Positions 1 to 64,000 of a stretch of 64,000 nt of DNA are shown here, piece after piece. The notes beneath the pieces are model-generated. The model made no database searches, was not told the DNA's origin, and saw nothing but the letters and a program-made list of their open reading frames with translations. Numbering within the stretch: position 1 is the stretch's first letter; each line of letters starts with the position of its first letter. Source of the DNA: Paracoccus laeviglucosivorans (GTDB lineage Bacteria; Pseudomonadota; Alphaproteobacteria; Rhodobacterales; Rhodobacteraceae); contig NZ_FXTK01000001.1 of the NCBI RefSeq assembly GCF_900182695.1, forward strand, positions 186,001-250,000, read 5' to 3'. The position numbers were made by a program, and so were the translations under genes.

Positions 1-765
1 CGCGGCCTTGTCATGGGGGTCGCGAACGATCGTTCGATCGCTTGGGGCATTGCCAAAGCACTGGCCGATCAGGGCGCGGAACTGGCCTTTTCCTATCAGG
101 GCGATGCATTCGGCAAGCGGGTCGAGCCGCTGGCTGCCAGCGTCGGGTCGGATCTGCTGCTGGACGTGGATGTGAACGACGACGCCTCGCTTGATGCGGC
201 ATTCGCGCAGTTGACCGAACGCTGGGGCAAGCTGGACTTTCTGGTCCATGCCATCGCGTTTTCCGACAAGAACGAACTTACGGGCCGTTTCGTCGACACC
301 TCGCGCGAAAATTTCAAGAATTCGCTGACGATTTCCTGCTATTCGCTGATCGAGGTGGCACGTCGCGCGGCCCCGCTGATGCGCGAAGGCGGCTCGATCA
401 TCACGCTGACCTATGGCGGCTCGAACCGGGTGACGCCGTTCTATAACGTCATGGGCGTGGCCAAGGCAGCGCTTGAATCGGCGGTGCGCTATCTGGCCAA
501 CGACCTTGGCCCCGACGGCATCCGTGTCAATGCGATCAGCCCCGGCCCGATGAAGACGCTGGCAGGCGCAGCCATCGGCGGCGGCCGCAAGACCTATCGC
601 CACACCGAGGCGAACGCCCCCCTGCGCGCCAATGCCACGCTTGAGGCGATTGGCGGCACGGCGGTCTGGCTGTGTTCGGACTGGGGCGCCTGCACGACAG
701 GCGAGACCGTGCTGGTCGATGGCGGCTATCACGTCCTTGGAATGCCGCAGTCGGAAAACCTGTAA
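1..765 (+). CDS. fabI: Enoyl-[acyl-carrier-protein] reductase (NADH), 5' partial
   Basis: Performs the last reduction of type II fatty acid elongation (trans-2-enoyl-ACP to acyl-ACP) in the cytoplasm. The frame is already open at base 1 (codons R-G-L-V before the Met at 13), and FabI proteins start several residues further upstream, so the true start lies outside the window. Seen: the divergent SDR nucleotide-binding loop GVANDRSIAWGIAKAL, and the Tyr-x6-Lys catalytic pair in YNVMGVAKAALES followed by RVNAISPGPMKTLA, both typical of FabI rather than FabG. The C-terminus is intact. A hydrolase gene follows 19 bp downstream on the same strand and may be co-transcribed. Confidence 0.95.
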   Translation, partial: RGLVMGVANDRSIAWGIAKALADQGAELAFSYQGDAFGKRVEPLAASVGSDLLLDVDVNDDASLDAAFAQLTERWGKLDFLVHAIAFSDKNELTGRFVDTSRENFKNSLTISCYSLIEVARRAAPLMREGGSIITLTYGGSNRVTPFYNVMGVAKAALESAVRYLANDLGPDGIRVNAISPGPMKTLAGAAIGGGRKTYRHTEANAPLRANATLEAIGGTAVWLCSDWGACTTGETVLVDGGYHVLGMPQSENL

Positions 766-784
766 AGGATAAAGGAGCCCCGCG

Positions 785-1618
785 ATGGATGTCAGACATT
801 TCACCGCGGGGGACGGAACCCGTCTTGCCTATCGCGACCAGGGCCAAGGTATGGTGGTTCTGGCGCTGTCCGGGCTGACGCGCACGGGTCGGGATTTCGA
901 CTATCTTGCGCCGCATCTGGACGGCGTGCGGCTGCTGCGCCCCGACTATCGCGGGCGCGGTCAGTCGGAATGGACGGGCGCGGCCAGCTATACCGTCCAG
1001 CAAGAGGCGCAGGACGCCATCGACCTGCTGGATCATCTGGATGTCGAACAGGCCGCCGTGCTGGGCACGTCGCGGGGTGGGATCATCGGCATGTATCTTG
1101 CCGCCACATCTCGCAATCGGCTGCATGGGCTGTGCCTGAACGATGTGGGGCCGATCCTGAACAAGCCGGGGCTGGCCAAGATCATGGATTATGTCGGGCG
1201 CAATCCCGTGGCGTCCAGCCATGCCGATCTGGCGCGCAAGCTGCCCAAGGTCATGCCCGAGTTTCGCAGTGTCCCGCCGGAACGCTGGCTGGCCGAGGCC
1301 AAACTGCATTACACCGAAACGGAAAACGGTCTTAGGATCACTTATGATCCGCAACTGCGCGAGGCGTTTCTATCAGCTTTCGAAGGGCCCGAGATCAACC
1401 TTTGGCCGCTTTTCGACGCGGCCCATGATCTGCCCCTGGCGCTGATCCGTGGCGGAAATTCCGATCTGCTGTCCGCCGAGGTCGCCGCCGAGATGTGCCA
1501 GCGTCGCCCCGACATGATCTTTGCAGAAGTTCCGGATCGCGGACATATCCCGTTTCTTGACGAACCCGAGGCGTTGGCCGCGATCCGCGCGTGGCTGGCG
1601 CTGATCCCCCAACCTTAA
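785..1618 (+). CDS. Alpha/beta-fold hydrolase
   Basis: A 277-residue cytoplasmic alpha/beta hydrolase without signal peptide. Seen: oxyanion region LALSGLTRTGRDF (about residues 27-39), PDYRGRGQS (53-61), nucleophile elbow GTSRGG with Ser96, and the catalytic His in DRGHIPF (His254). The fold and triad are well supported; the substrate is not, since this family includes esterases, C-C hydrolases and haloperoxidase-like enzymes. The ATG is preceded by AAAGGAG at good spacing. It sits 19 bp after fabI, suggesting co-transcription but not a lipid role by itself. Its last four bases overlap the stop of a small convergent lipoprotein gene. Confidence 0.85.
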   Translation: MDVRHFTAGDGTRLAYRDQGQGMVVLALSGLTRTGRDFDYLAPHLDGVRLLRPDYRGRGQSEWTGAASYTVQQEAQDAIDLLDHLDVEQAAVLGTSRGGIIGMYLAATSRNRLHGLCLNDVGPILNKPGLAKIMDYVGRNPVASSHADLARKLPKVMPEFRSVPPERWLAEAKLHYTETENGLRITYDPQLREAFLSAFEGPEINLWPLFDAAHDLPLALIRGGNSDLLSAEVAAEMCQRRPDMIFAEVPDRGHIPFLDEPEALAAIRAWLALIPQP

Positions 1619-1782
1619 TCGGCGGTTGCGGCACCCACGGTCGCACCCGCAACGGCACCCACCGGACCGGCCACGACGGCCCCGCCCAAACCGCCGGTCG
1701 CGGCGCGTTCGGTCGGGTTGTTCCCACAGGCCGCGACAGCCAGCATCATCCCGCCCAAAAGGGCGGCGCTCAGGTATTTCAT
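1615..1782 (-). CDS. Small glycine-zipper lipoprotein (55 aa)
   Basis: A 55-residue ORF starting with MKYLSAALLGGMMLAVAACG. It has a lysine, a hydrophobic stretch and a lipobox ending VAAC (Cys19), so a lipoprotein signal is likely. The mature part is only about 37 residues: a short polar linker (GNNPTERAAT), then GGLGGAVVAGPVGAVAGA-type glycine-zipper sequence that could pack in or against a membrane. GGGGAGA lies about six bases before the ATG, supporting translation. It converges on the hydrolase gene with a four-base overlap. It resembles small entericidin or glycine-zipper lipoproteins; no function can be assigned. Confidence 0.7.
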   Translation of the reverse strand: MKYLSAALLGGMMLAVAACGNNPTERAATGGLGGAVVAGPVGAVAGATVGAATAD

Positions 1783-1861
1783 GGCATTCTCCCCAGATGC
1801 GGCAACACGCCGCTTATGGGGGAATGACGCCGGAAAGCGGCTTTTGGTTCCGTGACTTGGC

Positions 1862-2884
1862 TTACAGACCCGTCAGCTTTTGGCGCTGCACCACGTCCCA
1901 GACGATCTCTTGCATCCTGTGCGCGAGTTCGGGCGATGGTGCAGTCGCAGACGTGCCGTCCGCGCGTATCAGCTGGTTCGGCAACCCTACCGGGCTTTTG
2001 CCGTAAAGCGCCGCGTAATGGGTCAGCGCCACCAGATAGACGCCCAGATCGTTGATATGAATCGTGTCCAGCGAACCGTCGGCATTGCGGTTGAACAGCT
2101 GTTCGCGATTTGTCAGTTCGGCGATACCCTTGCCCTCGGCCTCAGTGACGACGGCGGCCATCACCTGACCTGCCGGGATCAGCCAGACCGGACGACCCGT
2201 AGCCTTGGCGGTTTCGCGGCTGGCGGGCCACAGGATCTGGCTCCACATCGCGTCAAGATCGGTGGGCAGGCGCGACAACCATTCGGGCTGGTCGTCCAGC
2301 GCGTGCCAGCTTTCATACAGGAATACCTGAATGTCGGGATTGCCCGCGACCGCCTCGGCCGCCCATTTCCGGGCGCTGGCCACGCTGTCCTTGTAAAGCA
2401 GCGCGTCTTTCAGCCGGACCATCTCGGTCATCACAAAGGCATCGTATTCGCCGCTTTTCAGCGCCTCATGCGCGTCGCGGTAACGGGGGGTGGCGTTTTC
2501 CTGATCAAAGCCGTTGATGGCCTGACGCCCCTGCCAATGCTCCCCCAAGGCCGTGCCCCAGCCCAGTTGCAGGTTGTAGTCATGCCCGGCCATCTGCGCC
2601 AGCATCGCGGGCATGTCGCGTCCGACAAGGCTGTGGCCAAGGTGAAAGACCTTCAGCGGCGCCTGTGGCAAGGCGCGCCCGGTGTCGTAAAGCGCCTGCA
2701 CATCGGCACCGTCATCATGGCTGGGCAGGCCCTTGGGTTTCAGCGACCACGCGCCCGCCGCCATGACAGCCAGCCCGGCCAGCACCAGCCCCGTGCGCGG
2801 CAGCATACCGCCCCGCCATCGCCATGCGGCGTAAAACGCGGCAACCGCCACCAAAAGAACAACCAAAAGAACCAGATACCGCAT
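1862..2884 (-). CDS. Membrane-anchored SGNH/GDSL-like hydrolase domain protein
   Basis: About 340 residues. The N-terminus has two hydrophobic segments (about 3-20 and 30-46), so the rest is probably tethered outside the inner membrane. The soluble part begins KVFHLGHSLVGRDMPAML, where GHS occupies the position of the GDS/GNS nucleophile block of SGNH enzymes. Near the C-terminus, DTIHINDLGVYLVALTHYAAL matches block V (Asp-x-x-His followed by a glycine and a hydrophobic helix). I infer an SGNH-fold esterase or acyl-ester hydrolase; the substrate is unknown. A TTG two codons upstream is an alternative start. No operon partner is visible. Confidence 0.6.
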   Translation of the reverse strand: MRYLVLLVVLLVAVAAFYAAWRWRGGMLPRTGLVLAGLAVMAAGAWSLKPKGLPSHDDGADVQALYDTGRALPQAPLKVFHLGHSLVGRDMPAMLAQMAGHDYNLQLGWGTALGEHWQGRQAINGFDQENATPRYRDAHEALKSGEYDAFVMTEMVRLKDALLYKDSVASARKWAAEAVAGNPDIQVFLYESWHALDDQPEWLSRLPTDLDAMWSQILWPASRETAKATGRPVWLIPAGQVMAAVVTEAEGKGIAELTNREQLFNRNADGSLDTIHINDLGVYLVALTHYAALYGKSPVGLPNQLIRADGTSATAPSPELAHRMQEIVWDVVQRQKLTGL

Positions 2885-2942
2885 CACCAAACCCGTTTTT
2901 TACCATTGGGTTTTCTATAGCAAACCCCGCCCACCCGCGCAG

Positions 2943-2974
2943 TAAAAAGGCCGCTATCCTTTCGGACAGCGGCC
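2943..2974 (-). terminator. Rho-independent terminator of the DUF475 gene
   Basis: On the minus strand, an 11-bp stem beginning GGCCGCT closes a GAAA loop and is followed directly by TTTTT. It begins 25 bases past the stop of the DUF475 gene. Confidence 0.8.
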
Positions 2975-2998
2975 CCCGGTTTTTCAGGTCGCGGCGGA

Positions 2999-4078
2999 TC
3001 AGCCGTGTTCGTGGTTCTGCCGGTTCCAGCGGATCGACGCCCAGAGCGAAATCCCAATCAGCGTCGCACCGCCAAGGCCGGTGATGACCTCGGGAATATG
3101 CATCAGCGGCTGGATGAACATGATGATCGACAAGGCAACGATGGCATAGAACGCGCCATGTTCAAGAAAGCGGTATTCGGCCAGCGTGCCGCGTTCGACC
3201 AGCATGATGGTCATGGAACGCACATACATGGCGCCGATGCCCAGACCGATGGCGATGACGAACAGGTTATGCGTCAGCGCGAAAGCACCGATCACGCCGT
3301 CGAAGCTGAACGAGGCGTCGAGCACTTCCAGATACAGGAACGCGCCCAGACCGCCTTTGGCACCGGCTTGCAGCGCCTCCTGGCTGCTGTCCAGCAGTCC
3401 GCCCAGCACCTCGACCAGCAGGAAGGTCAGAAGCCCCCAGATGGCCGAGCTGAAGAAGATCTGCGATTCGGCAGGCTCAAGGAAACGCGAGAAGATCAGC
3501 ACGGTGATCAGCACGATCGCGACTTCGATGCCGCGAATCGTGGCATAGCGCTGCATCTTGCCTTCCAGCCATTTGACCCAATGCACGTCCTTTTCGTGAT
3601 CGAAGAAGAACGACAGGCCGACCATCATCAGGAAGGTTCCGCCGAAGGCGGCGATGGGCAGATGCGCGTCATGCATGATGCGCGAATATTCGTCGGGCTG
3701 GGTCGCCGCCAGAACCATCGCCTGCCACGGGCCGATATTGGCCGCGATGACCACGATCAGCAGCGGAAAGACGATCCGCATGCCGAAGACGGCGATCAGG
3801 ATGCCCCAGGTCAGGAAGCGACGCTGCCAAACGGGCGTCATGTCCTTGAGCTTGTTGGCGTTCACGATGGCGTTGTCGAAAGACAGCGAAATCTCCAGCA
3901 CGGCCAGAACGGCGCAGATGAAGAAGATCGACAGCGTGCCGCCGACCGTGCCCGTCATTTCCCAGCCAAGGAATGCGCCAAGCGCCAGACCAAGGACCGT
4001 GACGATAAAGGACCAGCGGAAATAGCTGAGGGTGGATGCGCGGGTGCCCCCCGCGGAGAGGTTGTTTTCTTGCTGCAT
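2999..4078 (-). CDS. DUF475 family integral membrane protein (TerC-related)
   Basis: A polytopic inner-membrane protein of about 359 residues with roughly eight to nine hydrophobic segments. It contains the hallmark acidic stretch VLEISLSFDNAIVNANKL near the N-terminus and a related LEVLDASFSFDGVIGAFAL in the second half. Such paired Glu/Asp motifs inside membrane helices typify the TerC/DUF475 group, proposed to move or sense metal ions. Start choice is uncertain: a TTG at 4108 would add ten residues, and neither start has a strong ribosome site. It is monocistronic with a clear terminator; two palindromes lie just upstream of the start. Confidence 0.85.
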   Translation of the reverse strand: MQQENNLSAGGTRASTLSYFRWSFIVTVLGLALGAFLGWEMTGTVGGTLSIFFICAVLAVLEISLSFDNAIVNANKLKDMTPVWQRRFLTWGILIAVFGMRIVFPLLIVVIAANIGPWQAMVLAATQPDEYSRIMHDAHLPIAAFGGTFLMMVGLSFFFDHEKDVHWVKWLEGKMQRYATIRGIEVAIVLITVLIFSRFLEPAESQIFFSSAIWGLLTFLLVEVLGGLLDSSQEALQAGAKGGLGAFLYLEVLDASFSFDGVIGAFALTHNLFVIAIGLGIGAMYVRSMTIMLVERGTLAEYRFLEHGAFYAIVALSIIMFIQPLMHIPEVITGLGGATLIGISLWASIRWNRQNHEHG

Positions 4079-4126
4079 GTTCAGAACAAGATCCAGGCGG
4101 CTGGTCAAAATCCAATGCCGACATCA

Positions 4127-4190
4127 CGAACGTGCCGCCACGTTCGCCAGAGGGGCCCGGCACCAAAAGTCATTCACGCATTCGCGAATG
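4127..4190. promoter_or_regulatory. Two palindromes upstream of the DUF475 gene
   Basis: Bases 4127-4146 form arms CGAACGTG and CACGTTCG around a four-base centre. Bases 4179-4190 are the perfect 12-mer palindrome CATTCGCGAATG. Both lie 50-110 bases upstream of the DUF475 ATG in otherwise non-coding DNA, as expected of operator sites. The binding factor is unknown. Confidence 0.4.
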
Positions 4191-4255
4191 GGGCGAAGAT
4201 GACGTTTTCGTGTTCAAAACGCAAGCCTGATCTTCGCTGGACGCATAATGACGGC

Positions 4256-5629
4256 TTAGGTGGGTTGTGCGCGAAAGCGGATCCGGGCGCACAGCCCCTG
4301 TCCTTCCTGTCCCGCATGAAGGGTCAGCGCGCCGCCGAACAGATGCACGATCTCCTCGACCACGGGCAGGCCCAGCCCCATGCCGGGGCCATGCGTCACC
4401 CCGCGCGCAAAGCGGCCAAAGGCGGCGGGGCGGGCGGGTTCGGGGATGCCGGGGCCGTCATCTTCGACCTCGAGGATGGCATCGGGGCCTTCGCCGCGCA
4501 CCCGGACGGTGACGACTGCGCCGGTGCCGGCATGAAGGATCGCGTTGCGGATCAGGTTCTGCAACGCCTCGGCCAACAGCAGCGGTTCGGCCCGGATGAT
4601 CAGGGGGGCATCTCCTTCGAAACCCAGATCGATGCCCGCATCCGCGGCGGCGGGGATACTGTCGGCGGTCACGTCACGGGCGAAGCCTGACAGTTCCAGC
4701 GGTTGCGGATCATGACCCGCTGCCGCATCGACCTTGGCCAGCAGCAGCAACTGGGCAAGGATGCGTTCGGCATGGGCGACGGCGGCATCGCCCTTTTGCG
4801 CGGCCTCCTGCGCTTCGGCCAGAGTGCCTGCGCGGGCGGCCAGCGCCAGTTGGGTGCGGACGACGGCCAAGGGCGTGCGCAGCTGATGCCCGGCATTTCC
4901 GGTAAAATTGCGCAAACCGTCCAATGCCGTCTTCAGGCGTGACATGAACAGGTTGATCGTGCCGACCAGGCCGCGCACCTCGGACGGAACCGGGGTTTCC
5001 ACTGGCCCCAGATCGTCGGGACTGCGGGTCGCGATCGCCTCGCCCAGCCGATGCAGCGGGCGCAGCGATACCGTCACTGCGATCCCCACGATCAGACCCG
5101 CCCCCAGCATCATCAGCGCCAGCCGCAGCGCAGAACGCATCAGGATGGTCTGCGTCAATTCCCGCCGCGCATTGGTCGTTTCCGCCACCGTCACGACAAA
5201 GGGCACCTCGTCGATCCCGGTCGAGGCGGCACGGGCAAGGCTTGCGACCCGCACCGGCTCTCCGCGGAAGGTGTCATCGGCAAAGACCGGCACGCCGCCC
5301 TGCACCGCACGGGCCATCGGCAGATCGTCATAGCCGGTGACCAACCGCCCCGGCGGGCCATCGACACGGTAGAACACGCGGTCTTCGGCGGCCGAGCTCA
5401 GCATCTCCAACGCGCCATAGGGGATTTCGATGGCAATCAGCCCGTCTTCATCCAACGAGGCGCGTTCGGCGATGACCAGCGCCGATCCGGCCAGCACGCG
5501 GTCGGCCAGCGCATTGGCCATTCGCACGGCTTCGCGCCATGTGTCGATCAACGCCAGCGTGCCGAATACGGCGGTCGCGACCAGCAGCCAGACCAGAAGC
5601 CTGCGGCGGATCGAGAAAGGGCGGCTCAC
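4256..5629 (-). CDS. tctE: TctE-type sensor histidine kinase
   Basis: A 457-residue inner-membrane histidine kinase with two transmembrane segments (about 10-28 and 167-188). They flank a periplasmic domain of the TctE/2CSK type containing IPYGALEMLSSAAEDRVFYRV. Cytoplasmic motifs in order: HAMP-like linker, H box NAGHQLRTPLAVVRTQLAL with the phosphorylated His, N box EALQNLIRNAILHA, G1 EVEDDGPGIP and G2 GMGLGLPVVEEIV. It follows the response regulator with a four-base ATGA overlap and is divergent from a binding protein and tctCBA. This supports control of tricarboxylate uptake by this pair; the ligand itself is inferred from the family. Confidence 0.88.
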   Translation of the reverse strand: MSRPFSIRRRLLVWLLVATAVFGTLALIDTWREAVRMANALADRVLAGSALVIAERASLDEDGLIAIEIPYGALEMLSSAAEDRVFYRVDGPPGRLVTGYDDLPMARAVQGGVPVFADDTFRGEPVRVASLARAASTGIDEVPFVVTVAETTNARRELTQTILMRSALRLALMMLGAGLIVGIAVTVSLRPLHRLGEAIATRSPDDLGPVETPVPSEVRGLVGTINLFMSRLKTALDGLRNFTGNAGHQLRTPLAVVRTQLALAARAGTLAEAQEAAQKGDAAVAHAERILAQLLLLAKVDAAAGHDPQPLELSGFARDVTADSIPAAADAGIDLGFEGDAPLIIRAEPLLLAEALQNLIRNAILHAGTGAVVTVRVRGEGPDAILEVEDDGPGIPEPARPAAFGRFARGVTHGPGMGLGLPVVEEIVHLFGGALTLHAGQEGQGLCARIRFRAQPT

Positions 5630-6297
5630 GGTTCGGCCCGGTCCAGAAAATAGCCGATGCCGCGCGCGGTTTTCACCGTCAGCCCCGCCGGGCCAAGGCG
5701 TTTGCGAAGGCGGCTGACATATTGCTCGATCGCGTTGGCGGACAGGTCGTCTTCCAGACTGGTCAGCGATTGCACGATGGTTTCGCGCGGCACGACCTTG
5801 CCCGCGCGGGTGATCAGCAATTCCAGCAGCCCGCGTTCGCGCAAGGGCAGGTCCAGCAGATGTCCCGCCACGGTAAAGCTGCGGCTGTTCTGATCGAATG
5901 TCAGCCCGCCAAAGCTGACCGTCGCGGTGCGCAGCCCCGCCTGACGGCGCAGCAGGGATCTGATCCGGGCCTCGAATTCACCGATGTCGAAGGGCTTGAT
6001 CAGGTAGTCATCCGCGCCAAGGTCCAGACCCCGCACCCGCTCCTCGGGCGTGCCGCGCGCGGTCAGGATCATCACGGCAGCCGGGTTCTTGCGGGCGCGC
6101 ATCGCACGCAGCACCTCCAGCCCGTCCATCTGGGGCAGGTTCAGGTCCAGGATCACCAGATCGAAGCTTTCCGCCCGTGCCAATGCCTCGGCCGAGGCGC
6201 CGTCATGAACCACATCGACTGCATAGCCGGTCTGGCGCAGCAGCGTCACCAGCCCTTCGGCCAGCGAAATATTGTCCTCGACCAGCAAGATACGCAT
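5626..6297 (-). CDS. tctD: TctD-type response regulator, OmpR family
   Basis: A 223-residue two-domain regulator. The receiver begins MRILLVEDN with phospho-acceptor Asp51 in DLVILDLNLPQMDG, Thr79 in ILTARG and Lys101 in LIKPF. A winged-helix DNA-binding domain follows (about 125-220; LRERGLLELLITRAGKVV, EQYVSRLRKRL, KTARGIGYFL). The start was placed at this Met because the receiver fold begins here; the frame stays open further upstream but that stretch lacks receiver sequence. It is transcribed ahead of the kinase, with coupled start and stop, and faces a binding-protein gene 70 bp away, the likely target promoter region. Confidence 0.9.
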   Translation of the reverse strand: MRILLVEDNISLAEGLVTLLRQTGYAVDVVHDGASAEALARAESFDLVILDLNLPQMDGLEVLRAMRARKNPAAVMILTARGTPEERVRGLDLGADDYLIKPFDIGEFEARIRSLLRRQAGLRTATVSFGGLTFDQNSRSFTVAGHLLDLPLRERGLLELLITRAGKVVPRETIVQSLTSLEDDLSANAIEQYVSRLRKRLGPAGLTVKTARGIGYFLDRAEP

Positions 6298-6367
6298 AGC
6301 TTCCCCCCCTGAGCGCGACCCTAGCGCCGCGCTTGCGGGCGGGCAACGGCTGGGGCAATCTTTGGCG

Positions 6368-7435
6368 ATGCGCCTGCACGCCCTTTTGCCAGCCCTCGTC
6401 GCCCTTTGCCTTGGTCCGGCAATGGCCCAGCCCACGCTGTTTCCCGCACCTGCGGGCGACGGGAGACAGCTGGTGATCTATTCGTCGCTGGACGACAATC
6501 TGGCGCAGCCGGTCATCGCGGCCTTTCAGGCCAGCCATCCCGATGTTGCCGTGACCTATGAAAACCTGCTGACGGGCGAATTGCACGACCGCATCGTGGC
6601 CGAAACACGCGCGGGGCAAGGCACGGCGGATTTCGCCTTCTCCTCGGCCATGGATTTGCAGGTCAAGCTGGCGAATGACGGCTTCGCGCGGCCCGTGGTC
6701 ACGCCCGACACCCCCGATTGGCCCGATTGGGCGAACTGGCGCGACACGGCATACGCCCTGACGTTCGAGCCCGCGGTCTTCGCCTATCACAAGCCCAGCT
6801 TCGCGGGACATGCGCCGCCCGCCACACGTGCCGACCTGATCCGCTGGATGGCCGAACACCCGGATCAGGCACGGGGACGCATCGGCACCTATGACGTGGC
6901 ACGGTCGGGCGTGGGCTATCTGTTTCTGGCCCGAGATCAGGAACTTTACCCCGGCATCTGGTCGGTCGTCGCCGCCATGGGCCGCGCAGGCGTGCAGCAA
7001 TACCTCACCACCAGCGACCTGCTGGAACGGATCGCCGATGGCAGGCTGGCGGTGGGTTATAACCTGCTTGGCTCATACGTCGCGGAATGGACGCGGCGCG
7101 ACCCGGATGTGGGGATGATCCTGCCGCAGGATTTCACCGTGGTCGTATCGCGGGTGGCCGTCGTGCCCACTGCGGCACGTGACCCGGAACTGGGTGCGCA
7201 GTTTCTGGCATATCTGATGTCGCCACAGGGACAAAGCCTGCTGTCGCGCACCCTGCGCCTGTCCGCCGTCAGCCTTGAGGTGGCGGGACAGGAAACCCCT
7301 GCGGGCGGGATGCAGGATCTGGCGGGGCTGCGGCTGAAACCCGTTCCCGTCAGCCCCGGACTGCTGGCCTATCTGGATCAAGCGACGCGGGTGCGGCTTT
7401 TGGCGCGCTGGAACAAGGCTTTGGCGGGCGAATAG
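6368..7435 (+). CDS. Periplasmic substrate-binding protein (Fe3+/spermidine-type fold) of the tct locus
   Basis: A 355-residue secreted protein with signal peptide MRLHALLPALVALCLGPAMA. The mature part begins like class II type I binding proteins: LVIYSSLDDNLAQPVIAAFQ, DVAVTYENLLTGELHDRIVAE and, later, GVGYLFLARDQELYPGIW. This resembles iron- or phosphonate-type ABC binding proteins, yet no ABC permease or ATPase is nearby. It lies between the divergent tctDE pair and tctCBA. I infer an auxiliary ligand-binding partner for the TctE sensor, or an orphan receptor. The ATG at 6368 was chosen because the signal peptide starts there. Confidence 0.8.
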   Translation: MRLHALLPALVALCLGPAMAQPTLFPAPAGDGRQLVIYSSLDDNLAQPVIAAFQASHPDVAVTYENLLTGELHDRIVAETRAGQGTADFAFSSAMDLQVKLANDGFARPVVTPDTPDWPDWANWRDTAYALTFEPAVFAYHKPSFAGHAPPATRADLIRWMAEHPDQARGRIGTYDVARSGVGYLFLARDQELYPGIWSVVAAMGRAGVQQYLTTSDLLERIADGRLAVGYNLLGSYVAEWTRRDPDVGMILPQDFTVVVSRVAVVPTAARDPELGAQFLAYLMSPQGQSLLSRTLRLSAVSLEVAGQETPAGGMQDLAGLRLKPVPVSPGLLAYLDQATRVRLLARWNKALAGE

Positions 7436-7460
7436 ACTTCCGCACAAATTTTTTCCGCAG

Positions 7461-7476
7461 TGTCAGGTCCATGACA
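7461..7476. promoter_or_regulatory. Dyad TGTCA-N6-TGACA upstream of tctC
   Basis: A perfect five-base inverted repeat with a six-base centre lies in the 192-bp gap between the auxiliary binding protein gene and tctC, 152 bases before the tctC ATG. Its position suits an operator for a response regulator such as TctD; this is inference only. Confidence 0.35.
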
Positions 7477-7627
7477 GGTTTCTGTGGTGGAAATGCCGTC
7501 AGGCCCGCAGTCTCGCGGGTTTCAGGAGGATGCGTCCCGCGCTTTGGGAGAGGCGGGGACGTTCACGGAAAACAAGACATCAAGCGAACGGCGCTGCGGT
7601 GCGCCCATTCGCCAGCGGAGGAATGTC

Positions 7628-8569
7628 ATGAAGCATCTCGTTCTCGCCAGCCTGTTCGCCAGCGCAATCGCGCTGCCCGCGATGGCCGATTACACCATCA
7701 TCGCACCCGCGAACCCCGGCGGTGGCTGGGACCAGACCGCGCGCACCATGCAGCAGGTCATGCAGGAAGACGGCATCTCGCCCTCGGCGCAGGTGCAGAA
7801 CGTGCCGGGCGCCGGCGGCACCATCGGGCTTGCGCAATTCAGCAGCCAGAACAAGGGCAATCCCGACGCGCTGATCGTCGGCGGCTATGTCATGGTTGGC
7901 GCGATCCTGACCAACAATTCACCCGTGTCGCTGAAGGACGTGACCCCCATCGCCCGCCTGACCGGCGAATATGAAGCGATCGTGGTTCCCGCCGCCTCCG
8001 ACATCCAGGACATGGCCGGTCTGGTCGCCAAGCTGAAAGAAAACCCTGGCGCGGTCAGCTGGGCCGGCGGCTCGGCCGGTGGCACGGACCACATCGCAGT
8101 GGGCATGATCGCCAAGGCTGCCGGCGTCGATCCGACCAAGATCAACTACATCGCCTATTCCGGCGGTGGCGAGGCGCTGGCCGCGATCCTTGGCAATCAG
8201 GTGACCGCAGGCGTGTCGTCGCTGGGCGAATTCGAAGCGCAGGTCAAGGCGGGCACGCTGCGCCTGCTGGCCGTGTCGGCGCCCGAGCGGATCGAAGGCG
8301 TGGACGCGCCCACGCTGAAGGAATCCGGTCTGGACATCGACCTGCAGAACTGGCGCATGGTCGCCGCAGCACCCGGCCTGTCGGACGAACAGAAAGCCAA
8401 AGTGACCGCCGACATCGAAAAGATGGCCAAATCGGAAAACTGGCAAAAGCAGCTTTCGGACAAGGGCTGGATGGACACCTATCTGGCCGGGCCCGAATTC
8501 GATGCCCAGCTTGAAGCCGACGTGACCGCGACCCAAGCCATCCTGAAAGACATCGGTCTGGTGAAATGA
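7628..8569 (+). CDS. tctC: Tripartite tricarboxylate transporter receptor TctC (BUG family)
   Basis: A 313-residue periplasmic solute receptor. Signal peptide MKHLVLASLFASAIALPAMA, then the BUG-family pattern YTIIAPANPGGGWDQTAR, VQNVPGAGGTIGLAQF and INYIAYSGGGEALAAILG. It binds a carboxylate (citrate or tricarballylate in characterised members) and delivers it to the TctAB membrane complex, driven by an ion gradient rather than ATP. The ATG is preceded by GGAGGA at ideal spacing; an in-frame extension upstream lacks a signal sequence. Its stop overlaps the tctB start by four bases. Confidence 0.93.
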   Translation: MKHLVLASLFASAIALPAMADYTIIAPANPGGGWDQTARTMQQVMQEDGISPSAQVQNVPGAGGTIGLAQFSSQNKGNPDALIVGGYVMVGAILTNNSPVSLKDVTPIARLTGEYEAIVVPAASDIQDMAGLVAKLKENPGAVSWAGGSAGGTDHIAVGMIAKAAGVDPTKINYIAYSGGGEALAAILGNQVTAGVSSLGEFEAQVKAGTLRLLAVSAPERIEGVDAPTLKESGLDIDLQNWRMVAAAPGLSDEQKAKVTADIEKMAKSENWQKQLSDKGWMDTYLAGPEFDAQLEADVTATQAILKDIGLVK

Positions 8570-9060
8570 GCGATTTTCGCCCCGAACCGCAGCGCCGCCC
8601 CGACTGGGCGGCGCTTGTCATCGCGGTCTTTCTGGCCCTTGTCGCGGGCGTGATGCTGTGGGACAGCGCGCGCCTTGCCGATCTGGGCGGCTATTCGGGC
8701 GTCGGCCCCGCCAGCGTGCCGCGCGTCGTGGCCTATTGCCTGCTGGGTCTGGCAGGCTGGACCGCGCTTGCGGCCTTTCGCGGCGATTTCCCTGAACGAG
8801 AGCCGCAGAACCCCAGCCCGATCCTGTGGATCGTGGCGGGTCTTGCGGCCCAGCTGATGCTTTTGCACATCGCGGGTTTTTCCATCGCGACGGGCATTCT
8901 GTTCGCCTTTACCGCACGCGCATTCGGCAAGCGCAATCTGGCCATGACGCTGCCCATAGGCATCGTCTTTGCCTTCGCGGTCTGGGTGATTTTTGCGAAA
9001 CTTCTGATGCTGCACCTGCCGCCCGGCCCGCTTGAGCATCTGTTTTTTCCGGGGGGCTAA
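8566..9060 (+). CDS. tctB: Tricarboxylate transporter small membrane subunit TctB
   Basis: A 164-residue protein with four predicted transmembrane helices (about 17-33, 48-65, 83-105 and 118-144). Size and hydrophobic pattern match the TctB family, whose sequences are poorly conserved; YSGVGPASVPRVVAYCLLGLA is the typical N-terminal stretch. It is the small partner of TctA in the inner membrane. Its start is coupled to the tctC stop (ATGA) and tctA begins three bases after its own stop, so the three genes form one translationally linked unit. Confidence 0.9.
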   Translation: MSDFRPEPQRRPDWAALVIAVFLALVAGVMLWDSARLADLGGYSGVGPASVPRVVAYCLLGLAGWTALAAFRGDFPEREPQNPSPILWIVAGLAAQLMLLHIAGFSIATGILFAFTARAFGKRNLAMTLPIGIVFAFAVWVIFAKLLMLHLPPGPLEHLFFPGG

Positions 9061-9063
9061 GCC

Positions 9064-10581
9064 ATGGGCGCCTTCGATTTCCTGATGCAGGGTCTTGCGA
9101 CCGCTGCCGAGCCGATGATGCTGCTTTATGCGCTGATCGGCGTCACCCTGGGCACCGCCGTCGGCGTGCTGCCCGGCATCGGCCCGGCGCTGACCGTGGC
9201 CCTGTTGCTGCCCGTCACCTATCGGCTGGACCCTGCGGGTTCGCTGATCATGTTCGCGGGCATCTATTACGGCGGGATGTATGGCGGCTCGACCACTTCG
9301 ATCCTGCTGAACACGCCGGGCGAAAGCGCCTCGATCATCACAGCGCTGGAAGGCAACAAGATGGCCCGCCGGGGGCGCGGCGGTCCGGCACTTGCCACCG
9401 CCGCCATCGGGTCGTTCGTCGCCGGTCTGATCGCCACGCTGCTGCTGGCCTTTCTTGCGCCCAGCATCGTGCAGATCGCATTGAAGATGGGGCCGCGCGA
9501 AAACTTTGCGCTGATGGTTCTGGCCTTCGTCACCGTCTCTGCCGCTTTGGGGGATTCGGCGCTGCGCGGTCTGACATCGCTGTTTCTGGGCCTTGCGCTG
9601 GCCTGCGTGGGCATCGACCAGCTGACGGGTCAGGCGCGCCTGTCCTTTGGCGTGCCCGAACTTCTGGACGGCATCGAGGTCACGACCATGGCCGTCGCCA
9701 TGTTCGCCGTGGGCGAGGCGCTGGCGATTGCCGGAACCCGCGTTCAGGCCGACGAATCGGTCACGGCGGTCAAGGGCTCGGTCTGGATGAGCCGCAAGGA
9801 CTGGGCGCGGTCGTGGAAGCCGTGGCTACGCGGCACCGCCATCGGTTTCCCCATCGGGGCCATGCCCGCAGGCGGGGCCGAGATCGGCACCTTCCTGTCC
9901 TATGCCACTGAAAAGAAACTGAGCAAGCACCCCGAGGAATTCGGCAATGGCGCTATCGAAGGCGTCGCCGGCCCCGAGGCTGCGAACAACGCATCCGCCG
10001 CAGGCACGCTGGTGCCGCTGCTGACGCTGGGCCTGCCGACCTCGGCCACGGCGGCGATCATGCTGGCGGGCTTCCAGCAATTCGGCCTGCAACCGGGGCC
10101 GCTGCTGTTCGCCACCAACCCGACGCTGGTCTGGGGTCTGATCGCATCGCTGCTGATCGCGAACGCGATGCTGCTGATCCTGAACCTGCCGCTGATCGGG
10201 CTGTGGGTCAAACTGCTGACCGTGCCGAAGCCGTGGCTGTATGCGGGCATCCTGCTGTTCGCCACGCTGGGCACCATCGGGGCCAACCCCTCCAGCTTCG
10301 AACTGGGGATGCTGCTGGGCTTTGGCGTGCTGGGCTATGTGATGCGCCTGTTCGGCTATCCCATCGCGCCCATCGTCGTCGGCCTGATCCTTGGCCCCAT
10401 GGCCGAACAGCAGTTGCGCCGCGCGCTTTCGATCAGCCAGGGCGACTGGACGGTGTTGGTGCAGTCCCCCATCGCCGCGACGCTGCTGGCGCTGGCCGCA
10501 TTGGCGCTGATCGTGCCCCTGATCCTGCGCGCGCGCGGCAAGGGTCAGGTGCTGACGCAGATGGCGGGCGACGAAGACTGA
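9064..10581 (+). CDS. tctA: Tricarboxylate transporter large membrane subunit TctA
   Basis: A 505-residue inner-membrane permease with about 11-12 hydrophobic helices. TctA signatures are clear: [20 protein letters not shown] (about 36-55), [20 protein letters not shown] (about 68-87) and [20 protein letters not shown] in the second half. It forms the translocation path for the carboxylate bound by TctC. Last gene of the tctCBA unit; a GC-rich hairpin lies shortly downstream. Full length for the family. Confidence 0.95.
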
Positions 10582-10590
10582 CGCAAGCGG

Positions 10591-10621
10591 TCCCGGCCCT
10601 CGTCTCCCCCTTGGGCCGGGA
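10591..10621 (+). terminator. Hairpin downstream of tctA
   Basis: Arms TCCCGGCCC and GGGCCGGGA pair perfectly around a 13-base pyrimidine loop (bases 10600-10612). There is no T tract, so it may be a 3'-stabilising structure or a Rho-assisted end rather than a classical terminator. The C-rich loop is loosely reminiscent of the loops at 60.1-60.6 kb. Confidence 0.45.
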
Positions 10622-10655
10622 TCGCCATGCGGGCACTGCATGGCGGCAATGACGT

Positions 10656-10671
10656 AATGCTGCGTTGCAGA
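10656..10671 (+). promoter_or_regulatory. 16-base motif shared with the region upstream of the urease-operon DUF1127 gene
   Basis: AATGCTGCGTTGCAGA lies 57 bases before the DUF1127 gene at 10729. The sequence at 31892-31907, 83 bases before another DUF1127 gene, matches it at 15 of 16 positions. A shared regulator or promoter element is inferred. Confidence 0.4.
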
Positions 10672-10728
10672 AAGAGCGGCGCAGGCCCATGTCTAACGGG
10701 ACGAAACATTCATCCCATAGGCAAGGAC

Positions 10729-10881
10729 ATGACCGCTTATAGCTTTATCCGCAACGTCTTCAGCATCCTGAACGCTGCCATCGCCGCAACCTCGGCGGTT
10801 CGCCAGCACCGCATGCCGGAAACCGGCGCGTTGAAAAAGCTGGGTATCCGCGAAGCCGATTTCCGCGCCATCCAGCTTTAA
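10729..10881 (+). CDS. Small DUF1127-like protein (50 aa)
   Basis: A 50-residue basic peptide whose C-terminal half, GALKKLGIREADFRAIQL, matches the end of the DUF1127 domain (L-x-D/K-L-G-I-x-R/E-x-x-I). The usual arginine-rich helix is represented only by AVRQHRMPE, so it is a short or divergent member. AAGGA precedes the ATG. It is flanked by the hairpin after tctA and by a strong terminator, so it is a self-contained transcription unit. DUF1127 proteins in relatives are stress-linked and some bind RNA; no specific role can be given here. Confidence 0.75.
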   Translation: MTAYSFIRNVFSILNAAIAATSAVRQHRMPETGALKKLGIREADFRAIQL

Positions 10882-10904
10882 GTCCCGGCACGGACCACCC
10901 TGTC

Positions 10905-10940
10905 AAAAGGCGAAGGGCTGGCCCCTTCGCCTTTTTCTTT
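10905..10940 (+). terminator. Strong Rho-independent terminator
   Basis: Perfect nine-base arms GGCGAAGGG and CCCTTCGCC around a five-base loop, with AAAA before and TTTTTCTTT after. It terminates the small DUF1127 gene 24 bases past its stop. Confidence 0.92.
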
Positions 10941-10990
10941 GCACCAAGACCAGGTGATCACGCATCCGTGAAGCGGTTCTGCCACAGTGC

Positions 10991-11089
10991 AATCGCTGCC
11001 ATCGCCCGCGCCGCAGCGATTTCATTTCTGGGACAACCCACTGCATGGCATAAGGAAATCACGCTGCGGCCGTTTCCGCAGGCGTGGTT
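10991..11089 (+). other. Consecutive stem-loops in the aqpZ upstream region
   Basis: Bases 10991-11021 have perfect arms AATCGCTGC and GCAGCGATT with a 13-base loop. Bases 11057-11089 form a 13-bp stem with one bulge and one G-U pair around a six-base loop, ending 26 bases before the aqpZ ATG. A smaller TCACG/CGTGA hairpin lies at 10958-10971. These could structure the aqpZ leader or belong to a small RNA. Confidence 0.35.
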
Positions 11090-11115
11090 AATGAGCATGT
11101 TGTGGAGTTGTCGTC

Positions 11116-11859
11116 ATGCAGAAGCAATTGGCCGCTGAGGCCCTTGGAACCTTCTGGCTTGTCTTTGGCGGATGCGGCAGCGCGGTTCTGGCCGCTGCCT
11201 TCCCGGATCTGGGTATCGGCTTTGTCGGCGTCTCGATCGCGTTTGGTCTGACTGTGCTGACCATGGCTTATGCGGTGGGCGGGATTTCGGGCGGGCATTT
11301 CAACCCCGCCGTCTCGATCGGGCTGGCCGTGGCGGGCCGCTTTCCGGGTGCGCGCGTCGTGCCCTATATCCTTGCGCAGCTTGCCGGTGCCATCGTGGCC
11401 GCGGGCGCGCTTTACCTGATCGCCTCGGGCAAGGCGGACTTCCAGTTGGGGGGCTTTGCGTCGAACGGCTATGGCGCGCAATCGCCCGGCGGCTATTCGA
11501 TGATGTCGGCCTTTCTGATCGAGGTGATCCTGACCGCCTTTTTCCTGATCGTGATTCTGGGCGCCACGCATGGCCGCGCGCCCAAGGGCTTTGCGCCCAT
11601 CGCCATCGGGCTGGCTCTTGTACTGATCCACCTGATTTCGATCCCGGTGACCAATACCTCGGTCAACCCGGCGCGTTCGACAAGTCAGGCGCTGTTTGCA
11701 GGCGGCGCGGCGATCCAGCAGCTTTGGCTGTTCTGGGCGGCCCCGATCCTTGGCGCGATCATCGGCGCGATGGTCTGGAACGCGGTGGGCGAACATGATG
11801 ACGCGGCGATCATCGGTGATCTTCCGACGCCGCAGCCGCCGCTTAGCCCCAATCACTGA
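11116..11859 (+). CDS. aqpZ: Aquaporin Z
   Basis: A 247-residue six-helix water channel of the inner membrane. The two half-helix NPA boxes are present: GHFNPAVS (NPA 63-65) and TSVNPARS (NPA 184-186). The selectivity filter can be read as Phe43, His172, Thr181 and Arg187, the narrow water-selective arrangement of AqpZ rather than the glycerol facilitator type. Length fits the family plus a short tail. It stands alone, with a bidirectional terminator shared with convergent glmS. Confidence 0.95.
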
Positions 11860-11863
11860 AATG

Positions 11864-11892
11864 AAAGGCCCGGCCGTCATGGCCGGGCCTTT
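11864..11892. terminator. Bidirectional terminator between aqpZ and glmS
   Basis: Perfect 12-base arms (AAAGGCCCGGCC and its complement) around the loop GTCAT. A-rich and T-rich ends serve both the aqpZ transcript and the convergent glmS transcript. Confidence 0.85.
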
Positions 11893-11894
11893 GC

Positions 11895-13712
11895 TTATTC
11901 CACCGTCACCGACTTCGCCAGATTGCGGGGCTGGTCCACGTCAGTCCCCTTGGCGACTGCCGTGTGATAGGCCAGATATTGCATCGGCACCGCATAAAGG
12001 ATCGGCTGGAACGACCCGCCCCCCTGCGGCATCGCAAGGCTGGCGTGAACGCCGTCGCCGCCCGCCTCAATCCCTTCGACATCCGAAATCAGCAAGACCT
12101 GACCGTGACGGGCCATGACCTCTTGCATATTGGAGACGGTCTTTTCGAACAGCGCATCGCGCGGGGCCACGACCACGACCGGCACATTTCGGTCGATCAG
12201 CGCGATGGGGCCGTGCTTCAACTCGCCCGAGGCGTAGCCTTCGGCATGGATATAGCTCAGTTCTTTCAGCTTCAGCGCGCCTTCCAGCGCGACCGGATAG
12301 AACGAGCCGCGCCCCAGATACAGCACGTCCTGCGCCTCGGACAGCCAGCCCGCCAGCTTCCGGCAGCCGTCGCTGACCGCCAGCGCCTGATTCAGCAGGC
12401 CCGGAATCGCGCGCAGATCGGCCAGATGCGCGGCAAGGCCGGCATCGTCCAGCCGCCCGCGATCATGCGCGGCCTTCAGGGCCAGCACGGCCAGCACGGC
12501 CAATTGACAGGTGAACGCCTTGGAGGAGGCCACCCCCACCTCGATCCCCGCCAGCGTCGGAAGCGCAATATCGGCATCCCGCGCAATGGCCGAGGTGCCC
12601 ACGTTCACCACGCCCACGGTTTTCGCCACCTTGTCGCGGGCGTAATGCAGGGCTGCCAGCGTATCGGCGGTTTCGCCCGACTGGCTGACGAACATCGCCC
12701 AGCTTTTGGGCGATAGCGGCGGCTCGCGGTAACGGAATTCCGACGCCACATCCAGATCGCAGGGGATGCCCGCCAAGGTCTCGAACCAGTAACGCGCGAC
12801 ATAGCCCGCGTAAAAGGCGGTGCCGCAGCCCACCAGCGTCAGGCGGTCCACGTCGCGAAAGTCGATGGCGTCGGGCAGAACGATCCGGTCGCCCTTGATG
12901 TAATGGTTCAGCGCATCGCCCAGCACGACGGGCTGTTCGGCGATTTCCTTGGCCATGAAGTGCCGGAAACCGCCCTTGTCGATCCGCGTCGCGCCCACGT
13001 CGATCTGCTGGATCTCGCGATTGGCAGGCAGACCTTCGGCGTCGAAAATCTCGGCGCCTGCGCGGGTGATGACGGCATGATCGCCATCCTCAAGATAGGT
13101 GATGCGGTCCGTGAACGGTGCCAGCGCCACCGCGTCCGAGCCGATGAACATCTCGCCATCGCCGGTGCCCACGGCCAGGGGGCTGCCCTTGCGGGCGGCG
13201 ATCATCAGATTGCCCTCGCCCTCGAACAGGAACGCCAGCGCAAACGCGCCATGCAGCCGCGCCAGCGTCTCGCGGGCGGCCTGAACCGGACCAAGGCCCT
13301 GCGACATGTGCCAAGCGGTCAGCAGTGCTACGGTTTCGGTGTCGGTCTCGGATTCCGGCGTCATGCCAAGGGCAATCACCTCATCGCGCAATTCGCGGAA
13401 GTTTTCGATAATCCCGTTATGCACGACGGCGACGGGGCCGCGTTTATGGGGGTGGGCGTTCGCCTCGGTCGCGGCGCCGTGCGTGGCCCAGCGCGTATGG
13501 CCGATGCCCGCGTGCCCCGCCAACGGTTCATGCACCAGACGGTCGGACAGGTTGACCAGCTTGCCCACGGCACGGCGGCGCGACAGCTTGCCGTCCGCAT
13601 CCACCGTCGCCACGCCCGCGCTGTCGTAGCCGCGATATTCCAGCCGCTTCAGCGCCTCGACCAGTTGCGGCGAGACTTCGTGATTGCCCAGAATGCCAAT
13701 GATGCCGCACAT
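11895..13712 (-). CDS. glmS: Glutamine-fructose-6-phosphate aminotransferase (isomerizing)
   Basis: A 605-residue enzyme making glucosamine-6-phosphate from fructose-6-phosphate and glutamine, the first step of UDP-GlcNAc synthesis. N-terminal class II glutaminase domain begins MCGIIGILG with nucleophile Cys2, with GHTRWATHG and NGIIENFRELR further in. Two SIS sugar-isomerase domains follow (GCGTAFYAGYVARYW, FVSQSGETADTLAAL; AEGYASGELKHGPIALI). The C-terminus ends KSVTVE as in the family. It lies two bases downstream of glmU on the same strand, so the two UDP-GlcNAc genes form an operon. No glmS ribozyme is seen, as expected outside Firmicutes. Confidence 0.97.
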   Translation of the reverse strand: MCGIIGILGNHEVSPQLVEALKRLEYRGYDSAGVATVDADGKLSRRRAVGKLVNLSDRLVHEPLAGHAGIGHTRWATHGAATEANAHPHKRGPVAVVHNGIIENFRELRDEVIALGMTPESETDTETVALLTAWHMSQGLGPVQAARETLARLHGAFALAFLFEGEGNLMIAARKGSPLAVGTGDGEMFIGSDAVALAPFTDRITYLEDGDHAVITRAGAEIFDAEGLPANREIQQIDVGATRIDKGGFRHFMAKEIAEQPVVLGDALNHYIKGDRIVLPDAIDFRDVDRLTLVGCGTAFYAGYVARYWFETLAGIPCDLDVASEFRYREPPLSPKSWAMFVSQSGETADTLAALHYARDKVAKTVGVVNVGTSAIARDADIALPTLAGIEVGVASSKAFTCQLAVLAVLALKAAHDRGRLDDAGLAAHLADLRAIPGLLNQALAVSDGCRKLAGWLSEAQDVLYLGRGSFYPVALEGALKLKELSYIHAEGYASGELKHGPIALIDRNVPVVVVAPRDALFEKTVSNMQEVMARHGQVLLISDVEGIEAGGDGVHASLAMPQGGGSFQPILYAVPMQYLAYHTAVAKGTDVDQPRNLAKSVTVE

Positions 13713-13714
13713 GG

Positions 13715-15055
13715 TTATTTCCCTTTCTTCTGGCGCAGTGCCTGCATGAGGCGCGTGGCCAGACCCGGCTTCGTGACCTGACGCGAACGGCCGATGGCCA
13801 AGGCGTCATCGGGCACGTCTTCGGTGACCACGGAACCCGATCCGGTCATGGCACGCGCGCCCACCCGGACCGGCGCGACCAGCATCGTGTCCGAACCGAT
13901 GAACGCATCCGCGCCGATTTCGGTCTTGTGCTTGAACACGCCGTCATAATTGCAGGTGATCGTGCCCGCGCCGATATTCGTGCGCTCGCCCACATGGGCA
14001 TCGCCCAGATAGGTCAGGTGACCGACCTTCACGCCTTCGTCCAAAACCGAGTTCTTGATTTCAACGAAGTTGCCGACATGCACATCGCCGCCCAGTTCCG
14101 CGCCGGGGCGCAGGCGGGCAAAGGGGCCGACGGTTGCGCCCGCGCTGACATGGCAGCCCTCAAGATGGCAGAAGGGCAGGATCTCGGCGCCGCTCTCGAT
14201 GGTGACGCCGGGACCAAAGACCACGTTCTGCCCGATGATCGCATCGCGGCCGATCACCGTGTCCAGTGCGAACCACACGGTCGCGGGATCGGTCAGCGTC
14301 ACGCCATCCTCCAGCGCCAATTCGCGGGCGCGAGACTGGAACGCGGCTTCGGCGGCCGCCAGTTCGGCGCGGGTGTTGATGCCCAGCGTTTCAGATTCGT
14401 CGCAGGTGACGACCTCGACCCGGCGACCCGCGGCACGGGCCAGCGCCGGAATGTCGGTCAGGTAATATTCACCCGAGGCGTTTTCATTGCCGACATGCGG
14501 CAGCAATTCGCGCAGCAAGGCCGCATCCGCCGCCAGCACGCCGGAATTGACCAGCCTGATCGCGCAGGTCGCGGCATCGGCGTCCTTGAACTCGACGATC
14601 CGCTCCAGCCCCTCGGGGCCGACGACCAAGCGGCCATAGCGGCCCGGATCGGCGGCTTCAAAGCCCAGCACGACCACATCGGCGGGATGGCTGGAGAGCG
14701 CCAGCAGCGTGTCTTCGCCGATAAAGGGGGTGTCGCCATAAAGCACGATCACCCGGCCGTCGAAACCTTCCAGCAGCGGCATGGCCTGCAGAACCGCGTG
14801 GCCGGTGCCCAGCTGTTCGGTCTGCAGCGCGATGGCGGCATCGGGTTCCAGCTTGGCTACGGCCTTTTCGACCGCTTGCGCACCGTGCCCAGCAACGACG
14901 ACGATGCGTTCAGGTTCCAGCGCGCGCCCGGCGGCCAGCGCATGACCGACCAGCGGCACGCCGCCAAGACGGTGCAGCACCTTGGGCAGGTCGGATTGCA
15001 TCCGGCTGCCCTGCCCGGCTGCCAGAACGATGAGGGCGGCGGGATTATCCGACAT
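13715..15055 (-). CDS. glmU: Bifunctional GlcNAc-1-P uridyltransferase / glucosamine-1-P acetyltransferase
   Basis: A 446-residue two-domain enzyme making UDP-GlcNAc for peptidoglycan and lipid A. The N-terminal nucleotidyltransferase shows LAAGQGSRMQSDLPKVLH. The linker is followed by a left-handed beta-helix acetyltransferase with hexapeptide repeats (IGRDAIIGQNVVFGPGVTI, RLRPGAELGGDVHVGNFVEI) and NYDGVFKHKTEIG. Length is normal for alphaproteobacteria. First gene of the glmU-glmS unit; the 103-bp upstream gap is a divergent promoter region shared with gph. Confidence 0.96.
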   Translation of the reverse strand: MSDNPAALIVLAAGQGSRMQSDLPKVLHRLGGVPLVGHALAAGRALEPERIVVVAGHGAQAVEKAVAKLEPDAAIALQTEQLGTGHAVLQAMPLLEGFDGRVIVLYGDTPFIGEDTLLALSSHPADVVVLGFEAADPGRYGRLVVGPEGLERIVEFKDADAATCAIRLVNSGVLAADAALLRELLPHVGNENASGEYYLTDIPALARAAGRRVEVVTCDESETLGINTRAELAAAEAAFQSRARELALEDGVTLTDPATVWFALDTVIGRDAIIGQNVVFGPGVTIESGAEILPFCHLEGCHVSAGATVGPFARLRPGAELGGDVHVGNFVEIKNSVLDEGVKVGHLTYLGDAHVGERTNIGAGTITCNYDGVFKHKTEIGADAFIGSDTMLVAPVRVGARAMTGSGSVVTEDVPDDALAIGRSRQVTKPGLATRLMQALRQKKGK

Positions 15056-15158
15056 GACTGCCTCTTGCCTGTTTCTTATCTGTCGTTCGCGTTCTACCTA
15101 GGGGCCGTGACCGGGGAAAGGCCCCGGCGGATCAAACATCTTGACGGAAGGTTACAGC

Positions 15159-15833
15159 ATGGCAGGCACGGTTGTGTTCGATCTGGACGGGACGCTGGCG
15201 GATACCTCGGGCGACCTGATCGCTGCGGCAAACGCCTGTTTCACCGGGCGCGGCCTTGATCCGCTGCTGGACCCCGTGGCCGATGCGCTGATCGCATTTC
15301 ACGGCGGGCGGGCCATGCTGCGTGCGGGCTATGCGCGGATGGCCGCCGATACGCTTCTGCCACCGGGTGCCGAGGACGAGGATTACGCCCGCTTGCTGGT
15401 CCATTACGGCGAGGCGATTGCCGTTCACACCAAGCTGTATCCGGGGACCGAAGCGGCGCTGGACGCCCTGGCAGATGCGGGCCATATTCTGGCGGTCTGC
15501 ACCAACAAGCCCGAGGCGCTGGCCGAAACCCTGCTGCGCGAATTGGGCATCCGCGACCGCTTTGCCGCGATGATCGGCGCAGACACCCTGCCCGTCCGCA
15601 AACCCGATCCCCGCCCCTATCAGGCAGCGGTGGAACGCGCGGGCGGCATTGTCACGCGCAGTTTTCTGGTGGGCGACACCGAAACCGACCGCAAGACGGC
15701 GACAGCGGCGGGCGTTCCAGTTGCGCTGGTTGCTTTCGGTCCCGAAGGCGAGGCGCTGACGCGCCTTGCCCCCGAAGCGATGCTGGCCCATTTCGACGAC
15801 CTGCCCGCGCTTGCCGCCGACTGGCTGGCCTGA
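15159..15833 (+). CDS. gph: HAD-family phosphoglycolate phosphatase
   Basis: A 224-residue HAD hydrolase. Motif I FDLDGTLADT (nucleophile Asp8, acid Asp10), motif II AVCTNKPE, motif III lysine in VRKPDPRPY, and motif IV VGDTETDRKTA. This combination and the cap-domain length fit the Gph/PGP subfamily, which removes 2-phosphoglycolate; related HADs act on other small phosphates, so the substrate is probable rather than certain. GGAAGG eight bases before the ATG sets the start; an upstream in-frame TTG is less likely. It converges on bfr with no gap between the stops. Confidence 0.85.
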   Translation: MAGTVVFDLDGTLADTSGDLIAAANACFTGRGLDPLLDPVADALIAFHGGRAMLRAGYARMAADTLLPPGAEDEDYARLLVHYGEAIAVHTKLYPGTEAALDALADAGHILAVCTNKPEALAETLLRELGIRDRFAAMIGADTLPVRKPDPRPYQAAVERAGGIVTRSFLVGDTETDRKTATAAGVPVALVAFGPEGEALTRLAPEAMLAHFDDLPALAADWLA

Positions 15834-16319
15834 TTACTCGGCCTCGCTCGCCGGCTTGGCGTTCAGATGGCCATAGTTCTGGGCGCCGATCTGGTCATGC
15901 AGCTGCAACTGGGTTTCCAGAAAGTCGATATGACCTTCTTCGTCCTGGATCAGATCCTCGAACAGCAGCTTGCTGACGTAATCGCCGACGCTTTCGCAAT
16001 GGTCGCGCGCCTCGATATACAGCGTGCGGGCATCGTGTTCGCCGGCCAGATCGGCCTCAAGCGTTTCTTTCAGGTTCTGGCCAATGCGCAGCGGGTCCAG
16101 CTTTTGCAGGTTCGGATGGCCCTCAAGAAAGATGATGCGCTGGATCAGCCGGTCGGCGTGGTGCATCTCTTCGATCGACTCAGCGCGGGACTTGTCGGCA
16201 ATGCGACCATAGCCCCAGTCTTCCTGCAGCCGGTAATGCAGCCAATACTGGCTGACGGCCGTAAGTTCAGACCGTAGCGCTGCGTTGAGATATTCTATGA
16301 CCTTTGCGTCGCCCTTCAT
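15834..16319 (-). CDS. bfr: Bacterioferritin
   Basis: A 161-residue heme-containing ferritin subunit forming the 24-mer iron store in the cytoplasm. All di-iron ferroxidase ligands align without gaps to E. coli Bfr: Glu18, Glu51, His54, Glu94, Glu127 and His130. The axial heme ligand Met52 is present in EEMHHADR. The C-terminus ends with a non-conserved acidic tail (PASEAE). It lies downstream of, and overlaps by 53 bases, the bfd gene for its electron donor, so iron release and storage genes are coupled. Confidence 0.96.
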
Positions 16320-16557
16320 GGCTCACCTCGATGCGGTTGGCTTTCAGACCCCGAAGGATGGGGGGCACTGCCAGATTATCGCATCGGCGCATCGTGTCCA
16401 GAAACAAGGGCATACATCCGCCACAATCGGCGCGCTTGCCAAGGGCGTGATAGATTTTGCCGGGGGTGATGATGGTGTCGGGATCGGCTGCACGCATCCA
16501 ATCGACAGCCGCGCGGATGTCGTGGTCGGAAATCTGTGTGCAGTGGCAGACGATCAT
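16267..16557 (-). CDS. bfd: Bacterioferritin-associated ferredoxin
   Basis: A 96-residue [2Fe-2S] protein that reduces the ferric core of bacterioferritin. The family cysteine pattern is visible: [15 protein letters not shown] with Cys4 and Cys6, then [14 protein letters not shown] with the C-x2-C pair. Beyond the roughly 65-residue core is a basic tail (about residues 66-96) encoded partly over the bfr start in another frame. A Met four codons earlier (16569) is an alternative start with a better ribosome site, AGGGCGAG. The 53-base overlap with bfr is unusually long and suggests translational coupling. Confidence 0.88.
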
Positions 16558-16679
16558 TGAATCACCCATGGCTCGCCCTAGTGCCTTAGCATTTTCGTTG
16601 GACAAGTAAAGCCTGACGTTTTCACTTTGTGATTACTGGGCGGCTTGACGCTGCACGGTGGCGGCGCGACAACCCGGCC

Positions 16680-17729
16680 ATGAAGCTTGATGATTTCGAT
16701 TTCGACCTGCCCGAAGGGCTGATCGCCACCCGTCCCGCGCGCCCGCGCACATCGGCCCGCCTTCTGGTGGCCAAGGGGGACGACCTGCGCGATCTGCACG
16801 TGCGCGACCTGCCCGACCTGCTGGGTCCTGGCGATCTGCTGGTGCTGAACGACACCAAGGTGATCCCCGCGCGCCTGACCGGGCACCGCACGCGCCACAC
16901 CCCGCAGGGCGATGCGACGGCCAAGGTCGAAATCACACTGCTGGAGCCGCAGGCCGATGGCACGTGGCGGGCGCTGGCAAAGCCCCTGCGCAAGCTCAAG
17001 CCGGGCGAAGTGATCCGCTTTGGCGACACGCTTTCCGCCGAAGTCGCGGCGATGTCGGACACCGATCTGTCGCTGCGCTTTGACGCGGTGGGCGAGGCGT
17101 TCGATGCCGCGCTGGCACAGGTCGGTGCAATGCCCCTGCCCCCTTATATCGCCGCCCTGCGCCCCCCGGATGAGGCCGACCGGCAGGATTACCAGACCGT
17201 CTGGGCCGAAAAGACCGGCGCTGTCGCTGCCCCCACGGCCAGCCTGCATTTCGACGACGCCCTGCTGCAGGCGCTGCGCGACCGCGGCGTGCGGTTTACC
17301 CATGTCACGCTGCATGTCGGCGCGGGCACCTTCCTCCCCGTCAAGGTCGAGGACGTGACCACCCACAAGATGCACGGCGAATGGGGCGAGGTCACGCCCG
17401 AGGCCGCCGAGGCCATCAACGCCACCCGCGCCAATGGTGGCCGCATCATCCCCGTGGGCACCACCGCCCTGCGCCTGATTGAATCGGCTGCGGCCGAAGA
17501 CGGGACCATCGCCCCTTATCAGGGCGTTACCGAAATCTTCATCTATCCCGGCTATCGCTTCCGTGTGACCGATGCACTGATGACCAATTTCCACCTGCCG
17601 AAATCGACGCTGCTGATGCTGGTCAGCGCATTGATGGGGCAGGACCGGATCGGCACCCTCTATCGCCACGCCGTGAATTCGGGCTATCGCTTTTTCAGCT
17701 ATGGCGATGCCTCGCTGCTGATACCCTAA
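16680..17729 (+). CDS. queA: tRNA preQ1(34) S-adenosylmethionine ribosyltransferase-isomerase
   Basis: A 349-residue enzyme of queuosine synthesis; it transfers and isomerises ribose from SAM onto preQ1-modified tRNA to give epoxyqueuosine. Start [20 protein letters not shown] is the canonical N-terminus, so the in-frame extension upstream was rejected. Other signatures: [41 protein letters not shown] and [17 protein letters not shown]. Full length. An MFS transporter gene follows 12 bp downstream and is probably co-transcribed; it has no obvious link to queuosine. Confidence 0.96.
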
Positions 17730-17741
17730 GGGGGAGAGATC

Positions 17742-18992
17742 ATGCTGACCGTGCTGCGCACCACCTGGCCGCTGCTTCTGGGTATCTTGCTGCTGATGGT
17801 CGGCAACGGGATGCAGGGAACGCTTCTGGGCATCCGCGGCAAGATCGAGGGGATTTCCACGACGCATATGTCCGTGGTCATGTCCTCGTATTTCGGGGGA
17901 TTCCTGCTGGGATCGCGGATCGTGCCGAACATGATCCAGAAGGTCGGCCATGTCCGCGTCTTTGCCGCGCTGGGGTCGATCATCTCGTCCGTGCTGATCC
18001 TTTATGCGGTGGCCCCGCACTGGATCTTGTGGGCGGTGATGCGGCTGCTGATCGGCTTTTGCTTCTCGGGGGTGTATATCACGGCCGAAAGCTGGCTGAA
18101 CGCCAGTGCCCGCAACGAAACGCGCGGGCAGGCGCTGTCAGCCTATATGATCGTGCAGATGCTGGGTATCATCGGCGCACAGCTGTTGATGAACACGGCG
18201 GACCCGGCAGGCTATCTGCTGTTCGTGATCCCTTCGGTTCTGGTCAGCGTGTCGTTCCTGCCGATCCTGCTGTCGCGCCAGCCTGCACCGCAATTCTCGA
18301 CCATCAAACCGATGAGCTTTGCCAAGCTCTACCGCGTCTCGCCCCTGGGTTGCGTCGGGATATTTCTGATGGGCGGGGTGTTTTCGGCGCTGTTCGGCAT
18401 GGCTTCGGTCTGGGGATCGACCAAGGGGCTGACGGTGACCGAAATCTCGGCCTTCGTGGCGGCGATCTATGCCGGGGGGCTGGTGCTGCAATATCCGATT
18501 GGCTGGCTGTCGGATCACAGCGACCGGCGCTTTATCGTGATGGGCCTGTCCGCGCTGGGGTTTCTGACCGCGTTGTTCACGTTCTTCGCGCAACCCGGAA
18601 TCTGGGGGCTGCTGGCAACGGCGGCAATCGTCGGCGGTGTGGCCAATCCCGTCTATTCCTTGCTGCTGGCCTATACGAACGATTTTCTGGAACAATCCGA
18701 CATGGCTGCGGCCTCGGCGGGGCTTTTGTTCATCAACGGCGTCGGCGCGATCACCGGGCCGCTGATCACGGGCTGGCTGATGTCGGTCATGGGACCGGAC
18801 GGCTTCTGGGCCTATCTGGCAGCGCTGCTGATCATGCTGGCCATCTATACCGGCTGGCGTCGGACGCGGCGCCCGACACCCGTGCAGGATCAGAACTTCG
18901 CCGTCATCGCGCCCTCGGCCACGCCCATCGCGGTCGAAGCCGCGCTGGAAAATGCCGGTTCGGACGACATCACCGCCAAGCCTGCGCCCTGA
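17742..18992 (+). CDS. MFS transporter (YcaD-like)
   Basis: A 416-residue inner-membrane protein with 12 hydrophobic helices and a polar C-terminal tail of about 35 residues. MFS features: GGFLLGSRIVPNMIQKVGHVR between helices 2 and 3, RLLIGFCFSGVYITAESWLNA in helix 4-5, and WLSDHSDRR in the second half. The ESWLNA segment is typical of the YcaD/UMF-like branch. Substrate cannot be deduced. GGGGGAGAG precedes the ATG; it follows queA closely. Confidence 0.88.
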   Translation: MLTVLRTTWPLLLGILLLMVGNGMQGTLLGIRGKIEGISTTHMSVVMSSYFGGFLLGSRIVPNMIQKVGHVRVFAALGSIISSVLILYAVAPHWILWAVMRLLIGFCFSGVYITAESWLNASARNETRGQALSAYMIVQMLGIIGAQLLMNTADPAGYLLFVIPSVLVSVSFLPILLSRQPAPQFSTIKPMSFAKLYRVSPLGCVGIFLMGGVFSALFGMASVWGSTKGLTVTEISAFVAAIYAGGLVLQYPIGWLSDHSDRRFIVMGLSALGFLTALFTFFAQPGIWGLLATAAIVGGVANPVYSLLLAYTNDFLEQSDMAAASAGLLFINGVGAITGPLITGWLMSVMGPDGFWAYLAALLIMLAIYTGWRRTRRPTPVQDQNFAVIAPSATPIAVEAALENAGSDDITAKPAP

Positions 18993-19064
18993 CCCGAAGC
19001 GCCTTGCAGCCCCGCGCCGGCTCTGCCAGCATCCCCGCAACACAAAGGGAACAGGAGGCGTCTG

Positions 19065-19649
19065 ATGCCGCAAAGCAAGACACCCGAGGAAATCAACCGT
19101 TTCTGGCTGGACGAGGTTGGAGAAAAAGGCTGGTATGAACGCTCGGACGCGCTGGACCAGAAAATCCGCGACCGTTTCATGCCCAGTTGGCAACAGGCCG
19201 AGCGGCTGGTCGGCGAATGGCAGACAACGCCCGAAGGCGCGCTTGCGTCGCTGATCCTGACTGATCAGTTCCCGCGCAATATGTTCCGCGAAGATGCCCG
19301 CGCCTTTGCGACCGACGACCTGGCCCGCGCGATTGCGAATGACGCGATAGCCGCAGGCTTCGATCTGCGCATCGACCCGCCTGCCCGGCAGTTCTTTTAC
19401 CTGCCATTCGAGCATAGCGAGAATATCGACGACCAGAACCGCGCGGTCGAGCTGTTCGCCGAATTCATGCCCGGCGAAAACCTGCGCCATGCCGAACTGC
19501 ATCGCGACACCATCGCCCTGTTCGGGCGCTTTCCGTGGCGCAACGCCGCCCTTGGCCGCACCCCGACCGAGGCGGAAAACCGCGTGATGCAGGCTGGCGG
19601 CTATGGTGCGCTGGTCTCGGGCAAGCTGTTGCTTGCTGACCTCGGGTAA
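19065..19649 (+). CDS. DUF924 family protein
   Basis: A 194-residue soluble helical protein of the DUF924 family: TPEEINRFWLDEVGEKGWYE at the N-terminus, TPEGALASLILTDQFPRNMF centrally, then FYLPFEHSENIDDQ and FPWRNAALGR near the end. These tryptophan- and aspartate-rich motifs define the family, which has no established biochemical role. AGGAGG lies eight bases before the ATG. It lies between an MFS transporter and lpd on the same strand, with no functional tie evident. Confidence 0.88.
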   Translation: MPQSKTPEEINRFWLDEVGEKGWYERSDALDQKIRDRFMPSWQQAERLVGEWQTTPEGALASLILTDQFPRNMFREDARAFATDDLARAIANDAIAAGFDLRIDPPARQFFYLPFEHSENIDDQNRAVELFAEFMPGENLRHAELHRDTIALFGRFPWRNAALGRTPTEAENRVMQAGGYGALVSGKLLLADLG

Positions 19650-19691
19650 TTGGTTTAACGCTGAACTATCTTTTGCGAGAGGGAGAATTCC

Positions 19692-21083
19692 ATGGCGCAG
19701 TCCTTCGACATGGTGGTGATCGGCTCTGGGCCGGGGGGGTATGTCTGCGCCATTCGCGGTGCCCAGCTTGGTCTGAAAGTCGCGGTGATCGAACGCGAAC
19801 ATCTGGGCGGCATCTGCCTGAACTGGGGCTGTATCCCGACCAAGGCGCTGCTGCGTTCGGCCGAGGTGTTCCACCTGATGCACCGCGCCAAGGAATTCGG
19901 CCTGAAGGCCGACGGCATCGGCTATGATCTGGGCGAAGTCGTCAAACGCTCACGCGGGGTTGCCAAGCAACTGGCGGGCGGCGTGGGCCATCTGCTGAAA
20001 AAGAACAAGGTCACCGTCATCATGGGCGAAGCGACCCTGACCGCCCCCGGCAAGGTCAGCGTCAAGACCGACAAGGGCACCGAGGAAGTCGTGGGCAAGT
20101 CCATCGTGCTGGCCACCGGCGCGCGCGCCCGCAACCTGCCCGGCCTTGAGGCGGATGGCGATCTGGTCTGGAACTACAAGCACGCGCTGCAACCGCCGCG
20201 GATGCCCAAACGCCTGCTGGTCATCGGCTCGGGCGCGATCGGCATCGAATTCGCCAGCTTCTTCAACACGCTGGGCGCCGATACCACCGTGGTCGAGGTG
20301 ATGGACCGCGTGCTGCCGGTCGAAGATGCGGAAATCTCGGCCCATGCGAAGAAGCAATTCGTCAAGCAGGGCATGAAGATCATCGAAAAGGCCACGGTCA
20401 AGAAACTGGATCGCGGTCAGGGCAAGGTCACCGCCCATATCGAAAAGGACGGCAAGACCGAGACGCAGGAATTCGACACCGTGATCTCGGCCGTGGGGAT
20501 CGTCGGCAATGTCGAAAATCTGGGTCTTGAAAAGCTGGGCGCCAAGATCGACCGCACCCATGTCGTGACCGACGAATATTGCCGCACCGGCGTCGAAGGG
20601 CTGTTTGCCATCGGCGACGTGGCGGGCGCGCCCTGGCTGGCGCATAAGGCCAGCCATGAAGGCGTCATGGTGGCGGAACTGATCGCGGGCGGTCACCCCC
20701 ACCCGATCAAGCCGAACTCGATCCCCGGCTGCACCTATTGCAACCCGCAGGTCGCATCCGTCGGCCTGACCGAGGAAAAGGCCAAGGCCGCCGGCTACGA
20801 CATCAAGGTCGGCCGCTTCCCCTTCATCGGCAACGGCAAGGCCATCGCGCTTGGCGAAGCCGAAGGGCTGATCAAGACGGTCTTCGATGCCAAGACGGGC
20901 GAGTTGCTGGGCGCCCATATGATCGGCGCGGAAGTCACCGAACTGATCCAGGGCTATGTCGTCGGCCGCACGCTGGAAACGACCGAGGCCGAGCTGATGG
21001 AAACCGTCTTCCCGCACCCGACGCTTTCGGAAATGCTGCACGAAGCCACGCTTTCGGCCTATGGCCGCGCCATCCACTTCTGA
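19692..21083 (+). CDS. lpdA: Dihydrolipoyl dehydrogenase
   Basis: A 463-residue FAD flavoprotein that reoxidises dihydrolipoamide in 2-oxo acid dehydrogenase or glycine cleavage complexes. FAD motif VVIGSGPGGYVCA (8-20); redox pair in GGICLNWGCIPTK (Cys42, Cys47); NAD-binding GSGAIGIEFASF; second FAD motif LFAIGDVAG; catalytic His-Pro in FPHPTLSEMLHEA near the C-terminus. No lipoyl domain is attached and no E1/E2 genes are nearby, so which complex it serves cannot be told. A strong terminator follows. Confidence 0.96.
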   Translation: MAQSFDMVVIGSGPGGYVCAIRGAQLGLKVAVIEREHLGGICLNWGCIPTKALLRSAEVFHLMHRAKEFGLKADGIGYDLGEVVKRSRGVAKQLAGGVGHLLKKNKVTVIMGEATLTAPGKVSVKTDKGTEEVVGKSIVLATGARARNLPGLEADGDLVWNYKHALQPPRMPKRLLVIGSGAIGIEFASFFNTLGADTTVVEVMDRVLPVEDAEISAHAKKQFVKQGMKIIEKATVKKLDRGQGKVTAHIEKDGKTETQEFDTVISAVGIVGNVENLGLEKLGAKIDRTHVVTDEYCRTGVEGLFAIGDVAGAPWLAHKASHEGVMVAELIAGGHPHPIKPNSIPGCTYCNPQVASVGLTEEKAKAAGYDIKVGRFPFIGNGKAIALGEAEGLIKTVFDAKTGELLGAHMIGAEVTELIQGYVVGRTLETTEAELMETVFPHPTLSEMLHEATLSAYGRAIHF

Positions 21084-21085
21084 TG

Positions 21086-21116
21086 CGAAAGGGGGCCGGA
21101 ATGGCCCCCTTTTTTC
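21086..21116 (+). terminator. Rho-independent terminator of lpdA
   Basis: Stem AAAGGGGGCC with its complement around GGAAT, followed by a run of T (21110-21115), five bases after the lpdA stop. Confidence 0.92.
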
Positions 21117-21128
21117 GGTCCCGGCCCG

Positions 21129-22298
21129 TTATCCCGCCGCAGGCAGCCGCGCCTCGACCATGCCGGCAAACCAGCTTGATCCTGCCGGAATGGCATTGTC
21201 GTCGAAATTGTAATTCGCGGAATGCAGCCTGCCTGAATCGCCGTTGCCGATGAAGATATAGGCCCCCGGACGGCTTTCCAGCATATAACTGAAATCCTCG
21301 CCCGCCATCAAAGGCTGCATGTCCAGATCGACATCGCCCGCGATCCGACGCGCGACATCCGCCGCATAGCCCGTCTCGTCGGGATGGTTCATCGTGACGG
21401 GATAGCCGCGATCGTATTCGACGGTGGCCTGCGCGCCGAACGCCGCAGCGATGCCGTCAACCACGCGCTTTACCCCGTCCTCAAGCTGGTCGCGAACGCC
21501 GGGATCAAGGCTGCGCGCCGTGCCTTTCAGCAGCACCGTCTGGGGGATGACATTATGCGCCGTGCTGTCCGTTTCGACCACGCAGACCGAGACGACACCG
21601 CTTTTCAGCGGGTCCACGTTGCGCGACACGATAGATTGCAACGCCACGATGATCTGCGCCGCAACCAGCGTGGTGTCGATCCCCTCGTGCGGCTTGGCGG
21701 CGTGACCACCCTTGCCCGTCACCACGATGTCGAACTGATCGGTCGCGGCCATCATCGCACCGGGCTTGATGGCAAACTGGCCGGTCGGCATTCCGGGCAT
21801 GTTGTGGATGCCGTAATATTCGTCGATCTGCCAGCGGTCAGTCAGCCCATCCTCGATCATCGCCAGACCGCCGCCGCCGCCCTCCTCGGCGGGCTGGAAG
21901 ATGACGATGGCCGTGCCGTCGAAATTCCGCGTCTCGGACAGATATTTCGCCGCGCCCAGCAGCATTGCCGTATGCCCGTCATGGCCGCAGGCATGCATCA
22001 CCCCCGGCGTCACCGAGGCATAGTCCAGACCCGTCGCCTCGCGGATCGGCAGCGCGTCCATATCGGCGCGCAGCCCGATCACGCGGCCCGATTTGTCGCT
22101 GCGACCGCGGATCACGCCCACGACGCCGGTGCGGCCTATCCCCTCGACCACCTCGTCCAGCCCAAAGCTGCGCAGCAATTCGGCCACTTTTCCCGCCGTG
22201 CGATGCACTTCGTAAAGCAGTTCGGGATGCTGGTGAAAGTCATGTCGCCAGGCGGTGATTTCTGGCAACATTTCGGCGAAGCGGTTCTTGACGGGCAT
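21129..22298 (-). CDS. M20 family amidohydrolase (hippurate hydrolase-like)
   Basis: A 389-residue cytoplasmic metallo-amidohydrolase of the M20D type. Motifs: WRHDFHQHPELLYEVHRTA, ALPIREATG, MHACGHDGHTAMLLGAA (metal-binding Cys/His), FQPAEEGGGG (catalytic Glu), YGIHNMPG and the C-terminal MAGEDFSYML with metal His replaced by the usual family pattern. Such enzymes remove acyl groups from amino acids (hippurate, N-acetyl amino acids, IAA conjugates). It is divergent from a peptide ABC importer 149 bp away, which would fit hydrolysis of imported acylated peptides; that link is inference. Confidence 0.88.
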   Translation of the reverse strand: MPVKNRFAEMLPEITAWRHDFHQHPELLYEVHRTAGKVAELLRSFGLDEVVEGIGRTGVVGVIRGRSDKSGRVIGLRADMDALPIREATGLDYASVTPGVMHACGHDGHTAMLLGAAKYLSETRNFDGTAIVIFQPAEEGGGGGLAMIEDGLTDRWQIDEYYGIHNMPGMPTGQFAIKPGAMMAATDQFDIVVTGKGGHAAKPHEGIDTTLVAAQIIVALQSIVSRNVDPLKSGVVSVCVVETDSTAHNVIPQTVLLKGTARSLDPGVRDQLEDGVKRVVDGIAAAFGAQATVEYDRGYPVTMNHPDETGYAADVARRIAGDVDLDMQPLMAGEDFSYMLESRPGAYIFIGNGDSGRLHSANYNFDDNAIPAGSSWFAGMVEARLPAAG

Positions 22299-22447
22299 GT
22301 GACATCTCCTTCGCGCGGAAGATTGGCTGTTTTGCCATGCCGCCGCAAGGCCGCGCGGCGCGCAAGATCGCGCTTGCTTTCATTAGCGTTGCTTCGGAAA
22401 ATCCCTCACGATTCTGTGAAATCAGGTTCCCTTAAGGAGCGGTTTTG

Positions 22448-24142
22448 ATGAGAAACGTGGCAATGATTTCCGCGCTTTGCACGGTCCTTGCGCCTATGGC
22501 ACATGCCGAAAGGGGCGCGGATGGGCAGTTGAATATCCTTTATTGGCAGGCCCCATCGACGTTGAACCCCTATCTGTCCTCGGGGACCAAGGATCTTGAG
22601 CCGTCATCCCTGGTGATCGAGCCGTTGGCGGGCTTCGATGAAAAGGGTGACGTTTTCCCCCGCCTTGCCGCCGAAATTCCCAGTGCTGAAAACGGCGGTA
22701 TCTCGGCGGATCTGAAAACCGTGACATGGCGGCTGAAGCCCGGCCTGAAATGGTCCGACGGCACGCCCGTCACGTCCGAGGACGTGAAATTCACTGCCGA
22801 TTATTGCATGAACCCCGATGGCGGTTGCGCCCAGCTTGGCCGTTACGAAGGCATCGACCGGGTCGAAGCGCCGGACCCGCTGACGGTGGTGATCCATTAC
22901 GCCGCGCCGCGCCCCAATCCCTTCACGGCATTCACGGGGGCGCAAAGCCCGATCCTGCAAAAGGCCCAATTCGCGGGTTGCATGGGCGCTGCGGCATCGA
23001 CCTGCACCGACCAGAATTTCCGCCCCATCGGCACCGGCCCGTTCCGCGTGACCGAATTTCGCACCAATGACGCCCTGACGCTTGAGGCGAACCCGAATTA
23101 CCGCGACCCGGCCAAGCCCGCTTTCGCGACGGTCACCGTCAAGGGCGGCGGCGATGCGGCAGGCGCGGCGACGGCGGTGCTGGAAACCGGCGAATTCGAC
23201 TATGCGTGGAACACCCAAGTGCCGCCCGATCTGCTGAAAAGCATGGAGGCGGCGGGCAAGGGTCGCGTTGTCACCGCATTCGGCACATTGGTCGAACGGG
23301 TCGAGATGAACCTGTCCGACCCCTCGCCCGACCTGCCCGAGACCGAGCGTGCGACGATCAAACACCCCCACCCGATCCTGTCGGACGAAAGGGTGCGGCG
23401 GGCGCTGTCGATGGCGCTGGACCGGCAGCTTCTCAGCGATGTGGGTTACGGGCCCACGGGCCGCGCCACCTGCAATCTGGTCCCCGCGCCCGAGGTATTC
23501 GCCTCGGACAATACCGGCTGCATCGCGCAGGACAGCGAGGGCGCGATGGCCTTGCTGGATCAGGCGGGCTGGGTTCCCGGCACGGACGGCGTGCGCGAAA
23601 AGGATGGGCGCAAGCTGCATCTGCTGTTTCAGACCTCGGCCAATCCGATCCGGCAGGATTATCAGGCGCTGATCAAGCAATGGTGGCAGAATATCGGCGT
23701 CTCGGTCGAATTGAAGGTGGTCGAGCCTGCGGTCTTCTTTGGCGCGGATGCCAACTCGCCTGACACCTTCATCCGCTTCAACGCCGATGTCGAAATGTTC
23801 GCCAACAACTTCGACGGCACCGATCCCGAGCCCTATCTGGCGCGCTATACCTGCGACAAGGCACCGTCGCCGGACACGCAGTGGCAGGGCGAAAACATCA
23901 ACCGCTATTGCAATGCCGAATTCGACAAGCTGCTGGCGGAACTGGGCCGGACCTCGGGGGTGCAGGCGCGGGGGGCGATTGCCAAAAAGCTGAATGACAT
24001 GCTGACCAAGGATGGCATGGTGGTCGTGCCGCTGGTTGATCGCGGCCGCGTCTCGGCCCATTCCAACGCGCTTGGCGGCGTGGTGATGAACGCATGGGAC
24101 AGCGAATTGTGGAACGCGGCGGATTGGGTGCGGGCACGCTGA
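22448..24142 (+). CDS. Peptide/opine-type ABC transporter substrate-binding protein (SBP family 5)
   Basis: A 564-residue periplasmic binding protein. Signal peptide MRNVAMISALCTVLAPMAHA, then LNILYWQAPSTLNPYLSSGT, SSLVIEPLAGFD, TVTWRLKPGLKWSDGTPVTS and GTGPFRVTEFRTNDALTLEA, the classic order for DppA/OppA-type proteins. AAGGAG lies nine bases before the ATG. Two permease genes follow with overlapping starts, but no ATPase gene is found in the window. Ligand probably a short peptide or similar amphiphilic compound; the family does not allow more. Confidence 0.92.
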   Translation: MRNVAMISALCTVLAPMAHAERGADGQLNILYWQAPSTLNPYLSSGTKDLEPSSLVIEPLAGFDEKGDVFPRLAAEIPSAENGGISADLKTVTWRLKPGLKWSDGTPVTSEDVKFTADYCMNPDGGCAQLGRYEGIDRVEAPDPLTVVIHYAAPRPNPFTAFTGAQSPILQKAQFAGCMGAAASTCTDQNFRPIGTGPFRVTEFRTNDALTLEANPNYRDPAKPAFATVTVKGGGDAAGAATAVLETGEFDYAWNTQVPPDLLKSMEAAGKGRVVTAFGTLVERVEMNLSDPSPDLPETERATIKHPHPILSDERVRRALSMALDRQLLSDVGYGPTGRATCNLVPAPEVFASDNTGCIAQDSEGAMALLDQAGWVPGTDGVREKDGRKLHLLFQTSANPIRQDYQALIKQWWQNIGVSVELKVVEPAVFFGADANSPDTFIRFNADVEMFANNFDGTDPEPYLARYTCDKAPSPDTQWQGENINRYCNAEFDKLLAELGRTSGVQARGAIAKKLNDMLTKDGMVVVPLVDRGRVSAHSNALGGVVMNAWDSELWNAADWVRAR

Positions 24143-25092
24143 TCGGACGGCTGGCGCTGCTGCTGGTCATCTCGGGCGTGATCTTTCTGCTGATCGAGGC
24201 CGCGCCCGGCGATCCCTTGGGGCAAGTGCCGCTGACGCTTTCGCCCGAGGTGCGCGACCGGATGCGCGCCGCCCTTGGCATGGATCAGCCGTGGCATCTG
24301 CGCTATCTGCTGTGGCTGAAGCAGCTTTTCTGGATCGAGCCGCTGCACTGGCTGGGCATTGATGCGGGCCAGCGTCTGATCAGCTACCAAAGCCGCGCGC
24401 CGGTTTTCGACGTGATCGCGGAACGCCTGCCCCAGACGCTGTGGGTGGTGGGCGGCGGCTATCTGGCGGGCGCGGCGCTGGCCCTGCCCATGGGGCTGAT
24501 CGCGGGCTGGCGTCCAGGCGGCTGGCTGGACCGCGCCTGCACCGGGCTGGCGATGCTGGGCTGGTCGTTGCCGACATTCCTGACCGGGGTGCTGCTGGTC
24601 CTGATCTTCGGCGTGTGGCTGGGCTGGCTGCCCTCGGTCTATGACACGACCCTGCGGGTTCAGGGGTGGGAGGGGCTTGCCCAGCAGGCCCGGCAGATGG
24701 TCATGCCCGTGGCCGTGCTGGCCCTTTACAACGCCGGGCAGCTGAGCCGCGTCCTGCGCGCCGCGATGGTTCAGGCCGCAGCGCAGGACTATATCCGCAC
24801 CGCGCGGGCCAAGGGGATGCCCACGCGCGTCGTGCTGTGGCACATGCTGCGCAATGCGCTGCTGCCGGTGGTGACGGTCGTGGCGTTGGGATTGCCCGGA
24901 GTCTTTGGCGGCGCGATCATCACCGAACAGGTGTTTCGTGTGAACGGGCTGGGGCAATTGCTGATCGGCGCGGTGCAGGCCAACGACCTGCCGATGGTGC
25001 TGACGCTGACATTCCTGTTCGGCGCGCTGATCGTCCTGTGCAACCTTGTGGCCGATGCGCTGTATCGCTGGCTGGACCCGCGCCTTGGCTAA
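24094..25092 (+). CDS. ABC transporter permease, DppB type
   Basis: Inner-membrane permease with about six helices. The N-terminal LLLVISGVIFLLIEAAPGDPLG is typical of DppB/OppB, and the EAA loop reads DYIRTARAKGMPTRVVLWHM. Between helices 1 and 2, the WIEPLHWLGIDAGQRLISYQ region is the usual periplasmic insert. The start is uncertain: the ATG at 24094 overlaps the binding-protein gene by 49 bases, and GTG 24109 or TTG 24124 would shorten the N-terminus without losing helix 1. Forms the translocation channel with the next gene. Confidence 0.88.
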   Translation: MGQRIVERGGLGAGTLIGRLALLLVISGVIFLLIEAAPGDPLGQVPLTLSPEVRDRMRAALGMDQPWHLRYLLWLKQLFWIEPLHWLGIDAGQRLISYQSRAPVFDVIAERLPQTLWVVGGGYLAGAALALPMGLIAGWRPGGWLDRACTGLAMLGWSLPTFLTGVLLVLIFGVWLGWLPSVYDTTLRVQGWEGLAQQARQMVMPVAVLALYNAGQLSRVLRAAMVQAAAQDYIRTARAKGMPTRVVLWHMLRNALLPVVTVVALGLPGVFGGAIITEQVFRVNGLGQLLIGAVQANDLPMVLTLTFLFGALIVLCNLVADALYRWLDPRLG

Positions 25093-25879
25093 GCGGGTGC
25101 TGGTCCTGATCCTGGCGCTGATGCTGCTGGGTCCGCTGTTATGGCGGATCGACCCCGGCCTGCTGGACATGCGCGCGCGCAATCTGGGGCCGGGTTTGGG
25201 CCATCCGCTAGGCACCGATCAACTGGGCCGCGACATGCTGGCGCGCCTGATGGCCGGGGGGCGCGTGTCGCTGGCCGTGGGCTTTTGCGCCAGCGTTCTG
25301 GCGGTGGTGCTGGGCACGGGCGTCGGCGTTGCCGCGGGCTGGTTCCGGCGGCTGGACGGGGCGCTGATGCGGCTGGTCGATCTGTTTCTGGCGCTGCCGC
25401 TGCTGCCATTGCTTCTGCTGGGCGTCATGCTGTTTCGCGAACCGCTGGCGCGCGCCATCGGGCCTGCGGCGGGGGCATTCGTGCTGATCGTGGGGGCGAT
25501 CGGCCTGACCTCGTGGATGCAGCTTGCCCGCGTCGTCCGGGCCGAGGTGATGGCCTTGCGGGGGCGCGAATTCATCGTCGCGGCGCGGATGGTCGGCAAT
25601 GGGTCGGGACGGCTGATCGTGCGGCACCTGCTGCCCAACATCGCGCCGCAGATCGGCGTGGCGGCGTCGCTGGGCTTTGCCTCGGCCATCATGACCGAAA
25701 GCGCGCTGTCGTTTCTGGGTTTCGGCTTTCCGCCCGACCTGCCCACATGGGGCCGGATGCTGGCCGAAGGCGTCGAACAGATGCAGCTTTACCCGGCGCG
25801 CGTCCTGCTGCCCGGCGGGTTGATCCTGCTGACCGTGCTGGCCGTCAACGCGCTGGCGCAGGTGAAAGTGCCGCGATAA
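25085..25879 (+). CDS. ABC transporter permease, DppC type
   Basis: A 264-residue inner-membrane permease. DppC-type features: short N-terminal anchor VLVLILALMLLGPLLW, then HPLGTDQLGRDMLARLMAGG, and EAA loop GREFIVAARMVGNGSGRLIV followed by HLLPNIAPQIGVAASLGFA. TTG at 25085 overlaps the DppB stop by eight bases; GTG 25097 is also possible. The 3' end overlaps the convergent thiamine kinase gene by 35 bases. An ATPase gene would normally follow but is absent. Confidence 0.87.
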   Translation: MAKRVLVLILALMLLGPLLWRIDPGLLDMRARNLGPGLGHPLGTDQLGRDMLARLMAGGRVSLAVGFCASVLAVVLGTGVGVAAGWFRRLDGALMRLVDLFLALPLLPLLLLGVMLFREPLARAIGPAAGAFVLIVGAIGLTSWMQLARVVRAEVMALRGREFIVAARMVGNGSGRLIVRHLLPNIAPQIGVAASLGFASAIMTESALSFLGFGFPPDLPTWGRMLAEGVEQMQLYPARVLLPGGLILLTVLAVNALAQVKVPR

Positions 25880-26519
25880 GCGCCGCCAGACAATCGCGCG
25901 GCAGGCAGATCAACATCGGCCCCTGAATCGAAAGCGTCACCGGCCCCGTCGCCCGGTTCGACGTGCCGACTGCCGCATCTGGCGCGAATTCCAGTCCATC
26001 GATCGGCCATTGCAACCCGGTCGAGCGTCCACGCGCCGCGCCCATCGGAAACAACGACACCCGCGCACCGGCAGGCAGGTCCAGCGCCATGTCCGGCGGG
26101 CATAGCGCGATCAGATCAGACCCAGCGATCAGGATGCAGGGCGGTCCGATCCGTCGCGCCAGCGCGTTCAGCGCCGCAAGGAAATGATCCTGACGCGCAC
26201 CCGAAAACCCCACCGCGAGCACCAAAGGCGCGGCGATCCGTGACAGGCATTTCTGGAAATCCGTGCTTTCCTGTTCCTTAACGCGGTGCAGCCGCGCATC
26301 GGGGATGGCATTGCGCGCGGCCTCGGACAGGGAATCGAAATCGCCGATCACCGCGCTGGGGTCCAGCCCATGTGCCAGCGCCGCATCTGCGCCGCCATCC
26401 GCCGCCACGACCAGCGGCGCCAGCGGCAGGGCCAGTTCCAGATCGGCTTGCGAAAACGGCCCGCCGCCAATCAGCGTCACGGGCCGGTCGCTTGTCAGAG
26501 CCGGTGCTGGGGCGGTCAT
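25845..26519 (-). CDS. Thiamine diphosphokinase (ThiN-like)
   Basis: A 224-residue protein expected to pyrophosphorylate thiamine to thiamine diphosphate. Seen: TLIGGGPFSQADLELAL, VVAADGGADAALAHGLDPSAVIGDFDSL (nucleotide- and metal-binding core) and KEQESTDFQKCLS, all diagnostic for the family. The C-terminal beta-sandwich has SLFPMGAARGRSTGLQWPIDG and TSNRATG. Met at 26519 was chosen over an in-frame upstream Met because it overlaps the DUF2842 stop (ATGA) and the homologous region starts after it. No TPP riboswitch is visible. Confidence 0.82.
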   Translation of the reverse strand: MTAPAPALTSDRPVTLIGGGPFSQADLELALPLAPLVVAADGGADAALAHGLDPSAVIGDFDSLSEAARNAIPDARLHRVKEQESTDFQKCLSRIAAPLVLAVGFSGARQDHFLAALNALARRIGPPCILIAGSDLIALCPPDMALDLPAGARVSLFPMGAARGRSTGLQWPIDGLEFAPDAAVGTSNRATGPVTLSIQGPMLICLPRDCLAALIAALSPAPAR

Positions 26520-26728
26520 TCGCCCTTGCCGATGCCGGTGAACATCCGGCGAAACGGCACGGCCCAAAGAATGCCCAGACCCGCATAGACGGCAAGCTCG
26601 ATCAGGATCGGCTGGCGCCCGAAACGGGCGTCCAGCCAGTTCATCAGCGTCACGGCTACCACGATGTAAAGCGGCAGGCCGATCAGCAGGATGACCAAAG
26701 ACCAGCGTTTGCGTGTCTTCAGGTCCAT
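26516..26728 (-). CDS. DUF2842 family small membrane protein
   Basis: A 70-residue protein beginning MDLKTRKRWSLVILLIGLPLY, with two hydrophobic helices (about 9-29 and 41-58) linked by a short polar turn and ending in a basic tail (PFRRMFTGIGKGE). This matches the alphaproteobacterial DUF2842 family, of unknown function. It starts two bases after the purA stop and overlaps the downstream kinase start by four, so purA, this gene and the kinase form one transcription unit. Confidence 0.85.
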   Translation of the reverse strand: MDLKTRKRWSLVILLIGLPLYIVVAVTLMNWLDARFGRQPILIELAVYAGLGILWAVPFRRMFTGIGKGE

Positions 26729-26729
26729 G

Positions 26730-28022
26730 TCAGTCCGCAAACGGGTCGGTGACAAGGATCGTGTCGTCACGCTCGGGGCTGGTGGACAGCAGCGCGACGG
26801 GGCACTGGATCAGCTCCTCGATGCGGCGGACATACTTGATCGCCTCGGCGGGCAGATCGGCCCAGCTGCGCGCGCCTTGGGTCGATTGTTCCCAGCCCGG
26901 CATCTCCTCATAGATCGGCTTGACCTTTTCCTGCAGCGCGGCGGCGGTCGGCAGGTGGTCGTAATGCTTGCCGTCGATTTCGTAGCCCGTGCAGATCTTC
27001 AGCGTCTTGAAGCCGTCCAGCACGTCCAGCTTGGTCAGCGCGATGCCGTCCACGCCCGAGATCGCGCAGGTCTGACGCACCAGAACCGCGTCGAACCAGC
27101 CGCAGCGACGCTTGCGCCCGGTGACGGTGCCGAATTCATGGCCCCGCTCACCCAGACGCTGGCCGTCTTCGTCGTCCAGTTCGGACGGGAACGGGCCGGA
27201 GCCCACGCGGGTCGTATATGCCTTGACGATACCCAGAACGAAGCCGATCGCCGACGGCCCCATGCCCGTGCCCGACGCGGCCATACCAGACATGGTGGTC
27301 GAGCTGGTAACATAGGGATAGGTGCCAAAGTCGATGTCCAGCAGACTGCCCTGCGCGCCTTCGAACAGGATGCGTTTGCCTGCCTTGCGATAGTCGTTCA
27401 TCACCTTCCAGACCGGCTGCGCGTATTGCAGCAGCTTGGGGGCGATCTCCATCAGCTTGGCTTTCAGCTCATCGCGGTCGATGGGCGTTGCGCCCAGACC
27501 CTGACGCAGCGGCTCGTGATGGGCCAGCAGGCGGTCCAGACGGGCGTCCAGCGTCTCCTCATCGCCCAGATCGGCGACGCGGATGGTGCGACGGCCCACC
27601 TTGTCTTCGTAGGCCGGACCGATGCCGCGCCCGGTCGTGCCGATTTTCGAGGCACCGGCAGCCGCTTCGCGCAGCTGGTCCAGATCCTGATGCAGCGGCA
27701 GGATCAGCGGGGTGTTTTCCGCGATCATCAGGTTTTCCGGGCTGATTTCCACGCCCTGCGCCGACAGCTTGTCGATTTCCGAAAACAGCGCCCACGGGTC
27801 CAGCACGACGCCGTTGCCGATCACCGCCATCTTGCCCTTGCGCACGATGCCCGAGGGCAGCAGCGACAGTTTGAACACCTGATTGCCGATGACCAGCGTG
27901 TGGCCCGCATTATGGCCGCCCTGAAAACGCGCGATCACATCGGCACGTTCGCTGAGCCAGTCAACGATCTTGCCCTTGCCTTCGTCGCCCCATTGCGCGC
28001 CGACGACCACCACATTGGCCAT
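26730..28022 (-). CDS. purA: Adenylosuccinate synthetase
   Basis: A 430-residue GTP-dependent enzyme joining IMP and aspartate in AMP synthesis. N-terminal GTP loop [20 protein letters not shown], then [31 protein letters not shown] and [13 protein letters not shown]. Length and motifs are standard. Divergent from the urease operon, with 186 bp between starts holding both promoters; the ATG is preceded by GGAAGGGAA. Confidence 0.97.
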
Positions 28023-28208
28023 ATTGCTTCCCTTCCGCCGTCATTGAATGCCGCCCACGGTATAATGGGCGAAGCCGCGCGGGGAAAGCTGAATTGGTGC
28101 TGCCGTAATTTTAAGCATATGCTGCCGTTACAGGCTGTTTGTGCATGGCGTGCGGCAAATGCGGCTGCAAGATTGCGCATCTATCCCTGATTTGCCCATG
28201 GTTCGGGC

Positions 28209-29012
28209 ATGTTGGATAACCCGTCGCCCCTTTCACTGCCCCGCGCGCATGGCGTTTTGCGCGCCGGATTCGCATATTCGGGCGACGAGACGCGGTTGGC
28301 GCGACTGCATCAGGCCGGCAGCACCAAGGCGATGCTGCCGCCGGGCGCGGGGTGCGAGCTGGTGATGCTGAACACCTCGGGCGGGCTGACCGGCGGCGAC
28401 CGGATGCAGATTTCGGTGACCCAGGACCCCGGCACGCATCTGACCGCCACGACGCAGACGGCAGAACGCGCCTATCGCAGCGTGACGGGACAGGCCCATG
28501 TCACCGCCCGGTATGAGGTGGCGGACGCGGCGCATCTGGACCTGCTGCCGCAGGAAACCATCCTGTTCGACCGCGCCGCCTTGCTGCGGGAACAGGAAAT
28601 CGCGCTGACGGGGACCGCCACCTGCCTTTGGGCGGAAACCCTGATCCTTGGCCGCGCCGCCATGGGCGAGGTGGTGACACGGCTGGACGTGAACGACCGC
28701 CGCCGTGTGACCCGCGATGGTCGCCCGGTGTTCATCGAAAACCTACGACTGGACGACGCTTTGCTGCCGGGTGGCTTGGCCACGCTGGCGGGATGCCGGG
28801 CCTTTGCCACGCTGGTTCTGGTCGCGCCCGATGCCGCGGACCGCCTTGGCACGGCCCGCGCGGCGCTGGGGGATGCGGGTGCGGCCAGCGCCTTTGACGG
28901 CAAGCTGGTCGCGCGGCTGATGGCGGGCGACGGCTGGCCTTTGCGACAAGCCCTGATGCGGCTGATCCGGGCGCTGCGCCCCGGCCCCCTGCCCCGCGTC
29001 TGGCAAATCTGA
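28209..29012 (+). CDS. ureD: Urease accessory protein UreD
   Basis: A 267-residue chaperone that, with UreF and UreG, helps deliver nickel and CO2 to apo-urease. Family motifs: MLPPGAGCELVMLNTSGGLTGGDRM, TTQTAERAYRS and LPQETILFDRAALLREQEI. It opens the urease operon (ureD-A-J-B-C-x-E-F-G), all on the plus strand with short gaps or overlaps. The upstream gap is shared with purA; I see no confident sigma-54 or NtrC site there. Confidence 0.95.
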   Translation: MLDNPSPLSLPRAHGVLRAGFAYSGDETRLARLHQAGSTKAMLPPGAGCELVMLNTSGGLTGGDRMQISVTQDPGTHLTATTQTAERAYRSVTGQAHVTARYEVADAAHLDLLPQETILFDRAALLREQEIALTGTATCLWAETLILGRAAMGEVVTRLDVNDRRRVTRDGRPVFIENLRLDDALLPGGLATLAGCRAFATLVLVAPDAADRLGTARAALGDAGAASAFDGKLVARLMAGDGWPLRQALMRLIRALRPGPLPRVWQI

Positions 29013-29027
29013 AACCATGAGGAACGC

Positions 29028-29333
29028 ATGAACCTAAGCCCACGCGAAAAGGAAAAGCTGCTGATTTCGGTCGCCGCCATGGTGGCGCGGGGGCGGCTGG
29101 CGCGCGGCGTCAAGCTGAACCACCCCGAAGCCATCGCGATCATCACCGATTTCGTGGTCGAAGGCGCCCGCGACGGTCGCAGTGTCGCCGACCTGATGGA
29201 GGCGGGCGCGCATGTCATCACCCGCGATCAGTGCATGTCCGGCATTCCTCAGATGATCCACTCTGTGCAGGTCGAGGCGACATTTCCCGACGGCACGAAA
29301 CTTGTCACCGTTCACGACCCTATCCGAGGCTAA
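29028..29333 (+). CDS. ureA: Urease gamma subunit
   Basis: A 101-residue structural subunit. Typical sequence: [40 protein letters not shown], and [20 protein letters not shown] to the C-terminal VHDPIRG. ATGAGGAACGC precedes the start. Separate gamma, beta and alpha genes are the usual bacterial arrangement. ureJ begins one base after its stop. Confidence 0.97.
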
Positions 29334-29334
29334 G

Positions 29335-29883
29335 ATGAAACGCATTCTCCCCTTCCTTCTGATGCCCACGGCCGCCTTTGCCCATCCCGGCCATCACGGC
29401 CACGGCAACCCCTTTGCCGAAGGGTGGATGCACCCCTTGGGCGGCGCGGATCACGTGCTGGCGATGGTCGCGGTGGGCCTGTGGGCCGCGACCGCTGCGG
29501 ACAAGCGTGGCCTTTGGGCGCTGCCTTTGGCCTTTGTCGCGGCGATGGTGGCGGGCGGCGCGATGGGTGCCGCGGGCCTGCATCTGCCGGGGGTCGAGCC
29601 GGTGATCCTGGCATCCGGCATCGTGCTGGGGCTGGCGGTGGCCTTGGCTCTGCGGCCTTCGCTGGGCTTTGCGCTGCCGGTGGTGGCGATGTTCGGTCTG
29701 ATGCACGGCCATGCGCATGGGGTCGAAGGTCCGGCGCATGGGCTGGTCGCCTATGCAGCGGGCTTCGTTCTGGCGACAGGGGCGCTGCATCTGGCGGGCA
29801 TCGGCCTTGGCCGCATGGGCATGGCACGGGTGCTGGGCGGCATGACGGCGGCGGCGGGCATCGCGCTGGCGGTGATGCCATGA
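29335..29883 (+). CDS. ureJ: HupE/UreJ family membrane protein
   Basis: A 182-residue inner-membrane protein with a signal-like N-terminus ([16 protein letters not shown]) followed by histidine-rich [11 protein letters not shown] and [19 protein letters not shown], then about five more helices including [16 protein letters not shown]. These histidine motifs define the HupE/UreJ family of nickel (or cobalt) permeases. Its insertion between ureA and ureB implies nickel uptake for urease maturation. Its stop overlaps the ureB start. Confidence 0.92.
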
Positions 29884-30185
29884 TCCCCGGAGAGGTGTTT
29901 CCCGCGGCTGGCGACATCACCCTGAACGCCGACCGGCAGGCGATCACGCTGATGGTCGCCAATACCGGCGACCGTCCGGTGCAGGTCGGCAGCCATTACC
30001 ACTTTGCCGAAACCAATCCCGGCCTGTCATTCGACCGCGATGCGGCGCGGGGGATGCGGCTGGACATTGCGGCGGGCACGGCGGTCCGGTTCGAACCCGG
30101 CCAGATGCGCGAGGTGCGGCTGATCCCCTTTGCGGGCAAGCGCGAAATCTGGGGCTTCAACGGCAAGGTCATGGGGGCATTGTAA
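29880..30185 (+). CDS. ureB: Urease beta subunit
   Basis: A 101-residue structural subunit: [56 protein letters not shown] and the C-terminal [15 protein letters not shown]. Overlaps the ureJ stop by four bases (ATGA) and shares one base with the ureC start, so ureJ-B-C translation is coupled. Confidence 0.97.
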
Positions 30186-31885
30186 TGGCAACGACCATTT
30201 CGCGCGGCGATTACGCGCAGATGTATGGCCCGACCACGGGCGACCGTATCCGTCTGGGCGATACCGAAATCATCGTTCAGGTCGAACGCGACCTGACCAC
30301 CTATGGCGAGGAAGTAAAGTTCGGCGGCGGCAAGGTCATCCGCGACGGCATGGGCCAGTCGCAGATCAGCCGTGCGGGCGGGTCGATGGATACGGTCATC
30401 ACCAATGCGCTGATCCTTGACCATTCCGGCATCTACAAGGCCGACATTGGCCTGCGCGACGGCCGCATCGCCGGGATCGGCAAGGCAGGCAACCCCGACA
30501 CTCAGCCCGGCGTCACGCTGATCATCGGGCCGGGAACCGAGATCATCGCAGGCGAAGGCCGTATCGTCACCGCCGGCGGCTTCGACGCGCATATCCATTT
30601 CATCTGCCCCCAGCAGGTCGAGGACGCCATCGCATCCGGCATCACCACCATGCTGGGCGGCGGCACGGGTCCGGCGCATGGCACGCTGGCCACAACCTGC
30701 ACGCCGGGGCCATGGCATATCGGGCGCATGATCGCGGCGATGGATGATGTGCCGGTGAACATGCTGATCTCGGCCAAGGGCAATGCCTCGCGCCCCGAGG
30801 CGCTGGAGGAGATGGTCCGCGCCGGGGCATCGACCCTGAAGCTGCACGAGGATTGGGGCACCACCCCCGCCGCCATCGACTGCTGCCTGACGGTGGCGGA
30901 CGCGATGGACGTGCAGGTCACGATCCATACAGACACGCTGAACGAATCCGGCTTTGTCGAAAACACCCTTGCCGCGATCAAGGGCCGCACAATCCACGCT
31001 TTCCATACCGAGGGCGCGGGCGGCGGCCATGCCCCCGACATCATCAAGCTGGTGGGTGCGGCGAACGTCATCCCCAGTTCCACGAACCCCACGCGCCCCT
31101 TTACCGGCAACACGCTGGAGGAGCATCTGGACATGCTGATGGTCTGCCATCATCTGGACAAGCGCGTGCCCGAAGACGTGGCCTTTGCCGAATCCCGCAT
31201 CCGCCGCGAGACCATCGCAGCCGAAGACATCCTGCACGACATGGGCGCGTTTTCGGTGATCTCCTCGGACAGTCAGGCCATGGGCCGCGTCGGCGAGGTC
31301 ATCACCCGCACATGGCAGACCGCCCACAAAATGAAGGTCCAGCGCGGGCGGCTGGCGGATGAAACCGGCGAAAACGACAATCTGCGCGCCCGGCGATACG
31401 TTGCGAAATACACCATCAACCCGGCCATCGCGCATGGCATCGCCCATGAGATCGGCTCGATCGAGCCGGGCAAACGCGCCGATCTGGTGATCTGGGATCC
31501 TGCGATGTTCGGCGCGAAGCCCGAAATGGTGCTGGTCGGCGGCATGATCGCATGGGCGCAGATGGGCGATCCGAACGGCTCAATCCCTGTTCAGCCGATG
31601 TATATGCGGCCAATGTGGGGGGCGATGGGACGCGCGCGTCACGCATCATCCGTGACGTTCCTGTCGCAGGCGGGGCTGGATGCAGGGGTCGGTGACGGCA
31701 TGCTGAAAGCTGCGGTCGCCGTGCGCGGCACGCGCGGCATCGGCAAGGCTGACATGCGCCTGAACGCCGCGACCCCCGTGATCGAGGTCGATCCCGAAAC
31801 CTACGAGGTTCGCGCGAACGGCGAATTGCTGACCTGCCAGCCCGCGACCGAATTGCCGCTGGCGCAGCGCTACTTCCTTTTCTGA
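30185..31885 (+). CDS. ureC: Urease alpha (catalytic) subunit
   Basis: A 566-residue nickel hydrolase converting urea to ammonia and carbamate in the cytoplasm. Metal-site residues align with a constant +2 offset to Klebsiella UreC: His136 and His138 ([11 protein letters not shown]), carbamylated Lys219 ([12 protein letters not shown]), His248 and His274 ([14 protein letters not shown]). The flap and active-site cysteine/histidine stretch reads [20 protein letters not shown], and [12 protein letters not shown] holds the aspartate ligand. All key residues are intact, so an active enzyme is expected. Confidence 0.98.
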
Positions 31886-31907
31886 CGCTGCAATGCAGCG
31901 TTGCAGA
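31885..31907. promoter_or_regulatory. Dyad and shared motif right after ureC
   Basis: Bases 31885-31901 have arms ACGCTGCA and TGCAGCGT around one base. The overlapping 31888-31906 has arms CTGCAA and TTGCAG seven bases apart. AATGCAGCGTTGCAGA (31892-31907) matches 15 of 16 bases of the motif at 10656. Likely an operator or promoter element for the DUF1127 gene inside the urease operon. Confidence 0.45.
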
Positions 31908-31990
31908 TTCCGAAATGGTTCCAGAGGATTGGATGATATATCCTGAAATGCATGGGGGGAAACCGTTCGCCAATACCGAAAGGGTTTCCA

Positions 31991-32209
31991 ATGGCACTAC
32001 AAACCACCGAATTCAGCCCGGCGCTTTCCGTTCCGACGCTGTTCGACAAATTCTTCGGCGCCGTGCGCACCGTCTTTTCAGCTTGCGTCGATGCGCAATC
32101 GCGCCGGAAACAAGTCGAAGAGCTTCAGGCGAAATCCGACGAACAACTGGCCAAAATGGGCCTGACCCGCGACCGGATCGTGCATCACGTCTTTCGCGAC
32201 CTGATCTGA
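31991..32209 (+). CDS. DUF1127-like small protein inside the urease operon
   Basis: A 72-residue protein with the DUF1127 pattern in its C-terminal half: a helix rich in charged residues (DAQSRRKQVEELQAKSD), then EQLAKMGLTRDRIVHHVFRD, matching L-x-x-M/L-G-L/I-x-R-x-x-I. GAAAGGG lies eight bases before the ATG, and the in-frame extension upstream lacks family sequence. It separates ureC from ureE by 346 bp and has its own dyad-containing upstream region, so it may be independently controlled. It is not a known urease component. Confidence 0.75.
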   Translation: MALQTTEFSPALSVPTLFDKFFGAVRTVFSACVDAQSRRKQVEELQAKSDEQLAKMGLTRDRIVHHVFRDLI

Positions 32210-32231
32210 TTTCAGCGCAGGGGGGGCGGGT

Positions 32232-32699
32232 ATGACCGCCCTTCTCAGCCTGCGCGCGGGCACCGTCTTGCGTGCGACAGCCGCCGATGATTCGGTCGTG
32301 CTGGATTACGAAGGCCGTTTTTTGCGGCGCAAACGCCTGACATCGCGCGGGGGCGTGTCATTCCTTGTCGATCTGGCCGAAACGGTCAGCCTTGATCCCG
32401 GCGATGCGTTCCAATTGGATGATGGTCGCCTGATCGGCGTCACAGCCGCGATGGAACCCTGCCTGCGCATCGAAGGCCCGCTGCCACGGCTGGCATGGCA
32501 TATTGGCAACCGCCACACACCCTGCCAGATCGGTGCCGATCATCTGCTGATCCGCGCTGATCACGTGCTGGAAGGTATGCTGCGCGGCCTTGGTGCGCGG
32601 GTGACCCCGACCATGGCCGCTTTCGCCCCCGAATGCGGCGCCTACGGACATGGGCGCACGATGGGCCACGACCACGGCCCCGGCTTCCATTCGCATTGA
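32232..32699 (+). CDS. ureE: Urease accessory protein UreE
   Basis: A 155-residue nickel metallochaperone. N-terminal peptide-binding-like domain (FLRRKRLTSRGGVSFLVDLAE) and C-terminal metal-binding domain with WHIGNRHTPCQIGADHLLIR and ADHVLEGMLRGLGARV. The tail is histidine-rich (HGRTMGHDHGPGFHSH), as in many UreE proteins that bind extra nickel. The ATG overlaps nothing upstream, but its stop shares one base with the ureF start. Confidence 0.94.
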   Translation: MTALLSLRAGTVLRATAADDSVVLDYEGRFLRRKRLTSRGGVSFLVDLAETVSLDPGDAFQLDDGRLIGVTAAMEPCLRIEGPLPRLAWHIGNRHTPCQIGADHLLIRADHVLEGMLRGLGARVTPTMAAFAPECGAYGHGRTMGHDHGPGFHSH

Positions 32700-33322
32700 T
32701 GCAGGCACGGCTTTCCCTGATCCAATGGCTTTCCCCCGCGTTCCCGACCGGGGGCTTTGCCTATTCCCATGGGCTTGAACAGGCCATGTCCGATGGGCTG
32801 CGCGATGCCGATGCGGTGGCCGATTGGGTCGCGCAGGTGCTGCGTCACGGCGGCGGCTGGACCGACGCGGTGCTGCTGTCGCTGGTCTTGCGCGGCGGCG
32901 ATGCAGATGCGCTGGCCGATACCTGTCGTGCCATGTCCGGCACGTCCGAGCGGCTGGCCGAGACGATGGATCAGGGCCGCGCCTTGGCCGCCACCCTTTC
33001 CGCTTTGGGCCATACCATGCCCCCGCGTCCCCTGCCCGTCGCGGTCGGCGTGGCCGCGCGGGATCTGGGCCTGCCCGTGCCCGAGGTGATCGCGCATTAC
33101 CTGCACGCATTTGCAGCCAACCTGATTTCGGCAGCGACCCGTTTCCTGCCTTTGGGTCAGGCGCAATCGCAAGCGGCGCTGGCCGGGCTTCACGGACTGA
33201 TCGCAGAACTGGCCAACCACGCCGCCCAAGCTACAGAAACATCGCTGGAAACCGCCACCTTTTCCGCCGATCTTGCGGCGATGCGGCACGAAACACTGGA
33301 TGTAAGGATTTTCCGCACATGA
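32699..33322 (+). CDS. ureF: Urease accessory protein UreF
   Basis: A 207-residue all-helical accessory protein acting with UreD and UreG as a GTPase-gating complex. Family signature near the N-terminus: [20 protein letters not shown]; later [19 protein letters not shown]. The start overlaps the ureE stop by one base and the stop overlaps the ureG start by four, so E-F-G are translationally linked. Confidence 0.95.
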
Positions 33323-33933
33323 GCCATAACGGCCCCCTCCGCGTCGGCATCGGCGGCCCCGTCGGCGCAGGAAAAACCACCCTGACCGAGCAACTGGCCC
33401 GCGCCCTTGCGCCGCGCCTGTCGATGGCCGTCATCACCAATGACATCTATACCCGCGAAGATGCCGAAGCGCTGATGCGCGCGCAGGTGCTGCCCGTCGA
33501 ACGTATCAGGGGCGTGGAAACAGGCGGCTGTCCGCATACCGCGATCCGCGAAGATGCCAGCATCAACCTTGCCGCAGTTGCGGATCTGCGGACGGCCATT
33601 CCGGATCTGGAGCTGATCCTGATCGAATCCGGCGGCGATAATCTTGCAGCGACATTCTCACCCGAACTGGCGGATCTGACGATCTATGTCATCGACACCG
33701 CCGCCGGGCAGGACATTCCTCGCAAGCGCGGGCCGGGGCTGGCGCGTTCCGACCTGCTGGTGGTGAACAAGACCGACCTTGCGCCGCATGTGGGCGTCGA
33801 TGTCACGCTGCTGGAAAGCGATGCCCGCGCCGCACGGGGCGCACGACCCTTCGTCATGGCGCAGTTGCGGCATGGCAAAGGCGTGGCCGAGGTCGTCGAT
33901 TTCCTAATGGCCGAGGGCGGATTGAACCTTTAG
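33319..33933 (+). CDS. ureG: Urease accessory GTPase UreG
   Basis: A 204-residue SIMIBI-class GTPase that powers nickel insertion. P-loop [20 protein letters not shown] (about 9-28), metal-binding Cys-Pro-His in [30 protein letters not shown], and the G4 motif [11 protein letters not shown]. Complete. Last gene of the operon; a stem-loop follows 14 bases downstream. Confidence 0.97.
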
Positions 33934-33946
33934 GCCCGCCAAGGTC

Positions 33947-33981
33947 CGCTTTCCCCACCCCATTTAGGGGCCGGGAAAGCG
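33947..33981 (+). terminator. Stem-loop at the end of the urease operon
   Basis: Arms CGCTTTCCC and GGGAAAGCG pair perfectly around a 17-base loop that can itself pair CCCC with GGGG. There is no T tract. It lies between ureG and the convergent glutamine amidotransferase gene and could end both transcripts. Confidence 0.55.
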
Positions 33982-33996
33982 CGGGGCCGTGCCCCG

Positions 33997-34791
33997 TCAG
34001 GCCGCGGACCGCAGACTGGCGGGCAAAAAGGGTGTGATATTCAGATCGGCACCATCAAAGACGCAGAAACTTTGTGCCGGGATTTCCTGCCAGTCAGATT
34101 CGTCGCTTTCCAACGGCTCGGATACGACCGCCCTGCCGCCGCGCGTATCTGACCAGCGGTGATAAAGCGTCGGGGCGAATTCGTCGCTGGCATAGCGCAG
34201 CGCATAAAGCCGCTGACCGTCCGAAAAGGCAGCGGTTAGCCGCACATGCGGCGCGGCACCCCGTTCGCGGGCCAAAGCTTCGAACTTGGCGGTCGCGCGG
34301 GCCATGGCACCGGCGGGATCGTCGTCCAGCCCCTCTCCCAAGGCCATCAGAAACAGCGCCTCGCTATCCGTGGCGCCCTTGCGGTGCTGGTAATATTCAT
34401 CGGGGATCAGCGCATCGGCGTGGCGGCGATAGCTATCATAACCGCCGAACTGGCCGTTATGCATGAAGGACCAGCGCCCGACGACAAAGGGATGGCAGTT
34501 GTTGCGGCTGGTGGCCGTGCCGGTCGACGCACGGACATGCGCCAGAAACAGGTGCGATCTCAGCGTTGCGGTCAGGCTTTTCAGATTGCTGTCCGACCAG
34601 GCGGGCATCACATCGCGGTAAAGCCCAGGCTCATCGCGTTCGCCATACCATGCAAGGCCGAACCCATCGGCATTGACCGCCGTATGACAGCGGGTCGCCC
34701 CGTGGCTTTGCCGGACCAGCGAATGGCCGGGCCGACAGATGACATCCTCAAGATAGATAGGACTGCCGATATAGGCTGCCCAGCGACACAT
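33997..34791 (-). CDS. Class II glutamine amidotransferase (YafJ-like)
   Basis: A 264-residue protein consisting of a single Ntn-type glutaminase domain. It begins MCRWAAYIGSPIYLEDVICR with nucleophile Cys2, followed by NADGFGLAWYG, LFLAHVRASTGTATSRNNCH and FMHNGQFGGY, which form the glutamine pocket. There is no synthase domain, unlike GlmS or GltB. Such stand-alone proteins (YafJ/EgtC-like) have no settled acceptor in most bacteria. An EgtC role is not supported, since no ergothioneine genes are nearby. Confidence 0.85.
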   Translation of the reverse strand: MCRWAAYIGSPIYLEDVICRPGHSLVRQSHGATRCHTAVNADGFGLAWYGERDEPGLYRDVMPAWSDSNLKSLTATLRSHLFLAHVRASTGTATSRNNCHPFVVGRWSFMHNGQFGGYDSYRRHADALIPDEYYQHRKGATDSEALFLMALGEGLDDDPAGAMARATAKFEALARERGAAPHVRLTAAFSDGQRLYALRYASDEFAPTLYHRWSDTRGGRAVVSEPLESDESDWQEIPAQSFCVFDGADLNITPFLPASLRSAA

Positions 34792-34852
34792 GCCCGTCCC
34801 CCATGCTTTTGGATGATTCTAGCACGAAATCCGGGACATGCATCCGAAACCG

Positions 34853-35143
34853 TCAGGCCGGGTTTTCCTCGACGATCACCAAATCGCGTTCTGCCGCATT
34901 TTTGGCATGTTCCAGCGCCGCCTGATATTCATCCGAGCGGTAGCAGGCCACGGCATCCTCGACGCTGGGGAAACGCGCAACGACATTGCGCGCCCGGTCA
35001 TTGCCTTCCAGCTGCACATAACGCGAACCGCGGGCCAGAAAGACGCCCCCATGCGCAGCGATCGCGGGACCGGCCAGCTTGGCATATTCGCCATAGGATT
35101 CGGGGTCGGTCACGTTCACATGTGCGATCCAGAGTGCGGTCAT
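34853..35143 (-). CDS. DUF1330 domain protein
   Basis: A 96-residue protein with the ferredoxin-like alpha+beta barrel pattern of DUF1330: [58 protein letters not shown] and [11 protein letters not shown]. Related dimeric barrels include small monooxygenases and YciI-like enzymes, but no catalytic residue is certain here. Its ATG overlaps the alaS stop by four bases, so it is co-translated after alanyl-tRNA synthetase. Confidence 0.87.
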
Positions 35144-37797
35144 GCTTTCTCTCCAATCAAGTTCTCAACGGCGACGATGGCTTGGTCCGCAGCATCAAGG
35201 CTGGGCGCGCCGCCTTGCGCACGGTCGGGACGACCGCCGCCGCCCTTGCCGCCAAGGGCGGCCGTCGCTGCCTGCACCAATTCGACGGCAGTGACCCGAG
35301 CGGTCAGGTCGGGGGTCACGCCCGCCGCGACCGTGGCCTTGCCATCCGCCTCGGCCAGAACGACCACGGCACCAGAACCCAGACGCGCCTTCATCTCATC
35401 GACAAGGGGGCCAAGCTCCTTGCCCGAGACGCCATCGACGCGGCGGGCGATCAGCTTGATGCCGTTGATTTCCTTGGGCGCATCGTCCGAGCCGCCACCC
35501 ATCGCCAATTGCCGCTTAAGCTGCGCGACTTCATTGGCAAGGGTCTTGCGTTCATCGGCCAGCGCACGGACCTTGTTCACCACGTCGCCGGTTTGCGCCT
35601 TCAGGATGCCCGCAATCTCGGACAGTTCCAGATCGACGCGCCGCAGTGCTTCCATCGCGGCCTGCCCGGTCAGCGCCTCGATCCGGCGCACACCGGCAGC
35701 CGAGGCGGTTTCAGTGGTCAGGGCGAACATCCCGATATCGCCGGTGCGAAGCACATGCGTGCCGCCGCACAATTCCAGCGAATAGGTCTGACCGTCATTG
35801 CCCTTGCCCGAACCAGCCAGTTCGCCCATCGAAACCACGCGGACCTCATCGCCGTATTTCTCGCCAAACAGCGCCTGAGCGCCAAGGGCGCGGGCGTCGT
35901 CGGGGGTCATGATGCGGGTTTCCACCGGGGTGTTCTGGCGGATGAACTCGTTCACCTCACGCTCAACCTGCGCGATTTCCTCGGGCGTCAGCGCTTTGGC
36001 GTGGCTGAAATCAAAGCGCAGGCGGTCGGGCGCATTCAGGCTGCCGCGCTGTGCGACGTGATCGCCAAGGGCGCGGCGCAGCGCCTCGTGCAGCAGGTGC
36101 GTGGCCGAGTGGTTCGCGCGGATCGCGCTGCGGCGGTCGTGATCAACCGACAGTTGCGCACCCTGACCGGGCGTGATCGTGCCCAACGTCACCTCGGCCA
36201 CGTGGATAAAGACGCCGCCGGTTTTCTTGGTGTCGGTCACGCGGGCCGCGCCGGTTTCGGTCTTGATCAGGCCCGTATCGCCGACCTGACCGCCGGATTC
36301 GCCATAGAACGGCGTTTGATTGACGACGATCTGCACCTGCTGGCCTTCGCCCGCCTGCTGAACCGCCGCACCGTCCTGCACCAGCGCCAAAATCTGTCCC
36401 TCGGCGATTTCGGTGTCATAGCCCAGGAATTCGGTCGCACCGTGCTGTTCGGCCAGATCCAGCCAGATTGCGGCATCCTTGGTTTCGCCCGAACCGGACC
36501 AGGCCGCGCGCGCCTTGGCCTTTTGCTCAGCCATCGCGGTGTCAAAGCCTGCGGTTTCCACGGCACGGCCCTTTTCGCGCAACGCGTCCTGCGTCAGGTC
36601 CAGCGGGAAGCCATAGGTGTCATAAAGCTTGAATGCCGCCTCGCCGGGCAGGTCGGCGCCTTCAGGCAGGCGCGCAAGTTCGTCGTCCAGCAAGCGCAGA
36701 CCACGATCCAGCGTCTGCTTGAAGCGGGTTTCCTCAAGCTTCAGGGTCTCTTCGATCAGCGCCTGCGCCCGGCCGAGTTCGGGATAGGCCGTGCCCATCT
36801 GGCGAACCAGCGCCGGGACCAGCTTGTGCATGACAGGATCCTTGGCCCCCAGGATATGCGCGTGACGCATGGCGCGGCGCATGATCCGCCGCAGCACATA
36901 GCCGCGCCCTTCGTTCGAGGGCATGACGCCATCGGCGATCAGGAAGCTGGTCGAACGCAGGTGATCGGCGATGACCCGGTGATGCACTTTGCCCGGACCA
37001 TCGGGATCGTTGCTGGTCGCATGGGCCGATGCCTCGATCAGGCTGCGCATCAGGTCGGTGTCGTAGTTGTCGTGCTTGCCCTGCAGCAGCGCGCCGATCC
37101 GCTCCAACCCCATGCCGGTGTCGATCGACTGCATGTCGAGGGCGCGCATCGAGCCGTCCTCGAACTGCTCGTTCTGCATGAAGACGAGGTTCCAAATCTC
37201 GATGAAACGATCACCGTCCTCATCAGCCGAGCCGGGCGGACCGCCCCAGATCTTGTCGCCGTGGTCGTAAAAAATCTCGGTGCAGGGACCGCAAGGGCCG
37301 GTCGGGCCCATCTGCCAGAAATTGTCACTGGTCGGAATGCGAATGATGCGATCATCCGACAGGCCCGCGACCTTTTTCCAGATATTCGCCGCCTCGTCGT
37401 CGGTGTGATAGACCGTGACCAGCAGCTTATCCTTGGGGATGCCGAAATCCTTGGTCAGCAATTCCCAGGCATAGGGGATCGCCTGCGTCTTGAAATAGTC
37501 GCCAAAGCTGAAATTGCCCAACATTTCAAAGAACGTATGGTGGCGCGCAGTATAGCCCACATTGTCCAGATCGTTGTGCTTGCCGCCCGCGCGAACGCAT
37601 TTCTGCGCGGTGGTCGCGCGGTTATAGTCCCGTGTTTCGACACCGGTGAACAGATTCTTGAACTGCACCATGCCCGAATTGGTGAACATCAGCGTCGGGT
37701 CGTTGCGCGGCACCAATGGGCTGGAGGCCACGACACGGTGGCCGTTGCGTTCAAAGAAGTTCAGGAAAGTCGAGCGGATGTCATTCAAGCTGGGCAT
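35140..37797 (-). CDS. alaS: Alanyl-tRNA synthetase
   Basis: An 885-residue class II synthetase. Catalytic domain from [20 protein letters not shown] with motif 1 to 3 residues ([45 protein letters not shown]). The editing domain has the zinc HxxxH in [13 protein letters not shown] and [13 protein letters not shown]. The C-Ala domain ends with glycine-rich [15 protein letters not shown]. Complete. It heads a two-gene unit with the DUF1330 gene and lies downstream of recA on the same strand, separated by a large palindrome. Confidence 0.97.
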
Positions 37798-37945
37798 ATC
37801 GGGCCTTCATCGCAAGCGGTCTTTTCCGGCCAAACCGGGTTGCCGCCCGGTCTAGCCCCAGCCATGGCCGCTGTCCAGCAATCCTGCGGGGTTTGATGTC
37901 GTGGACATTCCTGCCCGCAGTGGATCAGCAGGCCGCGCCGAACGG

Positions 37946-37973
37946 AAATGCGCGGGGCCGGCCCCGCGCATTT
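37946..37973. terminator. 28-base perfect palindrome after recA
   Basis: Two perfect 14-base arms, AAATGCGCGGGGCC and its complement, without a spacer, 10 bases downstream of the recA stop. The A-rich and T-rich ends suit a bidirectional terminator, and it insulates recA from alaS. Confidence 0.7.
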
Positions 37974-37982
37974 ATCACCGTC

Positions 37983-39053
37983 TCATTCTTCGGTCAGGGC
38001 GTCATCGCCATCGTCGCTTGCTCCGAAATCCAGACCGTGGCTGGCGCGGATCTTATCCTCGATCGCCATGGCGGCATCGGGATTGTCGCGCAGGAATTGC
38101 TTGGCGTTTTCCCGGCCCTGCCCGATCCGTTCGTCGCCATAGGAATACCACGACCCCGATTTCTCGACCACACCGGCCTTGATGCCCAGATCGATCAGCT
38201 CGCCGACCTTTGAAATCCCCTCGCCATACATGATGTCGAATTCGACCTGACGGAAGGGCGGTGCCACCTTGTTCTTGACGACCTTGACCTTGGTCGAGTT
38301 GCCTACGACTTCGTCCCGATCTTTGATCGAGCCGGTGCGGCGAATGTCCAGACGCACCGAGGCATAGAATTTCAGCGCATTGCCGCCCGTCGTGGTTTCG
38401 GGGTTGCCGAACATCACGCCAATCTTCATGCGGATCTGGTTGATAAAGATCACCATGCAATTGCTGCGGCCGATGCTGGCGGTCAGTTTGCGCATCGCCT
38501 GGCTCATCAGGCGGGCCTGGCTGCCCATCTGCATGTCGCCCATATCGCCTTCGATTTCCGATTTCGGCGTCAGTGCCGCGACCGAGTCCACAACGACAAG
38601 GTTCACCGCGCCCGACCGGACCAGCGTGTCCACGATCTCCAGCGCCTGTTCGCCAGTATCGGGCTGGCTGATCAGCAATTCGTCCAGATTGACGCCCAGT
38701 TTGCGGGCATATTGCGGGTCCAGCGCATGTTCGGCATCGACGAATGCGCAAACGCCGCCTTTTTTCTGCTCCTCGGCCACGACATGCAGCGTCAGTGTGG
38801 TCTTGCCCGAGCTTTCAGGCCCGAAAATCTCAATGATGCGGCCCTTGGGCAGACCACCGATCCCCAGCGCGATGTCCAGCCCCAGCGAGCCGGTCGAGGT
38901 CGCCTCGATCTCGGCCACCGGGCTGTCCTTGCCCAGCTTCATGATCGAGCCCTTGCCAAACTGCCGCTCGATCTGCGCCAGCGCGCTGTCCAAAGCCTTT
39001 TGCTTGTCTGCCGTGCGCTTGTCGTTCATGTCGAAAAGTGTTGCCCCTGCCAT
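37983..39053 (-). CDS. recA: Recombinase RecA
   Basis: A 356-residue ATP-dependent strand-exchange protein that also triggers LexA cleavage. Starts [20 protein letters not shown]; a second Met eight residues on is an alternative. Walker [11 protein letters not shown] (78-87), Walker [12 protein letters not shown]2 region [20 protein letters not shown], and an acidic C-terminal tail ([13 protein letters not shown]). A GAAC-N7-GAAC box 62 bases upstream of the start indicates LexA/SOS control. A perfect palindrome follows the stop. Confidence 0.98.
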
Positions 39054-39114
39054 GCCGTCCTCATGCTTATTTCACACCCCGACTGCCGGGGCAATCATTG
39101 CCCAACCGCAAAAT

Positions 39115-39129
39115 GTTCACGGCTTGTTC
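39115..39129 (-). promoter_or_regulatory. LexA (SOS) box of recA
   Basis: Read on the recA strand: GAAC-AAGCCGT-GAAC, the direct-repeat LexA site GAAC-N7-GAAC known from Rhodobacter and other alphaproteobacteria, 62 bases upstream of the recA ATG. Confidence 0.85.
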
Positions 39130-39297
39130 TATTTGGCCGTAATTGCTGAAAAATGCAAGAACTGGTTATCGATTCGGTTCGCGCAAGCTTTGCCGATACC
39201 AAAGGCAGCATCGCGCCCAGCGGTTAAGATTTGGTTTACAGCCCAGCTTTGGCTGCTTATTTCTGGGCGCTGTATGGAAATGGTGGAATGTGTCAAC

Positions 39298-39903
39298 ATG
39301 CTGATATTCTGGGAAAAGCGGCTGGTCTTTCTGGCAACGCCAAAAGCTGGATCGACCGCGATCGAAGCCTCGTTGGAATCGCTGGCCAATCTTTCGGTTC
39401 AGCGCCCTGCCGAGTTGAAGCACACCGACCTGAAATCCTATCGCCGTCACATCGAGCCTTGGCTGCACGAGGCGACAGGGGATCACTTCACCACCGTTGC
39501 CCTGATGCGAGAGCCGATCGACTGGCTTCGCAGCTGGTATCGCTTTCGGCTGCGCGACGATATTGATGACCCGGACCATCGCATGGTCGGCATCAGCTTC
39601 GCGGGTTTTGCGCAGGATTACAGCGGCGCGGATCGCAATCTGACCGCAGGCATCGGTGCGCAGGCGGATTTTCTGACGCATGGCTCGGATCAGGTGGATC
39701 GTATTTTCCGCTATGACCAGATCGAGGATTTCACCCATTTCCTTGAAGATCAGCTGGACTGCGCCATCAACCTGCCTCGGGTGAACGTGCCCCCGACTGT
39801 GGACGTGACGCTTGATCCCGCGACAGAGGCTGCGCTGCGTCAGACACTTGCCGATGACCTGGCGCTTTACGATCAGATCGGGATGGTGGCCGTTCCGACC
39901 TGA
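39298..39903 (+). CDS. Sulfotransferase-like protein
   Basis: A 201-residue protein with sulfotransferase-fold landmarks: the 5'-phosphosulfate loop VFLATPKAGSTAIEASLE at residues 10-27 and the 3'-phosphate segment TVALMREPIDWLRSWYRFR (about 69-87). The rest is FRYDQIEDFTHFLED. Rhodobacterales homologues are often labelled gamma-glutamyl kinase, for which I see no basis. No signal peptide. Upstream in-frame ATGs exist at 39274 and 39280; this start was chosen because the fold begins immediately. It lies between recA (divergent) and cckA (convergent, four bases between stops). Acceptor substrate unknown. Confidence 0.7.
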   Translation: MLIFWEKRLVFLATPKAGSTAIEASLESLANLSVQRPAELKHTDLKSYRRHIEPWLHEATGDHFTTVALMREPIDWLRSWYRFRLRDDIDDPDHRMVGISFAGFAQDYSGADRNLTAGIGAQADFLTHGSDQVDRIFRYDQIEDFTHFLEDQLDCAINLPRVNVPPTVDVTLDPATEAALRQTLADDLALYDQIGMVAVPT

Positions 39904-39907
39904 TCGG

Positions 39908-41950
39908 TCAGGCGGGCTCCGCCTCCAACTGCTTGCTGACCATTGCCGTAAGGTCTGAAAGCGAAAATGGCTTGGCCAGGAATACCGAGTTCGGCACAGG
40001 CGGGCGACCGTCTGAAAATATGTCTTCGGCATATCCCGACATGAAGATGACGCGGGTCTGCGGGCGATCACGCAGGGCTGTGCGGACCCAGGCAGGACCG
40101 TCCATGCCCGGCATGACGACATCGGTCACGAACACATCGACGTGCAGTCGTTCATCGACCAGTATTGCCAGAGCATCTTCGGCGCAATCCGCCTCCAGCA
40201 CGTTGAAGCCCTGCAGCTTTAGCGCGCGGCTGGCGAATGCCCGCACAGGCGCCTCGTCCTCGACAAGCAGGATGGTCGCATCGATTTCGCGGCGCGGCCG
40301 GACGGGAGAACGAGCGGGTTCGGGCGCCTCTTCGTGTTCCGACTGTCCGGGTCGGTCGTGAACCGGAAAGAACAGCGAGAAGGTTGCGCCTTCGCCCGGC
40401 GTGCTGTCGCAGAAGATATAGCCGCCGGTCTGCTTGACGATGCCGTAAGCGGTCGAAAGACCAAGTCCCGTCCCTTCGCCTGCGCGTTTGGTGGTGTAGA
40501 ATGGCTCGAATATCTTTGCCTGATCCTCGGGCAGGATGCCGCATCCCTCATCACGCACCTGAACGCGCACATAATCGCCCTGAGGCAGGATCGCACGACC
40601 GATTTCGGTCGGGGCCACCAGTTGCAGGTTGTCGGTGCTGATGGTGATGTCACCGCCATCCGGCATCGCATCGCGCGCATTCACCACAAGGTTCATGATG
40701 ACCTGCTCAAGCTGGCGACGGTCGGCACGGATCATCCGCAGCGAGGGATCGTGGTCGAAGGTCAGTGCCACCCGCTCTCCGACCAAGCGGTTCAGCAGAT
40801 GTGTCAGGTCCGACAGGGTATCGCGCAAATCCATGATCTGAGGCTTGAGCGTCTGCTTGCGCGAGAACGCCAGCAATTGCCGCACCAAGGCCGCCGCGCG
40901 ATTGGCATTCTGGCCGATCTGGTCAAGGTCCGCGTAATCCGGGTCGGACTTGTCGTGCCGCAGCATCAAAAGGTCGCAATGCCCGGTGATGGCAGTCAGC
41001 AGGTTGTTGAAATCATGCGCGATACCGCCAGCAAGTTGACCGATTGCCTGCATCTTCTGACTTTGCACGAACTGCGCTTCAAGTGTCTTGATCGCGCTTG
41101 CATCCGACAGAACGGCGATCACATGCTCACAATCGCCGCGCGACAAGGTGACCTGAATAAAGCGTTCCGCACCTTCGCATTTCAGGTGCAGCACCTCAAC
41201 AGCGCCCGCACTGCGGCCCGCCGCGACATCCGAGACCCAATCGCCGATCCCGCGTCCAAGCCCGTCCAGCAGTTCCGAAAGCGCCTGACCGGGCGTGACA
41301 TTGCAAAGCAGCTCCTGTGCGGCATCATTGGCGCGCAGAATGATTGAATGCGCATCCAGCATCAGCAGCGGAACGGGCAAACGGTCGAAATGGTCGTCCT
41401 GAACGCGCTGGGGGGCGGGTGAAGGGGTCTGGACATCGGGCAGATCCGTCAGCCAAAGCTGCAGCTTGCTTGCGCCTGCCCGCGTGACCTGAAAGCTGCC
41501 GCCATCGCCCAGATTTGCGACGGTGCGGCCATTCCGGGCCACGGCAAGGCAGATGTCTTGCCAGGTTCGCGCGGGGTCGGCATGGCGATGGCCCAATGCG
41601 ACATGGACCGGATCGCCCACCAGCTCGCCCAGTTTCAAAAAGGCCGCGCTGTTCTGGGCCAGAACGATCCCACGCCGGGATACCACCAAAGCCGGCATAT
41701 CGTGCTGCGCCACGACATCGCGCAATCTTGCAAGATCGCGGCGCACGGACAGAAAGCGACGAAAATGCACTGCGGAAATCGCGCCGCCCAGCAGATACCA
41801 TGCGATCAGCGCACTGCCCACCGTCAGCAGAATGCGTCCCGCGCTGATGTCGGGCGTCAGCACCATCCACCACGCACCCAGCAGCGCAGGCAGCGCAAGA
41901 AACGGCACCAACAACTGCGCCGAGCGCGATGGTTCTGCCCGATCCGGCAT
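39908..41950 (-). CDS. cckA: Hybrid sensor histidine kinase CckA
   Basis: A 680-residue inner-membrane kinase at the head of the CckA-ChpT-CtrA phosphorelay. Two N-terminal helices (about 12-30 and 38-60), two PAS-like regions (about 80-170 and 185-285), then HisKA with QSQKMQAIGQLAGGIAHDFN (His312). The ATPase domain has VMNLVVNARDAMPDGG and GEGTGLGLSTAYGIVKQTGG, and the C-terminal receiver has Asp610 in VFVTDVVMPGMDG. The match around the H box is characteristic of CckA. Start placed at the Met preceded by AAAGGG; the frame extends 11 codons further. In Rhodobacterales this relay controls motility and gene-transfer functions rather than being essential. Confidence 0.93.
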   Translation of the reverse strand: MPDRAEPSRSAQLLVPFLALPALLGAWWMVLTPDISAGRILLTVGSALIAWYLLGGAISAVHFRRFLSVRRDLARLRDVVAQHDMPALVVSRRGIVLAQNSAAFLKLGELVGDPVHVALGHRHADPARTWQDICLAVARNGRTVANLGDGGSFQVTRAGASKLQLWLTDLPDVQTPSPAPQRVQDDHFDRLPVPLLMLDAHSIILRANDAAQELLCNVTPGQALSELLDGLGRGIGDWVSDVAAGRSAGAVEVLHLKCEGAERFIQVTLSRGDCEHVIAVLSDASAIKTLEAQFVQSQKMQAIGQLAGGIAHDFNNLLTAITGHCDLLMLRHDKSDPDYADLDQIGQNANRAAALVRQLLAFSRKQTLKPQIMDLRDTLSDLTHLLNRLVGERVALTFDHDPSLRMIRADRRQLEQVIMNLVVNARDAMPDGGDITISTDNLQLVAPTEIGRAILPQGDYVRVQVRDEGCGILPEDQAKIFEPFYTTKRAGEGTGLGLSTAYGIVKQTGGYIFCDSTPGEGATFSLFFPVHDRPGQSEHEEAPEPARSPVRPRREIDATILLVEDEAPVRAFASRALKLQGFNVLEADCAEDALAILVDERLHVDVFVTDVVMPGMDGPAWVRTALRDRPQTRVIFMSGYAEDIFSDGRPPVPNSVFLAKPFSLSDLTAMVSKQLEAEPA

Positions 41951-42007
41951 TAAATTCCCTTTCGTCGTTCCTGACGAGTTCAATACGCCCCGCCGGTTAA
42001 TCGCAGG

Positions 42008-43153
42008 TTAACATCGCCGCATCAGCGCCAGATAGAACCCATCCGAGGCTTCCGGCGGAAGAAACAGCCTCTGATCCAACAGCTCAAAATCATGGCGGGC
42101 GATGAAGTCTCTGATCTGCAGACTGTTTTCGCGCTCAAGGACCGAGCAGGTCATATAGGCCAGATAACCCTGCGCCCCGACATGGGCGGCTGCGCGGTCA
42201 AGGATGTCCGCCTGAATGGTCGCAAGTTTTTGCACCATCGCCATGTCCATGCGCCATTTTGCGTCGGGCGTGCGCCGCCAGGTTCCGCTGCCGGAACAGG
42301 GCACATCGGTCACGACCATATCAAAGCTGCCGCGCACCGATCCGGGTTGCGCCACCCGGATCGTGGCCCCTGCACGTTTGGCGCGGGCCGGCAGATCGGC
42401 CATGCGCCCGGCATCCGCGTCATGCGCCGTGACCTCGGCCCCCGCTGCGGCCAAGGCCAGCGACTTGCCGCCGCCACCCGCGCAGTAATCCAGCACATGC
42501 CGGACAGGCGGTAGCGCCGCACAGGCAAGCTGGGGCGAAAGATCCTGCAATTCGACCAGCCCCTCCTGATAAGCCCTTGAGGCCGACAGTCGTCTTGCGC
42601 CGGAAATCACGCGCAGGGCGGTCGGCAGATCCGGTGCGGGCTCGGCCTCGATCCCTTCGGCAGACAGCGCGGCGATGGCCTGCGCGGGCGTGGCGCGCAG
42701 GCGGTTCGCCCGCAGCCAGACGGGTGCGCGTTCACGCATTGCCAGGGCCACGACCTCGGCCCGATCCCCCAAAGCAGCCCGCCAGTCGGGCCAGACCCAA
42801 TCGGGCAAATCCATCGCCTGATGACCGTCGGGTTCTGCCCCCGCCGCCGCCTCGACCGGGGTCAGCGCCGCGGGGGCGTGGCCTTTGCCGGAAAAGATCG
42901 TCGCGGGGTCCAGCCCCTGTTCGCGGCACATGCCAAGGATCAAACCGCGCCCGTGAAGCCCGCCTCCGCGCGCCGCCCGCGAAAGTTTGCAACGCAGGCT
43001 GTCAAAGACCAGATCGCGCACGGCCGCTCTGTCGCCCGAACCCGCAAAACGGCTGCCCCGCGACCAGCGCAGCAGCGCGGCCTCGGCCGGGATGCCGGAC
43101 AGGATTTGGTCGAGAATGTCGATGGCGGCGGCGGCGCGCGCGGCTGGGGTCAT
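42008..43153 (-). CDS. RsmB/NOP family RNA (cytosine-5)-methyltransferase
   Basis: A 381-residue SAM-dependent methyltransferase. SAM-binding HVLDYCAGGGGKSLALAAAG, catalytic motif IV TDVPCSGSGTWRRTPDAKW and motif VI cysteine in LAYMTCSVLERENSLQI, the two-cysteine arrangement of m5C rRNA enzymes. The N-terminal helical region (to about 110) is NusB/RsmB-like but short. Rhodobacterales often have two such proteins, so whether this is the C967 16S enzyme or a paralogue is not settled. Upstream of cckA on the same strand with a 57-bp gap. Confidence 0.87.
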   Translation of the reverse strand: MTPAARAAAAIDILDQILSGIPAEAALLRWSRGSRFAGSGDRAAVRDLVFDSLRCKLSRAARGGGLHGRGLILGMCREQGLDPATIFSGKGHAPAALTPVEAAAGAEPDGHQAMDLPDWVWPDWRAALGDRAEVVALAMRERAPVWLRANRLRATPAQAIAALSAEGIEAEPAPDLPTALRVISGARRLSASRAYQEGLVELQDLSPQLACAALPPVRHVLDYCAGGGGKSLALAAAGAEVTAHDADAGRMADLPARAKRAGATIRVAQPGSVRGSFDMVVTDVPCSGSGTWRRTPDAKWRMDMAMVQKLATIQADILDRAAAHVGAQGYLAYMTCSVLERENSLQIRDFIARHDFELLDQRLFLPPEASDGFYLALMRRC

Positions 43154-43210
43154 GTGTTTCGCCTTGCTGGGGTCGGTCCCAAGAAAAGCGCCATGCCCAC
43201 AATGTCAATG

Positions 43211-43978
43211 TCAGGGCGGCGGCGGCGGTTCGAAAATCGGCCCCTTTGCCGCGACGATCAGCGGTTCGGCTGACGCCCCGAACGCCACCCCGCGCCCCGC
43301 ACCGATCGCAGCAAGCGAGCCGGGATGCCCCGTCACCCCGGTCCCCAACGGCGCACCCAGCAGCATCACCCTTTCGCGCACACGCACCCGCTGATCCGAG
43401 GCGATGCCCGCAAAGCTGTTATACGTCTCTGGGCCGTCGCCAATGCCCTGAAAGCCCCGCTCGCGCAGCATGGCGCGCAGGGTGTCGAACCGCGCCAGAT
43501 AGCGCGTGGCATGGACCTGCGTGCGAGAGTGAAACATCCCCGCAGCCTTGCGCCAATCGCCGGTTTCGCCGTGAAGCTGGCTGACGAAACGCGCGGCATA
43601 GCGGGCATTCTCAAGCGGGTCGAACATCTGCGCGACCGAAGCAAACCCCTGATGGTGCCAGCGATAGTTCAATTGAAAGCAGCCGATATCCAGATTGGTG
43701 CGCCCCTGCGCCACACGGTCCTGCGCGAATGCCACCGCGCTTTGCGGGTCGTCGAACCACGTCCCCTCGCCTTCGCTGTTCGCGCTCCAGGCCCAGGGGC
43801 GGACGATTCCGCCCATGCGCCGCCCGGTCTCGGTCAGGGTCAGCGCGCCAAGGATGTCCAGCGGCACGCCGTATTCCTGCGCCGCCTGCGCAGCCGCCCA
43901 TTCGCATACCTCGGCCGAGGGCGCGGCATGGCTGCGCCAGCAGACAAGGATCAGCAACAAGATCAGGACAAGCCGCAC
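43211..43978 (-). CDS. Secreted lytic transglycosylase (SLT domain)
   Basis: A 255-residue protein with signal peptide MRLVLILLLILVCWRSHAAP. The SLT fold is suggested by YGVPLDILGALTLTETGR, with catalytic Glu in TLTETG, then TNLDIGCFQLNYRWHHQGF and DPLENARYAARFVSQLH, the usual order. The C-terminal 80 residues are low-complexity and end in polyproline (EPPPPP). Predicted to cleave peptidoglycan glycan strands in the periplasm. It stands between guaB and the methyltransferase, all on the minus strand. Confidence 0.83.
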   Translation of the reverse strand: MRLVLILLLILVCWRSHAAPSAEVCEWAAAQAAQEYGVPLDILGALTLTETGRRMGGIVRPWAWSANSEGEGTWFDDPQSAVAFAQDRVAQGRTNLDIGCFQLNYRWHHQGFASVAQMFDPLENARYAARFVSQLHGETGDWRKAAGMFHSRTQVHATRYLARFDTLRAMLRERGFQGIGDGPETYNSFAGIASDQRVRVRERVMLLGAPLGTGVTGHPGSLAAIGAGRGVAFGASAEPLIVAAKGPIFEPPPPP

Positions 43979-44040
43979 AAAACGCTCCGCGCAGGGGATC
44001 TGGACCCAGCCCTAGCGGCAATCCCTTAATATTCCGCAAA

Positions 44041-44066
44041 CGAAAAAGGGCGGCCTGCGCCGCCCC
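44041..44066 (-). terminator. Rho-independent terminator of guaB
   Basis: On the minus strand GGGCGGC, loop GCAG, GCCGCCC and then TTTTTCG, 21 bases past the guaB stop. Confidence 0.9.
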
Positions 44067-44087
44067 GTTCCGATTGCTTCGCCGCTA

Positions 44088-45545
<1,458 letters not shown>

Positions 45546-45793
45546 CTATCAGGGGTTCGTTTGGCAGTTTCCCATTTCACGGGTCGCGCGGAATGTCCAG
45601 CCCGTCGCAACAGGATTTGCGCGGCGCCCGACAGGGCACTGTCACCCTTAGGTAACGTGTCGCAGGAAACACGCGTATAAATTGAATGAAATCGGGACGC
45701 CGCGTCAGATGGCCGATACGATTGACGCAAGCCGATCGGCTGCATCACGCTTGATCCTAAGGCCTCTGCCGGGGCCGAATAAGGGAGGAAGAC

Positions 45794-46930
45794 ATGAAAT
45801 ATCTTATGGCCGGGATCGGCGCGCTGATGGCCAGTGCAGCCCCCGTCTTCGCTGGCGGGATCGAGCGTGCGCCGCAATCGCTGGCCGTGATGTTCGAACA
45901 GGGCAACTATGTCGAACTTAGCTTTGGCGGCGTGAATCCAGACGTTTCGGGCAGCGATCTTGCCGTTTTCGGCGGTCGTGATACCGGCGACATCGCGCAG
46001 GGCTATGGCTTTGTCGGCATGGCCTATAAGCACCAGTTCAACGAGAACCTGTCGGGCGTGTTCATCATGGAACAGCCCTTCGGCGCTGATCTGAAATATG
46101 AGCCCGGCAAGTCGGTGGCTTTTGGCGGCACGCGGGTCGAGGTGAATTCGACCACCTATACCGCACTGCTGCGTTATAAGTTCGACAACAACTTCTCGGT
46201 GCATGGCGGTATTCGCGGCTCTCATGCGGACGGCAACGTGACGCTTAGCGGCGCGGCCTATGGCGCGCTGTCGGGCTATAACGTCGATATGGACGGCGCA
46301 TGGGGCGTGGGTTGGGTCGCAGGCGCAGCCTATGAGATCCCGGACATCGCGGCGCGTATCTCGCTGACCTACAACTCGCCCGTCGAACATGACTTCGACA
46401 CGACCGAAACCCATCCGGGCCTGCCTGTCGGCATCGACAGCGAAACCACCGTCAAGACACCCCGGTCCTGGGTGCTGGAAGGTCAGACCGGCATCGCGGC
46501 GGACACGCTGCTGTTCGGCTCGATCCGTTGGGTGAAATGGTCCGAGTTCCGCGTGGACCCGCAGGTTCTGGTGGGCACGCCCCCGGCAGGCTTCGGTGTC
46601 GAAGGCGGGCTGGTCGAGCTGGACGATACCACGACCTATACCATCGGCGTCGGACGCAAGTTCACCGAAAACTGGTCGGGTTCGGCATCCTTCACCTATG
46701 AGCCCTCGACCGGCGACGATCTGGTCTCGCCCTTGGCGCCGACCAATGGGCGCAAGGGGATCACGCTGGCCGCGATCTATACGCGCGACAACATGAAGAT
46801 CACCACCGGGGTCAGCTATATGAAGCTGGGCGATGCCTATGCCGAAACCGGCACGCCGGATGTCGCGCGCGCCAAGATGGAAGGCAACAATCTGTGGGGC
46901 GTCGGCGTGCGCGTCGGCTACAGCTTCTAA
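45794..46930 (+). CDS. FadL/OMPP1-type outer membrane porin
   Basis: A 378-residue outer membrane beta-barrel protein. Signal peptide MKYLMAGIGALMASAAPVFA, then GGIERAPQSLAVMFEQGNYV, a FadL-like hatch N-terminus, and repeated amphipathic strands ending in aromatic residues; the last residue is Phe (VGVRVGYSF), the barrel-assembly signal. FadL-family proteins import long-chain fatty acids or other hydrophobic compounds. GGGAGGAAG precedes the ATG. A strong terminator closes this single-gene unit. Confidence 0.88.
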   Translation: MKYLMAGIGALMASAAPVFAGGIERAPQSLAVMFEQGNYVELSFGGVNPDVSGSDLAVFGGRDTGDIAQGYGFVGMAYKHQFNENLSGVFIMEQPFGADLKYEPGKSVAFGGTRVEVNSTTYTALLRYKFDNNFSVHGGIRGSHADGNVTLSGAAYGALSGYNVDMDGAWGVGWVAGAAYEIPDIAARISLTYNSPVEHDFDTTETHPGLPVGIDSETTVKTPRSWVLEGQTGIAADTLLFGSIRWVKWSEFRVDPQVLVGTPPAGFGVEGGLVELDDTTTYTIGVGRKFTENWSGSASFTYEPSTGDDLVSPLAPTNGRKGITLAAIYTRDNMKITTGVSYMKLGDAYAETGTPDVARAKMEGNNLWGVGVRVGYSF

Positions 46931-46950
46931 GATCACCTGCAAACTGCTGG

Positions 46951-46982
46951 AAAGCCCCGCGAAATGCGGGGCTTTTTCTTTT
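46951..46982 (+). terminator. Rho-independent terminator of the FadL-like gene
   Basis: Perfect 10-base arms AAAGCCCCGC and GCGGGGCTTT around GAAAT, running into TTTTTCTTTT. Confidence 0.93.
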
Positions 46983-47110
46983 GCGCAAATCGGCGATCAA
47001 CCGGCGACGCGAAAGACGGATACCCGCCTATGGTAGGATGCGGCCATTGTCATTCCCGCCGTTATCCGCCTAGACTTCACAGGAAGTTGATTCCCAGCTT
47101 GAGAGATGAA

Positions 47111-47455
47111 ATGCGTGTATGGCCCGCCCTGCCGATCTTTGTTCTTCTCGCGACCTATGCCATAGGCGATACGCCGCAGGGATTTGAACTGGCACAAGCG
47201 GACCCAAGGGCCAAATGCGCGTCCTATGGTTTCAAACGCGGTACCGACGGATTTGCCAACTGCCTGATGCAATTGGACCGTCAATCCAGCCGACCTGCGG
47301 AAAGCCATGACGACATCGTCCGCCGCTATCGCAAGCTTAGCCGGGATCGGCAGGGCGATGATCGCTATCCGGTCTGTTCAGCCAGCAACATGAATGCCGA
47401 ACTGGATATCGAGATCGGCAAATGGGTCGGCGACGATTGCCAGCTGGCCCCCTAG
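47111..47455 (+). CDS. Secreted Cys-containing small protein (trio member A)
   Basis: A 114-residue protein with N-terminal signal MRVWPALPIFVLLATYAIGD. After it comes KCASYGFKRGTDGFANCLMQ followed by LDRQ, a module of the form C-x2-Y-G-F-x2-G-T-D-x-F-A-x-C. The C-terminal part has two more cysteines (YPVCSASNMN, GDDCQLAP), so one or two disulfides are likely in the periplasm. The same first module occurs in the third gene of this cluster. First of three co-directional genes after the FadL-like porin terminator. Function unknown. Confidence 0.72.
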   Translation: MRVWPALPIFVLLATYAIGDTPQGFELAQADPRAKCASYGFKRGTDGFANCLMQLDRQSSRPAESHDDIVRRYRKLSRDRQGDDRYPVCSASNMNAELDIEIGKWVGDDCQLAP

Positions 47456-47521
47456 CCCGCACGACCCTGGGCGCGGCTGCGGCCAGGCACGACGCATCGA
47501 AATCCCTTTCAGGAGAAGACC

Positions 47522-48058
47522 ATGCAGCGGCTTATCCTTGCCTTCGCCATGGCCACCGGAGGCGGCCTGATCGCCGTTCCGGCTTGGGCCGAAACCACGA
47601 TCGAATGCAAATCCCGCAACTATCAGTATGACGAATGCTGGGCCGGTCCGGTCAAGCGGCCACAGTTGATCCACCAGATTTCCAGCAGCTCGTGCATCCT
47701 GAACAAGACATGGGGCTTCAACCCCGCCAGCAATTACATCTGGGTCGCCCAGGGATGCGAAGGCGTGTTCGCCGACGCGGGCGGCTATCACCATGGCCGT
47801 GGCGGTCATGTCGATGCAAATGCGCGCGCCTATGATGAGCGCGGCCACGATGTCGGCGCAGCGGTCGGCGGTGCGATCCTTGGCGCGCTGATCGAAGGTG
47901 CGGCCGAGCATCACCACCACAAGCACCACCATTCGAATGCGATCGACACCACGCCGCAATTCGACAAGGACGGAAATCCCAATTTCGACACGCACGGGAA
48001 TTACCAAGGCTGCCACGGCATGGGCTGTCTGGTCGATAATCCCGACGCAGGAAACTGA
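47522..48058 (+). CDS. Secreted DUF3011-like protein with glycine-zipper and His-rich segment (trio member B)
   Basis: A 178-residue secreted protein. Signal peptide MQRLILAFAMATGGGLIAVPAWA. A DUF3011-like domain follows (about 25-90: TIECKSRNYQYDECWAG, SSSCILNKTWGF, YIWVAQGCEGVF), with cysteines probably paired. Then a glycine-zipper helix DVGAAVGGAILGALIEGAAE, a histidine cluster HHHHKHHH, and a C-terminal module starting PQFDKDGNPNFDTHGN and ending CHGMGCLVDNPDA. That terminal module recurs nearly unchanged in the third gene. AGGAGA precedes the ATG. Metal binding is suggested by the histidines but is inference. Confidence 0.78.
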   Translation: MQRLILAFAMATGGGLIAVPAWAETTIECKSRNYQYDECWAGPVKRPQLIHQISSSSCILNKTWGFNPASNYIWVAQGCEGVFADAGGYHHGRGGHVDANARAYDERGHDVGAAVGGAILGALIEGAAEHHHHKHHHSNAIDTTPQFDKDGNPNFDTHGNYQGCHGMGCLVDNPDAGN

Positions 48059-48117
48059 AGCCTGCCCCAAGCTTGCGCGGGGTTAAACCGATCTTTTTGC
48101 TGCAAAAGGAAGATGGA

Positions 48118-48477
48118 ATGCGTGTCCTGAATATCATCCCGCTGACAGTTTGCCTGACACTGCTTGCTGGTTGCGAAGCCATGGAGGAGATCGAACAGAT
48201 CAACCGCGACAGCGACCGCGCGACCTGTTCGGGCTATGGCTTTACCGAAGGCACCGACGCCTTTGCGACCTGCATGATGCGTCTGGACCGCGAACGCGAA
48301 CGCTCGCTGTCCCAAGACAACGACCCGCCGCGCCGCCCGCATGGCGACCGCGACAATGGCGGCATGATCGACCCGCGCCCGCAATTCGACAAGAACGGCA
48401 ACCCCAATTTCGATACGGAAGGAAACTGGATCGGGTGCCATGGCATCGGCTGCATGGTGGACAATCCCGACGCCTAA
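48118..48477 (+). CDS. Small lipoprotein (trio member C)
   Basis: A 119-residue lipoprotein with lipobox in MRVLNIIPLTVCLTLLAGC (Cys19). After a charged linker comes CSGYGFTEGTDAFATCMMRL, the module of member A. An acidic and proline-rich spacer follows, then PQFDKNGNPNFDTEGNWIG and CHGIGCMVDNPDA, the C-terminal module of member B. It thus combines parts of its two neighbours. GGAAGATGGA lies before the ATG. Probably anchored to the outer membrane; no known function. Confidence 0.78.
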   Translation: MRVLNIIPLTVCLTLLAGCEAMEEIEQINRDSDRATCSGYGFTEGTDAFATCMMRLDRERERSLSQDNDPPRRPHGDRDNGGMIDPRPQFDKNGNPNFDTEGNWIGCHGIGCMVDNPDA

Positions 48478-48490
48478 CTGTGGTTTAGGC

Positions 48491-48522
48491 CAAGCCGCTT
48501 TCCTGAATAGAATTGCGGCTTG
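48491..48522 (+). terminator. Putative terminator stem after the small-protein trio
   Basis: Perfect eight-base arms CAAGCCGC and GCGGCTTG with a 16-base loop, 14 bases after the stop of trio member C. No T tract. Confidence 0.4.
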
Positions 48523-48641
48523 TCGCCCCGTCCGTTGGTCGCCGGGAGAGCGGTCAAGGACGCGCGGCAAACCGGCCGATCCGGTCGCACACAAAGCATA
48601 CGGCACGAGGAAAAGCACTGTGAGACAGCCCCGCAGTGTCC

Positions 48642-50045
48642 TTAGCTGCCCGGCAGTGCCTTGACCAATTGCATGAAATGCTCGCCGCGTTTTTCGAAAT
48701 TCGGATATTGGTCGAAACTGGCCGCGGCAGGGGCAAGCAGCACGGTTTCGCCCGACTGCGCCTCGGCGGCGGCGCGAGCGACGGCTTCGTCCATCGTCTC
48801 AAGGATCTCATGCGGGGTCGCCCCGACCTGCAGGGCGAAATCGCGGGCGGAATGGCCGATGAAATAAGCCTTGACCACCTGCCCAAGGAACGGGGTCAGC
48901 GCTTCGATCCCGCCATCCTTACCCATGCCGCCCGCAATCCAGCGGATGCTTTTGAACGCGGTCAGGGCCTTGGCGGCAGCGTCCGTATTCGTGGCCTTGC
49001 TGTCATTGACCCAACGCACGCCACCGATTTCGGCCACGGTCTGGCTGCGATGCGGCAGGCCAGTGAAGCTGTGGAACGCCCGCTCGATCTCGCGCGGGGC
49101 CAGACCCAGCGCACGGGTCGCCGCATAGGCGGCACAGGCGTTCTGGTGGTTGTGTTCGCCCGGCAGGCCCGTCACCTCGCGCAGGTCGATCGAGGCGACC
49201 TGACGGCCTTTGCGATATTCCGACAAGAACCCCTTGCGGGCAAAGACCGACCAGCCCGGCCCCTCAAGCTTCTGCCCGGAGGAGATGCGGATCACCCGGT
49301 CATCCGCCGGCCCCATGGCAAGCTGGCCCGCCAGATAGCGGCCCTCGACCTCATCGACACCGATCACGGCGCGATCCGGCCCGCCTTCGGCAAACAGCCG
49401 ACGCTTGGCCGCGAAATATCCGCCGGGGCCGCCATGGCGGTCCAGATGGTCGGGCGACAGGTTGGTGAAGACCGCGATGTCAGGCGTCAGCGACCGCGCC
49501 AGATCGGTTTGATAGCTGGAGAGTTCGAGCACCACGACCTCGCCGTCATGGGCGGGGTCCAGCGACAGGACGCCCGTGCCGATATTGCCACCAAGCTGGG
49601 TGGGGCGACCGGCTTCCTTCAGGATGTGATGGATCAACGCGGTCGTGGTCGACTTGCCGTTCGAGCCGGTGATGGCAATGACGCGCGGCATCGTGTCGAA
49701 TTCGTCCCAGTCCCGTGTGGCGAAGCTGCGAAAGAACAGGCCGATGTCGTTGTCCACCGGCACGCCCAGCTCATACGCTTTGGCAATGACCGGATGCGGT
49801 TTGGGGTAAAGATGCGGAATGCCGGGGCTGGTGATCAGCGCAGCGATGCCGTCCCAGTTCTGGTCCCGCGTCAGATCCAGCACACGCATCCCGTCCGCTT
49901 CGGCCTGCATGCGGGTATCGACGCCATCATCCCAGACGACGACTTTGGCCCCGCCAGCAGCCAATGCGGCAGCGGTTGCCCGCCCCGAACGACCAAGGCC
50001 AAGAACAGCGATGGTCTGGTTTTCGACGCCTTGGACGGGGATCAT
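48642..50045 (-). CDS. murD: UDP-N-acetylmuramoyl-L-alanine--D-glutamate ligase
   Basis: A 467-residue Mur ligase adding D-Glu to UDP-MurNAc-L-Ala. N-terminal Rossmann-like region [22 protein letters not shown] loop [32 protein letters not shown] and [17 protein letters not shown] with [15 protein letters not shown]. Complete. Last gene of the cluster as seen here; separated from mraY by an 87-bp gap containing a repeat-type hairpin. The genes that often follow (ftsW, murG, murC) are absent. Confidence 0.96.
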
Positions 50046-50067
50046 GGGCTTGTCCTTTGCTGCAAGG

Positions 50068-50123
50068 CCGGGGGGCGCTTCGCCCCCCGGACCCCCCGAG
50101 GGTATTTGGAGAACAGAGAAGTT
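50068..50123. repeat. Intergenic GC hairpin plus conserved tail between mraY and murD
   Basis: Perfect 10-base arms CCGGGGGGCG and CGCCCCCCGG around CTT, followed by ACCCCCCGAGGGTATTTGGA and GAACAGAGAA. I recall elements of this form (GGACCCCC-GAGG-TATTT-GGA-GA) as common between genes in Rhodobacterales, so this is probably a dispersed repeat. Confidence 0.5.
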
Positions 50124-50132
50124 TCGAGGGTT

Positions 50133-51215
50133 TTAGCGCAGCTTCAGCGTGGCAAGGCCGATCAGCGCAAGGATCAGCGCGATGATCCAGAACCGGATGA
50201 CGATCTGCGGCTCGGCCCAGCCTTTCTTTTCGAAATGATGGTGGATCGGGGCCATCAGGAACACCCGCTTGCCGGTGCGTTTGAAGTAGAGGACCTGAAT
50301 GATGACGCTGAGCGCCTCGACCACGAAAAGGCCGCCGACGATGGCCAGAACGATTTCATGCTTGGTGACGACGGCGATGGCGCCAAGCGCACCGCCAAGT
50401 GCCAGAGAACCGGTATCGCCCATGAAGACGGCGGCGGGCGGGGCGTTATACCACAGAAAGCCCAAGCCTCCGCCGATCAGCGCGGCGACGAAAACCGCGA
50501 GTTCGCCGGTGCCCGGCACGAAATGCACGCCGAGGTAATTCGCGAAATTCGCGTTGCCGACCATATAGGCGATGACGGCAAAGGTCGCCGCGGCGATCAT
50601 CACCGGCATGATCGCCAGACCGTCCAGACCGTCGGTCAGGTTCACCGCATTGGCCGCGCCCAGGATCACGATGATCGCGAAGGGCACGAACAGGAAGCCG
50701 AGATTGATCAGCGCGTTCTTGAAGAAAGGCAGCGCAAGCTGGCCGCTGAGCGCATCGGGGTGCAGCCATGCGGCGGCGGCACCGGCGCTGGCCGCGATGA
50801 CCAGACCGATGGCCAGCCGCACCTTGCCCGACAGACCTGCATGGTGTTGCTTGGTCACCTTGGCATAGTCATCGGCGAAACCGATCAGCGCAAAGCCCAG
50901 CGTCACCAGCAGCACGATCCACACATAGCCGTTATCCAGCCGTGCCCAAAGCAGCGTGCCGACCAGCAGCGCGGCAAGGATCAGCAGCCCCCCCATCGTC
51001 GGCGTTCCCGCCTTGGAAAAGTGGTTCTGCGGGCCGTCATCGCGGATCGGCTGGCCCTTTTTCTGCTTGCGGCGCAAAAGGTCGATCAGCGGGCGACCGA
51101 ACAGGAAGCCAAAGATCAGCGCGGTAAAGAACGCGCCACCTGCGCGGAAAGTGATATACCTGAAAAGGTTGAAAAAATCCCCTCCGTCCGAGAGGGAGGC
51201 CAGCCAATACAGCAT
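50133..51215 (-). CDS. mraY: Phospho-N-acetylmuramoyl-pentapeptide-transferase
   Basis: A 360-residue polytopic membrane enzyme making lipid I from UDP-MurNAc-pentapeptide and undecaprenyl phosphate. Signatures: [20 protein letters not shown], the Mg-binding [31 protein letters not shown] and [20 protein letters not shown]. Ten helices expected. Its start abuts the murF stop. Complete. Confidence 0.97.
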
Positions 51216-52601
51216 TTACGAAGTCCTTTCGCCAGGCGGCGTTGCTTGCCGCGTCCGCCGCAAGGCGTCAACCACCGTCGAAACCTTCGACGACTTGGAA
51301 CCCTTAACAAGCACGATATCGCCCATGGCCACCAATTCGCCGATGCGTGCGGCAAGCTCGGCGGCGTTTTCGGCATGAATGCCGCGACGCGCGGGCGGAA
51401 GCGCGTCGTGCAGCGCCCGCATACGCGAGCCTGCGGTATGGATCAGATCTACCGATGCCATGGCCGGATCGTCGGCCATGCCGGAATGCATGGCGATTTC
51501 GTCGGGCCCCAGCTCCAGCATGTCGCCAAGGATCGCGACACGGCGCCCGCCGGTCAGGCGGGCCAGCGTCGCAAGCCCTGCGGAAAGCGAGGTGGGGTTG
51601 GAGTTATAGGCGTCGTCGATCAGGCGGATACCGCCCAGATCCTCGACCGCGCCGCGACCCAAGGGGGGGTGCCAGTCGGACAGCGCGCGGCCTGCGGCGA
51701 CAACATCCGCTCCGGCAGCTGACAGGGCGGCCAGCACGCCGACCGCGTTCATCACGAAATGCGTGCCTGCGCTGGCGAGGGTGAAGTCCACCGTTTCGCC
51801 CAGCACGCGGGCGCGGACCTGCGTAATGCCATCCTGCGTGTCAGCTTTGACGGGTTTCGCCATACCATGCGCGCCGAAACCGATGACGATGGCGCCTGCC
51901 TCATCGGCGCAATCGCGCAAAATCTGCGTGACGGGCAGGTCTTCGGGAAGGATGGCGGTGCCGGGCTGCATCAGGGCGCGAAAGATCGCGCCCTTTTCAC
52001 GGGCGATGCCTTCGATGGCGCCGAATGCCTCAAGGTGCGCGGCGGCGACGGTGGTGATCATCGCGACATGCGGGCGGGCCATGCGGGCCAGCGGCTCGAT
52101 TTCGCCGGGGTGGTTCATGCCGATCTCGATGATGGCGAAATCGGTATCAGCGGGCATCCGCGCCAGGGTCAGCGGCACGCCCCAATGGTTGTTGTAGCTG
52201 GCTTCGGCGGCGTGGATGTTCCCCTGCCCGGTCAAAGCGATGCGCGCCATTTCCTTGGTCGAGGTCTTGCCGACCGAGCCTGTGATCCCGATGACGCGGC
52301 CCTGCATCCGTGCCCGGCCCGCGCGGCCCAACGCCTCAAGGGCTGCCAGCACGTCCCCCGCGACCAGAAGCGGCGCATCGGGGTCGACGCCTTCGGGGAT
52401 GCGGCTGACCAGCGCGGCGGCGGCACCTTTCTCCAGCGCCGTGGCGACGAAATCATGCCCGTCCCGTGCAGCTTGCAACGCGACGAACAGGTCGCCCGGC
52501 TGGATCGTGCGGGTGTCGATGGAAACGCCGGTGATCGCGAAGTCGCGGGTGGCCTGCCCGCCCGTGGCGGCAGCAGCGTCAGCAGAAGTCCAGAGTGTCA
52601 T
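51216..52601 (-). CDS. murF: UDP-MurNAc-tripeptide--D-alanyl-D-alanine ligase
   Basis: A 461-residue Mur ligase completing the pentapeptide. N-terminal domain with ITGVSIDTRTIQPGDLFVAL, ATP loop GITGSVGKTSTKEMARIAL, YNNHWGVPLTLARMPADTD, and C-terminal DAYNSNPTSLSAGLATLARL plus ILGDMLELG. Starts within the murE stop (ATGA). Confidence 0.96.
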   Translation of the reverse strand: MTLWTSADAAAATGGQATRDFAITGVSIDTRTIQPGDLFVALQAARDGHDFVATALEKGAAAALVSRIPEGVDPDAPLLVAGDVLAALEALGRAGRARMQGRVIGITGSVGKTSTKEMARIALTGQGNIHAAEASYNNHWGVPLTLARMPADTDFAIIEIGMNHPGEIEPLARMARPHVAMITTVAAAHLEAFGAIEGIAREKGAIFRALMQPGTAILPEDLPVTQILRDCADEAGAIVIGFGAHGMAKPVKADTQDGITQVRARVLGETVDFTLASAGTHFVMNAVGVLAALSAAGADVVAAGRALSDWHPPLGRGAVEDLGGIRLIDDAYNSNPTSLSAGLATLARLTGGRRVAILGDMLELGPDEIAMHSGMADDPAMASVDLIHTAGSRMRALHDALPPARRGIHAENAAELAARIGELVAMGDIVLVKGSKSSKVSTVVDALRRTRQATPPGERTS

Positions 52602-54082
52602 ATCCTGCCATCCAGCGCAGCAACGGCGACCGAGGCCTGCTCGGCATCGTCAAAGGGGTATACGTCATTACCGATGATCTGCCCGGTTTCGTGCCCCTTG
52701 CCCGCGATCAGCAGCGCATCGCCGGGTTGCAGTGCATCGACACCGCGCAGGATCGCCTCGGCCCGGTCGCCGATTTCGATGGCATCGGGACCGGCCCCGG
52801 CCATGACCTCGGCGCGGATCGCGGCGGGGTCTTCGCTGCGGGGGTTGTCGTCGGTGACAAAGACCAGATCGGCATATTGGCGCGCCGCCTCGCCCATCAG
52901 GGGACGTTTCAGGCGGTCGCGGTCCCCGCCCGCGCCGAAGACGACGACGATGCGGCCCATGACATGCGGGCGCAGCGATTGCAGCGCAGATGCCAGCGCA
53001 CCGGGCTTGTGGCTGTAATCGACAAAGACCGCCGCGCCGTTTTCGCGCACGGCAGCCAGTTCCATCCGGCCCCGCACGGTGGTCAGGCCGGGCAGCGTTT
53101 CGATGACGCGGGCAGGTTCGTCGCCCGCGGCAATCGCCAACCCAGCAGCCGCCAGCACGTTTTCGACCTGAAAGCCGCCGATCAGCGCAAGACGCACCAG
53201 ATGCGCCTGCCCCTGATAGCTGAAGCGCAGATCCTGCCCGGTCGAATCGTAGCGTTGGCCCAGAATGCGCAGGTCCGCGCCTTCGGCCTTGCCGATGGTG
53301 GTCAGCAGCAGGCCGCGTTCGCGGGCGATCTGCGCCATCTGCACGCCACGCGGATCGTCGATATTGATGACCGCAACCGTGCCTTCGTCAAGGATGTGAT
53401 TGAAAAGCAAGGCCTTGGCGGCAAAATACTCGTCAAAGTCCTTGTGGTAATCGAGGTGATCCTGGCTGAAATTGGTGAAAGCCCCCGCCTTCAGCCGCAC
53501 GCCGTCCAGGCGGCGCTGGTCCAGACCGTGGCTGGACGCCTCCATCACGGCATGGGTGACGCCTGCGGCGACGGCTTCGGACAGCACGCGATGCAGGGTC
53601 AGGGGATCAGGCGTGGTATGGGCCAGCTTGGCCTGATAATCGCCCTGCACGCCCATCGTGCCAAGGCTGATCGCCTTGTGTCCCAAGGCCTGCCAGATCT
53701 GCCGCGTGAAAGTCGCGACCGAGGTCTTGCCCGAGGTGCCGGTGACGCCGACCATGGTTTCCGGCTGCGCCTCGAACCATAGCGCCGCCGCACCCGCCAA
53801 AGCGGCGTGGGGGTCTTCGGCAACGACCAGCGTGGCATCCGACCCGGCCAGCACCGAGGCTGCGATCTCAGCGCCCTTGCGGTCGGTCAGGATCGCCGCA
53901 GCCCCCTGACGCAGCGCATATTGGATGAATTCGCCGCCATGCGTGACTGAACCCGGCAATGCTGCAAACAGGTGGCCGTCGCGGACCTGCCGCGAATCGA
54001 CCGAAATCCCCGTCACCTCGGGGTCGCGCCCCTTGTCCCCCCGAAGCCCCAGAAGGGACAGCCGCATCGCCCTGTCAGTCAC
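52598..54082 (-). CDS. murE: UDP-MurNAc-L-Ala-D-Glu--meso-diaminopimelate ligase
   Basis: A 494-residue Mur ligase. VTGISVDSRQVRDGHLFAAL, ATP loop VGVTGTSGKTSVATFTRQIW, HAVMEASSHGLDQRRL and, near the end, VFVTDDNPRSEDP; the DNPR tetrad indicates meso-DAP specificity. GTG at 54082 has a G-rich ribosome site; an in-frame ATG five codons later (54067) is an alternative. Stop overlaps the murF start. Confidence 0.96.
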   Translation of the reverse strand: MTDRAMRLSLLGLRGDKGRDPEVTGISVDSRQVRDGHLFAALPGSVTHGGEFIQYALRQGAAAILTDRKGAEIAASVLAGSDATLVVAEDPHAALAGAAALWFEAQPETMVGVTGTSGKTSVATFTRQIWQALGHKAISLGTMGVQGDYQAKLAHTTPDPLTLHRVLSEAVAAGVTHAVMEASSHGLDQRRLDGVRLKAGAFTNFSQDHLDYHKDFDEYFAAKALLFNHILDEGTVAVINIDDPRGVQMAQIARERGLLLTTIGKAEGADLRILGQRYDSTGQDLRFSYQGQAHLVRLALIGGFQVENVLAAAGLAIAAGDEPARVIETLPGLTTVRGRMELAAVRENGAAVFVDYSHKPGALASALQSLRPHVMGRIVVVFGAGGDRDRLKRPLMGEAARQYADLVFVTDDNPRSEDPAAIRAEVMAGAGPDAIEIGDRAEAILRGVDALQPGDALLIAGKGHETGQIIGNDVYPFDDAEQASVAVAALDGRI

Positions 54083-54096
54083 GAAACCCCCGCATC

Positions 54097-55902
54097 TTAG
54101 TTGGAGACGAGCTTTAGCTCATCATCCAAGGGACGTTCAATCATCGGCAAGGGTTTCTCGACCTGCGGGCGCAGGCCCAGCAGCGGTGCGACGCGGCGGA
54201 TCACCTCGGCGGCGACCGGGGCCGAGGTTGCGCCCGCAGTGCGGCTTTCGCCCCCCGCGCCGATGGCCGAAGGTTCGTCCAAGGACAGGACCAGCACATA
54301 TTGCGGATCGCTGGCCGGGAAGGTCGAGGCGAAGGTCGAAACCACCTTGTTGCCGTAATAGCCACCCGTCGGGCGCGGCTTGTCGGCGGTGCCGGTCTTG
54401 CCTGCGACCTCGTAGCCTTCGACATTGGCGCTGCGACCGCTGCCGCGGATCACGACCTGACGCAGCAGCTGCACGGCGGTATGCGCCGCCGAAGGCGACA
54501 GGACCTGTTCGCCCTCGCGCCGGGTGCGGTCATGGATCAGCGTCGGCGTCACACGCTTGCCGCCATTTGCGACGGTCGCATAGGCCGTCGCCAGATGCAG
54601 CGGGCTTGCAGCAAGGCCATGCCCGAATGCCACCGTGGCCGAAGTGACGGCGGGCCAGCGCTTGGGCACCAGCGGCTTGCCGGTCGGGCCCTCGCTCATC
54701 TCGATCGGGGTCGGCTCAAAGAAGCCCAGCTTTTCCAGCAAATCCTTTTGCCGCTCGGGGCCAAGAAGCTGCGCCACGCGCACCGTGCCCACGTTCGACG
54801 ATTTCACGATAATATCCGTCACCGACAGCGTGCCATAGTTGTGGCCACGGAATTCGTTGATCAGATATTTGCCGATCTTCATCGGCGCATTGGCATTGAT
54901 CATCGTGGTGGGGCTGACCAGTTTCAGGTCGATCGCCTGTGCCACCGGGAATATCTTGAAGGTCGAGCCAAGCTCATACTGGCCCTGCACCGCGCGGTTG
55001 AACAGCGGGCTGTCCGAAGGATCGCCCTTCAGCAGTGGGCGCGGGCGGTCGTTCGGATCGAAATCGGGCAGGCTGGCCATGGCGACGATCTCGCCGGTCT
55101 TGACCTCCATCAGGATGCCGGTGGCACCCTTGGCGTTCATGACCTTCATGCCGTTGGCCAGCACTTCCTCCATCGCGGCCTGCGCCGACAGGTCCAGCGA
55201 AAGCGTCAGCGGCGCACCGTCATTGCCGGGATCGCGCAGCCAGCGGTCAAAGGCTTTTTCAACCCCCGCAACCCCGATCACCTCGGCCGAGGCAACGTCC
55301 TCTTTGCCAAAGGTCGAGCCGCCAAGAATGTGGCTGGCGATGCGACCATTGGGATAAAGCCGCATTTCGCGCGGACCGAACAGCAGGCCCGGCTCGCCGA
55401 TGTCATGGACGGCCTGCATCTGTTCGGGCGAAATCTTTTTCTTGATCCAGACAAAGCTGCGCTTGCCCGAGAAATCCTTTTGCAGCCGCTCAAGGCTCAG
55501 GTCCGGGAAGATCGCCGCCAGCTTTTTCGCAGCCCCTTCGGGGTCCACCATCTGGCGGGGATGGGCGTAAAGCGAATGGGTCAGCAGGTTCGTCGCCAGC
55601 ACGCGGCCATGACGGTCGGTGATGTCGGCACGCTGCGAGATGATCGCGGCGCTGCTGGCCATGGCGCTGGGTTCGGTCGGCTGGGCTGCGGCAAGCGTGC
55701 CCATGCGCACACCCACCGCACCAAAGGCCACCACGAAGGCCATCGCCATGATCGTCAGCCGCCCCTGCGCCCGTCCGCGTGCCGCGTCCTGAATGACGGC
55801 ATGGCGCTGAGCAAGGTTCTCGGCCTCGATCACGTCGGGGTTTTCGCCCTTTTCCCTTGCACGCAGAATGCGGGCCAGCGGGCGCAGCGGTGTGCGGATC
55901 AT
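54097..55902 (-). CDS. ftsI: Peptidoglycan transpeptidase FtsI (PBP3)
   Basis: A 601-residue division-specific class B penicillin-binding protein. Cytoplasmic tail, one transmembrane helix (about 50-70: LTIMAMAFVVAFGAVGVRMG), the pedestal domain, then the transpeptidase domain with SxxK in ELGSTFKIFPVAQ, SxN in IVKSSNVGTV and KTG in VAGKTGTADKP. All three penicillin-fold motifs are present. Four-base overlap with ftsL upstream. Confidence 0.96.
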   Translation of the reverse strand: MIRTPLRPLARILRAREKGENPDVIEAENLAQRHAVIQDAARGRAQGRLTIMAMAFVVAFGAVGVRMGTLAAAQPTEPSAMASSAAIISQRADITDRHGRVLATNLLTHSLYAHPRQMVDPEGAAKKLAAIFPDLSLERLQKDFSGKRSFVWIKKKISPEQMQAVHDIGEPGLLFGPREMRLYPNGRIASHILGGSTFGKEDVASAEVIGVAGVEKAFDRWLRDPGNDGAPLTLSLDLSAQAAMEEVLANGMKVMNAKGATGILMEVKTGEIVAMASLPDFDPNDRPRPLLKGDPSDSPLFNRAVQGQYELGSTFKIFPVAQAIDLKLVSPTTMINANAPMKIGKYLINEFRGHNYGTLSVTDIIVKSSNVGTVRVAQLLGPERQKDLLEKLGFFEPTPIEMSEGPTGKPLVPKRWPAVTSATVAFGHGLAASPLHLATAYATVANGGKRVTPTLIHDRTRREGEQVLSPSAAHTAVQLLRQVVIRGSGRSANVEGYEVAGKTGTADKPRPTGGYYGNKVVSTFASTFPASDPQYVLVLSLDEPSAIGAGGESRTAGATSAPVAAEVIRRVAPLLGLRPQVEKPLPMIERPLDDELKLVSN

Positions 55903-56282
55903 GGCATCCTCTCCTGTGGTCTCATGGGCGGGAAACCCGCGGGGCGTTCGATCGGCATCGCGTCGGTGCCGGTTGCGCTGACGACCGGGGCCGCAGGGCG
56001 CGGGAATGCGACCTGCCCCACCTCGACGAATTGGTCCGAGGTGAAGGGCACCAGCTTAAGCTTTTCGAAATTCAGGTTCACCAGCTCGCGCAGGCGGTCG
56101 GGGCGGTTCAGATAGGACCATTCGGCCCGCAAGACGCCCAGATCCTCGCGCAGCGTGCCGATTTCGCGCTGCACATGGGTCATTTCCTGAAGCGCGGCCT
56201 GTGTCGCGTAATTTTCGCGATAGGCCCAAAACGCCATGCCCATGACCGCAAGCGTGGTCAGAAGGTAAAGCACCGAGCGCAT
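55899..56282 (-). CDS. ftsL: Cell division protein FtsL
   Basis: A 127-residue bitopic division protein: N-terminal helix [20 protein letters not shown], then a coiled-coil-like stretch (YATQAALQEMTHVQREIGTL) and EWSYLNRPDRLRELVNLNFE, the conserved FtsL pattern. The C-terminal tail is proline-rich. It scaffolds FtsB/FtsQ and activates FtsWI. Position between rsmH and ftsI with overlaps on both sides confirms the assignment despite low sequence conservation in this family. Confidence 0.9.
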   Translation of the reverse strand: MRSVLYLLTTLAVMGMAFWAYRENYATQAALQEMTHVQREIGTLREDLGVLRAEWSYLNRPDRLRELVNLNFEKLKLVPFTSDQFVEVGQVAFPRPAAPVVSATGTDAMPIERPAGFPPMRPQERMP

Positions 56283-57256
56283 CAGGCCCCCCTTTCGTTC
56301 AGGCGCGGCAGACCCAGCGCCTCGGGATCGACGCGGCCCGCCGGGGCCGTGGTGCGGATACCCACCCGCAGCAGCGCCGAGCGTGAACGCGGGTTGACCG
56401 CCAGTTCCGCATCGTCCGGCCCGATGGCACGGCGGAACGGCAGGGTGAATGCCGGTTCGTCCTGCGCAATTTCCGGGGCATAGCGGCTGCCGCCACCGGC
56501 GCTGTTCGAACGCGCTTGCATGAAGCGTTTCACGATGCGGTCTTCCAGGGAATGGAAGCTGACCACGGCCAGCTTGCCGCCGGGACGCAGCGCGCGTTCC
56601 GCCGCCGCAAGCCCCGCGACAAGCTGGCCGAATTCATCATTGACCCAGATGCGGATCGCCTGAAACGCACGGGTCGAAGGGTGGCTTTGTCCCGGTTTCG
56701 GACGCGGCAGGCAATTTCCGATGACATCCGACAATTGCCCCGTGCGGGTCAGCGGACGCGCCGCGACAATCGCCTTGGCGATACGGCGCGAAGCCCGCTC
56801 CTCTCCATACAGGTAAAGCACGTCGGCAATGACCTGTTCGGGCGCGGTATTCAGCAGATCGGCAGCACTGGGGCCGTCGCCGCCCATACGCATGTCCAAA
56901 GGCCCGTCGCGCATAAAGGAAAAACCGCGCTCGGCCTGATCCAGCTGCATCGAGCTGACGCCAAGGTCCAGCACGACGCCATCGACCTGATCGCCCGCCA
57001 ACTGGTCCAGATCGGAAAACGTGCCCTGCACCAGTTGCAGACGGTCGCCATGTTCTGCCGCCCAGGACTGCGCCATGTTAAAGACCATGGGGTCGCGGTC
57101 GATCCCGATGACGCGATCCGCGCCCTCGGCCAGCAGACCGCGTGCATAGCCGCCCGCGCCGAATGTGCCATCGACCCAGGTTCCCGTGACAGGCGCAACG
57201 GCCCGCAACAGCGGGCCGAGCAGGACAGAAATATGGGGATCGGTTGCGCTGGACAT
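56282..57256 (-). CDS. rsmH: 16S rRNA (cytosine(1402)-N(4))-methyltransferase
   Basis: A 324-residue SAM methyltransferase modifying C1402 in the ribosomal P site. N-terminal [18 protein letters not shown] loop [53 protein letters not shown] and the C-terminal [17 protein letters not shown]. All diagnostic. Follows mraZ by three bases. Confidence 0.97.
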
Positions 57257-57259
57257 GAT

Positions 57260-57766
57260 CTAACCCTCTGTTTTGCTGGCGGAACCCAGCAGCGACAGCG
57301 GATCGGCGCCCGGCTCGAAATCCGGCACCAGCGATTCAAGGCGCTGCTCTTCCTCGGCATAGCTTTCGGGCGTCCAGACCTTCAGGCTGTCCCCGGCCGA
57401 GATGAAGAAGGCACCATCGGCCAGGCCGATCTTTTCGCGCAGTTTCTGCGGCAGGACCAGACGGCCATCGCCGTCGATCTCGGTTTCTTCGGCATGACCG
57501 TGATAGATGTTTTCCAGCAGGTTACGCTCGGCGCTGCCACGCGGCATGGCGGCGATGCTGTCATCGATTTCGTTCATCGCTTCGATGGTGAAAAGCTGAA
57601 GATGCTTCCAATCGCGCGTGCCGAAGACAATGACCATCTGGGGGCGCTTGCCGGTGGACCAGTCGGGATCGCAGGACTCAAAGACCCGGCGAAACTTGGC
57701 CGGGATGGAAACGCGACCTTTCGCGTCCACCTTGACCTCTTCGGATCCTCTGAACCGGCGTGCCAA
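57260..57766 (-). CDS. mraZ: Transcriptional regulator MraZ
   Basis: A 168-residue protein with two AbrB-like MraZ domains: KVDAKGRVSIPAKFRRVFE and EIDGDGRLVLPQKLREKIGL. MraZ forms a ring that binds tandem repeats upstream of its own operon and represses it. The frame is open further upstream, but a TTG at 57766 is preceded by AAGGAG at nine bases and the protein then starts LARRFRG, matching other MraZ N-termini. The 49 extra residues of the longer reading are low-complexity. Candidate binding repeats lie at 58031-58065. Confidence 0.92.
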   Translation of the reverse strand: MARRFRGSEEVKVDAKGRVSIPAKFRRVFESCDPDWSTGKRPQMVIVFGTRDWKHLQLFTIEAMNEIDDSIAAMPRGSAERNLLENIYHGHAEETEIDGDGRLVLPQKLREKIGLADGAFFISAGDSLKVWTPESYAEEEQRLESLVPDFEPGADPLSLLGSASKTEG

Positions 57767-58030
57767 CGGCCCGCTCTCCTTCCACTGTCCCAGCCTTTCC
57801 GGTGTTCCGAAAAGGAAAGGGCGGATCGGGCTGCTGCCACTGCCCGATCCGCCGCCCTCGTTCCCATCTCTGGGCCCCGTAGTTTCGGGGATCGTGCCCT
57901 GCTTTTGCGCCACCTGGGGGAGGTGCTGCTCGCGCGCGGCAGGTGCATGTTCGGAAAGCGGGTGCCTGTATGAAGCCTGCTTGTCGCCTTCGGGGTCTTA
58001 TTGCCCCTTGAGCCCGTCTTCCGTGATTGA

Positions 58031-58065
58031 AGGGATGCCATGGGATTTCATGGGAAGCAATGGGT
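58031..58065 (+). promoter_or_regulatory. MraZ-type operator repeats
   Basis: Four five-base boxes at exact 10-bp spacing: AGGGA (58031), TGGGA (58041), TGGGA (58051), TGGGT (58061). MraZ proteins recognise TGGGN boxes separated by five bases. Here the boxes read on the strand opposite to mraZ and lie 265 bases before its start. Confidence 0.7.
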
Positions 58066-58374
58066 TTGTTCGCGCGCTTTCTGGGACCAAGCGGCCTTCC
58101 GCCCGTGAACGGGAAAGGAACAACGTGTAAACATATATTCACGCAGGACAGGTATGGATTTTATTAAGGATCAGACCACTACATCTGGTAGCTGAAAAAA
58201 GTGGGGCATAAATCCCACATATTCCCAGAAACCGACCAAAGCGGCCCGGCACGCCCCAGCGGGCGTAAAACAGAAGCCGTATCAGCCGCTGGCGATTCGC
58301 CAGATTTTCCGGCGCCTCACAGATGCTCACGGCGCAGTGATTCGCGTGAGAAGCGGCTTTCCCGTGATTTCCCA

Positions 58375-58407
58375 GCCTGCATTCCCGTGTTTTCCCGGAA
58401 TGCAGGC
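58375..58407 (-). terminator. Stem-loop downstream of the Mrp gene
   Basis: Perfect 11-base arms GCCTGCATTCC and GGAATGCAGGC with an 11-base loop, 10 bases past the stop of the Mrp-type gene. No T tract. Confidence 0.5.
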
Positions 58408-58417
58408 CGGGGAGGTT

Positions 58418-59521
58418 TCAGGCCATACCGCCGCCGATCAGACGGTTGGCCAGCCGAGCAAAGGCATCAGCCACCGGCCCATCGGTCGCGGCGACCGGGG
58501 TGCCCGCATCGCCAGCAAGACGCACCTCCAAATTCAGCGGAATCTCACCCAGGAAGGGCAGACCAAGCTGCTGCGCCTCGGCGGCGACCCCACCATGACC
58601 GAAAAGATGCGCCTCATGACCGCAATTGGGGCAGATATAGGTGGACATGTTTTCGACCAGACCCAGCACCGGCGTCTTGAGCTTGTCGAACATGTCGATG
58701 GCCCGCCGCGCGTCGATCAGCGCGACATCCTGCGGGGTTGAAACGATGATCGCGCCGCTGACCTGCGCCTTTTGGCACAGCGACAGCTGCACATCCCCCG
58801 TGCCCGGCGGCAAATCGACCAGCAGCACGTCAAGTTCGCCCCATTTCACCTGATTCAGCATCTGTTGCAGCGCCCCCATCAGCATGGGACCGCGCCAGAC
58901 CAGCGCCTCGCCTTCCTTCATCATCAGCCCGATGGACATGACGGTCACGCCATGGGCGTGCAGCGGCTCGATCATCTGTCCGTCGGTGGTCGGACGCTGA
59001 CCGCTAAGCCCCAGCATCCGGGGCTGCGAAGGGCCATATATATCCGCATCCAGCAGACCGACGCGACGCCCCGCGCGTGCCAGCGCCACCGCAAGGTTCG
59101 ACGTCAGCGTGGATTTTCCCACCCCACCCTTGCCCGAACCGATGGCCAGAATACGGGCTACGCCGCTGACCGGCTCGGGGCCCGCCTGAGGCGTTGGATG
59201 GCGACCGATCTTCAGGCTCGGCGGGGCATCGCCCCCGGACCGTGCGGCGACCTGCGGTGCCGGTGCACGCGCGGCCGTGGGCGCGGTCATCACGATCTGC
59301 ACCTTTTCGACGCCGGGTATCGCCATAAGCTGCCGCTGCGCCTCGGCCTCGATCGGGGCCAGATTGCGCGCCGCCTCGGCATTTTCTGCTTCGATGACGA
59401 ATCGGACGGTGCCGCCATCGACGGACAAGGCCCGCACCAGATCCGCCGAGACCAGATTTCCGCCCCCCGGAAGCACGATTTTCTGTAGCGCCGAAAGCAC
59501 ACTTTCCCGTGATATTGTCAT
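58418..59521 (-). CDS. apbC: Mrp/ApbC family iron-sulfur cluster carrier ATPase
   Basis: A 367-residue P-loop ATPase. N-terminal MIP18/FSCA domain (about 1-85: SRESVLSALQKIVLPGG, GVEKVQIVMTAP), proline/alanine linker, deviant Walker A in AIGSGKGGVGKSTLTSNLAV, and the cluster-binding pair YICPNCGHEAHLFG. Carries and delivers [4Fe-4S] clusters in the cytoplasm. The frame extends 40 codons upstream of the chosen Met, but the domain starts at MTISRESV and GGGGGTAGGC precedes it. Divergent from the DUF1127/sRNA locus. Confidence 0.93.
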   Translation of the reverse strand: MTISRESVLSALQKIVLPGGGNLVSADLVRALSVDGGTVRFVIEAENAEAARNLAPIEAEAQRQLMAIPGVEKVQIVMTAPTAARAPAPQVAARSGGDAPPSLKIGRHPTPQAGPEPVSGVARILAIGSGKGGVGKSTLTSNLAVALARAGRRVGLLDADIYGPSQPRMLGLSGQRPTTDGQMIEPLHAHGVTVMSIGLMMKEGEALVWRGPMLMGALQQMLNQVKWGELDVLLVDLPPGTGDVQLSLCQKAQVSGAIIVSTPQDVALIDARRAIDMFDKLKTPVLGLVENMSTYICPNCGHEAHLFGHGGVAAEAQQLGLPFLGEIPLNLEVRLAGDAGTPVAATDGPVADAFARLANRLIGGGMA

Positions 59522-59845
59522 GCCTACCCCCGATTTCGAAGCGTAGGCAGAATTGCAATTTCGGGACCGCTCGGCAAGGCAGGCCAGGCCGGGATTCGTT
59601 AAACCCCTGAAACGCTGCGCAACTTGCCTTATATTATCCACGATTCATTGAAACTGGCGCGAATACATCCCGAAAAGTCCCACCAAATAAGGGTTTTGCT
59701 GACCGACTTTCTAAAAAGCCATGCGCTTTCTGCATGGCAGCATCACGCCTGCGGCTATTGTGCAAACGCAGCAAGATAGGCATGTTCGCCCTAACAAAGC
59801 GACGGACAAACCGAAGCTTTCCATGAAAACGCAAGAGTGGACGAA
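59522..59845. promoter_or_regulatory. Divergent intergenic region between apbC and the DUF1127/sRNA locus
   Basis: 324 bases without a gene, richer in A+T than its surroundings. It holds a perfect seven-base hairpin GCCATGC/GCATGGC (59718-59738). The sequence at 59761-59773 is, in reverse complement, TGCTGCGTTTGCA, resembling the motif upstream of the other two DUF1127 genes. In Rhodobacter the corresponding promoter is heat-shock-sigma dependent; I could not fix such boxes here (CTTGCC near 59621 and TTGCTG near 59696 are weak candidates). Confidence 0.5.
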
Positions 59846-60070
59846 ATGACTGTTCTAGACCTGAACCATGGCACTGCCCGCAGCGAAGCTGGCGAAACCC
59901 GTCTGGGTAGCCTGATGACCGGTCTGCGCGGCTATTTCGCACGTCGCGCGCTGTATCGCCAGACCATTCGCGAACTGCACGATCTGAACAGCCGCGAACT
60001 GGCTGATCTGGGCATCAGCCGCTCGATGATCCGCAGCGTGGCTTACGAAGCCGCCTGGGGTTCGAAATAA
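59846..60070 (+). CDS. DUF1127 protein, CcaF1-like, heading the sRNA array
   Basis: A 74-residue basic protein with a full DUF1127 domain: RGYFARRALYRQTIRELHDL (about 28-47), NSRELADLGISRSMIRSVAY, ending EAAWGSK. In Rhodobacter sphaeroides a DUF1127 protein of this size, CcaF1, sits directly before the CcsR small RNAs, shares their transcript and binds RNA. Here the stop is 10 bases before the first hairpin of the array, so the same arrangement applies. A GTG nine bases upstream is an alternative start. RNA-chaperone function is inferred from that relative. Confidence 0.88.
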   Translation: MTVLDLNHGTARSEAGETRLGSLMTGLRGYFARRALYRQTIRELHDLNSRELADLGISRSMIRSVAYEAAWGSK

Positions 60071-60080
60071 GAATAGAATA

Positions 60081-60152
60081 CCCGACCCCCTCCTCCTCCC
60101 TGGGGTCCGGGTTCAGGCGGCATCCTCCCTCCTCCTCCCTGAGGATGCCGCC
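60081..60152 (+). ncRNA. CcsR/cuckoo-type small RNA, unit 1
   Basis: Two stem-loops: 60081-60111 (arms CCCGACCCC and GGGGTC-C-GGG, one bulge) and 60116-60152 (perfect 12-bp stem GGCGGCATCCTC). Both loops contain CTCCTCCTCCCT. Preceded by ATAC (60078-60081), 10 bases after the DUF1127 stop. The loop is identical to the anti-Shine-Dalgarno core CCUCC repeated, so it could pair with mRNA ribosome sites or titrate proteins. Confidence 0.85.
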
Positions 60153-60165
60153 GCAAAGATACGGT

Positions 60166-60234
60166 AAAGCCCCTCCTCCTCCCTGGGCTTTGCAGTAAAG
60201 GCGGCCTTCCCCTCCTCCTCCCTGGGAAGCCGCC
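60166..60234 (+). ncRNA. CcsR/cuckoo-type small RNA, unit 2
   Basis: Short stem 60166-60191 (AAAGCCC/GGGCTTT) and long stem 60200-60234 (GGCGGCCTTCCC with GGGAAGCCGCC, one bulged C). Same loops. ATAC at 60159-60162. First member of the duplicated block; its short stem differs from unit 4 by a compensated A-T to G-C pair. Confidence 0.85.
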
Positions 60235-60244
60235 ACCTTATACC

Positions 60245-60316
60245 GCGGGCCCCTCCTCCTCCCTTGGGTCTCGCAGTTCAGGCGGCAATCTCCTCCTCCT
60301 CCCTGAGGTTGCCGCC
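60245..60316 (+). ncRNA. CcsR/cuckoo-type small RNA, unit 3
   Basis: Short stem 60245-60274 (GCGGGCCC with GGGTCTCGC, one G-U pair and one bulge) and long stem 60281-60316 (GGCGGCAATCTC with GAGGTTGCCGCC, one G-U pair). Same loops, the first with an extra T. ATAC at 60240-60243. Confidence 0.85.
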
Positions 60317-60329
60317 GATCAGATACGGT

Positions 60330-60398
60330 GAAGCCCCTCCTCCTCCCTGGGCTTCGCAGTAAAGGCGGCCTTCCCCTCCTCCTCCCTGGGAAGCCGCC
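60330..60398 (+). ncRNA. CcsR/cuckoo-type small RNA, unit 4
   Basis: Short stem 60330-60355 (GAAGCCC/GGGCTTC) and long stem 60364-60398, identical to that of unit 2. ATAC at 60323-60326. Second copy of the duplicated block. Confidence 0.85.
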
Positions 60399-60407
60399 AC
60401 CTATACC

Positions 60408-60479
60408 GCGGGCCCCTCCTCCTCCCTTGGGTCTCGCAGTTCAGGCGGCAATCTCCTCCTCCTCCCTGAGGTTGCCGCC
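60408..60479 (+). ncRNA. CcsR/cuckoo-type small RNA, unit 5
   Basis: Short stem 60408-60437 and long stem 60444-60479, both identical in sequence to unit 3. ATAC at 60403-60406. Confidence 0.85.
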
Positions 60480-60510
60480 AAAAATACGCCGAAAAGGCGA
60501 AACGGTTGCC

Positions 60511-60575
60511 ACGGCCCTCCTCCTCCCTTGGGTCGTAGCGCGCGGTGATGGCCTCCTCCTCCCTGCCATTGCCGC
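60511..60575 (+). ncRNA. CcsR/cuckoo-type small RNA, unit 6
   Basis: Short stem 60511-60536 (ACGGCCC with GGGTCGT, one G-U) and long stem 60542-60575 (11 bp with two adjacent G-U pairs). ATAC at 60484-60487, followed here by an extra small hairpin CGCC-GAAAA-GGCG (60487-60499). The most diverged unit, yet both loops are unchanged. Confidence 0.82.
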
Positions 60576-60582
60576 ATTCCAT

Positions 60583-60661
60583 ACGCGGCCCCTCCTCCTC
60601 CCTGGGCCGACGTTGCGCGGCGGTGCCCCTCCTCCTCCCTGGGCACCGCCGCTTTTCATTT
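60583..60661 (+). ncRNA. CcsR/cuckoo-type small RNA, unit 7, with terminator
   Basis: Short stem 60583-60613 (CGGCCC/GGGCCG core extended past one bulge) and long stem 60617-60652 (perfect 12 bp, GCGGCGGTGCCC). Same loops. The long stem runs into TTTTCATTT, so it doubles as the Rho-independent terminator of the whole locus. ATAC at 60581-60584. Confidence 0.85.
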
Positions 60662-60704
60662 CAGAATGCTTTCCAATTCCCGCCGGGCGGTTTAAGCGCA
60701 GGGC

Positions 60705-61481
60705 ATGTTGTCCTATCAGCACGCCTATCACGCCGGGAATCTGGCCGATCTTCAGAAGCACGCGCTTTTGGCGTGGATGCTGGATTACCTGACGGCCAAG
60801 CCCAAACCGCTCAGCTATATCGAAACCCATGCAGGGCGCGGACTTTACGACCTGTCCGGCCCCGAAGCGACCAAAACCGGCGAAGCGCAGGCCGGCATCA
60901 CCCGTGCGCTGTCCGAAGGCTGGCTGCCGGATGACCACCCCTTGCGCCACGCGCTGGACCAGATCCACCGGATGCATGGACCGGACGCCTATCCCGGCTC
61001 TCCGCTGATCGCGCGCTATTTCCTACGGCCCGAGGATAATGCCCATCTGGCCGAACTGCACCCGACCGAGCACGAGGCACTGACACAGGTCGGCGGCTTT
61101 GCGCATCTGCACCGACAGGACGGTTTTGCGATGGCACAAGCCGTCTGCCCGCCGACGCCGCGCCGTGGCCTGTTGCTGATCGACCCCAGCTACGAGGTAA
61201 AGGCAGATTACGACGCCATCCCGCGCCAGATCGGCCAGATCGCCCGGAAATGGAACGTGGGCGTCATCGCGCTATGGTATCCGCTGCTGGTGGACAATCG
61301 CCACGCGCCCATGATCCGCGCGTTGCAACAGGCCCATCCCGACGCGCTGACCAGCGAAGTCGGCTTCCCGCCCGCACGTCCCGGTCACGGCATGGTCGGG
61401 TCGGGCATGTTCGTCATAAACCCGCCCTATGGCCTGCAGGACGAAGCCCGCCGCATCGAAAAACTGTTCAAGCGGCTATAG
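60705..61481 (+). CDS. rlmJ: 23S rRNA (adenine(2030)-N(6))-methyltransferase
   Basis: A 258-residue SAM methyltransferase. N-terminal MLSYQHAYHAGNLADLQKHA is the RlmJ signature, followed by SYIETHAGRGLYDLSG, ARYFLRPEDNAHLAELHP and the catalytic D-P-x-Y/F region GLLLIDPSYEVKADYDAIPR. Complete. It begins 43 bases after the terminator of the RNA array and converges on the amidase gene with a six-base overlap. Confidence 0.95.
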   Translation: MLSYQHAYHAGNLADLQKHALLAWMLDYLTAKPKPLSYIETHAGRGLYDLSGPEATKTGEAQAGITRALSEGWLPDDHPLRHALDQIHRMHGPDAYPGSPLIARYFLRPEDNAHLAELHPTEHEALTQVGGFAHLHRQDGFAMAQAVCPPTPRRGLLLIDPSYEVKADYDAIPRQIGQIARKWNVGVIALWYPLLVDNRHAPMIRALQQAHPDALTSEVGFPPARPGHGMVGSGMFVINPPYGLQDEARRIEKLFKRL

Positions 61482-62087
61482 ACCGGCGGCAAGGATGCGA
61501 TCCGTTGCATCCTCTGGCCCGTCGGCCCAAGGGCGGAAACGCAGGCGAAACGCCGCAAGCGTCGCCGGTCCCAAAGGATAGCCGATGCGGGTCAGGCTGT
61601 CCGACATCGGCAGGTCCGCACCCGCAACGGGCCAGACAGCCAACCCCTGCAAGGCCAGCCTGCGCCAGTCGAAACGCGGGCCGGGATCGATCTTGCGTTC
61701 GGGGGCCATGTCGGAATGGGCGATCACACCCGCCGCCGGAATGTCCCAGCGCGCCATGATCTGCGGCAACAACCCCTCAAGCGCCGCCATCTGCGGTTCG
61801 GGAAAAGGTCGCGTGCCGGTGTTGACCAGTTCGATCCCGATGCTACGAGAATTCACATCGGCCCGCCCCTGCCATTCACCTGCACCGGCGTGCCAGGCGC
61901 GGCGGTCTTCGGCGACCAGCAACTCGGTCAGGCCGTCTTCGTGAATCAGCCAATGCGCGCTGACCTCGGCCAGCGGGTCGCACAGCCTTTCGCGGGCCGA
62001 TGCGCCATCGGCCATTCCGGTATAATGCAGCACGATCAGTTCGGGGTGCTGTCCCCTGCGGTCGCCGTGATTGGGCGAAAGGCTCAA
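61476..62087 (-). CDS. N-acetylmuramoyl-L-alanine amidase (amidase_2, AmpD/AmiD-like)
   Basis: A 203-residue zinc amidase cutting between MurNAc and L-Ala. Motifs: ELIVLHYTGMADG (first His ligand), EVSAHWLIHEDG, AWHAGAGEWQGRADVNSRS, IGIELVN and VIAHSDMAPERKIDPGPRFD (second His and Asp). A C-terminal peptidoglycan-binding-like stretch follows (about 150-195). No signal peptide, so it is probably cytosolic and AmpD-like, recycling anhydro-muropeptides. Its start overlaps the upstream lipoprotein stop. Confidence 0.9.
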   Translation of the reverse strand: MSLSPNHGDRRGQHPELIVLHYTGMADGASARERLCDPLAEVSAHWLIHEDGLTELLVAEDRRAWHAGAGEWQGRADVNSRSIGIELVNTGTRPFPEPQMAALEGLLPQIMARWDIPAAGVIAHSDMAPERKIDPGPRFDWRRLALQGLAVWPVAGADLPMSDSLTRIGYPLGPATLAAFRLRFRPWADGPEDATDRILAAGL

Positions 62088-62620
62088 CGCAGGGGGCGCG
62101 GATCCCAGCCGCAGACATAGCCATCGCCATCCGGGTCCATACCGCGCGGATCCAGAATCGGTCCACCCGCAGCAATGAATGCCCGCTGCGCGTGGTCGGC
62201 CGAGCTATAGCCGGAACAGGACCGTGCCGCAGCCGCGACCGAACCACCCGTGCGGCGATAGGTCGTCGTCCCCGGATTCTGGCGTTCCTGATGGGCATAG
62301 CGCACCAGAACCGGCGTCGATCCGGGATAGGCACCGCCCGCCGTCACGGGCCGTGCATTGGTCGGGATCACTGCGACCGTGGCAGGCACAACCTTGCGCT
62401 GCGGCTGGCCCAGCTCGGGTGCCTCGGCGGGCAATTGCACCGGGATCACCTGCGGCACCGCGCCGGTGCCATGCAGCGCTGCTTCGCGCTGCTGGTAGTA
62501 TTCGGCGTAATCCGAGCCATTGTGCATGGCGCTGTAATTCGGATTCCAGCCCGCATTCTCGCCGCAGGCCGCAAGCGCCAGAACGGGGCCAAGTGCCAGC
62601 ATCACGTATTTCCGCATCAC
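62084..62620 (-). CDS. Lipoprotein with excalibur-like C-terminal domain
   Basis: A 178-residue lipoprotein: MMRKYVMLALGPVLALAAC gives lipobox Cys19. The middle is low-complexity (about 45-115). The C-terminal 45 residues, CSGYSSADHAQRAFIAAGGP and DPRGMDPDGDGYVCGWDP, match the excalibur calcium-binding pattern (D-x-D-x-D-G-x-x-C). Probably outer-membrane or periplasmic. It overlaps the amidase start by four bases, hinting at a cell-wall role; precise function unknown. Confidence 0.85.
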   Translation of the reverse strand: MMRKYVMLALGPVLALAACGENAGWNPNYSAMHNGSDYAEYYQQREAALHGTGAVPQVIPVQLPAEAPELGQPQRKVVPATVAVIPTNARPVTAGGAYPGSTPVLVRYAHQERQNPGTTTYRRTGGSVAAAARSCSGYSSADHAQRAFIAAGGPILDPRGMDPDGDGYVCGWDPRPLR

Positions 62621-62647
62621 ACCTCTCCCCGGTCCTTGGGCATCAGA

Positions 62648-64000
62648 TCACCACCAGCGCGGCGGCTTCGCGGTGAAGCCTGCCGCAGTTTCCAGTGCTT
62701 GCGCAAGGTTCAACAGACCGCCTTCGTCCCAAGGACGCCCGATCAGTTGCATCCCAAGCGGCAAACCCTGCCCGTTCAGCCCCACGGGAACCGAAATCCC
62801 CGGCAGACCCGCAAGGTTCAGCGTCACGGTAAAGACATCGTTCAGATACATCTCGACCGGGTTGCTGCTATCCGCCGAACCCAGCGCAAAGGCGGCGCTT
62901 GGCGTCGTCGGCGCCAGAATCGCGTCGATGCCGCTGGCATAGGCCTGATCAAAGTCGCGCTTGATCAACGCACGGACCTTGCGGGCGCGGTTGTAATAGG
63001 CGTCATAAAAACCGGCCGAAAGCACATAGGTGCCAACCATGATGCGGCGCTTCACCTCGGGGCCGAAACCTTCGGCGCGGGTCCGCTCATACATCTCGAC
63101 CACGCCATCGCCGGCGCCCAGCTTGGCCCGACGACCGTAACGCACGCCGTCATACCGCGCGAGATTCGAGGACGCCTCGGCAGGGGCGATGACGTAATAG
63201 GCGGGCAGCGCGTATTTCGCGTGTGGCAGGCTGATGTCCACGACCTCGGCCCCGGCGTCACGCAGCATTTCTGCGGTCTTGCTCCACAGGGCGTCGATTT
63301 CATCCGACAAGCCGTCGATGCGGTATTCGCGCGGAATGCCGATCTTCTTGCCACGGATGTCGCCGGTCAGCGCGGCTTCATAATCCGGCACGGGACGTTC
63401 GGCACTGGTCGAATCCTTGGGATCGACCGATGCCATCGCGCCCAGCATGATCGCCGCATCGCGCACCGTCTTGGTGATCGGCCCGGCCTGATCCAGAGAC
63501 GACGCATAGGCGATCACGCCCCAACGGCTGACCCGGCCATAGGTCGGGCGAAGGCCCACCGTGCCGGTGAACGCCGCGGGCTGACGGATCGAGCCGCCGG
63601 TATCCGTCGCAGTCGCCCCCAGACACAGATCCGCCGCGACCGCAGCCGCCGAACCGCCCGACGAACCGCCCGAGGTCCGCGCCACGCCGTCCTCCAGCTT
63701 CCACGGGCTGACCGTCGCGCCATAGGTGCTGTTCTCGGTGGACGAGCCCATGCCGAATTCATCCTGATTCAGCTTGCCCAGCATGACCGCGCCCTGATCC
63801 CACAGGTTCTGGGTCACGGTCGATTCATATTGCGGCAGGAAACCTTCCAGAATGCGGCTGGCCGATTGCGAGGGGACGTCCTTGACGCAGAACAGATCCT
63901 TGACGCCCACCGGAATGCCGGTCATCGGCTGGGCATTGCCTGCCTTGATCCGTGCATCGGCCGCGGCTGCCATACCCCGTGCCTTTTCCGGCGTGTTATG
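62648..64000 (-). CDS. gatA: Asp-tRNA(Asn)/Glu-tRNA(Gln) amidotransferase subunit A, 5' partial
   Basis: The amidase subunit of GatCAB, which converts Glu-tRNA(Gln) to Gln-tRNA(Gln). The frame is open to the window edge (upstream codons read H-N-T-P-E-K-A-R-G), so the first residues are missing. Catalytic triad regions are present: [14 protein letters not shown] (Lys), the glycine-serine-rich [20 protein letters not shown] (Ser pair) and [16 protein letters not shown]-terminus [16 protein letters not shown] is intact. Confidence 0.96.

Follow-up and report, generated by a model that had tools for sequence, protein, structure and literature searches.

The closest described system is the ccaF1-CcsR operon of Rhodobacter (Cereibacter) sphaeroides, in which ccaF1 is co-transcribed with CcsR1-4, with an RpoHI/RpoHII promoter, a terminator and processing by RNase E (excerpts of PMC10253847 and PMC8625941). 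Earlier work, as cited in the available part of PMC8307010, gives the flhR mRNA as a target of CcsR1-4 and describes the pyruvate dehydrogenase complex as affected. In rhizobia, the small RNA NfeR1 contains three CCUCCUCCC motifs, which act as redundant seeds repressing ntrB at its start (PMC10746234, in the sections available), and a single Sinorhizobium family with a varying number of anti-Shine-Dalgarno (anti-SD) hairpins is proposed in the available text of PMC3927594. A literature search found no paper on Paracoccus with CcsR, nor on a Paracoccus denitrificans sRNA with anti-Shine-Dalgarno.

The window analysed here, a stretch of 64,000 nucleotides of Paracoccus laeviglucosivorans, shows a DUF1127 gene followed by an array of fourteen hairpins. 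This array is very probably the 3' part of the Paracoccus ccaF1-CcsR (CIN1/"cuckoo") operon, which would contain the DUF1127 gene and seven two-hairpin sRNAs, processed from the transcript, whose loops would block ribosome-binding sites. The identification draws on the anatomy, the predicted structure, the conservation, the shared locus and the size range of the array. The parts of the locus are the following:

59730-59743, plus strand: conserved box CTGCATGGCAGCAT upstream of the DUF1127 gene, similar to the published VtlR (LysR) site, with one mismatch to the Paracoccus consensus
59758-59786, plus strand: promoter-like pair TTGTGC-N17-CATGTT, putatively RpoH-like
59846-60070, plus strand: DUF1127 small protein of 74 aa, the ccaF1 counterpart (PF06568, 45.5 bits, E 6.4e-12)
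60080-60152, plus strand: unit 1, hairpins 1-2 (RF02791, 49.3 bits; fold)
60160-60234, plus strand: unit 2, hairpins 3-4 (RF02791, 41.2 bits; fold)
60245-60316, plus strand: unit 3, hairpins 5-6 (fold and loops; no RF02791 match)
60324-60398, plus strand: unit 4, hairpins 7-8, a copy of unit 2 (RF02791, 40.1 bits; duplication, 98.1% over 160 nt)
60405-60479, plus strand: unit 5, hairpins 9-10, a copy of unit 3 (fold and duplication; no RF02791 match)
60505-60575, plus strand: unit 6, hairpins 11-12 (fold; aligned in 12 Paracoccus-type loci; no RF02791 match)
60583-60652, plus strand: unit 7, hairpins 13-14, the stem of hairpin 14 being of 12 bp (RF02791, 45.7 bits; fold)
60653-60656, plus strand: TTTT 3' of hairpin 14, probable intrinsic terminator (sequence; invariant in 12 aligned loci)

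The array shows 14 exact copies of CTCCTCCTCCCT, all on the plus strand between 60090 and 60640, in a scan of the window that allowed one mismatch and used none. Shuffled sequence contains the motif 0.16 times on average and once at most, and no further exact copy was found beyond the array in the 4.30 Mb draft genome (82 contigs). The minimum free energy of 60071-60665 is -273.7 kcal/mol, versus -205.9 (sd 6.91) for 100 shuffles (z -9.81), and the predicted fold places every loop motif in its own hairpin, with the unpaired loop shifted by one base in hairpins 5, 9 and 11. When the right arms were dealt among the 14 hairpins, the mean stem score, 8.79 in the real array, was on average 4.85 and at most 7.64, and none of the 2000 swaps equalled the real value. 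The original prediction of fourteen hairpins with an invariant loop, on stems that vary and still pair, is borne out by the exact motif copies, by the one predicted hairpin per motif and by the arm swaps. It had also described an alternation of short and long stems, which holds on average, weaker stems alternating with stronger ones, but fails for hairpins 3/4 and 7/8, where the order is reversed (stem score of 10, then 8); across the 41 even-numbered arrays, the mean stem scores of the alternating hairpins are 7.8 and 10.4. Open reading frames span the array on both strands and a protein-coding array was considered, but conserved pairing together with variable stems fits an RNA. Hairpins 3-6 are repeated as hairpins 7-10 with 98.1% identity over 160 nt, a recent duplication, so the 14 hairpins are not independent samples. 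The loop-to-loop spacing is 36-44, with a single exception of 61. This 61-nt spacing precedes the last four hairpins and contains a small predicted hairpin without the loop motif (60487-60499, CGCC-GAAAA-GGCG), and a spacing of 60-67 is present at the equivalent place in L075-L084. Hairpin 14 and the TTTT behind it are probably a terminator, since the TTTT is kept in all the aligned loci.

The DUF1127 gene adjoins the array upstream: its stop codon ends at 60070 and the first stem begins at 60080. Farther upstream, on the opposite strand, are the genes encoding an Mrp/NUBPL-type ATPase and then MraZ, and downstream of the array is a gene encoding an RlmJ-type methyltransferase. Cereibacter johrii (L091), which stands in for R. 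sphaeroides, and Paracoccus show the same locus, mraZ-mrp-DUF1127-array. The C. johrii array contains eight loops, that is, four two-hairpin units, which agrees with the number of CcsR RNAs described in R. sphaeroides, and because of this match and of the shared place, the arrays of the window and of C. johrii are regarded as the same locus. None of the window units reaches an Rfam gathering score (RF02791, best 49.3 versus 65.3; RF02344, best 57.8 versus 58.8). Four of the seven match RF02791 (CcsR1) below the cut-off, with 40.1-49.3 bits, and units 3, 5 and 6 show no match to it even at E up to 10. RF02344 (ar14) gives 57.8 and 54.1 bits in the window array, and its cut-off is exceeded in P. 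kondratievae (L083; 59.2 bits). In the C. johrii control only unit 1 is above the RF02791 cut-off, with 106.2 bits, and units 2-4 (39.4, 43.6 and 46.6) score like the four window units that match. Since the model describes CcsR1 of the C. johrii/R. sphaeroides group, missing its cut-off says little about CcsR-type units; the window array lies within the ccaF1-CcsR operon by locus, gene order, loop and unit, and outside it by the Rfam CcsR1 cut-off alone. The CcsR/cuckoo identity first proposed from the sequence agrees with the shared locus, the upstream DUF1127 gene, the loops and the sub-threshold RF02791 matches, and the proposed division into seven two-hairpin units with C/U-rich loops of anti-SD type agrees with the loops, the fold and the locus comparisons; the covariance-model check suggested at that time gives RF02791 matches in four units, but none at the gathering score. 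Elsewhere in the window, on the minus strand, two Rfam families are above their cut-offs: 5_ureB_sRNA at 30337-30626 (130 bits) and terC RNA at 4109-4168 (57.8 bits).

Relatives of the locus were fetched with the DUF1127 protein alone, and the best 80 of at least 231 confirmed loci were compared. The ten top-ranked DUF1127 relatives in this set all belong to Paracoccus. At least two hairpins with the core TCCTCCC (UCCUCCC in the RNA) lie downstream of the DUF1127 gene in 77 of these best 80 loci, versus none of 80 in the reverse-strand control of the same stretches, and two recognisable hairpins are absent in the remaining three (L122, L149 and L151). Clusters of at least two CCTCCTCCC cores are present in 67 of the best 80 and absent from 13, seven of which were inspected by eye. 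The flank contains mrp in 72 of the best 80 loci and rlmJ in 12, 11 of which belong to Paracoccus. In the converse search, a DUF1127 match was found at 29 of 30 loci fetched by the loop pattern alone. Of 394 genomes of the family, only 121 contain a close-set run of three full CCTCCTCCC loops, and a tandem of full loops is therefore no general feature there. Six arrays (L087, L112, L116, L119, L146 and L153) show many loops shortened to TCCTCCC or CTCCTCCC-like forms, which suggests UCCUCCC as the minimal loop core.

Arrays with at least four cores number 63 among the best 80 of at least 231 loci plus the window. In 50 of the 63, none of 200 within-array arm swaps equals the real pairing; the remaining 13 contain at most eight hairpins each, and in L115, which has near-identical repeats, 148 of 200 swaps equal the real value. 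In swaps between species with all arrays pooled, none of 300 equals the real value at each of six positions. When only Paracoccus was used, just two of the six positions are clean: swaps equal the real value in 5 of 300 cases at the second hairpin, 8 of 300 at n-2 and 24 of 300 at the last, and at hairpin n-1, with 300 of 300, the swaps are uninformative.

The 63 arrays contain 4 to 14 hairpins, and four of them reach 14: those of the window, P. yeei, P. aestuariivivens and Xinfangfangia pollutisoli. Among the best 80 of at least 231 loci, 14 hairpins are common to L075, L076 (P. aestuariivivens) and L145. The exact 12-mer, counted genome-wide so that variant loops are missed, occurs at least 14 times on one strand in seven of the 101 genomes of the genus, the own genome included (G000, G009, G026, G032, G058, G060 and G074), and is absent from three of the 101. 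A locus of another genus, L048 (G264), carries 26 loop hairpins next to its DUF1127 gene, and array size overall ranges from 2 to 26 hairpins. In the L048 array, a group of three hairpins recurs about every 140 nt. Fourteen hairpins are thus the top of the Paracoccus range and are shared, the expansion being large and not singular. The sevenfold expansion had been called unusual and a comparison of unit number proposed; this comparison favours the description weakly, with 14 at the top of the Paracoccus range and so few genomes at 14 or more, but the same number is found at other loci, P. yeei and P. aestuariivivens included, and is exceeded at one.

For transcription, processing and repression, the relatives in R. 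sphaeroides and Sinorhizobium serve as the model. A stress promoter would give one transcript with the DUF1127 gene, encoding an RNA-binding protein of the CcaF1 type, and the seven two-hairpin sRNAs, and the final hairpin would double as the terminator of this operon transcript. RNase E, modulated by CcaF1, would release the mature sRNAs by cutting the 3' UTR. The two C/U-rich loops displayed by each sRNA would pair with the extended Shine-Dalgarno (GGAGGAGG type) of selected mRNAs, whose translation would fall. A larger number of units most likely raises the loop dosage of each transcript, and units would be gained and lost through tandem duplication. A query for the expected 16S 3' end, which the loops were proposed to mimic, gave no match in the draft genome.

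Many identical loops on one transcript, retained while the stems drift, would also be expected of a sponge, as first suggested from the sequence, in which the 14 loops titrate in bulk ribosome-binding sites, CcaF1 or another CCUCC-binding protein and not chosen mRNAs, and CcaF1 is itself reported to be RNA-binding and to affect CcsR maturation (PMC10253847, in the part available). We consider such a sponge improbable: NfeR1 base-pairs at a specific start site through redundant loops (PMC10746234, in the sections available), and array size varies so widely, both among the 63 arrays (4-14) and overall (2 to 26), that a fixed titration need is not suggested. A role limited to attenuating or stabilising the 3' end of ccaF1, without action in trans, would be in keeping with the array forming the DUF1127 3' UTR and with the TTTT after the last hairpin, but neither protection nor termination needs an invariant loop on variable stems and CcsR1-4 are reported to target the flhR mRNA in R. 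sphaeroides (available part of PMC8307010), which leaves this explanation a very slight chance. That the array is a neutral or selfish tandem-repeat expansion without function is scarcely credible; the recent 160-nt duplication at 98.1% and the 26-hairpin array in another genus are what it would predict, but pairing is kept across diverged stems and the hairpins are kept at 77 of the best 80 of at least 231 loci. Processed sRNAs whose loops pair with selected mRNAs are the reading preferred here.

Upstream of the DUF1127 gene, a box with at most three mismatches from CTGCATAGCAGCAT is present in 79 of 81 upstream stretches, and with at most two in 74 of 81 (1 and 0, respectively, in mononucleotide shuffles); the consensus was derived from the Paracoccus rows of the same set, so the fit of Paracoccus to it is partly circular. 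The sequence TGCATRGCWGCAT has a single occurrence in the own genome. The box resembles the reverse complement of the Brucella VtlR motif given in the available part of PMC12595884, with at most two mismatches in 53 of 81 stretches, versus 1 of 81 in dinucleotide shuffles, and the window box shows three mismatches to that motif over 15 positions, by eye. In B. melitensis, according to the same excerpt, VtlR activates the sRNA AbcR2 together with three DUF1127 genes (PMC12595884). The VtlR box of A. tumefaciens and B. abortus has the fixed bases GCAT-N3-TG-N3-T (PMC7486931, text available), all of which are present in the conserved box save for AG in place of TG. The exact 15-mer TGCATRGCWGCATTG occurs in two of the six genomes examined, at three places, and the ORF listing of one of these places (L187) shows no DUF1127-like ORF. 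The TTGTGC of the promoter-like pair starts fourteen bases past the box, and a lenient promoter pattern, which the window fits as TTGTGC-N17-CATGTT, fits 58 of 79 loci as a raw count. The available text of PMC7486931 contains no link between VtlR and the R. sphaeroides ccaF1-CcsR operon, and among the papers matched by the literature search LysR occurs together with CcaF1 in two, once in each, and with CcsR in none.

The pattern GGAGGAGG-N3-10-ATG is found at 29 places in the genome, two of them being the antisense of the array, versus 3 in the reversed control, and many of the 28 translated sites open just short frames. Candidate targets among them read, from their protein sequences, as putative pdhA, sucC, dctA and tctB. 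The pdhA-like gene of the own genome (L165/L188) shows GAGGAGGAGG four bases before the ATG, with 10 nt complementary to the array loops, the tenth pairing with the closing base of the stem. In the pdhA sample, in which 39 of 41 genomes were matched and 30 Paracoccus loci were returned (the own and one 99% identical included), complementarity to the loop of at least 8 nt is found in 17 of the 30 Paracoccus loci and in 4 of 19 loci of other genera; at least one start in this set (L231) is apparently wrongly chosen. In C. johrii (L227), as in Luteovulum azotoformans (L233), the match has only 6 nt, and in C. changlensis (L226) it has 8. None of the control genes shows complementarity of 8 nt or more (mrp, 0 of 72; rlmJ, 0 of 12; DUF1127, 0 of 34; amidase, 0 of 9). 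The apparent conservation of the pdhA complementarity is moderate, and the match could instead reflect high expression of the gene, with a correspondingly strong ribosome site. The gene is a candidate direct target of the loops, unproven, and a pointed lead because pyruvate dehydrogenase is named in R. sphaeroides.

The box and the pdhA match lead to a tentative proposal, which we regard as rather doubtful: a VtlR-like LysR activator, besides a stress sigma factor, would control the operon through the putative box conserved in Rhodobacterales, so that DUF1127 proteins and anti-SD sRNA, the two arms of the rhizobial VtlR regulon, would be fused in one transcript, and pdhA would be a direct target in many Paracoccus through loop pairing of 8-10 nt. 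The AG/TG mismatch in the box lowers the odds of this proposal. The VtlR-like upstream box and the pdhA ribosome site complementary to the loops are possibly new.

The locus is a real, well-formed and conserved operon of an already understood type, and its size lies at the upper end of the range. With it, a stress-sRNA operon studied in other bacteria is extended to Paracoccus. The locus also belongs to a natural size series (2 to 26 hairpins) suited to asking whether unit number sets regulatory dose, and offers a testable link from the ccaF1-CcsR operon to VtlR-type regulons in rhizobia and in Brucella. Compared through C. johrii with CcsR1-4/ccaF1 of R. sphaeroides (RF02791; CIN1 locus, cuckoo family), the window shares mraZ and mrp upstream, the DUF1127 gene, the two-hairpin units, the CCUCCUCCC loops and the upstream box. 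It differs in having seven units instead of four, in the stems, in the loop spacing between units (39-44, with one of 61, versus 66-76 in C. johrii) and in the rlmJ gene downstream, which was not found in the C. johrii flank. Alpha-r14/NfeR1 of rhizobia (RF02344) shows the same CCUCCUCCC loops in hairpins with variable stems, and the window scores 57.8 bits against its cut-off of 58.8, but NfeR1 is a three-hairpin sRNA with its own RpoD-type promoter, and a DUF1127 gene is unmentioned in the available sections of PMC10746234. SmelA075/SmelA099 of Sinorhizobium likewise contain anti-SD hairpin modules in varying number, but have three or four hairpins and several copies per genome (PMC3927594, text available). 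The VtlR regulon of B. melitensis likewise places DUF1127 genes and an sRNA under the control of a single LysR-type activator with a similar box, whose A. tumefaciens form differs from the window-type box at one fixed position; in the account available in PMC12595884 the regulon consists of several separate targets in B. melitensis, whereas the window shows one operon with a putative regulator.
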